A stretch of 64,000 nt of DNA. It comes from Delphinus delphis (Eukaryota; Chordata; Mammalia; Artiodactyla; Delphinidae). Below, in pieces: positions 1 to 64,000 of this stretch. The stretch spans positions 12,827,958 to 12,891,957 of the forward strand of contig NC_082694.2 in the NCBI RefSeq assembly GCF_949987515.2. Direction: 5' to 3'. Under the pieces are notes generated by a model. That model was given only the letters and a program-made list of their open reading frames with translations, was not told where the DNA came from and made no database searches. A program made the position numbers and the translations under genes. How positions within the stretch are numbered: the stretch's first letter is position 1; every line of letters begins with the position of its first letter.

Positions 1-525
1 AAGTATCTTTAAAATGCACACACCATAGTTTGTGTGCTTCTCATTTGCTTCCAGTCACAAAAGACATTTATCTTTCTGTATCACCATGTAATATTTGTAG
101 TTGTTTGCATTTTTTCAAACTGTATGGAAACAGGATAAAATGTTAAAATTATTTTATGTATTTATCTTCCCATGTAGATCAGTTGGTTAATTTGCATTTA
201 AAATACTGTTAGTGAACGTTGGGGCTTCTATAACTATAAAAATGTCATAATTAATATAAAGATTTGTAGATTTGGGGTTTTACTCTGAATATTTTTTACA
301 GATTCAAGTTGAGGAATTTATTATTCTGCTTTTGTGGTTCAGGTTTCAGTAGGTAGATTACTTATCTACCTATTGAAATTTGTCTTCTTATTGAAGTTTA
401 CTCTTATGGTGAGAATTAATATATTACATTGCTTTTATTTTAAAGCTATTTATAGCTGTCTACAGGTCACTAAGTTAAATTCCTTCCTGTAGTTAGAATG
501 TTTGCTTCCTAAAGTGTTTTAATTT

Positions 526-605
526 CTTTCTTCGTCCCTTTCTTCCTCCCTCCCTCCCTCTCTCCCTCTTTTTCTTTCTTTCTTCTTTCTTTCTTTCTTT
601 CTTTC
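526..605 (+). repeat. Polypyrimidine microsatellite (CCCT/TTTC)n
   Basis: An uninterrupted C/T run shifts from CCCT units to TTTC units in the first ZC3H6 intron. Confidence 0.9.
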
Positions 606-721
606 ATTTTTATGGTAGCTTAGTATTATAGATGGTAACTATTGCTGTATTACCTTGGGATACTATTGCATTCATGCATTCATTCGTTTACTGAGTGAGA
701 GTCAATGCTCTTACTCTAAAT

Positions 722-873
722 CAGAGGTTGGCAAACTATGGCTGCTGAAATTGCTTCTTATGTTCTTGAAGGGTGTTGTAAAAAAAGAGAGATTTTGCAA
801 CAGAAACCATATGTGGCCTGCAAATTTAAAATGTTTACTGTGTAGCCCTTTATAGAAAATTGGCCAACCCCTG
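722..873 (+). mobile_element. MER5A-like hAT (Charlie group) DNA transposon, internally deleted
   Basis: Terminal inverted repeats CAGAGGTTGGCAAACTATGG and, at the other end, TTGGCCAACCCCTG. The internal block GTGGCCTGCAAATTTAAAAT is typical of MER5A. The element is flanked by an 8-bp target duplication, CTCTAAAT (714-721) and ATCTAAAT (874-881), with one mismatch. The middle found in full MER5A copies is absent. Confidence 0.8.
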
Positions 874-992
874 ATCTAAATGAGTATAACTTAAATTCTT
901 GGCTCATGCTTTTTTTTTCTTTTGGAACTGTTTCTGTAAGATTCTCTTTAGAATTGACTTTTGAAAATTAAAATTTTCATTGTCTTTTACAG

Positions 993-1173
993 AGAAGATG
1001 GTGAATTAGAAGATGGTGAAATAGATGATGCAGGATTTGAAGAAACACAAGAACAGGAAGCAAAAGAGGATGAAAAGCAGAAAAATGAGAAAGCCTACAG
1101 AAAATCAAGGAAAAAACACAAGAAAGAAAAAGAGAAGAAAAAGTCCAAAAGGAGAAAACGTGAGAAACATAAG
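993..1173 (+). CDS. ZC3H6: ZC3H6 coding exon: acidic and Lys/Arg-rich N-terminus
   Basis: The acceptor is TTTTACAG at 985-992 and the donor AAG|GTTAGT at 1173/1174. The 181 nt are the third base of an Arg codon plus 60 codons. The peptide opens with [11 protein letters not shown] and ends in a run of Lys and Arg ([20 protein letters not shown]), a probable nuclear localisation signal. The Arg codon is completed by the previous exon, which is outside the window. The in-frame sequence upstream of 993 is intron, so this exon does not supply the start codon. Confidence 0.93.
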
Positions 1174-4100
1174 GTTAGTTAGAATCTACTTTTTATTCTT
1201 TTGGTAAATTTTTATGAAATATAAAACACTGAAAATTACAAAGTATAAATCATTGCCTGTTTTCTTATAAAATATATGGATTAGATCTTTTTATGTGCTT
1301 AAGAAATTTTATGAACATAAAGATTATATGAAATGTTTTAAAGATTTAAAAAATATTCATGAGAACCTTACCGTATAGCACAGGGGAACTCTACTAGGTT
1401 CTCTGTGGTGACCTAAATGGGAAGGAAATCCAAAAAAGAGGGGATATATGTATACGTATAGCTGATTCACTTTGCTGTATAGCAGAAACTAACACAACAG
1501 TGTAAAGCAACTCAACTCCAATAAAAAAATTAAATAATCAAAGTAACTTTTAATGCAAATTAGAATAAATCTTTTAAATTGATGGAAGATTGTATGCAAG
1601 AATACTGAAAGCTTAAGGAAAGAAAGTTTCATTCTCTACAGATGTAGATTAACAGCACTGGCATTGTCCATCCATTCATTTATTTATTCATTTGTAAGTA
1701 TTATTGCGTGCTTGCTGTGGAAGTCTCTGTGCTGTATGCTGGGGGTTATAGTAATGAATGAAATGGTCTCTGCTGTTATAGAGATTACATTGAAAAGGGA
1801 AGGAGAGAGCTGTAAACAATTGAAAAACAAATGCTATCAAGAGAGCACTTGGGTGCTGGATACAGAATAATGTGGATTGCGGTTGAGAAGAAGGGAAACC
1901 TATACTGACAGAGAAATCAGAGAAAAGTTGGCAGCAGTGGTGGGGTAGTTTTTGAAACTCCCTGAATTTCCCCCATAAAAACAGAGCAATTAGAATAGCA
2001 AAACCAAAAATTCATTGGCAGCATCTACCAAAAAATGAACTAACAAGTTATCTTCACAAACCTCAAAAATAAAAAACCACAGACAGCAACCACAGACAGC
2101 AACAAGACCAGAGTAGGATCAGCAATTGTGTGAAATGAAGCAGAAGAAAGGTAAAAAGAACTTCCAGAAAACAAACTACCAACAGGTATTCATCTCAATG
2201 CAGGAGTCCGCAGTGAACATGGAAAGCCTGTCGGCCAAACTGAGAAACAGCAATGGAAACTGAGAGGGGGCTTTACTAGCTCCCAATTCCCACATGAGTA
2301 TAAGGTGACCACGTAAGATTGTATGGTGCTAGAATGGTCTGTGCCTGATGAATACTCATCAACTAAATCTCTTCTAGGACAGAGTCCCACCCTGAGGAGA
2401 AAACTGCTAGGAGTAGAATCTAAGTTGAGAGGACAAGAATACTAGGGCCAAGGAAAGAAAATGGGGGAAGGGAGCAGGGGTGGCATATCTCAGAAGATAC
2501 ACAGCATGTTTTTTAATACCTCATGTGCTAACGACAGAAGAAATAACCCTAGAGAGTGAAGCTAGGAAAGTTTTCCTGGCTCATTCCTCCTTTGACACAT
2601 GAGCAACAAGATTGGACCATGACCACATTCCATATACGTTATTCTTATTAAAAAAAAAAGAGGAAACTGGGGAGAATAATATTCTTCCAGAAAGGAAAGA
2701 ATGCCCACAAAACATGAAAAACTTAACCTAACATTTCAAAATGATTTTTAAAAATTAAGAAAATAATACAGACTATGATCAAACAGCATCAGCAGAACTG
2801 GGGGAAAAGGGAATCCTTTGGTCATTTAGGCAAAAAGACCAAGCCACTTATTAAGAAAGGAAAGTCAGATTTATAGAAAAACTTTTGATATCAACATTTT
2901 ATGCCAGAAGATAATGGAGTAACATATTTGAATAAAATGCAAGCCAAGCATTTTATATCCAGCTAAATACTGAACTTCAAATATAAAGTCCTCAGAAAAG
3001 CTGTATATAATAGAAGTCAGGAAATATTATCATAAGACTTCTCATAGAATCTCCTAGAGCACACGTTCAGATAACCAAAATGACTGGTTGAAAAAGTGAG
3101 AGTGATCTACATACACTACGTATTAGTCTGTAAAGCTAAGACTAAATGATGGACATGGGGGGCAGTAAATTATGTATCGAAACATTACAGCTGTAAAAAA
3201 CGTCAGGGAAAGCAGAAGAATATATGGTAAGCAGGATAACCTTCTTGGTAGTTTTTTAGTTATTAACTGAGACTTTTTAAATATACTTCAAATTATTATC
3301 CTGGGAATGAAAGAGAGGAAGTAGAAGAAGAGGTTACTGCCTAATTTCAATATTGGTCCTACTAGTAAACAAATAGTATGCAAAGAAGGGATAGGGACTA
3401 AGGTTATTGGAAAAAGACAACTTGAAAGAAATAACTGAAACAAAAATATAATCTTTCTAATACCAAAAGATATACCTCCCAACAATGCAAAATCCAACTC
3501 TAAGCTATGTAAAAGAGAAAGATTTAAAAAGTGGGTAAAACCATTGTAAAGCAATTATACTCTAATAAAGATGTTAAAAAAAATAAAAAAATGAAAAGTG
3601 GGTGAAGCTATACCAGGCAGATGCAAAGAAAGAAAAGGCAGAAATCACAGTGTTGATATATGAAAAAGTCAAATTTAGGTCAAAAAGGCATTGAAAGAAA
3701 CAAAGAAGGGCATTTTATAATGTTAAGGTTATAATTCACAGTGAAGATTTATTTATTTATTGTTATTTAATATCCCCTTAAACATCAGTTTTCATAAAGC
3801 AGGAACTATAGGAACTATGAGAAGAAATAGACAGGAATACAGTAATAACAGGAGATACACCAGTATACCTCTCTTAACCCAAGGAGATTAATCAAATGGA
3901 TGAAAAGGTGGTAAGGATATTAAAGAAATATTATAATATTATATTATAATATTATAATATATAGTATTATAAATATTATAAATATATAGTAAGCTCTGAA
4001 TCCTGAGAATATATCTTTCTCTCAAGTATACTTGGAATATTCATAAAAATAGACCATGTCATAGGCAACAAAGAAAACTCCAATTAATTTGATGGAGTAG

Positions 4101-7100
4101 AAATAGTACAAAGAGCAATCTCAAACCACAATGCAATAAATCTAGACATAAATAACAAAGTCGAAAAACAGAAACACTTTTGAATGCAGACTAAATCTGC
4201 CGAATTACATGAAAATAATAATAGAATTTGACATATGGAAGATAGCTAAAAAATTATCAGAAGAAAAATTATTATAGTATTAAAATCTAGAAAACAGCAA
4301 AGTAAGACAGAAACAAAAAGGAAGGGCTTAATAAAGTTATAAGTAGAATTTAACAAATTAGAATGAAAAGTCAGTAGTTTGTTTTTTTTTTTGGCCATGC
4401 TGCACGGCACGCAGGATCTTAGTTCTCCCATCAGGGATCGAACCTGTGCCCCCTGCAGCACGGGTTGGCCAAACTAATTAAGAAAAAAGGGAAGCACAAA
4501 AACAAAGTTAGATATTTTGAGGTTAAGAACTTTTAAAACCATCAAGTCCTGGTTCCTTTTTAACAGTTCTTCCTTTAATTCATCTATCTTTCCTCATAGA
4601 TAGGTACTTTCAACATTTTGCTTGAAAATCTTAACTAGATCACCTAGTTCATTAGACACATTTTCTACTTTCCATATTGCTGAATGTAACAGTGTTGCTA
4701 GATTTCTGCCACTGCATAACAAGGATCTCCCTTTTTCCAGTTTTAATAAGATCTCTCTCACTTTCCTTTTAAGTCGCCCCAAAGTCCAAAATTTTACTAA
4801 CAATAATTCAGGGTGATCTTAGGCTTTCACTAGTGCCCTCTTAAAATCATTCCAGTTTCTATCCACTGTCTGGTTCCAAAACCAGTTCTACCTTTTAGAT
4901 ATTTGTACTGGCAGCACCGCATTTCCAGATACCAAAACCTGTATTAGTTAACTATTGCTGCGCAACACATTACCCCAAACTTAGAAGCTTAAAACAACAA
5001 AAGTTTGTCTCCTAGTTTCTGTGGGTCAGGAACGTGGGCACGGCTTAACTTGGTATTCTGGCTCAGTGCTTCCTGCGAGGTTGCAGTCATCTCCTGACTA
5101 AGGCAGGATCCTCTTCCAAGTTCGGTCATGTGGCTCTTGGCAGGCCTCCGTTCCTCACCATGTGGACCCCTTTACATACCACTTCTTTGACCTCGTGCTT
5201 TGGCTGGCTTCCTCCAAAGCAAGAGAGCAAGAGAGAGCACCCAGGATGAAAGCTACAGTCTTTTTTATAACCTAATCACTTCTGACAAATTCTGTTTGCT
5301 AGAAGCAAGCTTCTAAGTCTAGTCCACACTCAGAGGGAGAGGAATTAATCTCCACCTCTTGAGGGTAGGAGTAATAATGAATTTGTGGACAATTATTATT
5401 AGAGAAATGCCATTTAATTGATTTTATATTTTGCATTTTCACTTAATAGTACAGATAAACATTTTGTTGTTTCTATAAAATCTTCTAAAATACCATTTTA
5501 ATTGATTGCTCTGTATTGTATTATACTTTAGTATCATTCTCTTACTATTGGACATGGAGATTTTTTGTGATAAATCTTGAAGGACAGGTAGGAATTAGCT
5601 CGTTGACCAAAGAGACACAGAGAATACAAAAGCAAAAAGGTGTGAAAAGGCTGGCATGGTTTGGGGAAGTCACTGAAGTCCCTAAATTCTTTCTGTTACT
5701 GTTTGAATATTTAAAGGGGTCACTAAATGTCTATCCTGTTAATTAGTTCTTGACTATGTCTTTTGCCCTCTTTACTCACCACGTTGTGGTGTCATGTTTG
5801 TTAAGAGTTCTACAGAAAGCATAATCACTGAGACTTGAACTTTATTTATTTTTAAAACATTTATTTATTTGGCTGGGCTGGGTCTTAGTTGTGGCATGCA
5901 GGATCTTCTTTGCAGCATGCAGGATCTTTAGTTGTGGCATGCGGACTCTTAGTTGCATCATGAGGGATCTAGTTCCCCAACCAGGGATCGAACCAGGGCC
6001 CCCTACATTGGGAGCATGGAGTCTTACCCACTGGACCACCAGGAAAGTCCCTAGACTTGAACTTTAGTACTTACCAACCAAGTGTATTGAAAGAAATAAT
6101 CCACCAGTGTATTATAGGTAAAATAACAAAATTAAGGGAACACTTTCAAACACCAAACAGATACCAAACAATAACCAAAAAAAAGAAACTCAAAAATTCT
6201 GAAATAAAAAAAGTATACTATCCTTTTCACTTAAAAATTTAATAATTTTTAATTACTCTCTACTATTTCCAGCTATTTTTAATTTTGGGTTAATAATTAC
6301 TTCTTATTACTGTAGGTGAGCCACATACATATTTTTTTATAATAGCCTTCCTAATGACTTCTTAACGTCTGTGTTCTAGACTCATTTTTGGGGGCTAGCC
6401 TGAAGAATCTTCTCCCTTAAACAGAATCTTCTCTTCTCTGATGGCTCTTCCTGAAGCAGTGCCTCTGTTTGAACTTCTTCTTAAGCAAGCCTTACCCCTT
6501 TAGTGTTCTTCAAGGTAAAGGTTTTCTTTTGAGCCAGAGCTGACTTCTGCTAGTAACAGAGCAAACTTGGCTTTTAAATGGACAATATTTATTTCAGTCC
6601 TAACCAAAAAGATTAGGTAGTTAAGCTTGAAGCGTTTCATAGCATAATTATAAAAAGATCTTCATATCACCTATCAGATCAACAAAAGCAGAATTAACAG
6701 CACCCCAAAACTAAACCCCAGAACATTTAAGAACAAGGTGGAGGAAAACAGTTTGTCTTCTTAAACCAGCATTTAAGAATGGAGTAGAAGAAAACAGATC
6801 CTTCTACTGTAAAAGTATCAAGAGGTCAATTTAGTTCAGCACATTTTTACTGAGTTTGTTCTAGTCTTAGATGCTGGGAATGCAAGGATGATAAAATACA
6901 GAGTCAGTGTCTTTGTTGATAAGAACTTCAAAAAATTTTTTTAAAGAGGGTGCTCAACCTGGGAAGGTAATTATTTTGGCTAGATGGAGGATATTTCGTG
7001 ATTTTTTTTTTTGAAATTGCATTCATACTTGAAAAAGCTTATTCTTGATATTTGTCAATCACTGTCAATTACTTGTGGTTTGCATTTCATCTTTGTTCAA

Positions 7101-10100
7101 TTTTGTGGGTTGGATTTATGTTATATTTATAATTTGGAATGTTTTGATATCTTTTAGATTTAGGGTACTTACGCAATAGATTAAGAACTCTAAAGCTGTT
7201 TTAGGTAAAAATAAATTACTTCATACTCTATTCATGTTCTAGGACTCTTTTTGGTGATGAGGAACCAATTTTATTTCCTTTAAGATTAACTTAGGGGCTT
7301 CCCTGGTGGTGCAGTGGTTAAGAATCCGCCTACCAATGCAGGGGACGCGGGTTCGAGCCCTGGTCCAGGAAGGTCCCACATGCCACGGAGCAGCTAAGCC
7401 CGTGCGCCACAACTACTGAGCCTGCGCTCTAGAGCCCGCGAGCCACGACTGCTGAGCCCGCGTGCCACAGCTACTGAAGCCCGCGTGCCTAGAGCCCATG
7501 CTCCACAACAAGAGAAGCCACCACAGTGAGAAGCCGTGCACTGCAACGAAGAGTAGCCCGCGCTCGCAGCAACTAAAAGCCCGCACGCAGCAGCAAACAC
7601 CCAACGCAGCCAAAGATTTTAAAAATAAAGATTAACTTAAATTTAAGATCACTTTAGAGCATAGAGGTGCAGTATTTTCTATTTGAAGTCCTTGGGCCAA
7701 AGGGATGATGGGGAAAATGCTGCCATTAAAATCCCCGAGAAAAGAGGAAGATGTACTATTCCTCAGAAAATTTCAGAGGAGTTGGGGTGGAGGTGGTCTT
7801 TGGAACAAGAATTTTCCAGTTAATACTTCAGAACCTACTAGGATAATATAATCTGTTGGTTGGCACCTCTGGCTGAAACAAGCTTATCTAGATACTAGTT
7901 AAATTTTTTTCCTTTTGTAAATGTAACATTTTTGGTTTTTCCTTCTTTTAGCATAATTCTCCATCCAGTGATGATAGTTCAGACTACAGCCTTGATTCAG
8001 AGGTCGAACATACAGAAAGTTCCCACAGAAAAAGAAGTGGTTTCTACAGGGATTATGACATTCCATTTCCTCAGGTATTGCCTTTATTTTTATTGTCATA
8101 AAATATACAGAACATAAAATTTACCATTTTAACTATTTCTTTTTCTCTCTCTTTTTCTTTTAAATTGGAGTATAATTGACCTACAACACTGTGTTAGTTC
8201 CAGGTGCACAACATAGGATTCAATATTTCTGTACATAAAATGATCACCACAATAAGTTTGGTTACCATCTGTCGCCATACAAAGATATTACATTATTATT
8301 AACTGTTCTCCCCATGCTGTACATTTCATCCCTGTGACTCATTTATTTTGCAACTGGAAGTTTGTACCTCTTAATCTCCCTCACCTATTTCATCCCCATT
8401 CCCCTCTGGTAACCACTTGTTTGTTCTATCTGTGAATCTGTTCCTGTTTTGTTATGTTTGCTCATTTGTTTTGGTTTTCAGATTCCACATATAAGAGAAA
8501 TAATAGTGATATTTATCTTTCTCTATCTGCCTTATTTCACTTAGCATAATGCCCTCTAAGTCCGTCCTTATTGTCACAAATGGCAAGATTTCATTCTTTT
8601 TTATGGCTGAGTAATATTCCATTGTATATATACTGCATATACTGCATGTATATATATATATACTGCATCTTCTTTATCCGTTCATCTGTTAATGGACACT
8701 TAGCTTGCTTCCATATCTTGGCTATTATAAACAATGCAGCAGTGAACATAGGGGTGCATATATCTTTTCGAATTAGTGTTTTTATTTTCTCTGGGAAAAT
8801 ACCCCAAAGTGGAATTGCTGGATATTTGGTAGTTCTATTCTTAATATTTTGAGAAACCTCTGTACTGTTTTCCACAGCGACTGCACCAGTTTACATTACC
8901 ACCAACAGCGTACAAGTGTTCCCTTTTCTCCACATTTTCACCAACACTTGTTATTTCTTGTCTTTTTGATGATAGCCATTCTGCCAGGTGTGAGGTGATA
9001 TGTCCTTGTGGGTTTTTGTGCTTTTTAAAAATTAATTACTTATTTTTGGTTGCATCGGGTCTTTGTTGCTGTGTGCTGGCTTTCTCTAGTTGCAGGGAGC
9101 GGGGGCTACTCTTCATTGCGGTGCACAGTGGCTTCTCTTGTTGTGGAGCACAGGTTCTAGGCACACGGGCTTCAGTAGTTGTGGCATGCAGGCTCAGTAG
9201 TTGTGGCACATGGGCTTAGTTGCTCTGCGGCATGTGGGATCTTCCTGGTCCAGGGCTCAAACCCGTGTCCCCTGCATTGGCAGGCGGGTTCTTAACCACT
9301 GTGCTACCAGGGGAGCCCTATCCTTGTGGTTTTGATTTGCATTTCCCTGATGATTAGTGATGTTGAGCATCTTTTCATGTGTCTGTTGGCCATTTGTATG
9401 TCTTTGGAAAAATTCACTATTTTCACCATTTTAAAATATACAGTTCAATGACATTAAGTTTATTTATGATGTTGTGCAACCATCACTCTGTCCATTTCCA
9501 AAACTTTTTCATCTTCCTAAACAGAAGCCATGTACCTATCAAGCAATAATACCTAATTTCCCCCTCCCTCCACTCCTGGTAACCACTATTCTACTTTCCA
9601 TCTCTATGAATTTGCCTGCTCTAGGTGCTTCATATAGGTGGAATCATGCTGTATTTGTCCTTTTGTGTCTGGCTTATTTCACTTACCATAATTTTTGCAA
9701 GGTTCATCTGTGTTGTAGTACGTATCAGAATTTCCTTCCTTTTCAAAGCTGTATAGTACTCAATTATATGTATATACCACATTTTGTCGATAGATACTTG
9801 GATTGCTTCCACCTTTTGCGCATTGTGAATAATGCTGCTATGAACGTGGGTGTATAGGTATCTCTTTGAGACCCTGCTCTCAGTTCTTTGGAGTATAGAC
9901 CTAGGAGTGGAATTACTTGATGATATGTTATTTCTACATTTAACTTTCTGAGGAACTACCAACTGTTTCCCACAAAGGCTGCACCATTTTACATTTCCAC
10001 CAACAATGCATGAGATTTTTCTGATTTCTCCACATTCTTGTCAAGCTTGTTATTTTCTGTTTTTGTTTGTTTGTTTTGTTTTGGATAACAGCCTTCCTAA

Positions 10101-13100
10101 TTGGTGTGAAATGATATCTCACTGTGGTTTTGAGTTACTGCTTTTTAAAGAGAAAAATTAAACTTTCAATTTCATTCTTTGCTTTCTGATATTAAAAAAA
10201 TATTTTATAAGACATATGCTACAAATTTTAAACCTTTGAAAATAAAGACTATGTCATGGATTTGTCTGTTAGGGCTGCCATAACAACATACCACAGACTG
10301 GTGGCTTAAACAACAGAAATTTATTTTCTCACAGTCTGGAGGCTAGATCTGAGTCCAAGATCGAGGTGCTGGCAGGTTTGGTTTCCCCTGAGGGCCACAA
10401 GGGAAGGATCTGTTTAGGTCTTTCTCCTTGGCTTGTAGATGGTCACCTTCGTGCTGCTTTGTCCTCACATGGTCATTTCTCTGTGCACGTGGACTCCTTG
10501 TGTCTCTGTGTGTCCAAATTTCCTCTTATAAGGGCAGCAGTCCAATTGGATCAGGGCCCACCCTAACATCCTCATTTTAACTTAATCACCTCTTTAAAGG
10601 CCCTTTCTCTAAACACTGTCATATTTTGAGGTACTGGGGGTGAGGGCTTCAGTATATGAATTTTGTGCCACCTACCTCTTCAAGTGCAAACATTATTTGA
10701 TGTGTTTTAAACAGAAAAAAAATTAAAACAACATGATATACTTTATGTCTTCCTTAAATATGTTGCACTGTATGAACAGAATCTTCAATCTGAATATTAT
10801 TTTGTGCTAGAAAAATCCTGATGCTCTCAGGAGCACTGAGGAGTATTCAGGTCAGTGTGCATGTATCTGAAAAACCCCAGACTTTCTGAGTTCTGGTGGG
10901 TGGGGGTCGCTAAGGCTTCCGCTTTTTCCAGACTCTGGACTCCTTTTGTTCCCAAAGATTGAAAGGATAGTCAAAAGTGCTGTTGAACCTTTTCAGATGA
11001 TTTTTCATGCTGGGCTGATGCTTTCAGAGCAAAAACAGCTCCAAGTACTGCTCACTTCTGGGGATTTTCATCTACTCCATGGGAAACGGTTCAGTAATCC
11101 TTCACTAATTTGTTAGCTCTCTGATGTCTACAGTGGTCTGAAAGAAATATCTTGTCTATCTTTGCTGCATTTTTTTAGGAGGAGGACTGATCTGAATTAA
11201 ATTACCTAGTCTGCCATTAGAAGAGAAAGTTCAGGATCATTTCCTTCACATATGGTTTAGTGTTGACTCACTGAGGTTAGAAAGTATATCCTAAAAATCT
11301 CATTTGATTAGATAACGAGTATCTACTGTATGACACTTCTACAGTTATAGGCCGACAATAGAATATAGTATTAGCATCTAGCTATTAAATTAGCTATTAA
11401 ATTAGTACTTAATATATCTCCTTTTTCCTCATCCTTGTTCAGGGTCTCCTGTTCTCTTATTTCATGCTTAGAGTGACAGCCTGTGTAACAGAAACCAAAT
11501 CTGCCCCCACAGACATTCTAGCAGGTAGATAGCCTAATAATCAATAAGCAAAGTGATTGGAGAGACTATATCCTTCAGTAAAATTTATAGTCTTTTTCAT
11601 TTCTTTTATCTTTAGGAGGGCTTTTAAAAATACTTGCTAGATCCTTGCTGGTGAGTACATTTTGTTCATTCCAAATGGTGAACATGTGAAGCACGAGGAG
11701 ATACTCTCCTAGAGAACTGGGGCTGCTCTGTAACCCCTCATTCATTTAGCGCTTCCTGGAGAGCTTGCACCGCATGGGTGGTGCCCTGATGCAAACACTA
11801 AGCACTGCAGCAAGCCACATTAGAGTCTGTCACTGCAGAAGAAGCCCTGAGGTTTGCATAATTAGAGGGCTATTAGGATTATTTGCAGTTGGGAAAACAA
11901 GGGAGGGATGGATTGAAAGTTTAGGGATAATTCTGCTTGAAAAAGTAGGAATTATGGAGATTATTTTTGTAAAGGCTGTGAAAAATCAGAGAATTGGATT
12001 AATATTAAGACTTAAAGCTTTTGTGAAAAGCATCTAATCTCTAGAGAAAAATTCATACTCGCCCATTAACAGAGAGTAATCCTTGCTCATTAGGCATTGA
12101 AATATATTTTTGAAGAATTAATGTAATCACATTTTTTATAAAAGGAAATGTAAGTACCACTCAACTAATAAATCTTCAACTTAATCAAAGCAATTATTTT
12201 TTGTTTTATTTTCATAGTGGCTTTTTTTTAAATGTAAGAAACAGTCTTTTGGCTATAATTGTAGATCCCCTTCTGAATTTCTGAAGTGCTGGACTGAGAA
12301 CAGTTTATAAACTTTAAAAATGTTGCTTAAAAAAATTTGGAAATCTAATATAATGTCTTCAAAATTTAAAACTGATGAGCTAATTGATTTTCTTGATTGC
12401 TTTATATACTTTTTCTCTATTTTATAATTGCTGAAAAGGACTTAATATTTCTCTGAATTTTACTTTTTTTTGAATTTTATTTTATTGTTATTTTTTATAG
12501 AGCAGGTTCTCATTAGTTATCTGTTTTATACATATTAGTGTATATATGTCAATCCCAATCTCCCAGTTCATACCACCACCACCACCACCCGCCCCCCCAC
12601 CCCCGCATTCCCCCCATGGTGTCCATACGTTTGTTCTCTACATCTGTGTCTCTATTTCTGCCCTGCAAACCAGTTCATCTGTACCATTTTTCTGGGTTCC
12701 ACATATATGAGTTAATATACGATATTTGTTTTTCTCTTTCTGACTTACTTCACTCTGTATGTTCTCTGCATTTTATTAAAAACACAGTCTCGTGTTGGTA
12801 TTCTGCCAGGGCAGTGTTTTTATATCACATTTAAAATGTACTAAACTGAAAATGAGTCATGGTCTGACTTTTTCTAGATCCTCAAGCTGTAATTATGTGC
12901 AATTTTTTTTGCGGTACGCGGGCCTCTCATTGTTGTGGCCTCTCCCATTGCAGAGCACAGGCTCCGGACGCATAGGCTCAGTGGCCATGGCTCATGGGCC
13001 CAGCCGCTCTGCGGCATGTGGGATCCTCCCAGACCGGGGCACAAACCCGTGTCCCCTGCATCGGCAGGCGGACTCTCAACCACTGCGCCACCAGGGAAGC

Positions 13101-16100
13101 CCTATGTGCAATTTTTTTCTTGCTTTCTTATAAAAAAATTGACAATAGATATGATAGAAGTAATAAAAATATTTCAGTAAATAGAGATATACTTGAATAC
13201 TGTCATTAAATGAACTTCTAGGACTACAATGTATTTTTTGTTTTTACATGCTTTAGTAAAAAGCAATAAAATTAATAATGTATAAGTGCAATAAATAGTT
13301 TCTAATGAGCAATTTATTCATTAGATGTTTTTTACTATTAGGGAAATCTCTGTTTTTTCTATTAGACCTCAAATATAAATATTTTCTTTTTACAAATTTG
13401 ACTTTACATACAGTTTTTTAATTAAATATAATATGCTTAAACGTGTCATGTGGGAATTTTTGAATCTTAGGAGACTCTATATATTTTCTACCCTTGCTCC
13501 AAGCTATTTCACTATTTTTTTTTTCTGTTTTCAAAAAGACCTCTTCAGTTTTTTGGAGACGGAATTTTTGTATGACAGTATGGATTTTAAAGTACTCTTA
13601 TGTGTATAAATATCGAGGCATGGAGCATGAGAAACATAAGACATGGGCATGGAAAACAAAAAGTGAACAAGACACACTCTCCAGCAATGTTCTATGAACA
13701 TTATAATGTTTAATAACATCAGAGTAGCATTTAGCTTTTTGAACTTAGTTTTAAATAGTGCCATAGATAAGTTCTAACCAAGAGGCAGAACTAATAACTG
13801 TCTTTTCCCCTTCTTTCTCCCAGCTTTCTGGGGGGGAAAAGATGTCCTGTGTTACTATCAATTCCTATATATAACTGAAAAATCTTGGTAATGGTTGTGC
13901 GTTTTCACTTAGCATGGACATATATCAGGAAGCTACATGGCATCAAAGAAGAGTCAACATAACAGAAAATTTAGAAGTAAAGAATATGATGAGTACAGTA
14001 CCTACAGTGATGATAACTTTGGTAACTACAGTGATGACAACTTTGGTAACTACAGTCAGGAAACAGAGGAAGATTTTGCCAGTCGGCTGAAACAATACAG
14101 GCAAGCTAAAGAAACCTCAAATACTGCTTTAGGATCATCCTTTTCTAAAGAACCAGGGAAAAAACAAAGATTGAAAGGGATTCAGCAAGGTAAGTTTGAA
14201 ATTGTCTGTTTTTTAATATGAGAACCTTATTAAAACAGGTAAATATGAAGTAAAATCTTAAATTTCTTTGCCCTTTCTCATGATCAGCTTATTCCTGTGC
14301 TTCCTGAATTCGTTTTTTTTTTTATTTGTAGACCTTGAGGACAAAAATCTACAAATATTTCAATCTGCATGATATTTTAAAATTTGAATCTAAAAGATTT
14401 CTTAATATTTTTAAAGTGTATAAAAATGTAAAACAACTTTCCTGTTATGTTTTTCCCCTCCCTTCTATATGGTATCAGTATACTGAAAGAAATAACCTAC
14501 TTTTTTCAGCTGTCTCTGTTACTCTGGGTTACTTTATGTTTTAGACCTGTTAAGGACAGAATCCTGGGAAGCTATTCTTTTATTAGGCTTTAAAATGTAG
14601 TGATCATCTTCACTATGTAAATGTACTCAGGACTATAGACATCCTTCAGGATCAGAAATAAGAACATAATCTAAAGAAATTTCTGGAGTGATAACCTATT
14701 CATCTGCTATATTGAGGTACATCGTCCCTGGAGAGACCAGTACAAGATTGCCATAGAAATTATGGGTAACATCAGGGTCAAATCAGCCTTAAGAACTGTC
14801 CAGTCAATATGTCTGCTTCAAGAAAACTGGAGCGAGATGAGGCTGAGGTGAAGTAGTGAGCACCAAGCCCTATGTAACTATCATTTAATTATCATTGAAA
14901 AAAGGAATCAGTTACGAGTAAATTTGGTTATTTTTATGGCTTTATTTTTTCTTGATTTCCAAGCAAAATTCCTTTGAAAAATGTGGATCTAGGCTTTGTT
15001 GAACTAAAGAGACAGGAATTTGTCTATGCATATGCTATTGTAATTAGTAAGTTTGTTCCTGGAGTCCAGACATAGTGGTGTCAGGGATCATTCCACTTGG
15101 GGAATAAGGGGAATGTAGAGGCCTTGTTCATCCCTTCCCACCTGGGGTTCTTCCTTTCAAACTCTTTCTGTTTGTTCTGTTAAAGAATTGAGTATTGCAT
15201 TTTATTTTGACTTTCATTTTTCCCCCAGAATTATGAAAATAGTATATGGTCAAATGTAGAAAACTTTTTCTATGTGTAGAAAAGATAACCCAGCAAAGAT
15301 CAAAGATAAAACAAAAGCAGTTTGAATCCCTACTCCCAGAGACAATTACTATTAATATTTTTGGTATACTTTGTTTTTTTTTTTTTTTTGGCTGTGCCAC
15401 AGCTTGTGGGATCTTAGTTCCCCAACCAGGGATCAAACCCAGGCCCCCTGCAGTAGAATCACGGAGTCCTAACCACTGGACTGCCAGGGAATTCCCCGGT
15501 ATACATTCATCTAGAATTTTTTGACAATTATTTTTTAACAAAAAACTATATACACTGTTATAACTTGTTTTTCTCCCTTAACTGTGAATTGTACCTCAGT
15601 CATTCTGATGTTAATGAGTAGATTTTAATGTCTACATTCTATTCAATTAAATAGATATGCCATAATTTGTCTACTAAACTGTTAGGTTTGTTTGTTAGTA
15701 ATTATTTGGGATTTAAGTTGCACCCATTTTTAAAAATTCTGTGATTAACCCTGCATATTTATACACATCTTGGCAAACATTTTTTTTTTTGAGAGTAAAT
15801 GCTGAAATATAGAATTGAGTCAAAAGACATAGCTACATTTGAAGATTTTTGATCCATATACAAAGTTGATATCCAAAAAGGTGATGTAGCCATTTATAAC
15901 ACCCCTGCCAGTGTGTGCAAATGCCAATTTCTCCAAATCCCTACCAACATTATTCTATGAGGTGAAAATAGTTATGTTATCTTTAAATTTTTAATTTCTT
16001 TGATTTCTTTAATGAAGTGAAACATTTTTCTATATATCTATTGGCTATTTTGTAGGTTTAATATCATTAGAAAACTTATTAGTTCAGTATGACTTTGATA

Positions 16101-19100
16101 TAATGAGAAATCACTTTGTATTGTAACTTACTACCCTAATATATAATTTTAGTCATTTGAGTATCTCTTTAGAGACTTTTAAATATCAAGTTTTTCAAAA
16201 GTAAAAGACAAGTATAAATTTTGCTTGGAGATATATGTGATGTCTGTTCAACATTATCAGTAGAAACTCAATTTGCCACAAATTAATCACGAATACCTAC
16301 AGTGTCTTCCTTAGAGATGAGTGTAATATTTAATTCTCTTAAAAACAGAAAACATTGTTAATTGCTTATTCTAAGGAAAATTGAGAAGAATAAAACTAGA
16401 TTTGACCTCTCCAGCCATGTATATGTCCTTGTTTCTTGCCTTCCTTATGTTGTTAACATCCCTTAAGAAACAAAACAATAAGGAGCAGTACCCACGAAGT
16501 AAAATGTAAAGACTGAATTAATTGTTTTCACTGAATCTAAAGGGAAAAAAAGAATACACTGTACATTATAGACTATTTAAAATAAGCTATTCCCTGTAAA
16601 CTAGTAGATTGTCTAGTGTGCTGTTTTTTTAACTATCTGAAGTACATTTTAACTTTTTTAGGTATTGAACAGAGGGTTAAAAGTTTTAATGTTGCTCGTG
16701 GACGCGGCTTGCCGAAGAAAATCAAACGCAAAGACCGTGGAGGAAGGGCCAATAAAGGGCCTAATGTGTTTTCAGGAACGGATGACTTTCAAGAGGTACT
16801 GAGAATTTATATATAATGAGGAGAGGAGCTTTTCCGTTTTGTAACTTATTTGGCTGCAAAAGAAAGCATTGTGATTTTTTTTTAATTTATTTATTTAATT
16901 TATTTACTTTTGGCTGCACTGTGTCTTCGGTGCCACGCGTGGGCTTTCTCTAGTTGCGGTGAGCGGGCTTCTCACTGAGGTGGCTTCTCTTGTTGAGGAG
17001 CACGGGCTCTAGGTGCGCGGGCTCAGTAGTTGTGGTACGTGGGCTCAGTAGTTGTGGCGCACGGGCTTAGTTGCTCCGTGGCATGTGGGATCTTCCTGGA
17101 CCAGGGCTTGAACCCATGTCCCCTGCACTGGCAGGTAGATTCTTAACCACTCTGCCACCAGGGAAGCCCAGCATTGTGATTTTAATGCTACTTTCCTAGT
17201 AAATGAAAATTTTCCAGTTCAGATCGAATGAGTATAGATGAACTCCAGAAAAGAAGTATTGTTTTAATTAGTTTTGATAGTAGCACACAGATGCACGTTT
17301 TGGTGCCCTCGAAATAAAATCGGTAAGTTGGAAAGCACCTCAAAATAAAATTGATATGTCTGAAAGCAAAAATGTTTGTTCTGTTAGTTCTCTGTTGTAC
17401 TTTCCTTTCCTAGGAGTCACGGTCCCTAGATGCAAATGGCAATAAAATGCTAATAGCTCAATACGTAGCAGGACCAAGAAGGGAGATAGCAGTAAATTCA
17501 CTTACTTATTACAGTTGAAATCATTAAAAGAGAAAAAAGGAGGTATAAATGGTTGGAAAGATGAATTTATGAATTATGTGTATAGTAGGTATTGAATAAA
17601 TACATGTTGAATTGAACTGAACTCTGAACAGTACATTTCAACCTTGTAGCGACTTTCTGGATTAGAGTGGTCCAATTCCTGTATTCTGCCACTGTTCCAG
17701 TAAGATTTGATTGAATTGTACAGAGCAAGGGTGGGTTATCAGTAGCTGCAACCTTGATTGATAGAAAAGGGATAGTAGGGGCTTCCCTGGTGGTGCAGTA
17801 GCTAAGAATCTGCCTGCCAATGCAGGGGCACGGGTTTGAGCCCTGGTCCGGGAAGATCCCACATGCTGCGGAGCAGCTAAGCCCATACGCCACAACTACT
17901 GAGCCCACGTGCCACAACTACTGAAGCCCACGCACCTAGAGCCTGTGCTCTGCAACAAGAGAAGCCACTGTGATGAGAAGCCCGCGCACCACAACGAAGA
18001 GTAGCCCACACTCACCACAACTAGAGAAAGCCTGTGCACAGCAGCAAAGACCCAATGCGGGCAAAATTTTTTTAAAAATTAAAAAAAAAAGAAAAGGGAT
18101 AGTAACATATTATAATTGGAAAATGCTCAGTTTTCTCATTTCTGGGTTTAAAGATAATGGGCAAAGATTTCTTAATATGTACTCATTAAGGTACTACTTA
18201 GGGAGTTGTTAACAGAAAAAAGAAGTTTGGGCCCAAATGAATTTGTGAAACCCAGCACATGCTACGCTACTCTTGGGGATTCTCAGTCAACATTAATGTA
18301 TTAAACACTCTGAGCAGGTTAGGCATAAAGAAGTCTGTTTTACTTTGTTCAACCCATCATTTTCAAAATTTACTTGACCATGAACTCTTTTTCCTACACA
18401 CCTACTAACATTTACTCTTAACTCACCGCTCCATGGAAACAAACTTAGAATTTCTGGGTGACTATAACCTGCCTGTCCATCTTTCTAGACACGTGTAGAT
18501 GTCTAGGATGTGCTGCTTTCACTAGACGAAATTAGTGTGAATGTTTTCTAAGTAAGTCTTCTTCTATATTCAGTACTTATACCCTATATGTGAAAAAATA
18601 TTAGCTTCCGAGGAAGTGTGGCGTTGATCATGTTACTGCCTATCTCTGAGCTTCAGTTTGCTCGATCTGTAAAATTAGAGTACAGTATTAATTCTAATGG
18701 CCTCTTCAAGCACTAACATTTTAGATGTTTGCAGATCTGGGCTGCAACTAAAAGATTTCTTTATCATGTAGTAGAAAATCAGAATAAATTCTTTCTTTTA
18801 CATTTATCAGATTTAGAATATGTTTCCTTTCTTTATCAAGATTAAAATATGTTATTAACACTATGTCAGTTTATTGGCTCTCATGAGAGATTTCTTCTTA
18901 CGGTTCCAGAAACAAGCAGGAGCGTGTCAGAGTCCAAGGAAGCAGCTCATGTTCAGGAGTGCTTTGGTGGAGGCCCATCCAGGGTAGAGTGAACATACTT
19001 GGAGTGGCCAACATAGACCCATTTTTACCCTTGCCTTTTCAAGGAGTATAATATCCTCCAAAGGCCAGATAAATTTAGGAATACCTGCATGTCCACACTA

Positions 19101-22100
19101 ATTTTCTTGAAAACTCAAGTATAGTCACAGAACATGCAAACTTTTGATGGATTTTAAAGCCTTATTCAGTCTTTTGGCCATAAAACTCCTAAAATTTTTT
19201 AGTCTTTATAGTAGCTATTAAATTTTTTTTATAAATACATATTCTTTTCCCAGTAGATCCTTTAATTTCCTCCTCCTTTTAGTATATTTAAAAAATCTTT
19301 TATGCTCTTGTTCCCTATACCAATATAATACATCCTCTAGAGTAAATAAATTTTAAAATCACCAAGTGGGTAGTTTGGTTTTTCCCTCCCTTTCTCTGTC
19401 TTTTCCTTCTCTCTCTTTCTTTCTTTCTTTCTTTTTTTTTTTTCTGGCCACACCGCACAGCTTGCGGGATCCTAGTTCCCTGACCAGGGATCAAACCCAT
19501 GCCCCCCTGCGGTAGAAGCGCAGAGTCCTAACCCTGGACTACCAGGGAATTCCTTCTCCCTCTTTCTTGAATTGTGTTTTCTTTGAAACAGTGTGATACA
19601 GTGCAAAGAGTTCTATCTTGATTCTCCTAACATGAAACGTAAACTTTGGCAAGTCACTAACTTCACTAATCTTCAGTTTTCATATTTGTCCAGTAAGGGT
19701 GATGAACTAGATTACTTCTGTCATTCTTCCAGCTCTTATAGTTCATAAAAGATCTTAAGGATAGAGGACAACACAACATTGTGAATCAGCTATACTCCTA
19801 TATAAAATAAAAATTAAATTAAAAATTTTTTAAATGTATAGAGGACATTTGTGGTTCTTCTGTATGCTCAAGCTTAAAAGACCTTCTAGGCACTTTATTT
19901 TATCCTGAAATTTTGTTCAAGTTGCTTTAGATTTTCTAGAATACCTTGATTTTTCCCATAGTTTTCCCATAGTTATGGGTACTGCAGTACTTGCTACTTG
20001 TTTAAACAGAACTAAACTGGAAAAAAACAGCCCCCAGCGATCCTCTGTTAAGACAACGAGGTGTATCATTAGAAAGTAACATAGAAAGAGTAAGTTATTA
20101 ATGAAACATAGGTACAACTTGGTACATTTTTCAGCGTTTTTTTGGGGGGGAGGGTGATTACCTAATATTTTTACTTTTTAATTTCAGAGTTATATTCCTC
20201 AGGTTGGCTCATTGACTTTGCACAATGCACTCTCTTTGGCTGCCTATTTTATTACAGCCACAGTTCCTTGTACAGAAGGCATATGTGAACTGGTCATTTA
20301 TATCTACCTGTTCTAAGTGAGCCTAGAAATAGAAAATGTTTGTAAGTAAAATTTACGTAGATTTAAGACATTTTAAATGATCCCATCAGAGTAGAGTATA
20401 AGCAGTTTCTTTGCGTTTTCCTTGGGCAATTTGGGTATATATATGTATTTTTTTAAAAGAACCTCAAAGATTCTCTATTTTCCTGGTATTCTTGTACTTT
20501 TTTTCAGAATCCTTCTAGTAAAATGTATATTTCATCAGTTGGGAGCCCTGAGGGTCAGATTTAAGTTTAGCCATCTATTTCCTTAAGTGTTTGCTGAGAG
20601 GCAGTTTCCTGTTTTCAGTAGATTGTGCTTTGTTCTCCATCTTCTAACAAATTGAGGGAAAAGGGAAAACTGATATCACATCAGAAGAGCAAATATCAAT
20701 AGTTATTAAGCTCCTCGATGTTCAAGGCACTGTGCATGCTAAGAGCCTGAAAAACAGTGATATTTTATAGCACTCATGAGTGGAAGTCCTTAGCTTGGCT
20801 AAGCTTCATACTCTCTTGCTACTCCACCCTCTTATACTTGTAGCAAAAGTTGAATAGGAGACTGAGGAGAAGAACTAAGAAAAACAGGTAGGGCTGTGAG
20901 ATTTTCTACCACATACTAATTTTTCTTAATTTAAAAGTTAAAGATAATGCATCCTCCATTTTTTTCCTATAGAAAGTACAAAATAACCACACACGCAAGC
21001 AATCTATAATTTTTTAGAGATATACCTAGAGACATACACTGTTAAAGGTAGGGGTATATTCTTTTAGTCTTTTTCTTTGTCTTTATTATTATAAACTGGG
21101 GTCACATTTTCACTTGGTAAGGTATTGTGAACATTTTCTTATGTCCCCAAATTGTCTTTCCATCCCATGATTTTTTAATGACAGTATAATATTCTACCAC
21201 CTAAGTGTATCATAATGTGTTTGACTTGTCTCCTAGTTTTGGATGGGTACAGTATTTCTAGATTTTGTTTTGTTTGTTTGTTTTACTTGTAAATAATTCT
21301 GCAGTAGTTATTTTTGTGAATAACTCTTTGTGTGCCTTCCGGATAATTCCTTCAGAATAATCCTGAAAAGTACAAATTTTGTGTCAAACAGTATGGATAT
21401 TGTACGTCTTCCATCAACAGTACACGAGAGTAAATATTTTATTGTACCTTTGCCAAAGTATTATTGTTAATTTTCAAGATTTTCATAATTTTACTTTGAA
21501 AAATGTAGTTGTATGTCCTCATTAAATTAGAAATAGCGTTCTTTGCAACTACTAGTATAGCAATAAGCACTTTTCTAGAAGCATATCTCTCTCCAAGTAA
21601 ATGAATAGCATCAGAATGTCCAGTCTTCACTACTTTTAATAATCAATGTATACTGCTTTCTAGATTCATTTGACTATACATTTTAATACCTTTTTACTAC
21701 TTCATATGTTTTATTTAAATAATTTTTTTTCTTGCAGTATAGTAAACCAGGGAAAAAATGGAAGGTTATGACTCAGGAATTTATTAATCAGCACACAGTG
21801 GAACATAAAGGAAAACAAATCTGTAAATACTTTCTGGAAGGGAGATGTATTAAGGTAAATTTATAGGGGTATCATAAATCATTTTAACTTCTGAAATAAT
21901 CTTTAAAATGTAAAGTCATTTTAGGGGGTGGTTAGTTTTTTCATTTCTCATATACTTGTAATAAAACTGGTTCTTCAAAATGTATCTTGCATTGAATACT
22001 GTATATCAGAACTCATTTAATTATATTCTGGGGCAGTAATATAACTTGTTGAAATGAGATTTTATTTAACAAACACATGATGCTGACTGTATGGCAAGTA

Positions 22101-23124
22101 CTGTTCAAAGTAGATTACTAATATTAAATGTTTTAATCTTTACAGTGACACAGTGAATTGTAGTCACTGTTATTATCCTCATTTTTAACATGGCCAAACC
22201 AGGAGGTTAAATAAGTCCCCAGAGTAGCTCAGCTACAAATGGTGAGTGCTGGTGGAGCCAGGCAGTATCCTCTGAGGTCATGCTGACTGTGCTGGCTCTC
22301 TGCAAAGAGCCACATCCACTGTCTTGGGCAAGAATTCTAAGGACTGTTTGAATTATTATTAGCTCATTATTTAAAGACTGGAGATATGACCATAGTTCTA
22401 CCATGAAACACCATGGAGAAAATTCAATTCAGTGGTTTCTTTTTTTTCCCTCTTTCTTCTTTTCTTTTTTTGTGAACAGGGAGATCAATGTAAATTTGAT
22501 CATGATGCAGAGTTGGAGAAGAGAAAAGAGATCTGCAAATTTTATTTACAAGGATATTGTACCAAAGGAGAGAACTGCATTTATATGCATAATATCCTTT
22601 ATTAAAAACATGTTAACCAAAATATTGTAGTTTTCAAGCATCACTGAGACTTTAAAAATCATAAGTACAACCCAGAAAGCCTAGTTTGGTTTTAAATTTA
22701 AAATAGCACGTTATATAAACCAGGTCTAATCAGCCTTTGCACTTCAAAAGGGCAAACTGAATTTTTTTCTTTAGGGAAACGAAATAACTTCCCTTTGGAA
22801 AAAAATCTATGAAATAAATATACTTCATATTTAATATACTCAGCTTATAAGTATTTCAAGAGACTGTGCTTCCTGAAGGAGTAGTTCGCAACATATTTAT
22901 TCTGTGACTAAATGATTATTTACTTAGGTTCATAAGTAATAAATTGTCATTGTTGGAAATTATTAAACCAGTCTTATCAAATCTTACCACCTAATGATAA
23001 GCACTATATATTCTTCCCTACTTCTCCCTTTGGAAATCTATACATTTCAGTTGTATTCCTACCTCCACCCCTATGGCATTTCACTATATATGGTCCTTTA
23101 AAAAAATAAATAAATAAATAAATA

Positions 23125-23178
<54 letters not shown>

Positions 23179-26100
23179 ACTGTCCTTCAGTAAGGACCTT
23201 ATTTTTTTCCAAATGGTTAGCTCATTGTCCCCTCTTCACAGATTTAAAAGATCACCTTAACCATATTCTAAATTTTCCTCTGTGCATAATTCTGCTTCTA
23301 TACTACTGTTACACGTTGTGCTCTTTGACCATTCCCCTCTGTAATATTATATTTGATATTTACTAGGGCAGATACTCCTTTTTTCTTTATCAAAATGTTA
23401 TGATAAATTTGTCTTATTCAATCAAAGAAAATTTTTTTTCAGATTTGACGTACTTCTTTAGAAACCAGATACCTTACTGAACTGTTTCTTAAAGCTTTCC
23501 ATCTATTCTTATGTTTTTCTCCATAGTCATGCCATCTGTGGGATGACAATTTCAACTGTATTGTCCATACTTCCAGAAAAATGTTAAATAATAGTGATTG
23601 TGGCAGCATAATACATGTTTCAAAGATAATGCCCTTTTGCTTTGGCTGTAGATTTAATATTGATTTTTTTTAAAACTCAAGTATGTATATCCTTATTTTA
23701 CTAACAGTTTTTAATATCAAAAAAAGATCTTGAATTTTATCAGTTGCCTTTTGTATCTGCTAAGATGATCACATGATTTTTCTCTCTTGACCTTATCAAT
23801 GTGATGATTACAATAATAAATTTCCTAAAACTACCCAGAAATTTCCAGAACATACACTACCTGAAAATGGTATATTTTTCACTATACTTCTAGATTTAAT
23901 ATTTTCTTTAGAAGTTTATCTCTAAAATTTTAAGTAAGATTAGCCTGTAGTTTTCATTTTTGGGATATTTGACATATCAGACCCCTTTATTTTCTTCATA
24001 GATATGAGCTCTTGCTACAAAATTTATTTGTTCTATATTTTATTTTATTGAGTAAAGTAACAGAGTTTACATAATTAAATTACACTATAATATTTGCTAT
24101 AGCCATCATAAATATTTTTACTTTAAAAAATTGTTTTCTTGAAAAAGAATAGATACATATATGTGTAACTGAATCACTTTGCTGTATACCTGAAGCTTAC
24201 ACAACATTGTAAATTAACTATACTTCAATTAAAAAAATGGTTATTGAGAAAAAAGAATATTAATGGAATTAGCTAATTATCCAAGCTTAACATTTATACT
24301 TAACATTTCGTATCATGGTACTCTCAACAAACTATTGAAACTTTAACATGACTCTTTTGATCAGTGGTGAAGGCATCTAGATTTTGCACAGAATTTTTGG
24401 CATAATTTATATTATGGTAATTTGGGAGATGATTTGTAAAATCTTGACCCAAAGCTCTTTCTAAGGAAGTCTGTGTTAATTACCCACATTACTAACTCTG
24501 TTATGATAGAAGATATAAACATTTATCACTGACAGAAAAAAATAACAGGTAATATAGTTTGTACAGTCAAGTTTTTTCTAAATACAAAAGTTAAGCTCTT
24601 AAAAAATGTTTTCTAGTTTTAATAGAGTAGAGGAGACTTAAAATTTTTTGAATGTTTTGCCATGTATTTAAAATATTTAAAATTTAAAAAATTGTGTGAT
24701 TATAGAAAATTTAGTACAGTATTAGTAATAAAGTCATTGATTCAGCAGTTATGTTTTTGGGTATAAAAATATGAGAGTTTGATTTTACGTGGTCTATTCC
24801 TTAATATTTTTATTTACATGAATTTCCATGCAAGTTCTATCATAGTGGAGCAAAATGTTACCAAGGAGACAACTGTAAATTTTCACATGATGATCTCACT
24901 AAAGAAACAAAGAAACTTTTGGACAAAGTGAGTAATATTTTTGTACCTTGATTACAGATTCATTTGACTTGAATCATGTTTTATAAGTCATAGTTTATAA
25001 AACTCTGCTGAGAGATCAAGGACTTGTTAGTTTATGTTTTATTCTGTTAATGTAATGTGTTAGAAAAGCAGGAATATTGGACTAAGAATTAAGAATCTTT
25101 TGTTCTTAAAAGATTAAATTATGTGATGTATATGAAACACTTCATACCACTCCTAGTAAATAGTAAATGCTCAATAGTGGCACCTGTTATAGTATCCTTT
25201 ACTTATTAATGATAGTAAGTAATACAATTGCCTTAACCTTAAAAAAAAAACAGAATCTTTTGTTCTTATCATTGTTCTGCCATTAAAAAACCTAATTTTT
25301 TGAACCAGTCCCTCATAAATTTTATTTCTCTCAGTTGAGCTTCTGTTCAAATGCAGTTTATTTATTTTCCAATTTTACTGAGATATAATTGGCATACAGC
25401 ACTATATAAATTCAAGGTGTACAACATAATGATTTGACTTACATACATCTTGAAATGATGATCACAGTAAATTTAGTGAACATCCATCATCTCACATAGA
25501 TACAAAATTAAAGAAGTAGAAAAGATTTTTTTCCTTGTGATGAAAACTCTTGGGATTTACTCTCTTAACAGCTTTTATATATAATATACAGCACTGTTAA
25601 TTACATTTACCATGTTATACTTTACATCCCTAGTACTTATTTATCTTATAGCTCGAAGTTTGTACCTTTTTAGTACCTTCATCCAGTTCTTCCTCCCACT
25701 ACCTTGGCAACCACAAAATTTGACCTCTAAAAAAGCTAATTTACTTTAAGAAATATCCTTTACCTCTTTGAACCTCATATTCTTTATAAAAAAGTAGTTA
25801 GCTATCTCTGATCTATTTCAACTTTAATACTGTATTTTTCTATTAACAAAACTAGTTTACTCAAGTCGTCACAGTTTTAAATGTGAGGAAGAAAGCTCGT
25901 TTTGAAATAGTAATCCTTGCCGATTATTTTTAGGTGTTGAATACTGAAGAAGAAGCTACAAATGAAGATGAAAGAGAGTTAGAAGAACTTAGAAAGCGTG
26001 GCATAACTCCTCTTCCCAAACCGCCTCCAGGAGTTGGGCTTCTGCCAACCCCACCAGAGCATTTTCCCTTTTCTGATCCCGAAGATGATTTTCAGACAGA

Positions 26101-29100
26101 TCTCTCTGATGATTTCAAGAAAATTCCATCTCTCTTTGAAATAGTTGTAAAACCTACTGTGGATTTAGCACATAAAATTGGGAAGAAGTAAGTTAAATTT
26201 TTCAAAAAATGGCTGCATTTTCCCCCTAAAAATTCTTATTAAGAAACTAACTTGTATTCCATGTCAATCATATAATTAAACTTAGGTAGAGGTAGCAGAT
26301 GTCTGGCATGCACCCCAACTGCTGCTTCCCACTTCCTTTTTGCCCCACCCTCTGCTGCCTGCCATGCCATCAGTGCTTTTCTGTACAGAATCCTTAACAC
26401 AGCTTCAGAAACCTCTCCACACACTAATCCTGAAGGGCACTGCCAGGTGGATGGAACTGGCATTCCTACCACCTTGTTATGAGGCAGGACTGTCACTGAT
26501 AACATCTTCAAATAGTGGGTAATATGTCTCCAGCATATTCATTCTTTTAGAGAAGTCGTTCCTTGGGCTGTTAGAGGAAAACCTCTGGATAAGGCTGCAT
26601 CCAAGTTTGCATTTTCCGGTCCTGTTTCCCATCCACCAGGGTCTGTGCACCTGGGCTCTAAGTCCCATTGTTGATTATTCTTTTAATCCTGAAGACTCGG
26701 GGAAGCAATGAGATCTCAGCAATTGAGGAATAAGAAATCTGTAGCAAATATCACAGTTAATATGAGCCATTAAAAGTATTTCTATTGGGCTCCCCTGGTG
26801 GCGCAGTGGTTGAGAGTCCGCCTGCCGATGCAGGGGACACGGGTTCGTGCCCCGGTCCGGGAAGATCCCACATGCCGCGGAGCGGCTGGGCCCGTGAGCC
26901 ATGGCAGCTGAGCCTGCGCGTCCGGAGCCTGTGCTTCGCAACGGGAGAAGCCACAACAGTGAGAGGCCTGCTTACCGCAAAAAAAAAAAAAGTGTTTCTA
27001 TTAAAGTCAAGAAGAAGACAAGTCTGTCCACTGCTTGGCTAAATATTATAGATTAGATCCTAGTCAATGCAAAAAGAGAAAGATAGAATAGATATGATTA
27101 GAAATGGTGGGGCAGACTCATTATTTGGGCATTTTCCCTTAGTAAACCCAAAGGAATCACTGACAAAACTATTAGAAGTTGTACAGTTGTTCCTGGGTGT
27201 CTCAGGAGGATTGGTTACAGGAGCTCCATGGATACCAAAATCCACAGATGCTCAAGTCCTTTATATTAAAATGGTGAAGTATTTGCGTATAACCTTCATA
27301 CATACTCCCGTATACTTTAAATAATCTCTGGATTATCTGTAATACCTAATACAATGCAAATGTTATGTAAATAGTTGTAAATACAATGTAGATACTATGT
27401 AAATAGTTGCTGGAGTACATACAGCAAATCAAGTTTTGCTTTCAGAACTTTTTGCAATTTTTTTCTTCTGAATATTTTCGATCTGCAGTTGGTTGAATCT
27501 GTGGATGCAGAACCTGCCGATATGGAGGCCCAACTGTAATCAAATTAGTAAGATGCCCAGAAAGAAGAGCAACATTCAAAAACTAAAATCTTTTCATGTC
27601 AAGCAATAACCAATTAGAAATTATAATACAAGCAGTACGTTTATATAGTATAATTCTAATTTTGTTATAAAAAGGTCTGTGTGTACCTAGAAAAAGGATT
27701 AGAAGAGAACCAATCAAAAAGTTTATCTCTGGGTGATAGGATTAGAGATGAATCATATTTATCTTTGTATTTTTCTATATTTTTGAAAACATCAATATTA
27801 AGTTTTAGAACAGATGATAGTAAGCAGCAATTTAGAAAACTTGTGTGCTAAAATGAAGGCAAGATACATATGTTGGTGTTTCTACTTATAGATAATATGG
27901 AATAAATTGCTTCTTAAAAATATAGTTTTCTCTTCTGATACTGTAACACATTCAACCAATATCTATTTAGAAATGTAACATTCTTGTTTGCCTCTTTTCT
28001 TTGAACTAAGAAATATTATTCTTTTGTCTACAGGCCACCAGCATTTTATAACAGTGCCTCACCACCAGGACCACAATTTCAGGAAAGCAGCCCACATACT
28101 CAACATATGTATAGTTCTGGGTCAAGTCCAGGTCCCGGACCTAATATGTCTCAGGGACACAATAGTCCTGTGATGCACCCAGGCTCCCCTGGACATCATC
28201 CATGCGCAGGACCTCCTGGTCTACCAATGCCGCAGAGCCCACCTTTGCCGCCTGGTCCACCTGGAATTGTAGGCCCTCACAGTCAAGCGGGAGTACTTGT
28301 TCAACCGGATACACCTTTGACACCACCAAATATGAGTGGTGCTTACCATTGCCCTGGCTTTCCAGAACACATGATGAAAGTACCTAGAGAGAATCACTGT
28401 TCTCCAGGTTCATCACACCTGCAAAGTCCTGGTGAAATGCAGCTCAATACCAATTATGAGTCCTTACAAAACCCAGCTGAGTTTTATGACAATTACTATT
28501 CACAGCATGCTGTACATAATTTTCAGCCACCCAATAACTCTGGTGGTAAGCTTACCTTTTGAAATAACTCATTTCTAATTTAAAATATCTGGAGTCCTAT
28601 TTTTCTTTAAAAGCATGGAAAGAATGCATGTTTTAAATAAAGCAACGTAAAATGTGATGAAATTGAAACATTAAAATATGATTTAAATTTAACCAAATAT
28701 TTGTAACAATAGACCTTTAGATAACCTTGAAAAGTGCTTACAATCACATAATAATCTGATAATCAAATGTGATATTACTGTAACTCAATTTCTTACAACT
28801 CACAGTGGTACTTGTCTAGTGGAGTTTTACGCTAAATCAGTGTCTCTTTCCGTGTTATGTATGTAGATGGGACGTGGCATGGTGAATTTGCCCAGCATCA
28901 GCCTCCTATCGTTCAAGACTCACCTACCCGCGGGAGTGGGTCTGACAGCAGCAGTAATGTGACAGGCCATGGCCCCCTGCCTGCACCAGGTCTCCTCCCT
29001 GCAGTGCAGAGAGCTCTTTTTGTTAGACTTACTCAGAAATACCAAGAAGATGAAGAACCAGGCAGCACCCAACCTCAGAGGGCACCAAGCAAGGAAGAAG

Positions 29101-32100
29101 GTGTGTCAGGTGGTATGATAGCATCTTACCTATTTGGATCACTCAGTTCCTGAAATGGTCTTGAATAAGTTAAAATTTGAAAAAGGAGTTCCTGTGAACT
29201 ATCTATTCTATTTCCAATTTATCTCATAGCTCCTATCTTCTTGGGATTGATTGTAGTTTCCAGTGCCATTGATGCATTAGTAGTTAATTGCAAAGGGTTT
29301 GATTTGAAGCAATAAAGAGACTGAAGCTGGAGTGTGAGGCCTGGGCAAGCAGACTTGCTATTATGCCTTTTTTCTTTTTTCTTTTTTAAAGAAAATAAAT
29401 AGAACAGGAACAAGATACCTTCCAGTTCAGGAATTTTAACCTGTAACTCAAGCTCAAAGTTATTTGATTATTAGATTTTCATGGGCAGAGGCTGTATACT
29501 TCAGGTTCTGCTATGTTATTAAGGAATATTATTTTTAATTTAAAAGACTACGTGGGGACACTAAGTTTCCCTTAGTATTTTTGATATTGATATGTGTACA
29601 GCAATTAGTTAACTCAGTTAAGGGCAGAGAACTTTAAATCACCCAGTTCTTCTTATGAATTACAAAATTGATGTTTGGCCACTCTTAAACATGAAATTTA
29701 GGGCTTCCCTGGCAGTCCAGTGGTTAAGAGACTGCACTTCCACTGCAGGGGAGACGGGTTTGATCCCTGGTCTGCGAAGTTTTGCATACCTCGAGGTGCA
29801 GCCAAAAAACAAAGCCCCATGAAATTTATGAATAACTATGTAAAACTAGATAACACTAGGTAGCTACAAGCTATTATATAAACATTGTTATGTTTTCAAA
29901 AAAGGTGTTATTAACTCTTCATTTATTTAGCATGACAGGGAAATGAGGAATTTCTAATAAGTTAATTCCTGTAAAATTTATGTGTACTCTTTTAGGTGCT
30001 AATTTTAATACGCAGCCATTTTAATGGTAATCTTTCTTTAAAGTAACAAAGCTTTATGTTTTCATAGATAAGAAAATTAAAACTTTTCTACATGATACAA
30101 AATTTTATACTATAATACTATAAAATTGGTAATGTTTTATGAGGCTTGTTTTCTCGGAATACAGAAAACTTCTTAAACAGCTAGGTTTTTTGTGTTTTTG
30201 TTCATTGTTAGAAATTTTATTGCCTGTATAAATTTTATTTGTCCTTTGATAAAATGCTCATAGAAACCTCTTAACTATCATTTTCTGTCTAATATCTGCT
30301 TTCCACTGACCTTTCTCTACTGTTCTACTTTCTTTCTGCTCTATATTCATTCTTATTCCAAAAAGAATTTAAGACTGCTTATAAAATACATTGATATGAA
30401 AGTGAAAATAAAATAGCATCTTACCTATTTGGATCAGATTTGGATTGTCTTACCTATCTGGATCAAGTACCAAATTCTATGAGGAGTGAAGCTCCTATAC
30501 AGAAATATTTAAAATAACTACAACAGCTGAAAGTGAATCACAAGTCTAGCTCTAGACTTCCTGGAAGTCAAAGGAAAAAAAAAAGAAAAGAGATCCGGTG
30601 TCTAGAAGTAGTTTTTTCAGACACCGAGATATGAGTAAAACTTTTTGCCATTGTGATATAATATTGATATATACTATTTTAAGCCACATCCCCACCCTAA
30701 ATACGAGTGCTTGTTTTTGTTGTTGTTGTTGTTTTGGTTTTGGTTTTGGCTTAAACAACAGATATTTATTGTCTCACAGTTGTGGGGGCCAGGAGTCTGA
30801 GATCTAGGTGTCGGCAGGGTGGATTCCTTCTGAGGGCTGTGAGGGAAGGATCTGTTCTACGTATTTTTTTTTTAACATCTTTATTGGAGTATAATTGCTT
30901 TCCCGAGTGCTTGTTTTATCAGCACTGTTCTGTTCAAACTAAGTGTGTAGCACTAAAGTTCGATGTTGTGGAAACACATTAGTGAGCAGTGAGATGAGGT
31001 AAAAGTGAGAATATATATGCTGTTCTATTGATCCAAGATATTCTAGGATACGTGTGAGTATGTGTACATATGTTCGTGTATATGTATTATATATGTATAT
31101 ATATATACACATATATATATACACATATATACATATGGCCAATTCAGAGATAACCTATGTGTGTTTTAATGGCGAGGAAGGAGACTCGCCCTCCTGAAGC
31201 ATCAGTTTTTATTCCCTTCTCTACTAGAGAGAAGACCTCTGATGGTTAAGCGTCTTAACATTGTGCCTAATACACTAGGGTTACATAGGCTTTAAGAGTA
31301 AGGCCCAAAGTGTTCTCGTAAAGTTAAAGTATATAAATTTTAGGCTTCTTTGTTGTTTTTAATTTAATGTTTGAATAATTAATATATTCACACAGGTCAA
31401 ACATCTAAAAATATAGTATGAGTGAAAAGTCCCCACCTGAGCCCACACTTGCTCGGTTCCCTTTGCTTCCTTAACCATAATTGTTAGTGTTTTGTTTTCT
31501 TTCCAGGTATTTTTTTTTATAGCTCTCCCTTGTTATCCTGATAAATCCAGAGCTATGAAGTTTAAGGGATTAAGCTATGAAGTTAAATCCAGAGCTATGA
31601 ATTAAAGAGAGCCAAAACATTTTGGTATTCCTTTTCAAGAGTGTTTTCCCTTCTCCCCCAGCTCTGTCTTACCACACATTTCTGAGCTCCCTTTGATCAG
31701 TTGGAATTAAAGGTTCAGACTGTTCTCTGACTAGTAGGACATTACACATGTTCTAATATCATACTTCTTTCTTTATAAAGTATAGTGACTGAATTGTTGA
31801 TTGTTATACCACATCTTATCTTGTTCCAGTGTTGAAACTCTGTCATTTCTATGATGCGTTTTCTTGAAGTTAGACTACACTTATTCAGAAATAGTATATG
31901 TGTTTTTTTTCATCTTAATTAAGGCCAAATATGAATGCTTCATTCTTTACCATAGTTTTTGTCTGCATTTAGATGATACTGTTAACTGGTATTCCAGTAG
32001 TGAAGAGGAAGAAGGAAGCAGTGTCAAGTCAATACTGAAAACATTGCAGAAACAAACAGAAACTTTAAGGAGTCAACAACCTTCCACAGAACTCAGCACT

Positions 32101-33438
32101 CCTACTGATCCAAGACTTGCTAAAGAGAAAAATAAAGGAAGCCAAGTGGTTGACCCTAGACTTAGGACTATCTCAAGGCAAGACGTTAGAAAATCTTCTG
32201 AGTCTACCCCACTGGATCTTAGACTTGCGTGGGATCCCAGGAAATTAAGAGGGAATGGAAGTGGTCACATAGGTTCTTCTGTTGGTGGAGCAAAGTTTGA
32301 TTTACATCATGGAAATGCTGGCCCTAATGTCAAACACAAAAGAGGAGACGATGACGATGAAGATACAGAAAGAGAACTGAGAGAAAAAGCTTTCTTAATA
32401 CCTTTGGATTCTTCCCCTGGTATAATGCTCCAGGATCCAAGGTCACAACTGAGACAGTTTAGTCACATTAAAATGGATATTACCCTAACCAAACCCAACT
32501 TTGCAAAACACATCGTGTGGGCTCCAGAAGACTTACTTCCAGTCCCTTTACCTAAACCTGACCCAGTATCTTCAATCAATTTACCTCTGCCCCCTCTTAT
32601 AGCTGATCAGAGGCTCAGTAGGTTGTGGAATACAAAAAGTGATCTTCGTCAAAGCACAGTGCCCACTGATGCAAAACTAGCAGGCAAGGCCAAAATTAAC
32701 CCAGCAAACAGAGAAGGCTACCTAGAACAATTTGGAGACGCACATAGTTCAGGAAGTAAGTTAGGAGACCCTAGGCTGCAAAAAAGTTTTGATCCTAGAC
32801 TTCACAGACTGCATAGTACAGAGTCTCATCAAGCAGTTATGAAGGATTCACATACATCAAAGGGTGCCCCTCATGTAGCCAGATCAAACTCTGGTTCATC
32901 ACAGCCCTTAGGGGCAGTATCTAGCAATTCTGGTCCTGGGGCTTTGCCGCCATATGCCCCTAAACTCTCATCTTCAGCTGGCCTTCCCCTGGGAACTCCA
33001 GGTTCAGTCCTTAGTGCTATTAGTTTGTATGACCCTAGGGAGCATAGTTCATCATCTACATCAGAGCCAGCAACAGAAAATGCAGAGAGCCAGAAAAAAA
33101 GTGGTTTAAAAAGTAGTGATAAAAACGAGCCTCCTACTGGAGAAGCAGTCCTACCACAGAAAATCGCTCCAAACGTGGACGTCCCTGTTGATGGGCCAGC
33201 TGACCCAGAGGCAGATATTCTTGGGAGTTCCGGTACCGTTCAGGTCCCAGCAGTGCACAGTCTTCCGATTCAGGCATTAACAGGCTTAATTAGACCCCAG
33301 TACAGCGATCCAAGACAGTCAAAGCAGCCGGGTCAGGTGAGCCCCACCCCAGATGATGACCCTCGTAGAGCAACAGATGACAAATCTCTGAAAGAGGTTT
33401 TTAAAACTTTTGATCCAACTGCTTCACCGTTTTGTTAG
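993..33438 (+). CDS. ZC3H6: ZC3H6, zinc finger CCCH-type containing 6 (coding span, first coding exon missing)
   Basis: Eleven exons at 993-1173, 7952-8074, 13913-14189, 16662-16795, 21738-21854, 22480-22591, 24818-24927, 25934-26187, 28034-28545, 28867-29100 and 31973-33438 join without frame conflict into 1,172 residues plus a TAG stop. Numbering from the first whole codon: acidic start with EDGELEDGE (1-20), Lys/Arg-rich block (about 36-60), three CCCH fingers (C267-C275-C281-H285, C296-C304-C310-H314, C319-C328-C334-H338), proline/glycine-rich region (about 436-560), and a C-terminal half with nine DPR motifs. Sequence and length (human about 1,189 residues) match ZC3H6 as I remember it. 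Its paralogue ZC3H4 works with WDR82 to end transcription of unstable non-coding RNA. An RNA-binding nuclear role for ZC3H6 is inferred from this kinship and the fingers. No frameshift or internal stop was seen, so the gene looks functional. Confidence 0.95.
1365..1540 (+). mobile_element. Truncated L1 3' end (cetartiodactyl type)
   Basis: It ends with the typical L1 3' sequence GCTGATTCACTTTGCTGTAT, then AACACAACAGTGTAAAGCAA and an AATAAAAAAATTAAATAA tail. The same tail recurs at 3540, 24180 and 62155. Confidence 0.8.
2000..4250 (+). mobile_element. Degenerate L1/HAL1-like LINE sequence
   Basis: A-rich strand with LINE-like phrases (for example near 2940-3010 and 4040-4150) but many indels and no open frame. 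Family and ends are uncertain. Confidence 0.4.
3538..3595 (+). mobile_element. Very short L1 3' insertion with target duplication
   Basis: CATTGTAAAGCAATTATACT followed by AATAAAGATGTT and an A-rich tail is the last few dozen bases of an L1. AAAAGTGGGT flanks it on both sides (about 3528 and 3595), so it is a complete but severely 5'-truncated insertion. Confidence 0.7.
4382..4470 (-). mobile_element. CHR-type SINE remnant
   Basis: A T run followed by GGCCATGCTGCACGGCACGC and the GATCGAACCTGTGCCCCCTG B-box region, in the antisense orientation. The head end is lost. Confidence 0.7.
4945..5390 (+). mobile_element. MaLR (MLT1-like) LTR
   Basis: GTTAACTATTGCTGCGCAAC, then AAACTTAGAAGCTTAAAACA, TTTCTGTGGGTCAGGAACGT, and a 3' part with GAAGCAAGCTTCTAAGTCTA all fit an MLT1-type ERVL-MaLR LTR. 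Old and non-coding. Confidence 0.6.
5845..6051 (-). mobile_element. CHR-type SINE
   Basis: Antisense tRNA-derived SINE ending CCACCAGGAAAGTCCC with B box GATCGAACCAGGGCCCCC. The target duplication AGACTTGAACTTTA is at 5831-5844 and 6053-6066. Confidence 0.9.
7294..7627 (+). mobile_element. Full-length CHR-type SINE
   Basis: Starts GGGGCTTCCCTGGTGGTGCA (A box) with B box GGGTTCGAGCCC, then the tRNA-unrelated body and an A-rich tail. Perfect target duplication AAGATTAACTTA at 7282-7293 and 7628-7639. Confidence 0.93.
7952..8074 (+). CDS. ZC3H6: ZC3H6 coding exon: Ser/Asp-rich segment
   Basis: The acceptor is CTTCTTTTAG ending at 7951 and the donor CAG|GTATTG at 8074/8075. The 123 nt are exactly 41 codons (phase 0 at both ends). 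The peptide begins [17 protein letters not shown] and ends RDYDIPFPQ. The Ser-Pro and Ser-Asp clusters are possible phosphorylation sites, as inference only. Confidence 0.93.
8150..9420 (-). mobile_element. Antisense L1 3' part, interrupted by a SINE
   Basis: Contains the reversed L1 ORF2 C-terminal region and 3' UTR, for example TTATGGCTGAGTAATATTCC, CTTTATCCGTTCATCTGTTA and TGGAATTGCTGGATAT. A SINE sits inside it at 9016-9319. Open frames across it are LINE shadows. Confidence 0.88.
9016..9319 (-). mobile_element. CHR-type SINE nested in an L1
   Basis: Antisense SINE with the B-box complement GGCTCAAACCCGTGTCCCC. The L1 phrase TCCTTGTGG is duplicated on both sides, so the SINE is younger than the L1. 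Confidence 0.88.
9425..10140 (-). mobile_element. Second, older antisense L1 3' fragment
   Basis: Repeats the same L1 region (reversed ORF2 end: CAACCATCACTCTGTCCA, GAATAATGCTGCTATGAACG, TCTCCACATTCTTGTCAAGC) in a more diverged form, directly after the first L1. Confidence 0.8.
10259..10675 (+). mobile_element. MaLR (MST/MLT1-like) LTR
   Basis: GTCTGTTAGGGCTGCCATAA, then CAACAGAAATTTATTTTCTC, ACAGTCTGGAGGCTAGA and CCTTAATCACCTCTTTAAAG-type sequence through TTCAGTATATGAATTTTGTG match the ERVL-MaLR LTR pattern. Confidence 0.7.
12455..12765 (-). mobile_element. Antisense L1 3' UTR fragment with CCA-rich tract
   Basis: GAGCAGGTTCTCATTAGTTA and GTTCCACATATATGAGTTAA are cetartiodactyl L1 3' sequences in reverse. 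A (CCA)n/C-rich run lies at 12570-12605. Confidence 0.75.
12910..13102 (-). mobile_element. Short CHR-2-type SINE
   Basis: Antisense copy of the short subfamily (GCGGTACGCGGGCCTCTCA, ACTCTCAACCACTGCGCCAC). Target duplication TATGTGCAATTTTTTT around 12894-12909 and 13103-13118. Confidence 0.92.
13913..14189 (+). CDS. ZC3H6: ZC3H6 coding exon: Tyr/Asp-rich segment with tandem octapeptide
   Basis: The acceptor is TTTTCACTTAG ending at 13912 and the donor CAAG|GTAAGT at 14189/14190. The 277 nt are 92 codons plus the first base of a Gly codon. The first codon is His (CAT), where I recall Arg in human ZC3H6. The exon contains the octapeptide YSDDNFGN twice in a row, encoded by a 24-bp tandem repeat (14003-14026, 14027-14050) with one silent difference. 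It continues with [17 protein letters not shown]. Confidence 0.93.
14003..14050 (+). repeat. 24-bp coding tandem repeat (two copies of YSDDNFGN)
   Basis: Two adjacent 24-bp units, 14003-14026 and 14027-14050, differ at one position (GAT versus GAC, both Asp). The phase is kept. The human protein has the same doublet, so the duplication is older than cetaceans. Confidence 0.95.
15371..15497 (-). mobile_element. Short CHR-type SINE
   Basis: A T16 run, then GGCTGTGCCACAGCTTGTGG, B-box complement GGGATCAAACCCAGGCCCC, and CCAGGGAATTCCCC. GGTATAC flanks it on both sides. Confidence 0.88.
15530..16060 (-). mobile_element. Old LINE-like fragment
   Basis: Sequence such as ACACCCCTGCCAGTGTGTGC and CTCCAAATCCCTACCAACAT resembles a strongly diverged reversed L1 3' region. 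Confidence 0.45.
16662..16795 (+). CDS. ZC3H6: ZC3H6 coding exon: basic GRG segment
   Basis: The acceptor is ACTTTTTTAG ending at 16661 and the donor GAG|GTACTG at 16795/16796. The 134 nt complete the split Gly codon and add 44 codons. The peptide includes [18 protein letters not shown], an arginine/glycine-rich basic stretch typical of RNA-binding and nuclear proteins, and ends DDFQE. Confidence 0.93.
16878..17169 (-). mobile_element. CHR-type SINE
   Basis: Antisense full-length copy ending CCACCAGGGAAGCCC. Target duplication AGCATTGTGATTTT at 16864-16877 and 17170-17183. Confidence 0.92.
17778..18089 (+). mobile_element. CHR-type SINE
   Basis: GGGGCTTCCCTGGTGGTGCA start, GGGTTTGAGCCC B box, A-rich tail. 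Target duplication AGAAAAGGGATAGTA on both sides. Confidence 0.92.
18630..18710 (+). mobile_element. MIR fragment
   Basis: TCTCTGAGCTTCAGTTTGCT followed by GATCTGTAAAATTAGAG matches the core of a MIR SINE in forward orientation. Confidence 0.6.
19424..19551 (-). mobile_element. Short CHR-type SINE next to a polypyrimidine tract
   Basis: CTGGCCACACCGCACAGCTT, then GGGATCAAACCCATGCCCCC and CTACCAGGGAATTCC in antisense. The flanking CCTTCTCNCTCTTTC is shared on both sides. Confidence 0.85.
19640..19740 (+). mobile_element. MIR fragment
   Basis: TTTGGCAAGTCACTAACTTC, then CTTCAGTTTTCATATTTGTC and GATGAACTAGATTACTTCTG follow the MIR consensus order. Confidence 0.6.
19770..19838 (+). mobile_element. 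Very short L1 3' insertion
   Basis: ACACAACATTGTGAATCAGC, then an ATAAAATAAAAATTAAATT tail, is the extreme L1 3' end. ATAGAGGACA occurs on both sides, marking a complete 5'-truncated insertion. Confidence 0.75.
21070..21400 (-). mobile_element. Old LINE-like fragment
   Basis: CATTTTCTTATGTCCCCAAA and AAATAATTCTGCAGTAGTTA resemble a diverged reversed L1. Family uncertain. Confidence 0.4.
21738..21854 (+). CDS. ZC3H6: ZC3H6 coding exon: start of CCCH zinc finger 1
   Basis: The acceptor is TTTTCTTGCAG ending at 21737 and the donor AAG|GTAAAT at 21854/21855. The 117 nt are 39 codons. It encodes [20 protein letters not shown] and then the first two cysteines of finger 1 ([13 protein letters not shown]). 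The finger is finished in the next exon. Confidence 0.94.
21855..22479 (+). other. ZC3H6: ZC3H6 intron between 21738-21854 and 22480-22591
   Basis: A 625-bp GT-AG intron that splits zinc finger 1. Its middle is a MIR in reverse (22085-22300). Confidence 0.88.
22085..22300 (-). mobile_element. MIR SINE, reverse orientation
   Basis: Reads GGCAAGTACTGTTCAAAG, TTATTATCCTCATTTTTAAC, CCAGGAGGTTAAATAAGTCC and TGGTGGAGCCAGGCAGTAT, the reverse complement order of MIR (tail, core, tRNA-like head). Confidence 0.7.
22480..22591 (+). CDS. ZC3H6: ZC3H6 coding exon: end of zinc finger 1 and whole of zinc finger 2
   Basis: The acceptor is TGTGAACAG ending at 22479. The exon ends at 22591, one base into an Asn codon, and is followed by ATATCCTTT, a U12-type 5' splice site rather than a GT donor. 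The 112 nt are 37 codons plus one base. They give GDQCKFDH (end of finger 1, C-x7-C-x5-C-x3-H) and a complete finger 2, [11 protein letters not shown] then [10 protein letters not shown], also C-x7-C-x5-C-x3-H. Reading past 22591 as coding soon meets stop codons, which supports this exon end. Confidence 0.93.
22592..22600 (+). promoter_or_regulatory. U12-type (AT-AC) 5' splice site
   Basis: ATATCCTTT matches the minor-spliceosome 5' splice site consensus ATATCCTTY. It begins right after the first base of the Asn codon that the next exon completes. No GT donor nearby keeps the frame. Confidence 0.9.
23101..23175 (+). repeat. (AATA)n and (TA)n microsatellite
   Basis: About seven AATA units run directly into about twenty TA units. 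Confidence 0.95.
23700..24020 (-). mobile_element. Old antisense L1 ORF2 fragment
   Basis: GATGATCACATGATTTTTCT, ACCTTATCAATGTGATGATT and GATTAGCCTGTAGTTTTC follow the usual order of reversed L1 ORF2. Confidence 0.5.
24150..24240 (+). mobile_element. Truncated L1 3' end
   Basis: GAATCACTTTGCTGTATACC, then ACACAACATTGTAAATTAAC and an A-rich tail. Confidence 0.75.
24797..24817 (+). promoter_or_regulatory. U12-type branch point and AC 3' splice site
   Basis: TTCCTTAAT at 24797-24805 matches the U12 branch-point consensus TTCCTTAAC except for the last base. The terminal AC is at 24816-24817, about 13 nt after the branch adenosine, the short distance typical of U12 introns. There is no polypyrimidine tract followed by AG at this boundary. 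Confidence 0.9.
24818..24927 (+). CDS. ZC3H6: ZC3H6 coding exon: CCCH zinc finger 3
   Basis: The exon begins after the AC of the U12 intron and ends at a normal donor, AAA|GTGAGT, at 24927/24928. The 110 nt complete the Asn codon and add 36 codons. It encodes [13 protein letters not shown] then [10 protein letters not shown], that is finger 3 as C-x8-C-x5-C-x3-H, followed by [13 protein letters not shown]. Confidence 0.94.
24928..25933 (+). other. ZC3H6: ZC3H6 intron between 24818-24927 and 25934-26187
   Basis: A 1.0-kb GT-AG intron with an antisense L1 fragment (25355-25700) and a possible MIR tail near 25130-25195. Confidence 0.87.
25355..25700 (-). mobile_element. Antisense L1 3' fragment
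   Basis: TACTGAGATATAATTGGCAT, AAGGTGTACAACATAATGAT and CTCGAAGTTTGTACCTTTT are the reversed L1 3' UTR. Confidence 0.8.
25934..26187 (+). CDS. ZC3H6: ZC3H6 coding exon: acidic helix and [10 protein letters not shown] segment
   Basis: The acceptor is GATTATTTTTAG ending at 25933 and the donor GAA|GTAAGT at 26187/26188. The 254 nt are 84 codons plus two bases of a Lys codon. The peptide has an acidic, probably helical stretch ([20 protein letters not shown]), then [18 protein letters not shown], then an acidic [14 protein letters not shown] segment and [20 protein letters not shown] recall these blocks as strongly conserved in ZC3H6. Confidence 0.94.
26786..26988 (+). mobile_element. Short CHR-2-type SINE
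   Basis: GGGCTCCCCTGGTGGCGCAG start, B box GGGTTCGTGCCC, end ACCGCAAAAA. The duplication is AAGTATTTCTATT on the left and AAGTGTTTCTATT on the right. Confidence 0.92.
27184..27536 (+). mobile_element. MER2-like Tigger DNA transposon
   Basis: Starts CAGTTGTTCCTGGGTGTCTC and ends GAGGCCCAACTG, flanked by TA on both sides (27182-27183, 27537-27538), as expected of a Tc1/mariner element. Internal ATACCAAAATCCACAGATGC and GGTTGAATCTGTGGATGCAG are typical. Confidence 0.8.
28034..28545 (+). CDS. ZC3H6: ZC3H6 coding exon: Pro/Gly/Ser-rich low-complexity region
   Basis: The acceptor is TTTTGTCTACAG ending at 28033 and the donor GGTG|GTAAGC at 28545/28546. The 512 nt are one base, 170 codons and one base. 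The peptide is rich in Pro, Gly, Ser and His ([27 protein letters not shown]) and ends with [19 protein letters not shown] and NFQPPNNSG. It is probably disordered, with many Ser-Pro sites. Confidence 0.93.
28546..28866 (+). other. ZC3H6: ZC3H6 intron between 28034-28545 and 28867-29100
   Basis: A short 321-bp GT-AG intron without recognisable features. Confidence 0.9.
28867..29100 (+). CDS. ZC3H6: ZC3H6 coding exon: [15 protein letters not shown] segment
   Basis: The acceptor is TTATGTATGTAG ending at 28866 and the donor GAAG|GTGTGT at 29100/29101. The 234 nt are two bases, 77 codons and one base. The peptide starts [13 protein letters not shown] and contains [20 protein letters not shown], a likely amphipathic helix within otherwise disordered sequence, and ends APSKEE. 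Confidence 0.92.
29118..29141 (+). repeat. 24-bp direct repeat, copy 1
   Basis: Exactly repeated at 30413-30436; it begins ATAGCATCTTACC and ends TTTGGATCA. It lies 17 nt after the donor of the last intron. Confidence 0.85.
29701..29817 (+). mobile_element. Short CHR-type SINE
   Basis: GGGCTTCCCTGGCAGTCCAG start, B box GGGTTTGATCCC, end GCAGCCAAAAAACAAAG. Target duplication CATGAAATTTA at 29690-29700 and 29818-29828. Confidence 0.9.
30413..30436 (+). repeat. 24-bp direct repeat, copy 2
   Basis: Identical to 29118-29141. A third, partial copy (CTTACCTATCTGGATCAAG) follows at about 30450. Confidence 0.85.
30718..30903 (-). mobile_element. L1 3' end with transduced MaLR LTR fragment
   Basis: Read on the - strand: L1 3' end (AAGCAATTATACTCCAATAA, AAGATGTT), an A10 tract (30864-30873), about 110 bp of MaLR-like LTR with AATAAA (30765-30770), then a second A-rich tail (30718-30749). 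A perfect 14-bp duplication, CGAGTGCTTGTTTT, flanks the whole at 30704-30717 and 30904-30917. Confidence 0.75.
31070..31136 (+). repeat. TA/CATATA microsatellite
   Basis: Alternating TATATG, TATATA and CACATATA units. Confidence 0.9.
31973..33438 (+). CDS. ZC3H6: ZC3H6 last coding exon: DPR-motif C-terminal half and stop
   Basis: The acceptor is TCTGCATTTAG ending at 31972; the open frame upstream of it is intron. The exon gives two bases, 487 codons and a TAG stop at 33436-33438. It opens with the acidic [19 protein letters not shown], then carries nine DPR motifs (TDPRL, VDPRL, WDPRK, QDPRS, GDPRL, FDPRL, YDPRE, SDPRQ, DDPRR). An acidic/basic block ([19 protein letters not shown]) is followed by [20 protein letters not shown] and [19 protein letters not shown], then the conserved end [15 protein letters not shown]. 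Confidence 0.96.
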
Positions 33439-33695
33439 CTATTGTGTAATTAAGCAGTTCTTTTCACTCTTGTGACTATTGCAGTCCCCTGCTGTTTTGT
33501 AACTGGTTTACCTCTATAGTTTATTTATTTTTAAATTATAAACACTTTTCAGCTGCTAGTATCAGAACCACATGAAGTTATATCCTCTAAAGCCTGTGGT
33601 ATTTTATATAATATTTTTATAATTTTAAGAGACTGTAGTAATTGACATAGAAACCTATATATCACGTTAGCTTCAGTAAAAGTACTTTTATTGTA

Positions 33696-33701
33696 AATAA
33701 A
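33696..33701 (+). terminator. Proximal poly(A) signal of ZC3H6
   Basis: AATAAA 258 nt after the stop codon, the first hexamer in the 3' UTR. Use of this site would give a short 3' UTR. Confidence 0.5.
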
Positions 33702-34411
33702 CCATCATGAACTCAACACTCTGCCTGAATATATGCCAGTTGTCTTTCATAATCAGTGTTTAGATAAATGATTACCACTTTTATATGGTTATTAGTTTCA
33801 AGCAATATAATGTACATTACTTTTCAGAAACAGTATTTTGACTAGGATCCTATTTGTCAACACAGAACTGATTAATATGTAATGCTGACTGCTAGCTAAA
33901 ATGTAAAATGAAGTAAAACATTTTTAAAATCATAATTAGCAGAGCAGTTCATGTTTAAGGGCATCACTTTTATTAGTACTGGCAATATTATTTGTGTAAA
34001 TGAAGCATTTGAATGTTGTACCTTTTAAAAGTATTTTATGGTATACTGTATCATAGAAGTTGGAGATATATAAATAGAATGTTTTGCTAAAATGAAAAAT
34101 TCCCGAGTTCTCTAACATAACTTTTTAATTTTTCATATTAATAGTTATGAGTTACTGCTGTGTTACATTATGATGTTTATGCGTTTCGATGTTTTTTGTC
34201 TTTAGCAGCATAATTTATATTACTTTTTCAAATGATGTAGCTGCAATAATTGTATTCATCATGACTTTGGCAATTTTTAACAAAATTTTAAAAGATCCAG
34301 TGAGTCTGTGGTGATTATTTCATTGATAATGTTTTAAATGTCCAGGTTCTATATTTTTTCTTAAATAGCGAGAAAACACAGAGATGGTATAGTCAACTGT
34401 ATATGGCTACC

Positions 34412-34417
34412 AATAAA
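34412..34417 (+). terminator. Internal poly(A) signal of ZC3H6
   Basis: AATAAA about 1 kb after the stop codon. A GT-rich stretch (CTGGTGTTTTAATG, about 34470) follows somewhat far downstream. Confidence 0.35.
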
Positions 34418-37400
34418 GAATCTCTTTCAGATCTCACCTGACTGGCATTCTATAACAGAGGAGACTGCCTGGTGTTTTAATGTATTCAATGTCGTCATAG
34501 TTTGGAAACCTCCTGAATTGATTAGAGGTTGTATTTTTATGAAAAATAATTTGTACTCATTCTTGTATATTTATTGCAGTATATAAATAATGGCAACCCT
34601 ACCTGTTTTATACATATATTATTGATAACTAAAACTAAGTAGTACACTTAGTTTCAGGCTAAGTGTATATATTAATATCTTGAACTAGAGGTATGTGACA
34701 GTATTTGCTAGTAACAACTCTAATAAGTAACTTGAAAAGGAGTATTTCATTATAAAAATAATGGAAGTAGAGGAAATCAGTCCTTGAGAAGTGATTTTTA
34801 AAATATACAGTAAAATATTTATGTGGGAACCTAACACTCAGATAGCATATGGTTTAATACTAATGTATATCCTTTCTATTCCCTTCCTCACTTTTTACTT
34901 TTTTTGCCCTGATTCCGTGCTTAAATGGGGTTGCAGTTAAGTGAACAAGAATTCTGCCTGCCTACCTAAGAAGTTCATTGTGTTCTAAGTGGAAGGACAG
35001 TTGTTCAAGGGAATGTGAGTTCCTACTATTTATACTTTGGTTACCTTGTAGCCTAAAGTGGTTCTGGATAATGTTTTGGGGTTAAAAAATGCAGTTTAAA
35101 GCCATGATAGAAAGAATTTTTTGACTTACTATCCAAACGAACTTTATTGTTAATTGAAAAGTCAATAAAATGGATAAAACTGACAAAAAAAAATATAGAC
35201 ACATTTATATTCCTAAGAATAATATTCCTTTATCAGGATAAAATCAGTAAAATTGCTGAATTTTAGTAATTAAATTGAAAATTTTAGCAAATCTTTAATT
35301 CATGATTTTGTAATTATTGTTAAGTGATGCTGTTTACATTTAAAATATCACACAAAAAAAGATAATTTGGATGTTAAAGATCAAAATGGAATCCAAATTT
35401 TTTTCCAGATTCTTAACAGAAGATCCTTTTTACTAAGAGAGATATTAAAAGATTAATTTAAAAGTAAGATTTAAAAACCATTAATACTTACTTACTAAGT
35501 AAGTTCATTTACTTAGTATTCTTGAGCCCCTATTACATCGGCTAGTGGCCTGGAGGCTATTTTACAAGAAAGTTTGAACTTACCTTCAAATTTAACAATA
35601 TATTTTTTATGAAAATGTTTTATTTATGTTTAAAATAATGATTTTTTATTTGTAATGCTTTTTAATTGAGATAACTTTAGGGAATATTCTATTATATCCT
35701 ATCAACCTGGATTATCTTAATATCCTTTTTTCCCATTTTTTTACCAAAATTTAATAAGTAGCCATTCTCTCTAATTAATAAGCTCCTTGTAAGGTGAATT
35801 GGTGTTTTTAGAATCCATCTAATTTGATTTACACTATTACACTGAAAAGTACATTATGTCCCTATTCTTAGAAGCCAAACATTTACAGATAACAGAAATA
35901 ACTGTCTTTAAAGAGTCTGCTAGACTCATTGGTTGAGATGTAACTTAACTATTCATACTGGTTTGTGAGAGTTTTATACCTGTTCCCTTTGATGTTGAAT
36001 AGAGTGGGATATATCAGGGTGTTGAGTTGGGATATCCAGATGATCATAATTTAGATTGAGCAGCTACTTTCCCATGTCTTGTTTAGTTTGCTCCCAACTC
36101 CTATCTCTGGAGGTTTCCTAGTTAGGACCTCATTCTGAATCTTGAAAATGAACCAAATGTTGGAGTGATTTCAAACTCTGCCTCAGCAGTTAGGTCTGTT
36201 GCTGTACAGACCCTCTGTGTTACCCAGCCATATGCACTAAACCCCAGAATTAGGTTGCAACCAAAGTAGCCTAATTATGAAATGATGTTTGCTTAGGTTT
36301 GTTTGTCTTTTAACTTGCCTTAGGAGTTTAGTAGTTTTCCTTGCTAGTCGTACTTACTTTAAGAGTAGAAGAATAGTTGATTAGTAAAAAAAAATCCTGT
36401 ATGAGTGTTCGTATAAGCTACTTGCTGAATTAATTAGAAGAGAGAGAGGGAGGAAAGGAGAACTTATGAGGGCTAGAGGTTTATGACAATGAATTCATAT
36501 TCTTGTTCTGAATTGATTTATAGGTGTTTTATCTTAATGTCTAGTTCGTTTTCTGTGAAATGGGTATAATTTTGACTGTTTACAGATTTGATGTAAGGAG
36601 TGAAGTAATTATCATTTTTAAGTATTTGTAAATATAAAATTGCTTTATGACTTTCACAAACGTAATCATTACGTTCCCACTGGGTTTGCATTAAGTTGTA
36701 CAGATTCCGAAATAACATGATATGGTTTGTGTGATGCACCAGTTCTATGAAGTTTCAGACGATACACATTTGAGACACAGTAGAATTGCCTGAGAAGTTG
36801 TTTCAGAGAATATTAACCCATCAAGTTGGCAATTTCCTTAAACATTTTGTGTATCAGTAAAACACAGGACTTTCCTATTTTAGAGCTCTATGGACTTGTA
36901 GTGTCTATTCAAGATCTGACCGCTCTGCCCATTTTATGCAAGTTGGATATTGATGGAGGGTGAAAATCCTCTGATAGTCAGTGTCGTATGACGTATTTGC
37001 TTGAATCATAGCACGTGTGTTGTGGGCGAAGTGGCCAACTCAGTCAGTATAAGGGCTGTTGGCTTTTAGAAACACTAGGGATGTTTACTCCCACCTCTTA
37101 ATATATATTTCTGCAAGCATGTGACATTGAGGTCTTTCTTAGTAACCATTTGCTTGATATTGATAAAGGTACATTTTCCTTTGGTTAATGGCATCTTGAC
37201 GTTGGAAGTTCCTACGGATCTAGATGTGAGGGCTTGTCAATGTATTTCCATTTGCACAGGACAGAGTCTTACGGTGGAGATGTTCTCCCTGAGCTCACCC
37301 TTCTGGGCTGAGGGCTACACCTCAGAGGGGTTGTCTGTGCTAAAGGCTGTACCTCGGCGAGGTGGTCTGCAGTCAAGCAGTCCACTGATAGGGTGCCTGC

Positions 37401-39837
37401 AACCTTCAATATTGGGCTTTCTGTGAATTTCTAGAATGAAGGGTTGTAATTATCTTTTCAGAAATGGTTTGGCAGCACTTGATGCTGTTATGTTCAAAAT
37501 TTAGTGGTCATTAGTAAACTTAATTAGTTTAAATAAGGCTGAGTTTAGGAAATTAAAGCTTTGACAAAATGTAACCAAACAGGGTCTGAGTGTTTAAAGC
37601 TGTTTTTCTCACTTATGTGTTAGGACTTGGTGTTTATGTAATGTCTCTTCCCGAAGTAGCTTACGTGATTTGCAGAACCAGCGCCAGTAGCTACCAATCG
37701 CTGTTATTGCTGGCGTTATGTTTTCGAGTATGTTATTTATTAGCAGCGTCTGCCAGTTGTAACAAAGTCCAAATTAACCTGCCTTTCTTGGAAAGGACAC
37801 ATACCTAAGAAAGGACTTTAAGTTAATGTCAACATAACATTTAGAATTTCTTATTTTAAAATAAGAAATAAAAAGCACATTTTAAACTGTATTTTATGCT
37901 TTTGGAGGCAGAACCCATATGTGTCTCCTTGCTTCTCTGTTTTCCCATTGCAGCAAGCCTAGTGCTACGCACACCGTGGGTGCTTTGTTCCCAACGTCCA
38001 TCCAAGTTTAGATTTTGCAGGTGCTGTCATCTGTTAGAGTAGATGCGACAGAGCCATTCCATGATCGTATTAGAAAGAGTACAATAATAAATTATACCTC
38101 CTTCAGTGGACACAGGGCACCAACCTTCTCTTTTTTTGTCTCCCCTCCCCACCTCCCACCCAAACAATGTGAAAGTAGGGTTATGGCAGCTTTACTTAGG
38201 AGTTATATGTTTCTACAATAGTTCGTAATTCTATGAGTCCTCCAGACTTACAAGATAATTTTACTACTTCATTGTGGAAGTTTGAATAGATCAGTAATTT
38301 ATCCCCATAGATCTATGAAGGGTTCTTTCTGTAATCTGAAAGAACTCCATGCTAGAGTCTTATGTTTTTATGTTAAAATATATTTCTCTAATTTCCCCCT
38401 CCTATTCTCCTCAAAATTCAACCAAAATTATGAAGATATGCCTAACCTAGTGAATATCCAATCGCATTTTATCCTAAGACCATTAACTTACCCTTTCAGG
38501 TCATGAATTGGACTCTAAATCTGGGTCTTGTGTCTTGTCCTTAAACACCCTTCCTTACCCTTTAGAACAGAACAGTCATGTGCTACAGTTGTGAGCATAA
38601 AGGAAATCCGTTTTTTCCAACAACTATGAGTTCTTGGAACAATATCTTGTAGCTTGGTTTATCATTGGATCTCTTGTTTTTTTAAACTTAGAATTTATGA
38701 GAAAAAAGTTAATATATAGCTTGTTATGGCATTTTAGAAGAAAATCTCCGGCTCCACGCTCCTTGGCTCATTACTCTACTGATTTTAATACCTCTGTGAG
38801 GTTTTAAAGGTTGAGAGGAATGGCGAAATTTGTGTTAGATAATATTATTTTGTCAGTGATGTGATATATAGGTTATTGTAAAGGAGTTAAATACACACAG
38901 ACCCAATTTTTGAAAATTAGTCATGTTCTTCCCAAACTTCCATTACAAGCAAGATCTTGGGGTTTGTGGTCCGTGATAGACTATACATTTTATGTGCTTT
39001 TTAAGTAGAGAAGGTGAAAAATAATTAGTATTGCAGATAAGAGGTCTTAGTCCACCTATATTTTATAGGAATTTGCCCTCCAAATGTTTGAGAGAGAAGT
39101 CACATAAGATAGGAGAATATCTTTTCCTGAAGTAGAATGAAATTTCCTTTAAAAGTGACAATCAAGAAATAGTCATTTCTATACTTACTTGCCAAAGTTT
39201 TTAAAAAGTTTATGTTTCTTACCGTAAACCCAGTGCTCCTCCACCAAGGATTCAGAAAGGGCTCAGTATAAAGCCAGGGTTCTAGGCCATTTTGCTTTTA
39301 GTCTAGGGCTGCTGTGCTTGCACATGGTAAGGGCATTGATGGCACTTGTGTCCTAGGATGTCATGTGTCTGTGTGTTTGGTAGGAGGTGGTGTTGTGTCC
39401 AGATTCCTGGTCGCCCACTTTCTATCAGATTTACAAGCACCATCTGTAAGGTAGGCTGAAATCCAGATTAAACCTATGCAGTATGAAGTAGTGGGTTTTT
39501 TTAAACTTCCTACTGTTAATTATTTCAGTTCCCCACATTGTATCTCAAATGGTGGGGAAATGCTGCCTTGACTGTTTCACTTTGGAGGGTTTTAATAGAT
39601 GCCAATTTAGTAGATTAACTAAATTATTAACCTACTGTCTGTTCAAAAGACACCAGCAAAGGGTGTACTTGGCTGAATTGATAAATTATTCTACACGAGG
39701 ACTAACAAATCCCTTGGTAGCATCAGGAATATCTTTTTTTTCCCCTTCTCATTTACTAAAAACTTTTCCAAGTTGCATTCTGTTGTTGCAAGTTTCTGTA
39801 GTTTTCTTCTGTGACATCTTTCTATTGTCTGACTTTA

Positions 39838-39843
39838 AATAAA
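39838..39843 (+). terminator. Distal poly(A) signal of ZC3H6
   Basis: AATAAA followed within about 25 nt by a T/GT-rich stretch (ATATCTGTCTGG), the arrangement expected of a cleavage site. A second hexamer lies at 39888-39893. The repeat-free block ends near here, so this is the best candidate for the distal end. Confidence 0.55.
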
Positions 39844-39899
39844 AATGTTTCTAATAATATCTGTCTGGCAGTGCATTGCTTTGCTTTAATAAATCTTCA

Positions 39900-41034
39900 G
39901 TAGTTAAAGATAGGGCATTGGGGAGCCGTGTACTCGTATGAGAGTTTGTAAATGGAACACCTCCAGGTCTTCCTGAAAGAAGGGGACAGCAGTAAACTGT
40001 CCTTCAGGTTATCCTTAGTGCACAGAGAGTGTGCTTCACTTAACCACAGAGATTAACAGCATTTAAGGCCCTATCCTGCGTAAGGGAGTACCCCTTACAT
40101 TAGCTTAAATCAATTTTCTGTTAAAAGATCTGAATCTGAGAGGTTGCTAGCAAATGTAATGCTTTGGTGTAGAACAAGAGCTCTTCAGGGTCAAAATAGG
40201 ATCTCATTGCAGGAAAGGCTCTCAGAGAGCAACTGGTCATTCTTCCCTCCAAGATCAGGAGCAACAAAGAAGTGGCTAGTCACGCTTCCCTCAAAGGTCA
40301 GGAAGTATCATTAAAAGGTGTTTTCTGACTTCTGTTCTAGTATGTTCAATGGCCAAGGGCACCCTGTCTCAAATAAGGGAACCTAGTAGATTACTGGATT
40401 TAATTACGGAGCAACTCAGATTATCAGAAACTTCTTCCTTGAGAGCTAGCGTGATCTGGTCCTGGTGCAGTCTCTCCTGAGCAGTGCAACGCGAGGCGAG
40501 TTAGGACTTCAGTGAGTATCACTTTCCTCATGGACAAAATGGGGACTCATCACTTATTAAAGAAAGATTGTTTGAGCACTTAGCATTTGCTATTATGTTT
40601 TGAGTTACAGAGATGGGTAAGATAGACTGCTTTTTAAATCAGACTTACTACAAAGTGAGTGAAGTCACAGTGCTTTGCGGCTAATATCAAATGATCAAGT
40701 GCACAAGGATATGTTTTAGAAAATGACAAGGAACAAAAAAAAAGTATGGTGGACATAATGTTACATAATTCTTTCAAAGCAAACCATGCCCGTCTCTAAT
40801 ATCCTCACATTGGTCATGGCTCTGCCCCTTAAACTTCATCCTCCACAATGGCACATTCGTCTGCCCAACATTTTAGAGCCCAAAAGTGTTTATGATAATT
40901 ACAGTAAAACCTCAATAAATGATGGGCAGTGTGCTTGGGGATTAATTAAATATTCACCATGTGACGAACACGCTGGTTACTTTTTTCTACTACAATATAT
41001 TCTTGGATACCCCATCAATAAAATACTCAACAAA
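39900..41034. other. Intergenic, no recognised feature
   Basis: Unique-looking sequence between the inferred ZC3H6 end and an L1. No splice-flanked coding frame or clear repeat was seen. Confidence 0.6.
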
Positions 41035-42165
41035 TATTTTTATTGAGATATAATTGACATGGAACATTCTATTAGTTTCAGGTGTACAACATAATGATTC
41101 AATTTATATATGTATTGTAAAATGATCACCACAATAAATCTAGTTAACATCCATCACCCCGCAGTTACAAATTTTTTGTCTACTCTCAACAACTTTCAGA
41201 TATGCAATACAGTGTTATTAACTGTAGTCACCATGCTGTATATTACATCCCAGGACTTACTTATTTTATAACTGGAAGTTTGTCCCTTTTGACCTCCTTC
41301 ACCAGCTTTGCACCCCACCCCTCCCTGCCCCAGCCTGCCTCTGGTAACCACTAATATGTTCTCTGTATCTCTGAGTTGGCTTTTTGTTTTTGTTTTTTAA
41401 ATTCCACATATAAGTGAGATCATTCAGTATTTGTCTTTCTCTGTCTGTCTTACCTCACTTAGCATAATGCCCTCCAAGTCCATCCATGTTGTCACAAATA
41501 GCAGGATTTCCTTCTTCTTTTATGGCTGAAAAATATTTCACATTATGCATATGTACCACATTTTCTTTATCCATTCTTCCATTGATGAACACTTAGGTTG
41601 CTTCCATGTCTCAGCTATTGCAAATAATGCTGCAGTGAACATTAAGGTGCATAGACCTTTTCAGATTAGTTTTGTTTGTTTGTTTCCTTCAGATAAATAT
41701 CCAGAAGTGGAATTGTTGGACCATTGGTAGTTCTATTTTTAATTCTTTAAAGAACCTCCATACTGTTTTCCGTAGCGGTTGAAGCAATTTACATTCCCAC
41801 CAGTAGTGCACAATGATTCTTTTTTCTCCACATTTCCACTAACACTTGTTATTTCTTGTGTTTTTGATAGTAGCCATTCCGACAGGGGTGAGGTGATATC
41901 TCGTGGGTTAGATTTGCACTTCTCTGATGATTAGCAATATTGAGCACCTTATCATGTACCTGTTGGCCATCTGTATGTCTTCTTTGAAAAAATGTCTGTT
42001 CAGATCCTCTGCCCATATTTTAATCAAATTGGTTTTTTTTTCTTTTGCTATTCAGTTGCATGAGTTCTTTATATATTTTAAATATTAACCCCTTATCAGA
42101 TGGATGGTTTGCGAGTATTTTTTCCCATTCTGCAGGTTGCCTTTTCATTTTGTTGATGGCCGATA
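41035..42165 (-). mobile_element. Antisense L1 3' part
   Basis: ATTGAGATATAATTGACATG, TTATGGCTGAAAAATATTTC, TCTTTATCCATTCTTCCATT and TAACCCCTTATCAGATGGAT give a continuous reversed L1 3' UTR and ORF2 end. Confidence 0.9.
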
Positions 42166-44479
42166 AATATTTATTGACTGAATGGACTAATTTCAACTTA
42201 GAAAGGCTTTGGAAAGACTCACACACTTGCAGTTATCTTCTCCTGCATGTGGAGTACCTAGTGAGTGAGAAAGAATGCAGATTGGTCTTGTTCTCAGATC
42301 TCCAATCAGCTGCTGAAGCTGGAATTAGACCAGTGAAATATGGTCACCACTGTCACATTGATGGCATCCAAGGAAGTGAAAAGACCAAAGTGTTCCTATA
42401 AAACAAAGCAAAATTCCAGCATAGGATTTATTAGCCATAACCACAGACGAGCACATGTTTCCATTGATCTTACAGGCATGTAACCTGGCAGGTCTCTCAA
42501 GGATCCCTAAGTGCTTTTAATTATCCTTAGAAGCTCATTTCCCAAAAGTGAGCCAAGCCTCTCTACATCCCTGATATCTACCTCCTCCCCCTAAGTAGCA
42601 TCAGAAACAGTCATTAAAATATGTGTCATTTTTCACATTATTAACGGACTTTCTCTTTTGTCTTTTGGAGTTTGCAAACTCTTGCCTCATTGGCTTGTGA
42701 CAGCCATCCAACTGGGATAGTGGAGTGAAAGAGAAGAGACCATTATGGCTTGTTACAAGGAATACAAAGAGAATGAAGGTAATATTCAGCTTTAACACTC
42801 AAAAATGGGATTTTGCAGCAATATCATAACCTGGTTTGAAATAATTATCTGAATTCCTTTATCACCCCTGCAATATATCAATGACCAGAGTTTTGCTTAA
42901 AAAGGGGGCAAACAAAAGAGAAATGTGGTGGAGGAAGGAAGCCTTTTTCTTTCTATCCCTGGAGAATTCTAAGAAAAAGCATAAGAGGAAAGGAGAAGAG
43001 GGGATTGATCAGATGGGTGTCCAGAATTGTTTTCTTGGGGGTTGTGGGTAACGAGAGCTTTGATTTCTGTCTGAGATTCTGGGAGGAGACTGTAGTGCAG
43101 AGGTCCCATCACTGATGTGGGGCAGCCAAGGTTACATGGAAGTATTTGCTCAGGATGTCCTGATTCTCCTGGGGCACTCTCAAACCTGTGTGTCCATGGG
43201 TGCCCTCTGTGATAAGATGTGGTGACCACACAGCAGAAGCCAGGGAAGGGGTCATTAAGAGCTTAAGCCATTAGGAGCCAAGGAGAAGAAAAGGCTGTGA
43301 GGGCAGTTGTCTTATGCTCCCTGGGAGCACTTCCCAAGCCGAAGAAAGGGCCATAGTTTACCCAGGTGTAGATACGGCATGAGAGGCCAGTAGGTGTTGT
43401 GGATAGTGATCAGAGCAATGGATTTCAACCAGTGGCCACTCCAGGATCAGCACAAAGCTGCCGGGCTCACTACCCCTACCCCCAAGCCAAAAAATGTGTG
43501 TGCAAACTACAGGGCTCACTACCGAACCTCCCCACCTACCCCGCTCCGCCCCCCACACACACACACACCCCTAGATGCCATCTTAGGAGAGACTGAATCC
43601 TACTAAGTTTTAAACCAGCTTGGACACCTAATTTTCTCCTGCTGATCATTGGGTGTGAACTCAGGAGAAAGGCCAGACAGTCTATTTTGTTATGGACAAA
43701 ATAAGCAAACAAAAAACCTTTCCATATCTGAGTTGTGTGAGCTAAAATCTGCAACCCAAGAGACACTTACTGAAGAGCAGCTTACTTTCCATCAAGCATC
43801 TGGAGTTTGTAGTTCCCCCAGGCTCACGATAGCAGACGGGGCAACAGAAGTTCAGTGTTTACTCTGAGGCCTCGTCCACTATTTCCATGGAACACTGGCT
43901 CAGAGAGAGTTCACCAGATGTCCAATTCTTACACAGAACCCAAGGGTTTACTGAGACAATATCTCATTACATGTTCCAGGAGGTGGTGTTGGCAGTTTAG
44001 TTACTGCCATCCATTTCCAGGAAGGCAGCAGACCCTGAAATTTGGCAACGTGTTGTTCAAGAGGGCTTCAGTATACATAGAAAGGAAGAGTGTCATGGGT
44101 GAGGCCAAGCAAGCATAGTTGTAAGATAGGTTAGATAGAAAATTAATTTAAATGAGTCTCAGAGGAAAAATAAAGGCTATGGATAAGGCTAAACTGTGGT
44201 TTCATTTAATGAACTGAATACAAGTTTAAGTACAACTAAAATGGACATAGTTGACCTAGGAAGCAGTGAGACAGCCTCACAAAGGTTTGCATTCGTTGTT
44301 ACAACTGCTCTAAGACTGGTTTGGAAATCTTAAGTTGGTATTCTATCAAGGCCCCATCTATGGGATTGGGTTGTCTCCTCAGTAAAATGATGCATTTAAT
44401 TTGAGGAATGAAACTTCTTGTTCCAGATTCAAAATTATAAATATGTATGTTTCTGGGTCTCTGTGTCCATTTTTTGTTT

Positions 44480-44522
<43 letters not shown>

Positions 44523-45779
44523 GTGCTGACATACCAGATGTCCCAGTGTTTAGTTTTGGAATCGGTGCCAGTTGCCTATTAGGTCCATATAATCAGGACA
44601 AGGTACCAGCTCAGTTCAGAGTTAAATGTAGGAAGTTAAGAGAAGCACCCTAATATTCTTCTGTGAATTAAGTGTAAATTGTCTCAGGAGGCTACTAAGT
44701 CCCATGATAATGTTAAGAAATGTAGAAGGAAAAGAATGTTTTCTATCTCCTCAACATACAAGTTCCTGAGTGTTCCAGTTTCAGTGTGCAGGGTTGTGAG
44801 GAAGAGGAAGACTGGCCTGCCTGTCCACTCCTTCTAAGTCCCCTCCTCCTGCCCTCTTCTGTTTTTTGATCTCCAGCCATACCTAGGTTTTTACCAGTTT
44901 TTACTTCATTTTGTTTTAGAGAAGGGATTGTCCATCCTACCTCCCCACTTTCAAATCTTGATTTGTCTCCTCATTCCCCTAAGGATTTGCTTTTCCAGGC
45001 ATCCCTTCTCTGTTCAGTCTCTGTATGGCGGCAACTTCACCTACATGTGTGCTATATCCCTCCAGTGAAAACTACTGAACATGACTTCTGCTCTGGTCAT
45101 AATGTTGTAACAGGGACTGGATTTATCCTCCTCCTTTAAACAACTAGAAAACTGGATTAAAATACATGAAATTACTCTATTAGACATTGGACCATAGTCC
45201 ATGAAAGACATTGATATTTAAGAGAAGAAAAACAACTAAGGAAGCCCTGCAATCACCCCAGCTCTTTGCCTGTCATTACTTTCTGGACCACAGAGTAGGG
45301 AGGAGGATCCCAGGCAGTGCACAGCAGTCTCACTAAATGGAGGCAAAGATGGAAGCAGGAGGCAGAGGCAGCTGTGTGGCAGAGTTCTGGAGAGGAGAGA
45401 GCTAGCAGAAACAATTCCAGAAATATGTGTAGGGGTCCCCTTGAGCCTTTGTTGAACACTGAAATGTGAATTTGTGGAGTGAAACTCCACAAGGTTGGAT
45501 AAAGAGTGGCTGGGGAGCTGTGAGTTATACTGTTCTAGGAACTCTTACCACCGCTAGGAATTGTTCAGGCTTCCTCCAGTCAGAGGGGAGAGTTCTCATT
45601 GATCACTTGAGTATGCAGCAGAGACTCCAGAAAGGCTGAAGCTTAATAGTAGGTTTAAATTATCCCTAAGGTAGAGACTACTCTCTGTCTGATATAACAA
45701 AGCTTAAAAATAAGGCTCAGAAGGATAAAACTAAACCACAAGTGATTGCACTGTCTGCCAGAACAGAGCTCAACACTCT
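42166..45779. other. Intergenic, mostly unique sequence
   Basis: Contains a (GT)n microsatellite (44481-44521) and a short CA-rich stretch (43551-43570). Several open frames of 65-118 codons exist on both strands, but none has recognisable protein motifs or matching splice sites. I call no gene here. Confidence 0.55.
44481..44521 (+). repeat. (GT)n microsatellite
   Basis: About twenty uninterrupted GT units. Confidence 0.97.
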
Positions 45780-47331
45780 TTAAAGTGAGACAGTAAAATC
45801 CATACATTCAACAACGTAAGATCTACAATGTCCCGCATCCAACCAAAAATTGGTAGACATGCCAAGAAGCAGGAAAGTATTGTCTTTTACTAGGAGACAG
45901 TAAGTCAGTAGAAACATATCCAGAAAGTATAGCATGATGAAATTAGCAGACAGGGATATAAAAACAGCTATTATAAATAAGTTTACATACTTAAGGGAAA
46001 ATATTAGCATATTGAGGAGAGAAATGGAAGATAATTTTGAAAATAATGAGATTTCTAGAGCTGAAAAGTACATCAGAAGTAAAAATTCACTTCATGCAAT
46101 TAAAAAGAGATAAGACACTGCAAAAGAAAATATTAGTGTACTTGAAGATGTAGCAATAGGAAGTATCCAAAATGGAGCACAAAGAAAAAATAAATTTAAA
46201 AAAACGACAAAAGAACAAGAGTTTCAGTGACCTGTGAGCAATACCAAGAAGTCTGTCATACATGTAATTGGACTCCCAGGAGGAGGATTGGTGGGGGAAG
46301 GAGTAGCAGAAAAAAATATTTGAAGAGATAGTAGAAACTTTTCAAAATTTGATGAAAGCTATAAGTTCAGATGCAAGAAGCTCAATGAACCTCAAGCACG
46401 ATAAACACAAAGAAGAACACTCCAAGGCACATAATCAAATTCCTGAAAATCAGTGATTAAGGGAAACTTGAGAGACAGAAACAAAAGACATGTACAGAGA
46501 AATAAGCCTAACAATAACTGCAAATTTCTTTTCAGAATCCAAATGAACCATAAGACAATGGAAAGACATCTTTGAAGTACTAAAGGAAACTATCAATGTA
46601 GAATTAGGTAACTAGTGAAAATACCTTTCACAAATCAGGAAAAAGTTAAGACAGTTTCACACAAACAAAAGCTGAGAGAATTTGTTGCCATTAGACCTGT
46701 ACAATAGGAAATGTTAAAGGAAGTTCTTTGGGCAGGAATAAATGAGGAATGAGGTGCATCAGAAATGGTAGATATGTAAGAAAATATTAAAAATTTTAAC
46801 TTTTAAAGACTTTGAAAGAAAAATTACTATTTAAAGAAAATATTATAACTGTGGATTGTGGTGTTTATAAAATATATGTTACAACAGTGGCACATGGGAA
46901 AGGAGAGGGAAATGGAAGGTTGTTTTTTTTGTTGTTGTTGTTTTTGTTTTTTTTGAGAGAGAGAGATATACAGTACATGAAGTGGTATAATATCATTTAA
47001 AAGTAGACTGTGATAAATTAACAATGAATATTGTAAACCCCAGAGCAATTAGCATAAAATACACCAGGGAAGTACAGCTTATAAAACAATGTGGAGATAA
47101 AATGGAATCATAAAAATATGTTCAAGTAATCCAAAAGAAGGCAGGAAAAGAGGAGAAAAAGGAGGAAAACAAACCTTGTTAATAATTTCATTAAATGTAA
47201 ATGGTCTAAACACTCCACCTAAACTACAGAGATTGTCAGAGCCACTATAAATCCACAATAATCAAGAGTCAGATTGCCTTAAGGATGGACATATAGGCCA
47301 GTGTAACAGAAGAGAGACACTAGAAGTTGAC

Positions 47332-47362
<31 letters not shown>
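47332..47362 (+). repeat. (TA)n microsatellite
   Basis: About fifteen TA units within old L1 sequence. Confidence 0.95.
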
Positions 47363-47367
<5 letters not shown>

Positions 47368-47888
47368 AACTGATTTTCACTAAGAAGCTAAAGTAATTCA
47401 ATGGAGAAAGAAGAGTCATTTCAGCAAGTTATGCTGGAACATCTGGATATTCATATGCAATAAATAAATAAACCTTAACCTTTTTCTGACACCACACACG
47501 AAGAGTAAGTTGAAATGGATCTTAGACCTAATTGTAAAAGCTAAAATTACATATACACTTATAGAAAAAAATAGAAAATCTTTGCAATCTTGGGATAGGC
47601 AAAGGTTTCTTAGATATAAAACAAAAAGAGTGAATTATAAAAGAAAAAATGGTAAATTTGATTTCACTAAAAATTTTAAATTTCTGCTCTTCAGGAGATA
47701 TCTTTATGAACACAGACAGGCATGCCCCAGACTGGGAGAAAATACTTGCAATAAGGATTTGTATACAAGATATATAAGAAACTTTGTTATAACTCACTGG
47801 TTAATAAAAATTAACCAAAAAATATGGGCAATGAAAGAAAACGATACAAATGGCCAATAAGTACCAGAAAATGTGCTCAATATTATTA

Positions 47889-48032
47889 TTATTTTATTTT
47901 TTAATTTAAATAAATAAATATTTATTTATTCCACATGTGGCACTTGGAACTTCCCTGAATAGGGATCGAACCCATGCTCCCTGCAGTGGAAGTGCAGAGT
48001 CTTAACCACTGGACCACCAGGGAAGTCCCTTG
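47889..48032 (-). mobile_element. CHR-type SINE nested in L1
   Basis: Antisense copy ending GGACCACCAGGGAAGTCCC. Target duplication GTGCTCAATATTATTA at 47873-47888 and 48033-48048. Confidence 0.92.
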
Positions 48033-48726
48033 GTGCTCAATATTATTAGTGAACAAGGAAATGCAAATTAAAACCACAGTGACATACCGTTAGACACCCT
48101 TGAGAATGACTAAATTTATAAAGACTGACAATATCAAGTGGTGGGAATATAAAATGGTACAACCACTTTTGAAAATAATTTCATAGTTTCCAATAAAAGT
48201 AAGAGTATAATTACTATCCAATGCAGCAATTCCACTCCTAGGTATTTATTCAAGAGAAATAAAAATACATGTCCACACAAAATCTCGTACGTTCATTTTT
48301 TTTCCAAAATAACAAAACCTGAAAAGAATCCAAATAGCTATGAGCATGCAAATGGATGAAGATACTATGCTATATCCATAATTGAAATACTATTCAGTGA
48401 TAAAAAGTAACAAACTATTGATACACAAAGCCACATGGTTGTGCTGAATGAAAGAATTCAGACACAAAACAGTCCTTACCATATGATTCCTTTTATGTGA
48501 AGTTTTAGAGTAGTCAAAACAAATCTGTAGTTACTGAAAACAGATCAGTGGTTGCCTGGGCCCAGAGATGGGTGAAATTTTACTGTAAAGGAACACAAGG
48601 GAACTTTGGGGGATGATGGGAAATATTCTATAGTGTGACCGTGGTTACAAGGTGTATACATTTGTCAAGCGGCAGTTCAGGTCCACATCTTATTCTCCTT
48701 GGCCAGCAGCTAATTAAGGCATATTC

Positions 48727-48790
48727 TCATTCTTCTTCCCCCTCTTCCTTTTCCTCCTCTTCTTCCTCCTTCTCCTCCTCCTCCTCCTTT
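48727..48790 (+). repeat. (TCC/TTC)n polypyrimidine tract
   Basis: Pure C/T run that adjoins the reversed L1 3' end at 48790-48910, so it may be that element's degenerated tail. Confidence 0.9.
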
Positions 48791-48910
48791 AATTTATTGA
48801 GGTATAATTGGCATGTAACATTAAATTACTTACAGTTGTACGACGTATTGATTTGATATTTGTAAGAATTGAAAAATGATCACCACAATAAGTCTAGTTA
48901 AGGCACATTC
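48790..48910 (-). mobile_element. Antisense L1 3' end
   Basis: TTATTGAGGTATAATTGGCA, then ATGATCACCACAATAAGTCT. Confidence 0.75.
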
Positions 48911-49929
48911 TTCTTATCACAAAAGGCAAGAGCACAGAAGGATGAACCCAACTATATAAGCACATTTCAACTAACACATCATATCAACAACATTCCATTG
49001 CTGAGACAAGTTCCGTGGCCAAAACTAACATCTTAATCTGGGGAAATACACTCTGTCCACAGTGGGAAGGGGAGTGGGGTGAGAAATTGCTGAATAATAG
49101 TCTAAACTATCAGAACACTTGAATCAATTCTCTGTATCAAACATTCATACTCATTCAACAAATATTTATTTATCAGCTTCTCTGCCAATTCTAGGCTCAT
49201 TTGTGAACAAAAAGACCTGGTCCTCAGGGAGTTTCTATCCTACGTTTCTCAAATGAAAAATGTATGTGAAATCCAGCCTACAAAATGGATGAAAGCAGAG
49301 ACATCCTGGCTCAAGTTGGGGTGGGGTGCTGGATCCCACACTTGAATCACCCCAAAGGAGCAAGTCCCCCACAGGGCAACCAGTTCTCATAAAGCATAGC
49401 GAATACCTCGCCACTCATTGGCTTAAAAGCCCACAGGGACTTCGCTTATCTGTACGACGGGTCCAAACTCCTTGGCTTTGCAATCGAGGCTCCTTTTCCA
49501 AGTGCCTTCCAGACTCTGGCTGTCACACCCCTAGATCCACAGATCCAGACCCAGTTGGTTCTGCAGAGAACTAATCGGTCTCTCTATGTGCTCCCATAGT
49601 ATCAATCACATTCCATTCTAATGAGCTACAAATTTGTCTTCTCAGGTGCACTGTGAACTATCTTCCCATTTGCTTCCATCTCCCCAGGACCTCACACAGT
49701 GTCTGTTCCTCAGCAGGAGCTCGTTGAATATTCACTATGGTGTAGGACAGACCGGGGTTCCAAATCAGAGGCCACAGGTGCACACTCCCAGGTCCCACAG
49801 CCTTTTCAAAAATCTACATTGGATAGAGTACACAGTATTGTATAGAGTACACAGAAGGGTCTTGCCTCAGAAGGAATTATTTCACCTTAGACTGAACTCT
49901 ACTCTCATCCCACTTAACAAATCTTAGAA
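48911..49929. other. Intergenic, no recognised gene
   Basis: Possible old repeat near 49150-49240 (CATTCAACAAATATTTATTT, then ACAAAAAGACCTGGTCCTCA). The rest is unassigned. The 97-codon frame at 49634-49924 has no known motif. Confidence 0.5.
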
Positions 49930-52900
49930 GCAAGACAGAAAATATTAAACTGCTTCCAAGTAACTTAACTGTCTCCCAGAACAAATTCAAGAATATTTAT
50001 AGGAACACAGAAATAGCCAGCACCCAAAAAGGCAAAATCACAATGTATGGCACACAGTAAAAAAAATCACCAGGCATGCAAAGAAGCAGGAAATACTGCC
50101 CATAATGAGGAGAAAAATGAATCTATTGAAAGCAACCCAGAAGGGGCACAGATGTAAGAATTTGTAGAGAAAAAGACATTAAAAGAATTATTAGAATGGT
50201 ATCCCACATGTTCGTAAGTTAAGTAAAAGCTTAGGAAATATTTAAAAAATCAAATTTTAGAGCAAATAATATTGCCAGGAATGAAGAGATTAATTTATTA
50301 ATGATAAAAGAGTTAATTCATCCAAGTGATATAAATGTTTATGCACCTAATAACAGAGCTTTAAAATAAATGAAGCAACTCTGATAGAACTATAAAACAC
50401 GCAAATTCACAATTACATTTGCAAATTTCAATATCCTACTCTTAAAACTGATAGAACAAGTAGAAGGAAAATCAGTAAGGACATCAAATACTTGAGCAAC
50501 AGTGTCAGTCAACTTGACCTAATTGGTTTTTATGGAGTACTCCAACTAACAACAGCAGAATGCACTTTCTTTTCTAGTGTACCTGGAACATTTATCAAGA
50601 TAGACTATAACCCAGGCCATAAAACAAGGCTCAATAAATTTAAAAGGATTCAAGTACTACAAGGTATGTTTTTTGACCACAAAGGAATTAAATCAGAAGT
50701 CAAAACAGAAAATCTCTGGAAATTCCCCCAAATATTTTGAAACTAAATAGCACAGCTCCAAGTAATCCATGGGGCAACAAATAATTTAAAAAGGAAATTA
50801 GAATGTATAATGAGAAATAAAAAAATATCAAAATTGGTGGGATGAAGCAAAAATAGGGCTTAGAAATGTACAGCAGTAAATGCCCATATTAGAAAAGAAG
50901 AATGCCACAAAACAAAGACCTTACCATCAACATTCAGAAACTTGAAAAAGAAGAGAGAATTAAACCAAAAGTTATCAGAAGAAAATAAATGTTAAAGATA
51001 AGAGAAGGAATTCATGAAATAGAAAACATAAATCTAAGACAAAGTCAGCAAAACCAAGAGCTGGTTATATAAAAAAATAAATAAAATCGAGATGAGAAAT
51101 CTCTACAGAGGCTTATTAGGAAAAAAAGAGTAAAGACAAATCACCAATATCAGGAATGAGAGAAGTGACATAAATACAGATCCTATAGATAGTAAAAGAA
51201 TAATAATATATTATGAATAACTTTATGCCAATAAATTTGACCTTAAAAGAAATAAACAATTCCGTTAACTCCACAGACTACCAGTATTCACCTTGAATAT
51301 CCTATACCTATTTAAAAATAATATTTTAATTAAGATCTTCCCATAAAGAAAACACCAGGCCCATAAAGTATCACTGATGAATTTTATCAAGCATTTAAAA
51401 AAGAAATAACACCAATTCTCTGCTAGAAAATAGAAGGGAACACCTCCCAAATCATTATACGGGGCCAGTATTACACTAATACCAAAACCAAAGACAGTAC
51501 AAAGAAACAAACAAAAACTACAGTCCAATGTTCCTCATGAGCACAAACACAAAAATCCTCAACAAAAACATACTAGCAGATAGAATCTAACGATACATCA
51601 AAAGAATAATATGTCATGACCATGTGGTGTTTATCCTTGGAATGCAAGGTTGTTTCAACATTTGAAAGTTGATTGATGTAATCTAGCATATTAACAAACA
51701 AAAACAAAACAAAAATTAAACCCCCCACGTAGTTATATTAATTAATGCAATGCATTAAAAGTATTTACAATATTCAACATCCACTCATGATAAAAATTCT
51801 CACATATAACAATAGAAAGGAACTTTCTTAACCTGATATAGGACATTCACCAAAAAGGCCTACAGCTAGCAATATAGTTAATGGTGAAAGACTGAATGCT
51901 TTCCCCCTAACAAGGCAAGAATGTCCACTCTCACTCCTCTTCAACATTATATTGGAAGTTCTAGCCGGCACAATAAGACAAGGAAAAGAAATAAAAGACA
52001 GACTGATTAAAAAGGAAGAAGTAAACTTTACAGTAATGACAGTTATATCTACATAGAAAATCCTAAGGAATCTACAAAAAGCTCCTAGAAGCAATAAGTG
52101 AGTTTAGGAAGGTAGCAGGATACAAGGTTAACATTTTTAAAAATCAGTTGTATTTCTGTATATTAGTAATAAAATTTGGAAACAAAAATTTTTTAAATGG
52201 TACCATTTACAACAATTCTATAAAGTGAAATATTGAGGTTTAATATATAAAATATGCACGGAACCTTATGCTAAAAACTACAAAATGCTGGAGTGATACA
52301 CTGTGCTCATGGATTGTAAGTCTCAACATAGTTAAGATGTCAGTTTTCTCCAAACTGATCTATAGATTTAATGTAATTCCAATCAAAACCCCAGCATAAT
52401 TTTCTGGAGATAACAGACAAGCTGATTCTAGAATCAGCTTGTATATGAAAGGCCAAAAAATTAGAATAACCAAAATCATTTTGCAAAGGACAAAGTTGGG
52501 GGACTTAAACTACTGGATTGTAAAGCTTGCAATAAGACTACAAGAATGAAGGCAGTGTGATATTCATGAAAGAATAGACATACAAATTAATGGAAAAGAA
52601 TAGAGATTTTAGAAACAGACTTGCACAAACATGGTCAGTTGGTTTTTGTCAGTGGTGCAAACACAATTTGATGCAAAAAGATAGTCATTTAAAGTTATAG
52701 TGTTGGAACAATGGGACATTCATATACGAAAAAAAGAAACCCAAATGAACAAATCTTGACCTCTGCCTCACACTTCAAACAAAAATTAATTCAAAATGTG
52801 TTATATATCTAAATGTAAAATGTAAAACTCTCAGTCTTTTAGAAGAAAACATAGAGAATTTTGTGACCTAAGTTTGGCAAAGAGTTCTTAGCACACAAAA

Positions 52901-53715
52901 AGCATAATCCATATACCCCCCAAAAATTGATAAATTGTACTTAAAAATTAAAAGACATTGTTAAATGAATGAAAAGACAAGTTACAGACTGGAAGAAAAT
53001 ATTTGCAATCACATACTGAACAAAAGAACTTGTATCTAGGATATGAAAAGAACTCTCGAAATTCAACAATAAGAAAAAAAAACAGAAAAAAAGAATAGGC
53101 AGCAGATTTGAAAAGATGCTTCAGCAAGGAAGATGTGTAGATAGCAAATAAGTACATGAGAAGATGTCAACATCATAAGTCTTTAGGGAAACGCAAATTA
53201 AAACCACAGTGAAATACCACTGCTCACCTATTACAAGGCTAAGATGAAAAAGAATGACCATACCAAGTATTGGAGAGGAAGTGGAGGAACTGGAACTCTC
53301 ACACATAGCTGGTAGGGATGTTAAACACTACAGACATTCTGAAAAAAAAATTGGCAGTTTCCTTAAAAATGTAAACATTCACTTACACTACCACCCAGCC
53401 ATTCCGCTACTAGAAATGTTCCTGAAGCAATGAAAGCATTTGTGTGTACAAGGACTTACATAAGATGTTCATAGCAGATATTTTTGTTACAGCCCCAAAC
53501 TGCAAGCAACACAAATGTCCATCAACAGGCGAGTGGATAAACAAATTGTCCTATATCCATATAATGGAATACTACTAGGCAATGAAAAAGAATGAATCTT
53601 GATATACATAGTAACATGGATATCTCAAAATAATTATGCTGAATGAAAGAAGCTAGAGGGGTAAAAGAACACCTACTGTATGATTCCATTTTTACACAAA
53701 TCCTAGGTAATGCAA
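49930..53715 (+). mobile_element. Sense-strand L1, mainly ORF2, decayed
   Basis: Continuous L1 ORF2-like sequence: GACTATAACCCAGGCCATAA (50603), CTCTTCAACATTATATTGGA (51938), ATTCCAATCAAAACCCCAGC (52375), AATTAAAACCACAGTGAAAT (53196), TGTCCATCAACAGGCGAGTG (53516). Frameshifts and stops throughout. Confidence 0.88.
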
Positions 53716-54650
53716 ACTAATCTTTTTAATTGAAGTGTAATTGATTTACAATATTATATTAGTTTCAGATGTACAACAGAGTGATTCAATTTTTTATACA
53801 TTACAAAATGATTACCACAGTAAGTCTAGTGTCCATCTGTCACCATACAAAGTTATCACAATATTATTGACTATATCCCTTATTGTGCACATTAAATCTT
53901 GTGATTTATTTATTTTACAACTGGAATTTGTACCTCTTAATTCTCCTCACCTGTTTCACTCATCCCCTCACCCCTTCCCTCTGGCAACCACCCTTTTGTT
54001 CTCTGTATCTATGAGGCTATTTTCATTTTGTTTATTTGTTTTGTTTTTTAGATTCCACATATAAGTGAAATCATGTGGTGTTTGCCTTTCTCTGTCATAC
54101 TTATATCCCTTATCATAATACCCTCTGAGTCCATCCATGTTGTTGCAAATGGCAAGATTTCGTTCTTCTTTTATGGCTGAGTAATACTCCATTGTGTATG
54201 TATATTTTATCCATTCATTTGTTGATGGACACTTGGGTTGCTTCCATATCTTGCCTATTATAAATAGTACTGCAGTGAACATAGGGCTGCATATAGCTTT
54301 TCAAATTAGTGTTTTTGTTTTCTTTGGAAAAATACCCAGAATTGGAATTTCTGGATGTATGCTAGTTCTATTTTTAATTTTTTGAGGAACCTCCATACTG
54401 TTTTCCATAGTGGCTGCACCGATTTACATTCCCACCAACAGTGCACGAGGGTTCCCTTTTCTCCACATCCTCACCAACACTTATTTGTTGTCGTTTGATA
54501 ATAGCCATTCTGACAGGTGTGAGGTGATATATATCCTTGTGGTTTTGATTTGCATTTGCCTGACAGTTAGTGATGTTGAGCATCTTCTCATGTGCCTGTT
54601 GGCTATCTGTATGTCTTCTTTGGAAAAATGTCTGTTCAGGTCCTCTGCCC

Positions 54651-54860
54651 TTTTTTTTTTTTTTTCTGCGGTATGCGGGCCTCTCACTGTCGTGGCCTCT
54701 CCTGTCGTGGAGCACAGGCTCCAGACGCGCAGGCTCAGCGGCCATGGCTCACGGGCCCAGCCACTCCGCGGCATGTGGGATCCTCCCAGACCGGGGTACA
54801 AACCCGTGTCCCCTGCATTGGCAGGTGGACTCTCAACCACTGCGCCACCAGGGAAGTCCC
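54651..54860 (-). mobile_element. Short CHR-2-type SINE nested in L1
   Basis: T run, CTGCGGTATGCGGGCCTCTC, B-box complement, end CCACCAGGGAAGTCCC. CCTCTGCCC flanks it on both sides. The open frames of up to 155 codons across it are repeat shadows. Confidence 0.92.
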
Positions 54861-55293
54861 CCTCTGCCCATTTTTAAATTTGTTTTTTGATTTGTTTTTT
54901 CTTTCATATTGAGTTGTATATGCTCTTTGTATATTTTGGATATTAGCCCTTTATCAGATATATCATTGTTAGTGTATAGAAATGCAGCAGATTTCTGTTA
55001 TATTAATTTTGTATTGTGCAAGTTACAGAATTCATGTATTGGTTCTAATCGTTTTTTAGTGGTATCTGTGGGATTTTCTATATATAGTATCATGTTATCT
55101 GCAAGCAGTGACAATTTTACTTCTTCCTTTCCAATTTAGATAAAAGGAATTTCTTTCTCTTGTCTGATTTGCTGTGACTAAGACTTCCAATACTATGTTG
55201 AATAAAAGTGGTGAGAATAGGCATCCCTGTCTTGTTCCTGCTCTTAGAGGAAATGTTTTCAGCTTTTCACCATTGAGTATGATGTTAGCTGTG

Positions 55294-55747
55294 TGAAATA
55301 AAATTCATATTTTATGACAAGTCAAGAAAAATTTAAACATCAAAAATTTTCTCTGCACTTTGGCCTCCTCTCTCCTCTCTGCTGTGCTTTGTGCACCTGC
55401 ATTATATTACATTTTCCAATCAGCAGAATATCTGCTCCACCATAAAGAGCAACATTCTCCCAGCACCAACAAGGCAACTTAAAAGATAACATTCCTTCTT
55501 AATCTTGTAAGGGACCACGATGAACCATGACCCACTATTCACTACATTGTATAAACTGTCAACAATACGTTATTTATGTACAGCCTCTGTCTTAAAAACT
55601 TACATAACTGTGCTTTGACCTCTAATGGGCAGAACAGTTCTCAGAACTTTCCTTGAGGCTGTTCCCAGGTAACAATCCTCAATTTGGCTCAAATAAAATC
55701 TTCCATTTCTTTCTTAGATTGACTGATTAATTTTTCAATGACAGCCA
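55294..55747 (+). mobile_element. Solo LTR of an endogenous retrovirus inside an L1
   Basis: 454 bp starting TGAAATAAAATTC and ending GACAGCCA, flanked by a 4-bp duplication TGTG (55290-55293, 55748-55751) in otherwise continuous L1. An AATAAA lies at 55692-55697. TG...CA ends and a 4-bp duplication suit a class I (gammaretrovirus-like) LTR. No internal viral genes are present; family not identified. Confidence 0.75.
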
Positions 55748-55980
55748 TGTGCTTGTCATATATGGCCTTTATTATGTTGAGGTATGTTCCCTCTATGCAC
55801 ACTTCATTGAGAGTTTTTATCATAAATGGATGTTGAGTTTTGTCAGAAGCTTTTTCTGCATCTGTTGAGATGATCATATGATTTTTATTCTAATTGTTAA
55901 CGTGGTGTATAACATTGATTGATTTGCAGATAACTAATCAAACTAATTTTTTTTTCTTAAAACGGGTTAGGTTGACAAAT

Positions 55981-56197
55981 TTTATTTATTTTTAAAATAT
56001 TTATTTATTTATTTGGCTGCGCCAGGTCTTAGTTGTGGCACGTGGGATCTTGGTTCCTGCGTGCGGGATATTTGTTGCGGTATGCAAGATCTCTTAGTTG
56101 TGGCATGCGAGATTTAGTTCCCTGACCAGGGATCGAACCCGGGCCCCCTGTATTGGGAGCACAGAGTCTTAACCACTGGACCACCAGGGAAGTCCCT
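55981..56197 (-). mobile_element. CHR-type SINE
   Basis: Antisense copy with B-box complement GGGATCGAACCCGGGCCCCC, ending CCACCAGGGAAGTCCC. Confidence 0.9.
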
Positions 56198-56365
56198 CAA
56201 ATTAATCATTAAGTGACAAAGCAGATCAGTCATTCCAGGGACCCCGGAGGGGAGTGAGGACACTTTTGGGGTGATGCATATATTCATTATCCCAATTGTA
56301 GTGATGATTTAATGGGTGTATACAAGGCAAAACATCACATTGTATTCTGTTTTTTTTTTTTTTTT

Positions 56366-57316
56366 AAAGTGGAAAGAAATCCCTATCTTTATTTACTGTA
56401 AATCTGAACCACAATCCCACTGGGTTGTGGGAAATTCTGCCTCATCTAGTGTCAGCCCTCCTCCCTATGGGCTGTACCAGAATATAAGAGGGTGGCACGA
56501 TGTCCCCCAAACAAGCAAGGCCCCAGCCCCCAGGGCATCCCTGCTCCGAGACCACGTACCCAGTCCCTGTCTACATTCCCCTCCTCCAGACCCAGTTCTC
56601 CACTTTTGGCCCATGCAGTTCAACCCCTGAGGTGAAGGTCACTGGTCTCCTCATTCCTTTACCAAATAGGTTTTGTGAAAGATCCTGAGAACTGAAAAAT
56701 TTCCACTGACTCTCCAAGACCTTAATGCCCAACTGTTCCTCTCCATCCCAGATGCTAAACCCAAATTCACCAAATCACAGCTCAGGGCCTTCAGACTTGC
56801 AGCTCCTGCACTGTATCCCCAAGTAGCACATCTTCAGTTTCCTCACACCTTGAAAATTTGAACAGTGCCAAGTTACTCAAGCAAGGTGAACTCTGACTGA
56901 CTACCAATCTAATCCATAAATCTTTCAGTTCCTGGATCCCTGTAGAACGTGCTGGGACTGTTTTCACATTGCAACATCTTAATATAGGCTTAAGCTAATA
57001 GGGCTTGGGTGTTTTTTACCCCATCCTTGCCCAGTCTATGTGTGATGTTCCTTCTAAACCCAGAAAGCTAAGTATCCTTCCCAGGAAGATAGCAGTCTCA
57101 CCAGGGGCCCAGAGCTGTCCCCTTGACTGGGAATACTGTCGGGATAGCTCTGTTCAAGGCCCAGCCCTGGCTGCCCTGCACCCACCCAACCCACCGTGTC
57201 CCCCTGTGTCCCCACAGGCTGATTCGGCCTAAAAGGCACATTCCATGGGCTCCCAGAGTCTCAGGGCCAGTGCACACATCAACAGAGAGTCTGACTTGGA
57301 GAATATTGCTCAGCTT
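56366..57316 (-). other. Probable 3' UTR of the vinculin-like gene
   Basis: Repeat-free sequence after the TAA stop. On the - strand an AATAAA lies at 56388-56393, with possible cleavage near 56,370. An A15 tract (T15 on +, 56351-56365) follows at once, so genomic A-priming could confuse cDNA ends. Extent is inferred. Confidence 0.45.
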
Positions 57317-57505
57317 TTATAAGGCTTCTTGAACCAGGGCCACGAGTGTCGGGGGCCCTTTAGTGCTTGTTTTTCGCAGGCCCAGCTCATCACAGTCGAG
57401 GTCTGAGGTTTCTTGAAGTCTGTGCCTTCGCAGTTTTCTTCTCCACTGCATGCAGAAGGCAGCAACTTCCAGTTCCTCCGGATCTGGGGAAGGCTGTCTC
57501 AAACC
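57317..57505 (-). CDS. Vinculin-like protein, last coding exon
   Basis: On the - strand a strong acceptor (CATCTCTCTCTCCTCCAG) precedes 57505. The exon reads GLRQPSPDPEELEVAAFCMQ, then WRRKLRRHRLQETSDLDCDE and on to LVALVQEAL and TAA (57317-57319): 62 codons plus stop, phase 0 at its start. AAFCMQWRRK aligns with the vinculin C-terminal segment AGFTLRWVRK. Vinculin ends a few residues later, whereas this protein continues about 40 residues. The tail of vinculin binds F-actin and acidic lipids; the same job here is only inferred. Joined to 60811-60928 the frame is kept. Confidence 0.6.
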   Translation of the reverse strand, partial: GLRQPSPDPEELEVAAFCMQWRRKLRRHRLQETSDLDCDELGLRKTSTKGPPTLVALVQEAL

Positions 57506-57740
57506 CTGGAGGAGAGAGAGATGATTAAGTACTAGGAGGCGCTGTGCACTCTCTCCCAGTGTCAGCTCATTGGAGCTCCTAGGGGATTCTTCTGAGTGAT
57601 GCTGGGACTGGTTTTCTGATATTTTAGCCCTAAATTGAATAGAGAGCAAGGAATCGTGTTTGGAGAGGTCCTCTGAATTGGAGCCCACTCATTCTTAAAG
57701 GACAAGCACAACAGGACAAAGGATCTTGTCTATCACGATA

Positions 57741-57761
57741 GAATGTTCTGGGACTGTAGTT
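57741..57761 (-). promoter_or_regulatory. ZNF143-like motif 1
   Basis: The - strand reads AACTACAGTCCCAGAAC, close to the ZNF143/STAF consensus ACTACAATTCCCAGAATGC but one base short. Confidence 0.35.
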
Positions 57762-58096
57762 AATTAAAAAAAAAAAATCTCTCTCTAACCCAAATTCTGC
57801 CTCCTGGATCTTGCTTTATTCATTTTGCTTTATGCAAACTATCCATGGGTCTTTAGCCAGCGGCCTAAGCAGAGCCAGGACACAGGTGTACACAGCAAGC
57901 ACTCAGCCTGGCCCTCAGGTTCTCCTGCACTCAGATGGCCTGGGCATTGGGACCTGGGGACTGGCCCTGCCCTGGGTGGTACTGCAGGATCTGCGGGAGG
58001 CTGTGGCTGTGGCCACGCTGGCGTGCTGGCGGGAGAGATGCTCACTGATCCATAGGGCCAGTCCTGAGCTTTTCTCTCAGCCTTCTTTATATTCAA

Positions 58097-58117
58097 GAAA
58101 TTCTGGGACTTGTAGTT
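58097..58117 (-). promoter_or_regulatory. ZNF143-like motif 2
   Basis: The - strand reads AACTACAAGTCCCAGAATTT, which matches the consensus ACTACAATTCCCAGAATGC at all but two positions. Confidence 0.45.
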
Positions 58118-58209
58118 CAGGTATGCACATTTTCCAAATGCTTTTCACTGGGTGTGTCTATTTTATGTACTCTTTGAATTTAATCGGTACAAAGTTTCTT
58201 TAAACTTGA

Positions 58210-58580
58210 AATGAAAATTCCCGTTCTATTTATTTAGTGCCTCCATGCACTTGCCCACTATTCTAGGTCTCTGGCTTCATGAAGTATACATTCTAATAAC
58301 AGAGCCAGACAAACACATAAAAGTGAGGAAAAGAAGCAGACAACTACAAAATGTGATAAGTGCTACGAAGGAACCATACAAGGTACTAAAGCAGGGGACA
58401 CTTGGTGCGATTTCATTTAGATATAGTGGGGGGTATTTCATCCCTTTTGAGGAGGTGGAATTTAAGTTTGGGCCTAAAAGATAAGAAGGAGACAGACATG
58501 AGACAATTTGGTAGAAGTGGAGGGGCAGAAATGCATCTCACACAGGTAGAATAGCACATGTGAAGGCCCTGGCAGGGTAT
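58210..58580 (+). mobile_element. Possible ancient repeat
   Basis: TTATTTAGTGCCTCCATGCA, AAAATGTGATAAGTGCTACG and GCACATGTGAAGGCCCTGGC follow the pattern of an ancient mammalian LINE/SINE remnant. Family uncertain. Confidence 0.4.
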
Positions 58581-59280
58581 TCTTTTGGGAACCCAAATAT
58601 TTCCCATTTCCTGCCTTCACTTAGGACATAGAAAGCTGGAAAGGGAGTTGCTCCCACCCTAACAACAAGAAAAAGTCAGATAATCCACAAAATCATAACT
58701 TTTCTTGAACTTATTAGAGAGTGAGGTTGAAGGGCAACTCACTGGACTGAAATCTAAGAAAAGACAGCCACTTTCAGGGAGAGGCAGGGGCCCAGCACTG
58801 GCTTCCTTAGGATAGAGCATGGGAGGAAGATGAGACTATCATATACCTGATCAGAAGATTTTAGCTAAAATTCTTAACAAATTGCTGTGGCCAATTGTAG
58901 ATGAGTGTGAGTGTATAGGACCCATGAGAGCCACAACTAAGAAAAATCCACACCTGTTCACAGGCTTTCTCCAGGACCTCTCCTGGCGCTCATGACAAAG
59001 ATTTGGGACAGGGCAGGAGGTTGGGACTGTCTCCCTTGTGGAGCAGGCTTTGGGAAGAGGAGCAGCCATCACTGCAACAAAGGCACAGATCTCCGCCCAC
59101 ATCTGCCTCTTCATGGCACAAAAGCTCAAGTCACTGAAGGAAGGACAGCAAATCCTGTCATCCCCAGGGCACAGGTCAAGACCACTGCAAGCGGAGAAAG
59201 AAAACAGAATACAGCCCTCTACCTCGGGGGAAGAAGCAGAAAACCATCCTGAATCCATAACTGTTAAAAGTCTCCTATTG

Positions 59281-59451
59281 GGCTTCCCTGGTGGCGCAGT
59301 GGTTGAGAGTCCGCCTGCCGATGCAGGGGACACGGGTTCGTGCCCCGGTCCGGGAAGATCCCACATGCCGCGGAGCGGCTGGGCCCGTGAGCCATGGACG
59401 CTGAGCCTGTGCATCCGGAGCCTGTGCTCCGCAACGGGAGAGGCCACAACG
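59281..59451 (+). mobile_element. Short CHR-2-type SINE without an A tail
   Basis: GGCTTCCCTGGTGGCGCAGT start, B box GGGTTCGTGCCC. Target duplication AAAGTCTCCTATTG at 59267-59280 and 59452-59465. The usual end ACCGCAAAAA is missing; the right copy of the duplication follows GGCCACAACG directly. Confidence 0.9.
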
Positions 59452-59994
59452 AAAGTCTCCTATTGCTGAGGGAGGAACAGGGCCTGCCTACAATTGAGGC
59501 TGAGTGAGAACAACAATGAACACTACCACCTCCTCTCCAGACCAGCAATCATCGAGTCACAAGTAACAAGTAGGCTATGGAGAGGCAAGAACATTGAGAG
59601 AGAACACCCCTGAGGTGCACACTCACAAGGAAAGCCTCAAGCTGACAGTGGAACAGGAACATTGATGAAAACCCTCTGGTAACCCAGACCCCACACTGAA
59701 CACAAAGTAATGCTAGAACATTTGAATCCAGTGGTTACCCAAGGATGACTGTAACAATGCCAACCAAACTCAGCTCAACTCCTGACTATATTGACTCACA
59801 CCCCCACCTCCCACCACACACACACACTAAAGGCCTAGAAGAAGAGGTGGGCCCATTTTCAGGCATACATAGTATTCATTTAGTCTCTGCCAGTCTATGC
59901 ATAATGTCAAGTTTTCAATGGAAAATTAAAAGACACACAAAGAAGAAGAAGGATCTGCTGTCAAGAGACAAAGCAATCAAAAAACCCAAACTCA

Positions 59995-60347
59995 TGGGAC
60001 TTCCCTGGTGGTGCAGTGGTTAAGAATCCGCCTGCCAATGCAGGGGACACAGGTTCCAGCCCTGGTCTGGGAAGATCCCACATGCCGTGGAGCAGCTAAG
60101 CCCATGCGCTACAACTACTGAGCCTGCGCTCTAAAGCCCGTGAGCCACAACTACTGAGCCCACGTGCCACAACTACTGAAGCCCGTGCACCTAGAGCCTG
60201 TGCTCCGCAACAAGAGAAGCCACTGCAGTGAGAAGCCCGCGTACTGCAACAAAGAGTAGCCCCCACTCACCACAACTAGAGAAAGCCCGCACGCAGCAAC
60301 AAAGACACAATGCAGCCAAAAATAAAATAATTTAAAAAAAAAAAAAG
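59995..60347 (+). mobile_element. Full-length CHR-type SINE
   Basis: GGGACTTCCCTGGTGGTGCA start, A-rich tail. AAACCCAAACTCA flanks it on both sides. Confidence 0.93.
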
Positions 60348-60810
60348 AAACCCAAACTCAGATATGAGGCACATGTTGAAACCATCAGATAGGAAGTTAA
60401 AAATAACTATGATTTATATATTAGTGACTTTAGTGGAAAAAGTAGACAAAATGCATGAACAGATGGTGAGTTTTAGCAGAGAGACAAAAACTATGAGAAA
60501 TAAACAGAGATGCTAAAAATAAGAAAAAATGTGGTAACAGATTGAAGAATGCTTTGACAGGCTCATCATCAGATTGGACACAGCTGAAGAAAGAATCAGT
60601 GGAACTGAAGGTAGGTTGATAGAAATTAACCAAACTAAAATACACAAGAAATCAGGTGACAGGTTTGGGTAAGAAATGCAGTTGAATTTAATAGCTAAGA
60701 AGCAGGTAGAGTTGCCTCATGAATGTCTGCAATGTTGCTCTCAGCCTGTGACCTGAGTCATGGTCCTGTGCATGTCTGTGCCAGTGTCCACCCTTGGGAT
60801 TAGCACTTAC

Positions 60811-60928
60811 CCGGAGACTGGCGGCTTCTGCAGCCCTCACAGTCTTAGAGGCAGCACGGAGGAGCCGCTGTGCATTTTCCACCAGGAGCTCTTCAGAGGA
60901 CTTGCTTCTTGCCAAGGAGGCCTTTACT
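60811..60928 (-). CDS. Vinculin-like protein, penultimate coding exon (tail helix)
   Basis: On the - strand the acceptor CTTTCCTCCTGTCAACTCCCAAG (its last 20 bases) precedes 60928 and the donor CGG|GTAAGT follows 60811. The 118 nt are one base plus 39 codons: VKASLARSKSSEELLVENAQ, then RLLRAASKTVRAAEAASLR. Compared with the vinculin tail as I recall it (VKATML..., EMLVHNAQNLMQ, KETVREAEAASIK), about 16 of the 28 residues from LLVENAQ to the end match without gaps. No stop or frameshift. The gene's earlier exons were not found up to 64,000 and should lie to the right. Which member of the vinculin/alpha-catenin family it is remains open; it is too diverged for VCL itself. Confidence 0.62.
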
Positions 60929-61170
60929 CTTGGGAGTTGACAGGAGGAAAGCAGTTAACATTATACCAGGTAAGAGGCATAATCTCAAATAAACAAATAC
61001 CAGATGGTTTTACAATGTGAGCCTCTTCCAGAAAGCTGGGATGCCTTTGTAGGGACTATTCAGAGAAAGAAAGTTCTTAAGGTGTAATTTAACATTTTAA
61101 CATAAAATTTATATTTTGATACTAAGAAAGTATGACTCATATAGAATCTATAAATTAACAAGAAGTATGT
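60929..61170. other. Presumed intron of the vinculin-like gene, nothing else seen
   Basis: The 242 bp to the right of the penultimate exon contain its branch/pyrimidine region (60929-60970) and no recognised repeat. Confidence 0.5.
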
Positions 61171-61440
61171 TTTTAAAAAATTTTTATTGAAGTATAGTTG
61201 ATGCGCAATATTATATGTTACATGTGTACGATATACTGATTTACAGTTTTTAAAGTTTATACTCCATTTATAGTTATTATAAAATATTGGTTATATTCCC
61301 CATGTTGCACAATATATCCTTGCAGCTCATTTTATACATGATAGTTTGTACCTCTTAATCCCCTACCTTTATATTACCTCTCCCCACTATCCTCTCCCCA
61401 CTGGTAACCATTATTTTGTTCTGTATATCCGTGAGTCTGC
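61171..61440 (-). mobile_element. Antisense L1 3' fragment
   Basis: TTATTGAAGTATAGTTGATG, GCTCATTTTATACATGATAG and CTGTATATCCGTGAGTCTGC. AAGAAGTAT plus a T run is present on both sides. Confidence 0.8.
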
Positions 61441-61679
61441 TAAGAAGTATTTTTAATGAAAATAACTGAAGAGACCTAGCAGAATAAATGCCAACATCCA
61501 TACCTAATGAAAGGGAACAAGAAATGTTGTCTAGAATTGCATTCAGGACTTAAAGTAAAAGTTCTAATCAAAGATCAGACTGCTATTTCTTAATAGAATC
61601 ACACACCTCAATGATACTTGCTTTAAACTGAGTGTAACTGAATTTAGTGAGACAAGTTGTTTTTCACCAATGAAAATGA

Positions 61680-62226
61680 AGATGCTATACATAAAATAGA
61701 TAAACAACAAGGACCTACTGTATAACACAGGGAACTGTGTTTGATATCTTGTGATAACCTATAGTGGAAAAGAATATGAAAAGGAATAGATAGATAGGAC
61801 TTCCCTGGTGGCACAGTGGTTAAGAATCCGCCTGCCAGTGCAGGGGACATACATTCAATCCCTGGTCTGGGAAGATCCCATATGCTGCAGAGCAGCTAAG
61901 CCTGTGCACCACAACTACTGAGCCTGTGCTCTAAGCCTGCGTGCCACAACTACTGAAGCCTGCACGCCTAGAGCCCATGCTCTGCAACAAGAGAAGCCAC
62001 TGCAATGAGAAGCCTGCGCACCGCAACAAAGAGTAGCCCCCGCTCGTCGCAACTAGAGAAAGCCCGTGCGCAGCAACGAAGACCCAAAGCAGCCAAAAAT
62101 AAATAAATTGATTTAAAATAAAAAAGAATAGATAGATTGATTGATTTAGATAAAACTGAATCACTTTGCTGTACACCTGAAACTAACACAACATTGTAAA
62201 TCAACTATACTTCAATAAAAATTAAA
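61680..62226 (+). mobile_element. L1 3' end split by a SINE
   Basis: AACAAGGACCTACTGTATAA leads in and CTGAATCACTTTGCTGTACA with AACACAACATTGTAAATCAA ends it. A SINE sits at 61797-62124 with GAATAGATAGA on both sides. Confidence 0.85.
61797..62124 (+). mobile_element. Full-length CHR-type SINE nested in L1
   Basis: GGACTTCCCTGGTGGCACAG start, complete body and tail AAAAATAAATAAATTGATTT. Confidence 0.92.
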
Positions 62227-62380
62227 AAGAAAATGAAGATGCTGTGAAACTTAAGTGACTAACTTTGGTAAAATCTCAAGACTTCCAGATCCTTTAGAGA
62301 ACTGGGAACTTGATAAATGTACCTGTATTAATCATGCCTTTTTATTTTCTGTGTTTCTGATGCACTATCTTAGGGCCATC

Positions 62381-62819
62381 TGATGTTGGAAAGACTGCCC
62401 CTCCCAGGGTTAGCCAATTCTTAGAGTAAACCACTTGCCTGCAAGTGCACTTATACATGCAAACCAACCAATCCGAAGTTCACACCCCCAACCTTCTCCT
62501 TTATAGCGCTCTTATACTCTGGGCCACTATTCCCCTGCCCTAATCACCCCAGAGCCAGGTGCCAGACAGCTAGAGATAATCTCTATACTCCAGAGCCCAA
62601 ATTCAAATTAACCAATCCTAAACCTGTTTAGCCTACTTCCCCTGACTTGTCCATTCCTTCCCACGAAAACACAGTAAAGGATTTGTCCATGCTTTCCCCT
62701 CACTCCTTCTGCTTTTTGACTGACCCTGGTGCTTCCCTATGTGGTCCTACCGACATGGTTCCTGTTTCTAAGGGTCCGTGAGGGATTGTCTTCCTTGTTT
62801 TCTTCCTTCTTCCTTGTCA
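62381..62819 (+). mobile_element. Probable solo LTR (class I endogenous retrovirus)
   Basis: 439 bp starting TGATGTTGGAAAGACTGCCC and ending CTTCCTTGTCA, flanked by a 4-bp duplication CATC (62377-62380, 62820-62823). C/T-rich with AACCAATC boxes, as in many gammaretrovirus-like LTRs. No internal viral sequence. Family not identified. Confidence 0.55.
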
Positions 62820-62823
62820 CATC

Positions 62824-63631
62824 CATGTTTGCATGTCCTACTATACCTGATTTAAACAAATCCGGAGTACCCTTACAGCAATACCCATATTTGAAATGCT
62901 AAAATTAATTACAGTTCCTGTATCTTAAGTAGAAAAAATCTGGTAGCTAATTGTGAGATGATTTTGTGCCTGAAATATTATTTCCTAGAGAACAGTAACC
63001 AGGCTTTGTGTTTAGTTTAAAAACAATTTATATACCCTGGTCTTGGCGATGTTATTTTTATGCCTCACAATAATTGATAATAGTCTTAACTACCAAGCTT
63101 TCCCATAATATATTACTAATAAACGTTTGTTACTGATGAATATGCCACTGCAGGTATTAAGGGACTTGGGTGGAAATGAAACCATCCTATACTTCTATTC
63201 TGGTGTTCTATATTATCAACGTGAAAACTGTTATATGGAGACAATGACCAAAAACTGTTCAACTCCAGCACAAGGCTTATGTTAAGATTAATTCATGGGG
63301 CACATTAAATGAATTAATCTTAACATAAGCCTTGTGCTGGCATAGTTTTTCTTAGGCAAATGACATTTAAAATGCTTTCACTTTGCAATTAGTGTATTTT
63401 TAGAGATAACCAGCTTGTTTGTTAGATATGATTTGTATAAAAACAAATAGAGAGCTAATGGTGAAAACGTAAACACGATTGTAAAGTAGAGATCAGTCAT
63501 CTGTGCTTGTATAGTAACCCTGAAGTGTTGTGAGCCCAGCAGCACCACTGGAGTCACTGTTATGAAGGGAGGAGGGACCGATGTTGAAGGAGAGCCTCAG
63601 TTCTGATGTATTTGATTCTTAATCCTTATGG
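62824..63631. other. Intergenic or intronic sequence around the hairpin
   Basis: Apart from the inverted repeat at 63265-63340, no repeat family or coding exon was recognised. Confidence 0.5.
63265..63340. repeat. Perfect 32-bp inverted repeat (hairpin)
   Basis: The left arm 63265-63296 (starts CCAGCACAAGGC) is the exact reverse complement of the right arm 63309-63340 (ends GCCTTGTGCTGG). A 12-nt spacer, 63297-63308, separates them. Pairing stops on both sides of the arms. Confidence 0.97.
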
Positions 63632-63747
63632 GGACTCAAGGACTCCGTGCTTCCACTGTGGGGGGCACAGGGTCGATCCCTGGTCGGGGAACTAAGATCC
63701 CACCTGCCATGCAACACCGCCAAAAAAATAGAAAAAAATTAAAAAAA
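63632..63747 (+). mobile_element. Short CHR-type SINE
   Basis: CTCCGTGCTTCCACTGTGGG, B box GGGTCGATCCC, end CCGCCAAAAAAATAG. Target duplication AATCCTTATGG at 63621-63631 and 63748-63758. Confidence 0.9.
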
Positions 63748-64000
63748 AATCCTTATGGTTACTTTATCCTCACACCTACTCAGGAACTAGTTTTCCATGT
63801 TAAATATTTTTTCTTTCTTAAGTATATTATCAGATATGTTTGTGATACAGTGAGAAATGACAGTAGCCTAAATGTGTTTTTTGTGCTCTGTAATTATACT
63901 CTATATTTTTAACATTTGATATTCCTCAAATAAATGTAGATTCTTAGAGGATAAAAAACATTAAAAGGAGTATACAAAAGAAGGAATTATATTCCCCCTT

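What the first reader, a model, noticed from the sequence alone, without database searches (positions are those of the whole stretch)
57317..60928. 3' end of an unnamed vinculin-like gene downstream of ZC3H6, on the opposite strand
Seen: two - strand exons with good splice sites, compatible phases, and no stops. Together they follow the vinculin C-terminal tail in order (VKA, LVxNAQ, TVRxAEAAS, AxFxxxWxRK). Known: the mammalian vinculin/alpha-catenin family is usually given as VCL, CTNNA1-3 and CTNNAL1, and I do not recall a member next to ZC3H6. Inferred: a diverged vinculin paralogue is present here and may be lost or unnoticed in some mammals.
Basis: partly seen in the sequence, partly recalled or inferred. 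Interest (0 to 1): 0.75.

Follow-up and report, generated by a model that had tools for sequence, protein, structure and literature searches.

The report
Whale VINAC1, a vinculin-family gene
The two exons are the end of an intact gene for a large vinculin/alpha-catenin-like protein, already named VINAC1 in rodents and carrying a pseudogene name in humans, for which I found no functional study.

Summary
Both minus-strand exons (60928-60811, 57505-57317) are the last two of seven coding exons that reach about 25 kb past the window edge. All six introns are GT-AG, and one open frame encodes 1447 aa. 1440 of these residues align at 98.6% identity with a pilot whale protein. Rat 'Vinac1' is 62% identical over the whole query, and relatives include marsupials, turtles, alligator, lizards, snakes and two birds. 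So this is VINAC1, vinculin/alpha-catenin family member 1. The held papers that name it do so only in lists. Architecture: vinculin-type head, M domain, about 600 extra residues with a helical core, and a five-helix tail matching F-actin-bound alpha-catenin and vinculin tails. Two actin-contact residues and a C-terminal Trp known from alphaE-catenin are largely conserved. Most likely an F-actin-binding, tension-bearing linker (inferred). An oyster protein shares VINAC1 signatures and has a Serendipity-alpha Pfam match that recalled human vinculin and alpha-catenin lack, but so do the six amniote VINAC1 proteins scanned. An old clade that includes Drosophila Sry-alpha/Spitting Image is possible, not proven.

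The parts
60811..60928 (-). Coding exon 6 of 7 of VINAC1 (tail helices; VKASLARSKSSEELLVENAQ...AASLR)
   Evidence: GT-AG borders and phase; joined tail vs solved vinculin tail E 1.1e-14; aligned without gap to pilot whale, pig and rat orthologs
57317..57505 (-). Coding exon 7 of 7 (last), ending in TAA: C-terminal extension with the conserved Trp and the DELGLR motif
   Evidence: Borders and stop; pilot whale protein matches to the last residue; Trp aligned with alphaE-catenin W859. No Pfam match on its own
57506..60810 (-). Intron 6 of VINAC1
   Evidence: gtaagt ... cctccag
60929..64000 (-). Part of intron 5 of VINAC1; it runs on to 64063. Exons 1-5 lie right of the window in the same contig, G000:C12: E5 12892193-12892021, E4 12895809-12895624, E3 12903041-12899775, E2 12904431-12904248, E1 about 12917222-12916996
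   Evidence: Sequence fetched; exon model, converted with window start = C12:12827958

Best explanation
The two exons are the 3' end of an intact VINAC1 gene (vinculin/alpha-catenin family member 1) in a toothed whale, left of TTL. Shown: a single continuous frame of seven exons, full-length predicted orthologs in mammals and reptiles, a vinculin-family head and M domain, and a five-helix tail of the F-actin-binding type. Inferred (about 0.65): the protein works like alpha-catenin and vinculin. Its tail binds F-actin through helix 4 (Ile1343, Val1347) and the C-terminal Trp1406, its head or M domain is held at a membrane or junction partner, and it bears or senses tension between them. The extra ~600-residue region, with a helical core, would add further binding or length. 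It appears dispensable in some lineages. The confidence given is for the identity of the gene.
Against: No RNA evidence and no dN/dS here, so expression and present-day selection in this species are not shown. Four of the 92 proteins are labelled LOW QUALITY and the human gene carries a pseudogene name. The Kogia prediction is only 981 aa and begins at our residue 446, which may be annotation or damage. alphaE-catenin L785, whose mutation had the most severe effect of the three H4 residues tested, is Thr in VINAC1, as in vinculin. In 15 of the 97 tails the Trp column is unaligned and in 3 it is another residue. The structure model is weak overall (mean pLDDT 59.8) and covers only the part from residue 446 on. 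Binding of talin, beta-catenin or actin is untested.
Confidence: 0.93

Rival explanations
1. It is a recently dead gene in this lineage, still open by chance because it lost its function only recently.
For: The gene bears a pseudogene name in humans. Four of 92 predicted proteins are labelled LOW QUALITY, a deer protein (Dama dama, 951 aa) among them. The Kogia prediction lacks the first 445 residues.
Against: Near-full-length predicted proteins also exist in pilot whale and humpback whale (98.6% and 93.8% to ours) and in pig and cats. Our own copy has a 1447-codon frame and six GT-AG introns. I saw proteins, not the DNA, of the other species.
Confidence: 0.06
2. It is a processed or segmental copy of VCL or CTNNA1 rather than a separate old family member. 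Partial retrotransposition would explain the very long exon 3.
For: Exon 3 has 1089 codons without introns, whereas VCL and CTNNA1 in the same genome match in many short pieces.
Against: About 21% identity to recalled VCL over the longest match, about 40% in two tail exons. The same architecture occurs in mammals and reptiles, with 33-38% identity to reptiles, so the gene is far older than any cetacean duplication. The extra ~600 residues have no significant sequence match in VCL or CTNNA1.
Confidence: 0.03

Closest known systems
VINAC1 / Vinac1 (vinculin/alpha-catenin family member 1; human VINAC1P)
   Same: Rat Vinac1: 62% identity over the whole query, same order of domains and same C-terminal motif. 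Mouse Vinac1 exon at chr2:129038002-129039048 (PMC8560743, passage), which I recall as next to Zc3h6 and Ttl.
   Different: This is the whale ortholog; the named pilot and humpback whale entries are recorded as 'uncharacterized protein'.
Vinculin (VCL)
   Same: Head start, central domain and tail align in three stretches; tail Ile and Val of the actin face conserved, and Thr at the L785 column.
   Different: About 21% identity over the long central match. VINAC1 has about 600 extra residues before the tail and a longer C-terminus with DELGLR. VCL is a separate gene here on contig C16.
Alpha-catenin (CTNNA1)
   Same: Residues 17-565 align with catenin alpha-1 17-569 in one stretch. C-terminal Trp matches W859.
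   Different: L785 is replaced by Thr, there is an extra middle region, and the C-terminus differs. CTNNA1 is a separate gene here on contig C3.
Serendipity-alpha / Spitting Image clade (PF05482)
   Same: A vinculin-superfamily clade of actin-binding proteins (PMC3820746, passages). The oyster relative of VINAC1 has a PF05482 match of 43.2 bits over a cut-off of 35.
   Different: No PF05482 match in the six amniote proteins scanned. Sry-alpha and Spt are described as aligning with the middle of vinculin and alpha-catenin.

Membership tests
VINAC1 | Full-length similarity to proteins named Vinac1 | tested here: met
   Rat Vinac1 P0046: 62% identity, 100% of query, E 0
VINAC1 | Groups with them as one clade apart from VCL and CTNNA1 | tested here: met
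   14 VINAC1 rows, 100/100. Only one VCL and one CTNNA1 row, both typed from recall, and the oyster stood outside.
VINAC1 | TTL as the neighbour on the right | tested here: met
   Five TTL stretches from 107997 on, + strand, 88-100% to recalled human TTL
VINAC1 | ZC3H6 as the neighbour on the left | not tested
Mouse gene order is recalled.
Vinculin family (Pfam PF01044) | Score over the curated cut-off | tested here: met
   Exon 3 frame alone 56.3 bits (cut-off 38.1); pilot whale ortholog 205 bits
Vinculin family | Five-helix actin-binding tail | tested here: met
Alpha-catenin | Binds beta-catenin through its N-terminal domain | not testable with these tools
   No binding data
Vinculin | Binds talin through its D1 domain | not testable with these tools
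   No binding data
Serendipity-alpha / Spt clade | Match to Pfam PF05482 | tested here: inconclusive
   Met by the oyster relative. Not seen in P0092, P0090, P0083 at E <= 10, in P0101, P0116, P0001 at E <= 1, in our own four pieces at E <= 1, or in the own genome (that search rang nowhere, so it shows little). Recalled VCL and CTNNA1 also lack it at E <= 10.

The most novel reading that the evidence does not exclude
[quoted passage not shown] Many animals would then have kept a dedicated F-actin stabiliser beside vinculin, alpha-catenin and alpha-catulin, and humans lost it.
Probability: 0.4. Interest if true: 0.6.

Novelty: already known. Interest (0 to 1): 0.38.

Why it matters
The gene itself is in the databases, but I found no study of it: of the papers returned for vinac1, Gm14025 and VINAC1P, those that really name the gene do so only in lists or tables (passages). 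If it belongs with Sry-alpha and Spt, findings on actin stabilisation in fly embryos gain a vertebrate counterpart that can be tested in mouse, pig or lizard.

Full report
What was reported and what is there. Both are real: the first ends in gtaagt, both begin after AG, the phases fit, and the second ends in TAA. A Pfam vinculin search over the whole genome in which the window lies placed the window at contig C12:12827958-12891957. Of its 44 matches, two lie on the same strand right of the window: C12:12892020-12892196 (45.1 bits) and C12:12901539-12902384 (56.2 bits, in an open frame of 1174 codons); others on C12, some 7 Mb further on, look like another family member.

Gene model. I fetched seven loci of 10 kb to the right and read the exons by hand. 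In extended window coordinates the coding exons are 89265-89039, 76474-76291, 75084-71818, 67852-67667, 64236-64064, 60928-60811 and 57505-57317. Every intron is GT-AG and every phase fits; the frame has 1447 codons and one stop, at the end. Translation may begin at the first ATG shown or seven codons later, where the pilot whale protein begins. Exon 3 is unusual: 1089 codons without an intron. Base composition predicts 33 stops in it, and the longest open run in 2000 single-base shuffles was 392 codons. The next gene that I found to the right is TTL on the plus strand, from 107997 (with a recalled human sequence).

Identity. A search of 5.8 billion proteins gave 92 homologs. The best is from Globicephala melas, 98.6% identical over 1440 residues; humpback whale is 93.8%, so the window comes from a toothed whale close to pilot whales (inference). 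Pig is at 82%, cats and dog at 73-77%, siamang at 75%, rat at 62%, marsupials at 44-47% and three reptiles at 33-38%. The rat entry is named Vinac1, and hamster and deer-mouse entries Vinac1 or 'Vinculin/alpha-catenin family member 1'. A second search added 2 new mammal proteins. A third added 29: 23 named from turtles, alligator, lizards and snakes, two birds (Calidris, Smithornis), three without a name, and one oyster. That makes 123 in all. All three searches were capped to about 8000 candidates. The 14 VINAC1 proteins that I put in a tree form one clade with 100/100 support, broadly in the order of the species. The gene is therefore VINAC1. Papers in the held library name it only in lists, as far as I saw. 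I saw passages in which mouse Vinac1 appears in gene lists of a heart transcriptome study (PMC11381029) and in a table of m6A changes (PMC8560743), and in which human VINAC1P is listed, once as ENSG00000283698 (PMC11094034; PMC12388004). The search for 'vinac1' returned these four papers. That for the name Gm14025 and related terms returned four, two of them already seen; of the other two, one was a grant number and one a gene list. That Gm14025 is an older name of Vinac1 is recalled. That human VINAC1P is a pseudogene rests on its name.

How it most likely works. The paper on the alphaE-catenin/actin structure (PMC7588230, passages) reports that mutation of L785, I792, V796 or W859 weakens actin binding. 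The aligned residues in our protein are Thr, Ile1343, Val1347 and Trp1406; vinculin also has Thr, Ile and Val there. Of 97 proteins whose tail could be aligned (26 of 123 could not), Ile is kept in 92, Val in 90 and Trp in 79. I infer an F-actin-binding linker that is attached through its head and carries tension, like alpha-catenin and vinculin. The partner of the head is unknown. Nothing here shows expression, binding or selection directly.

How old it is. The oyster protein P0123 (Saccostrea echinata, 1525 aa, named 'catenin alpha-2-like') aligns with the VINAC1 profile from near its start to its end (E 1.2e-65); the printed alignment was cut in the middle region, so I did not see its quality there. 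It shares the sequences HPDILSP.R and DELGLR with VINAC1, and recalled human VCL and CTNNA1 have neither. HPDILSP.R is exact in 86 of 123 proteins; DELGLR is exact in 58 of the 97 with an alignable tail. The tree puts the oyster with VINAC1 at 93/92, below the tool's starred level, and warns of long branches. By BLAST the oyster is closer to turtle, bird and wallaby VINAC1 than to CTNNA1 over the N-half; the whale proteins score about the same as CTNNA1, and pig, cat and rat score lower. The oyster protein also matches Pfam PF05482, Serendipity_A (43.2 bits, cut-off 35), which recalled VCL and CTNNA1 do not at E up to 10. None of the six amniote proteins scanned match it (P0092, P0090 and P0083 at E up to 10; P0101, P0116 and P0001 at E up to 1). 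[quoted passage not shown] Whether VINAC1, this clade and Sry-alpha/Spt are one is the most interesting open question. I did not have the fly, fish and frog sequences to test it.

Verdict. The gene is known and named in rodents but unstudied as far as I could find. Interest is moderate for the gene itself and higher if the tie to the Serendipity-alpha clade holds.

Noticed in passing
window 63265-63340: Perfect inverted repeat in VINAC1 intron 5: two 32-nt arms, 100% complementary, 12 nt apart. Origin not examined.
   Followed up: no
G000:C5:126936202-126936939 and G000:C6:112938318-112938830: Vinculin-family matches that span several exons' worth of profile in one stretch, with 12 and 2 stops inside: they look like processed pseudogenes of an alpha-catenin or vinculin gene.
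   Followed up: no
extended window coordinates 71818-71865: Short tandem duplication at the end of exon 3 gives two alternative GT donors 36 nt apart, which would add or remove 12 residues.
   Followed up: partly
protein list: Four of 92 VINAC1 proteins are labelled LOW QUALITY (Urocitellus, Erinaceus, Dugong, Dama) and no named cattle or sheep protein is listed (capped list), while siamang is full length and humans have VINAC1P: repeated losses are possible.
   Followed up: no
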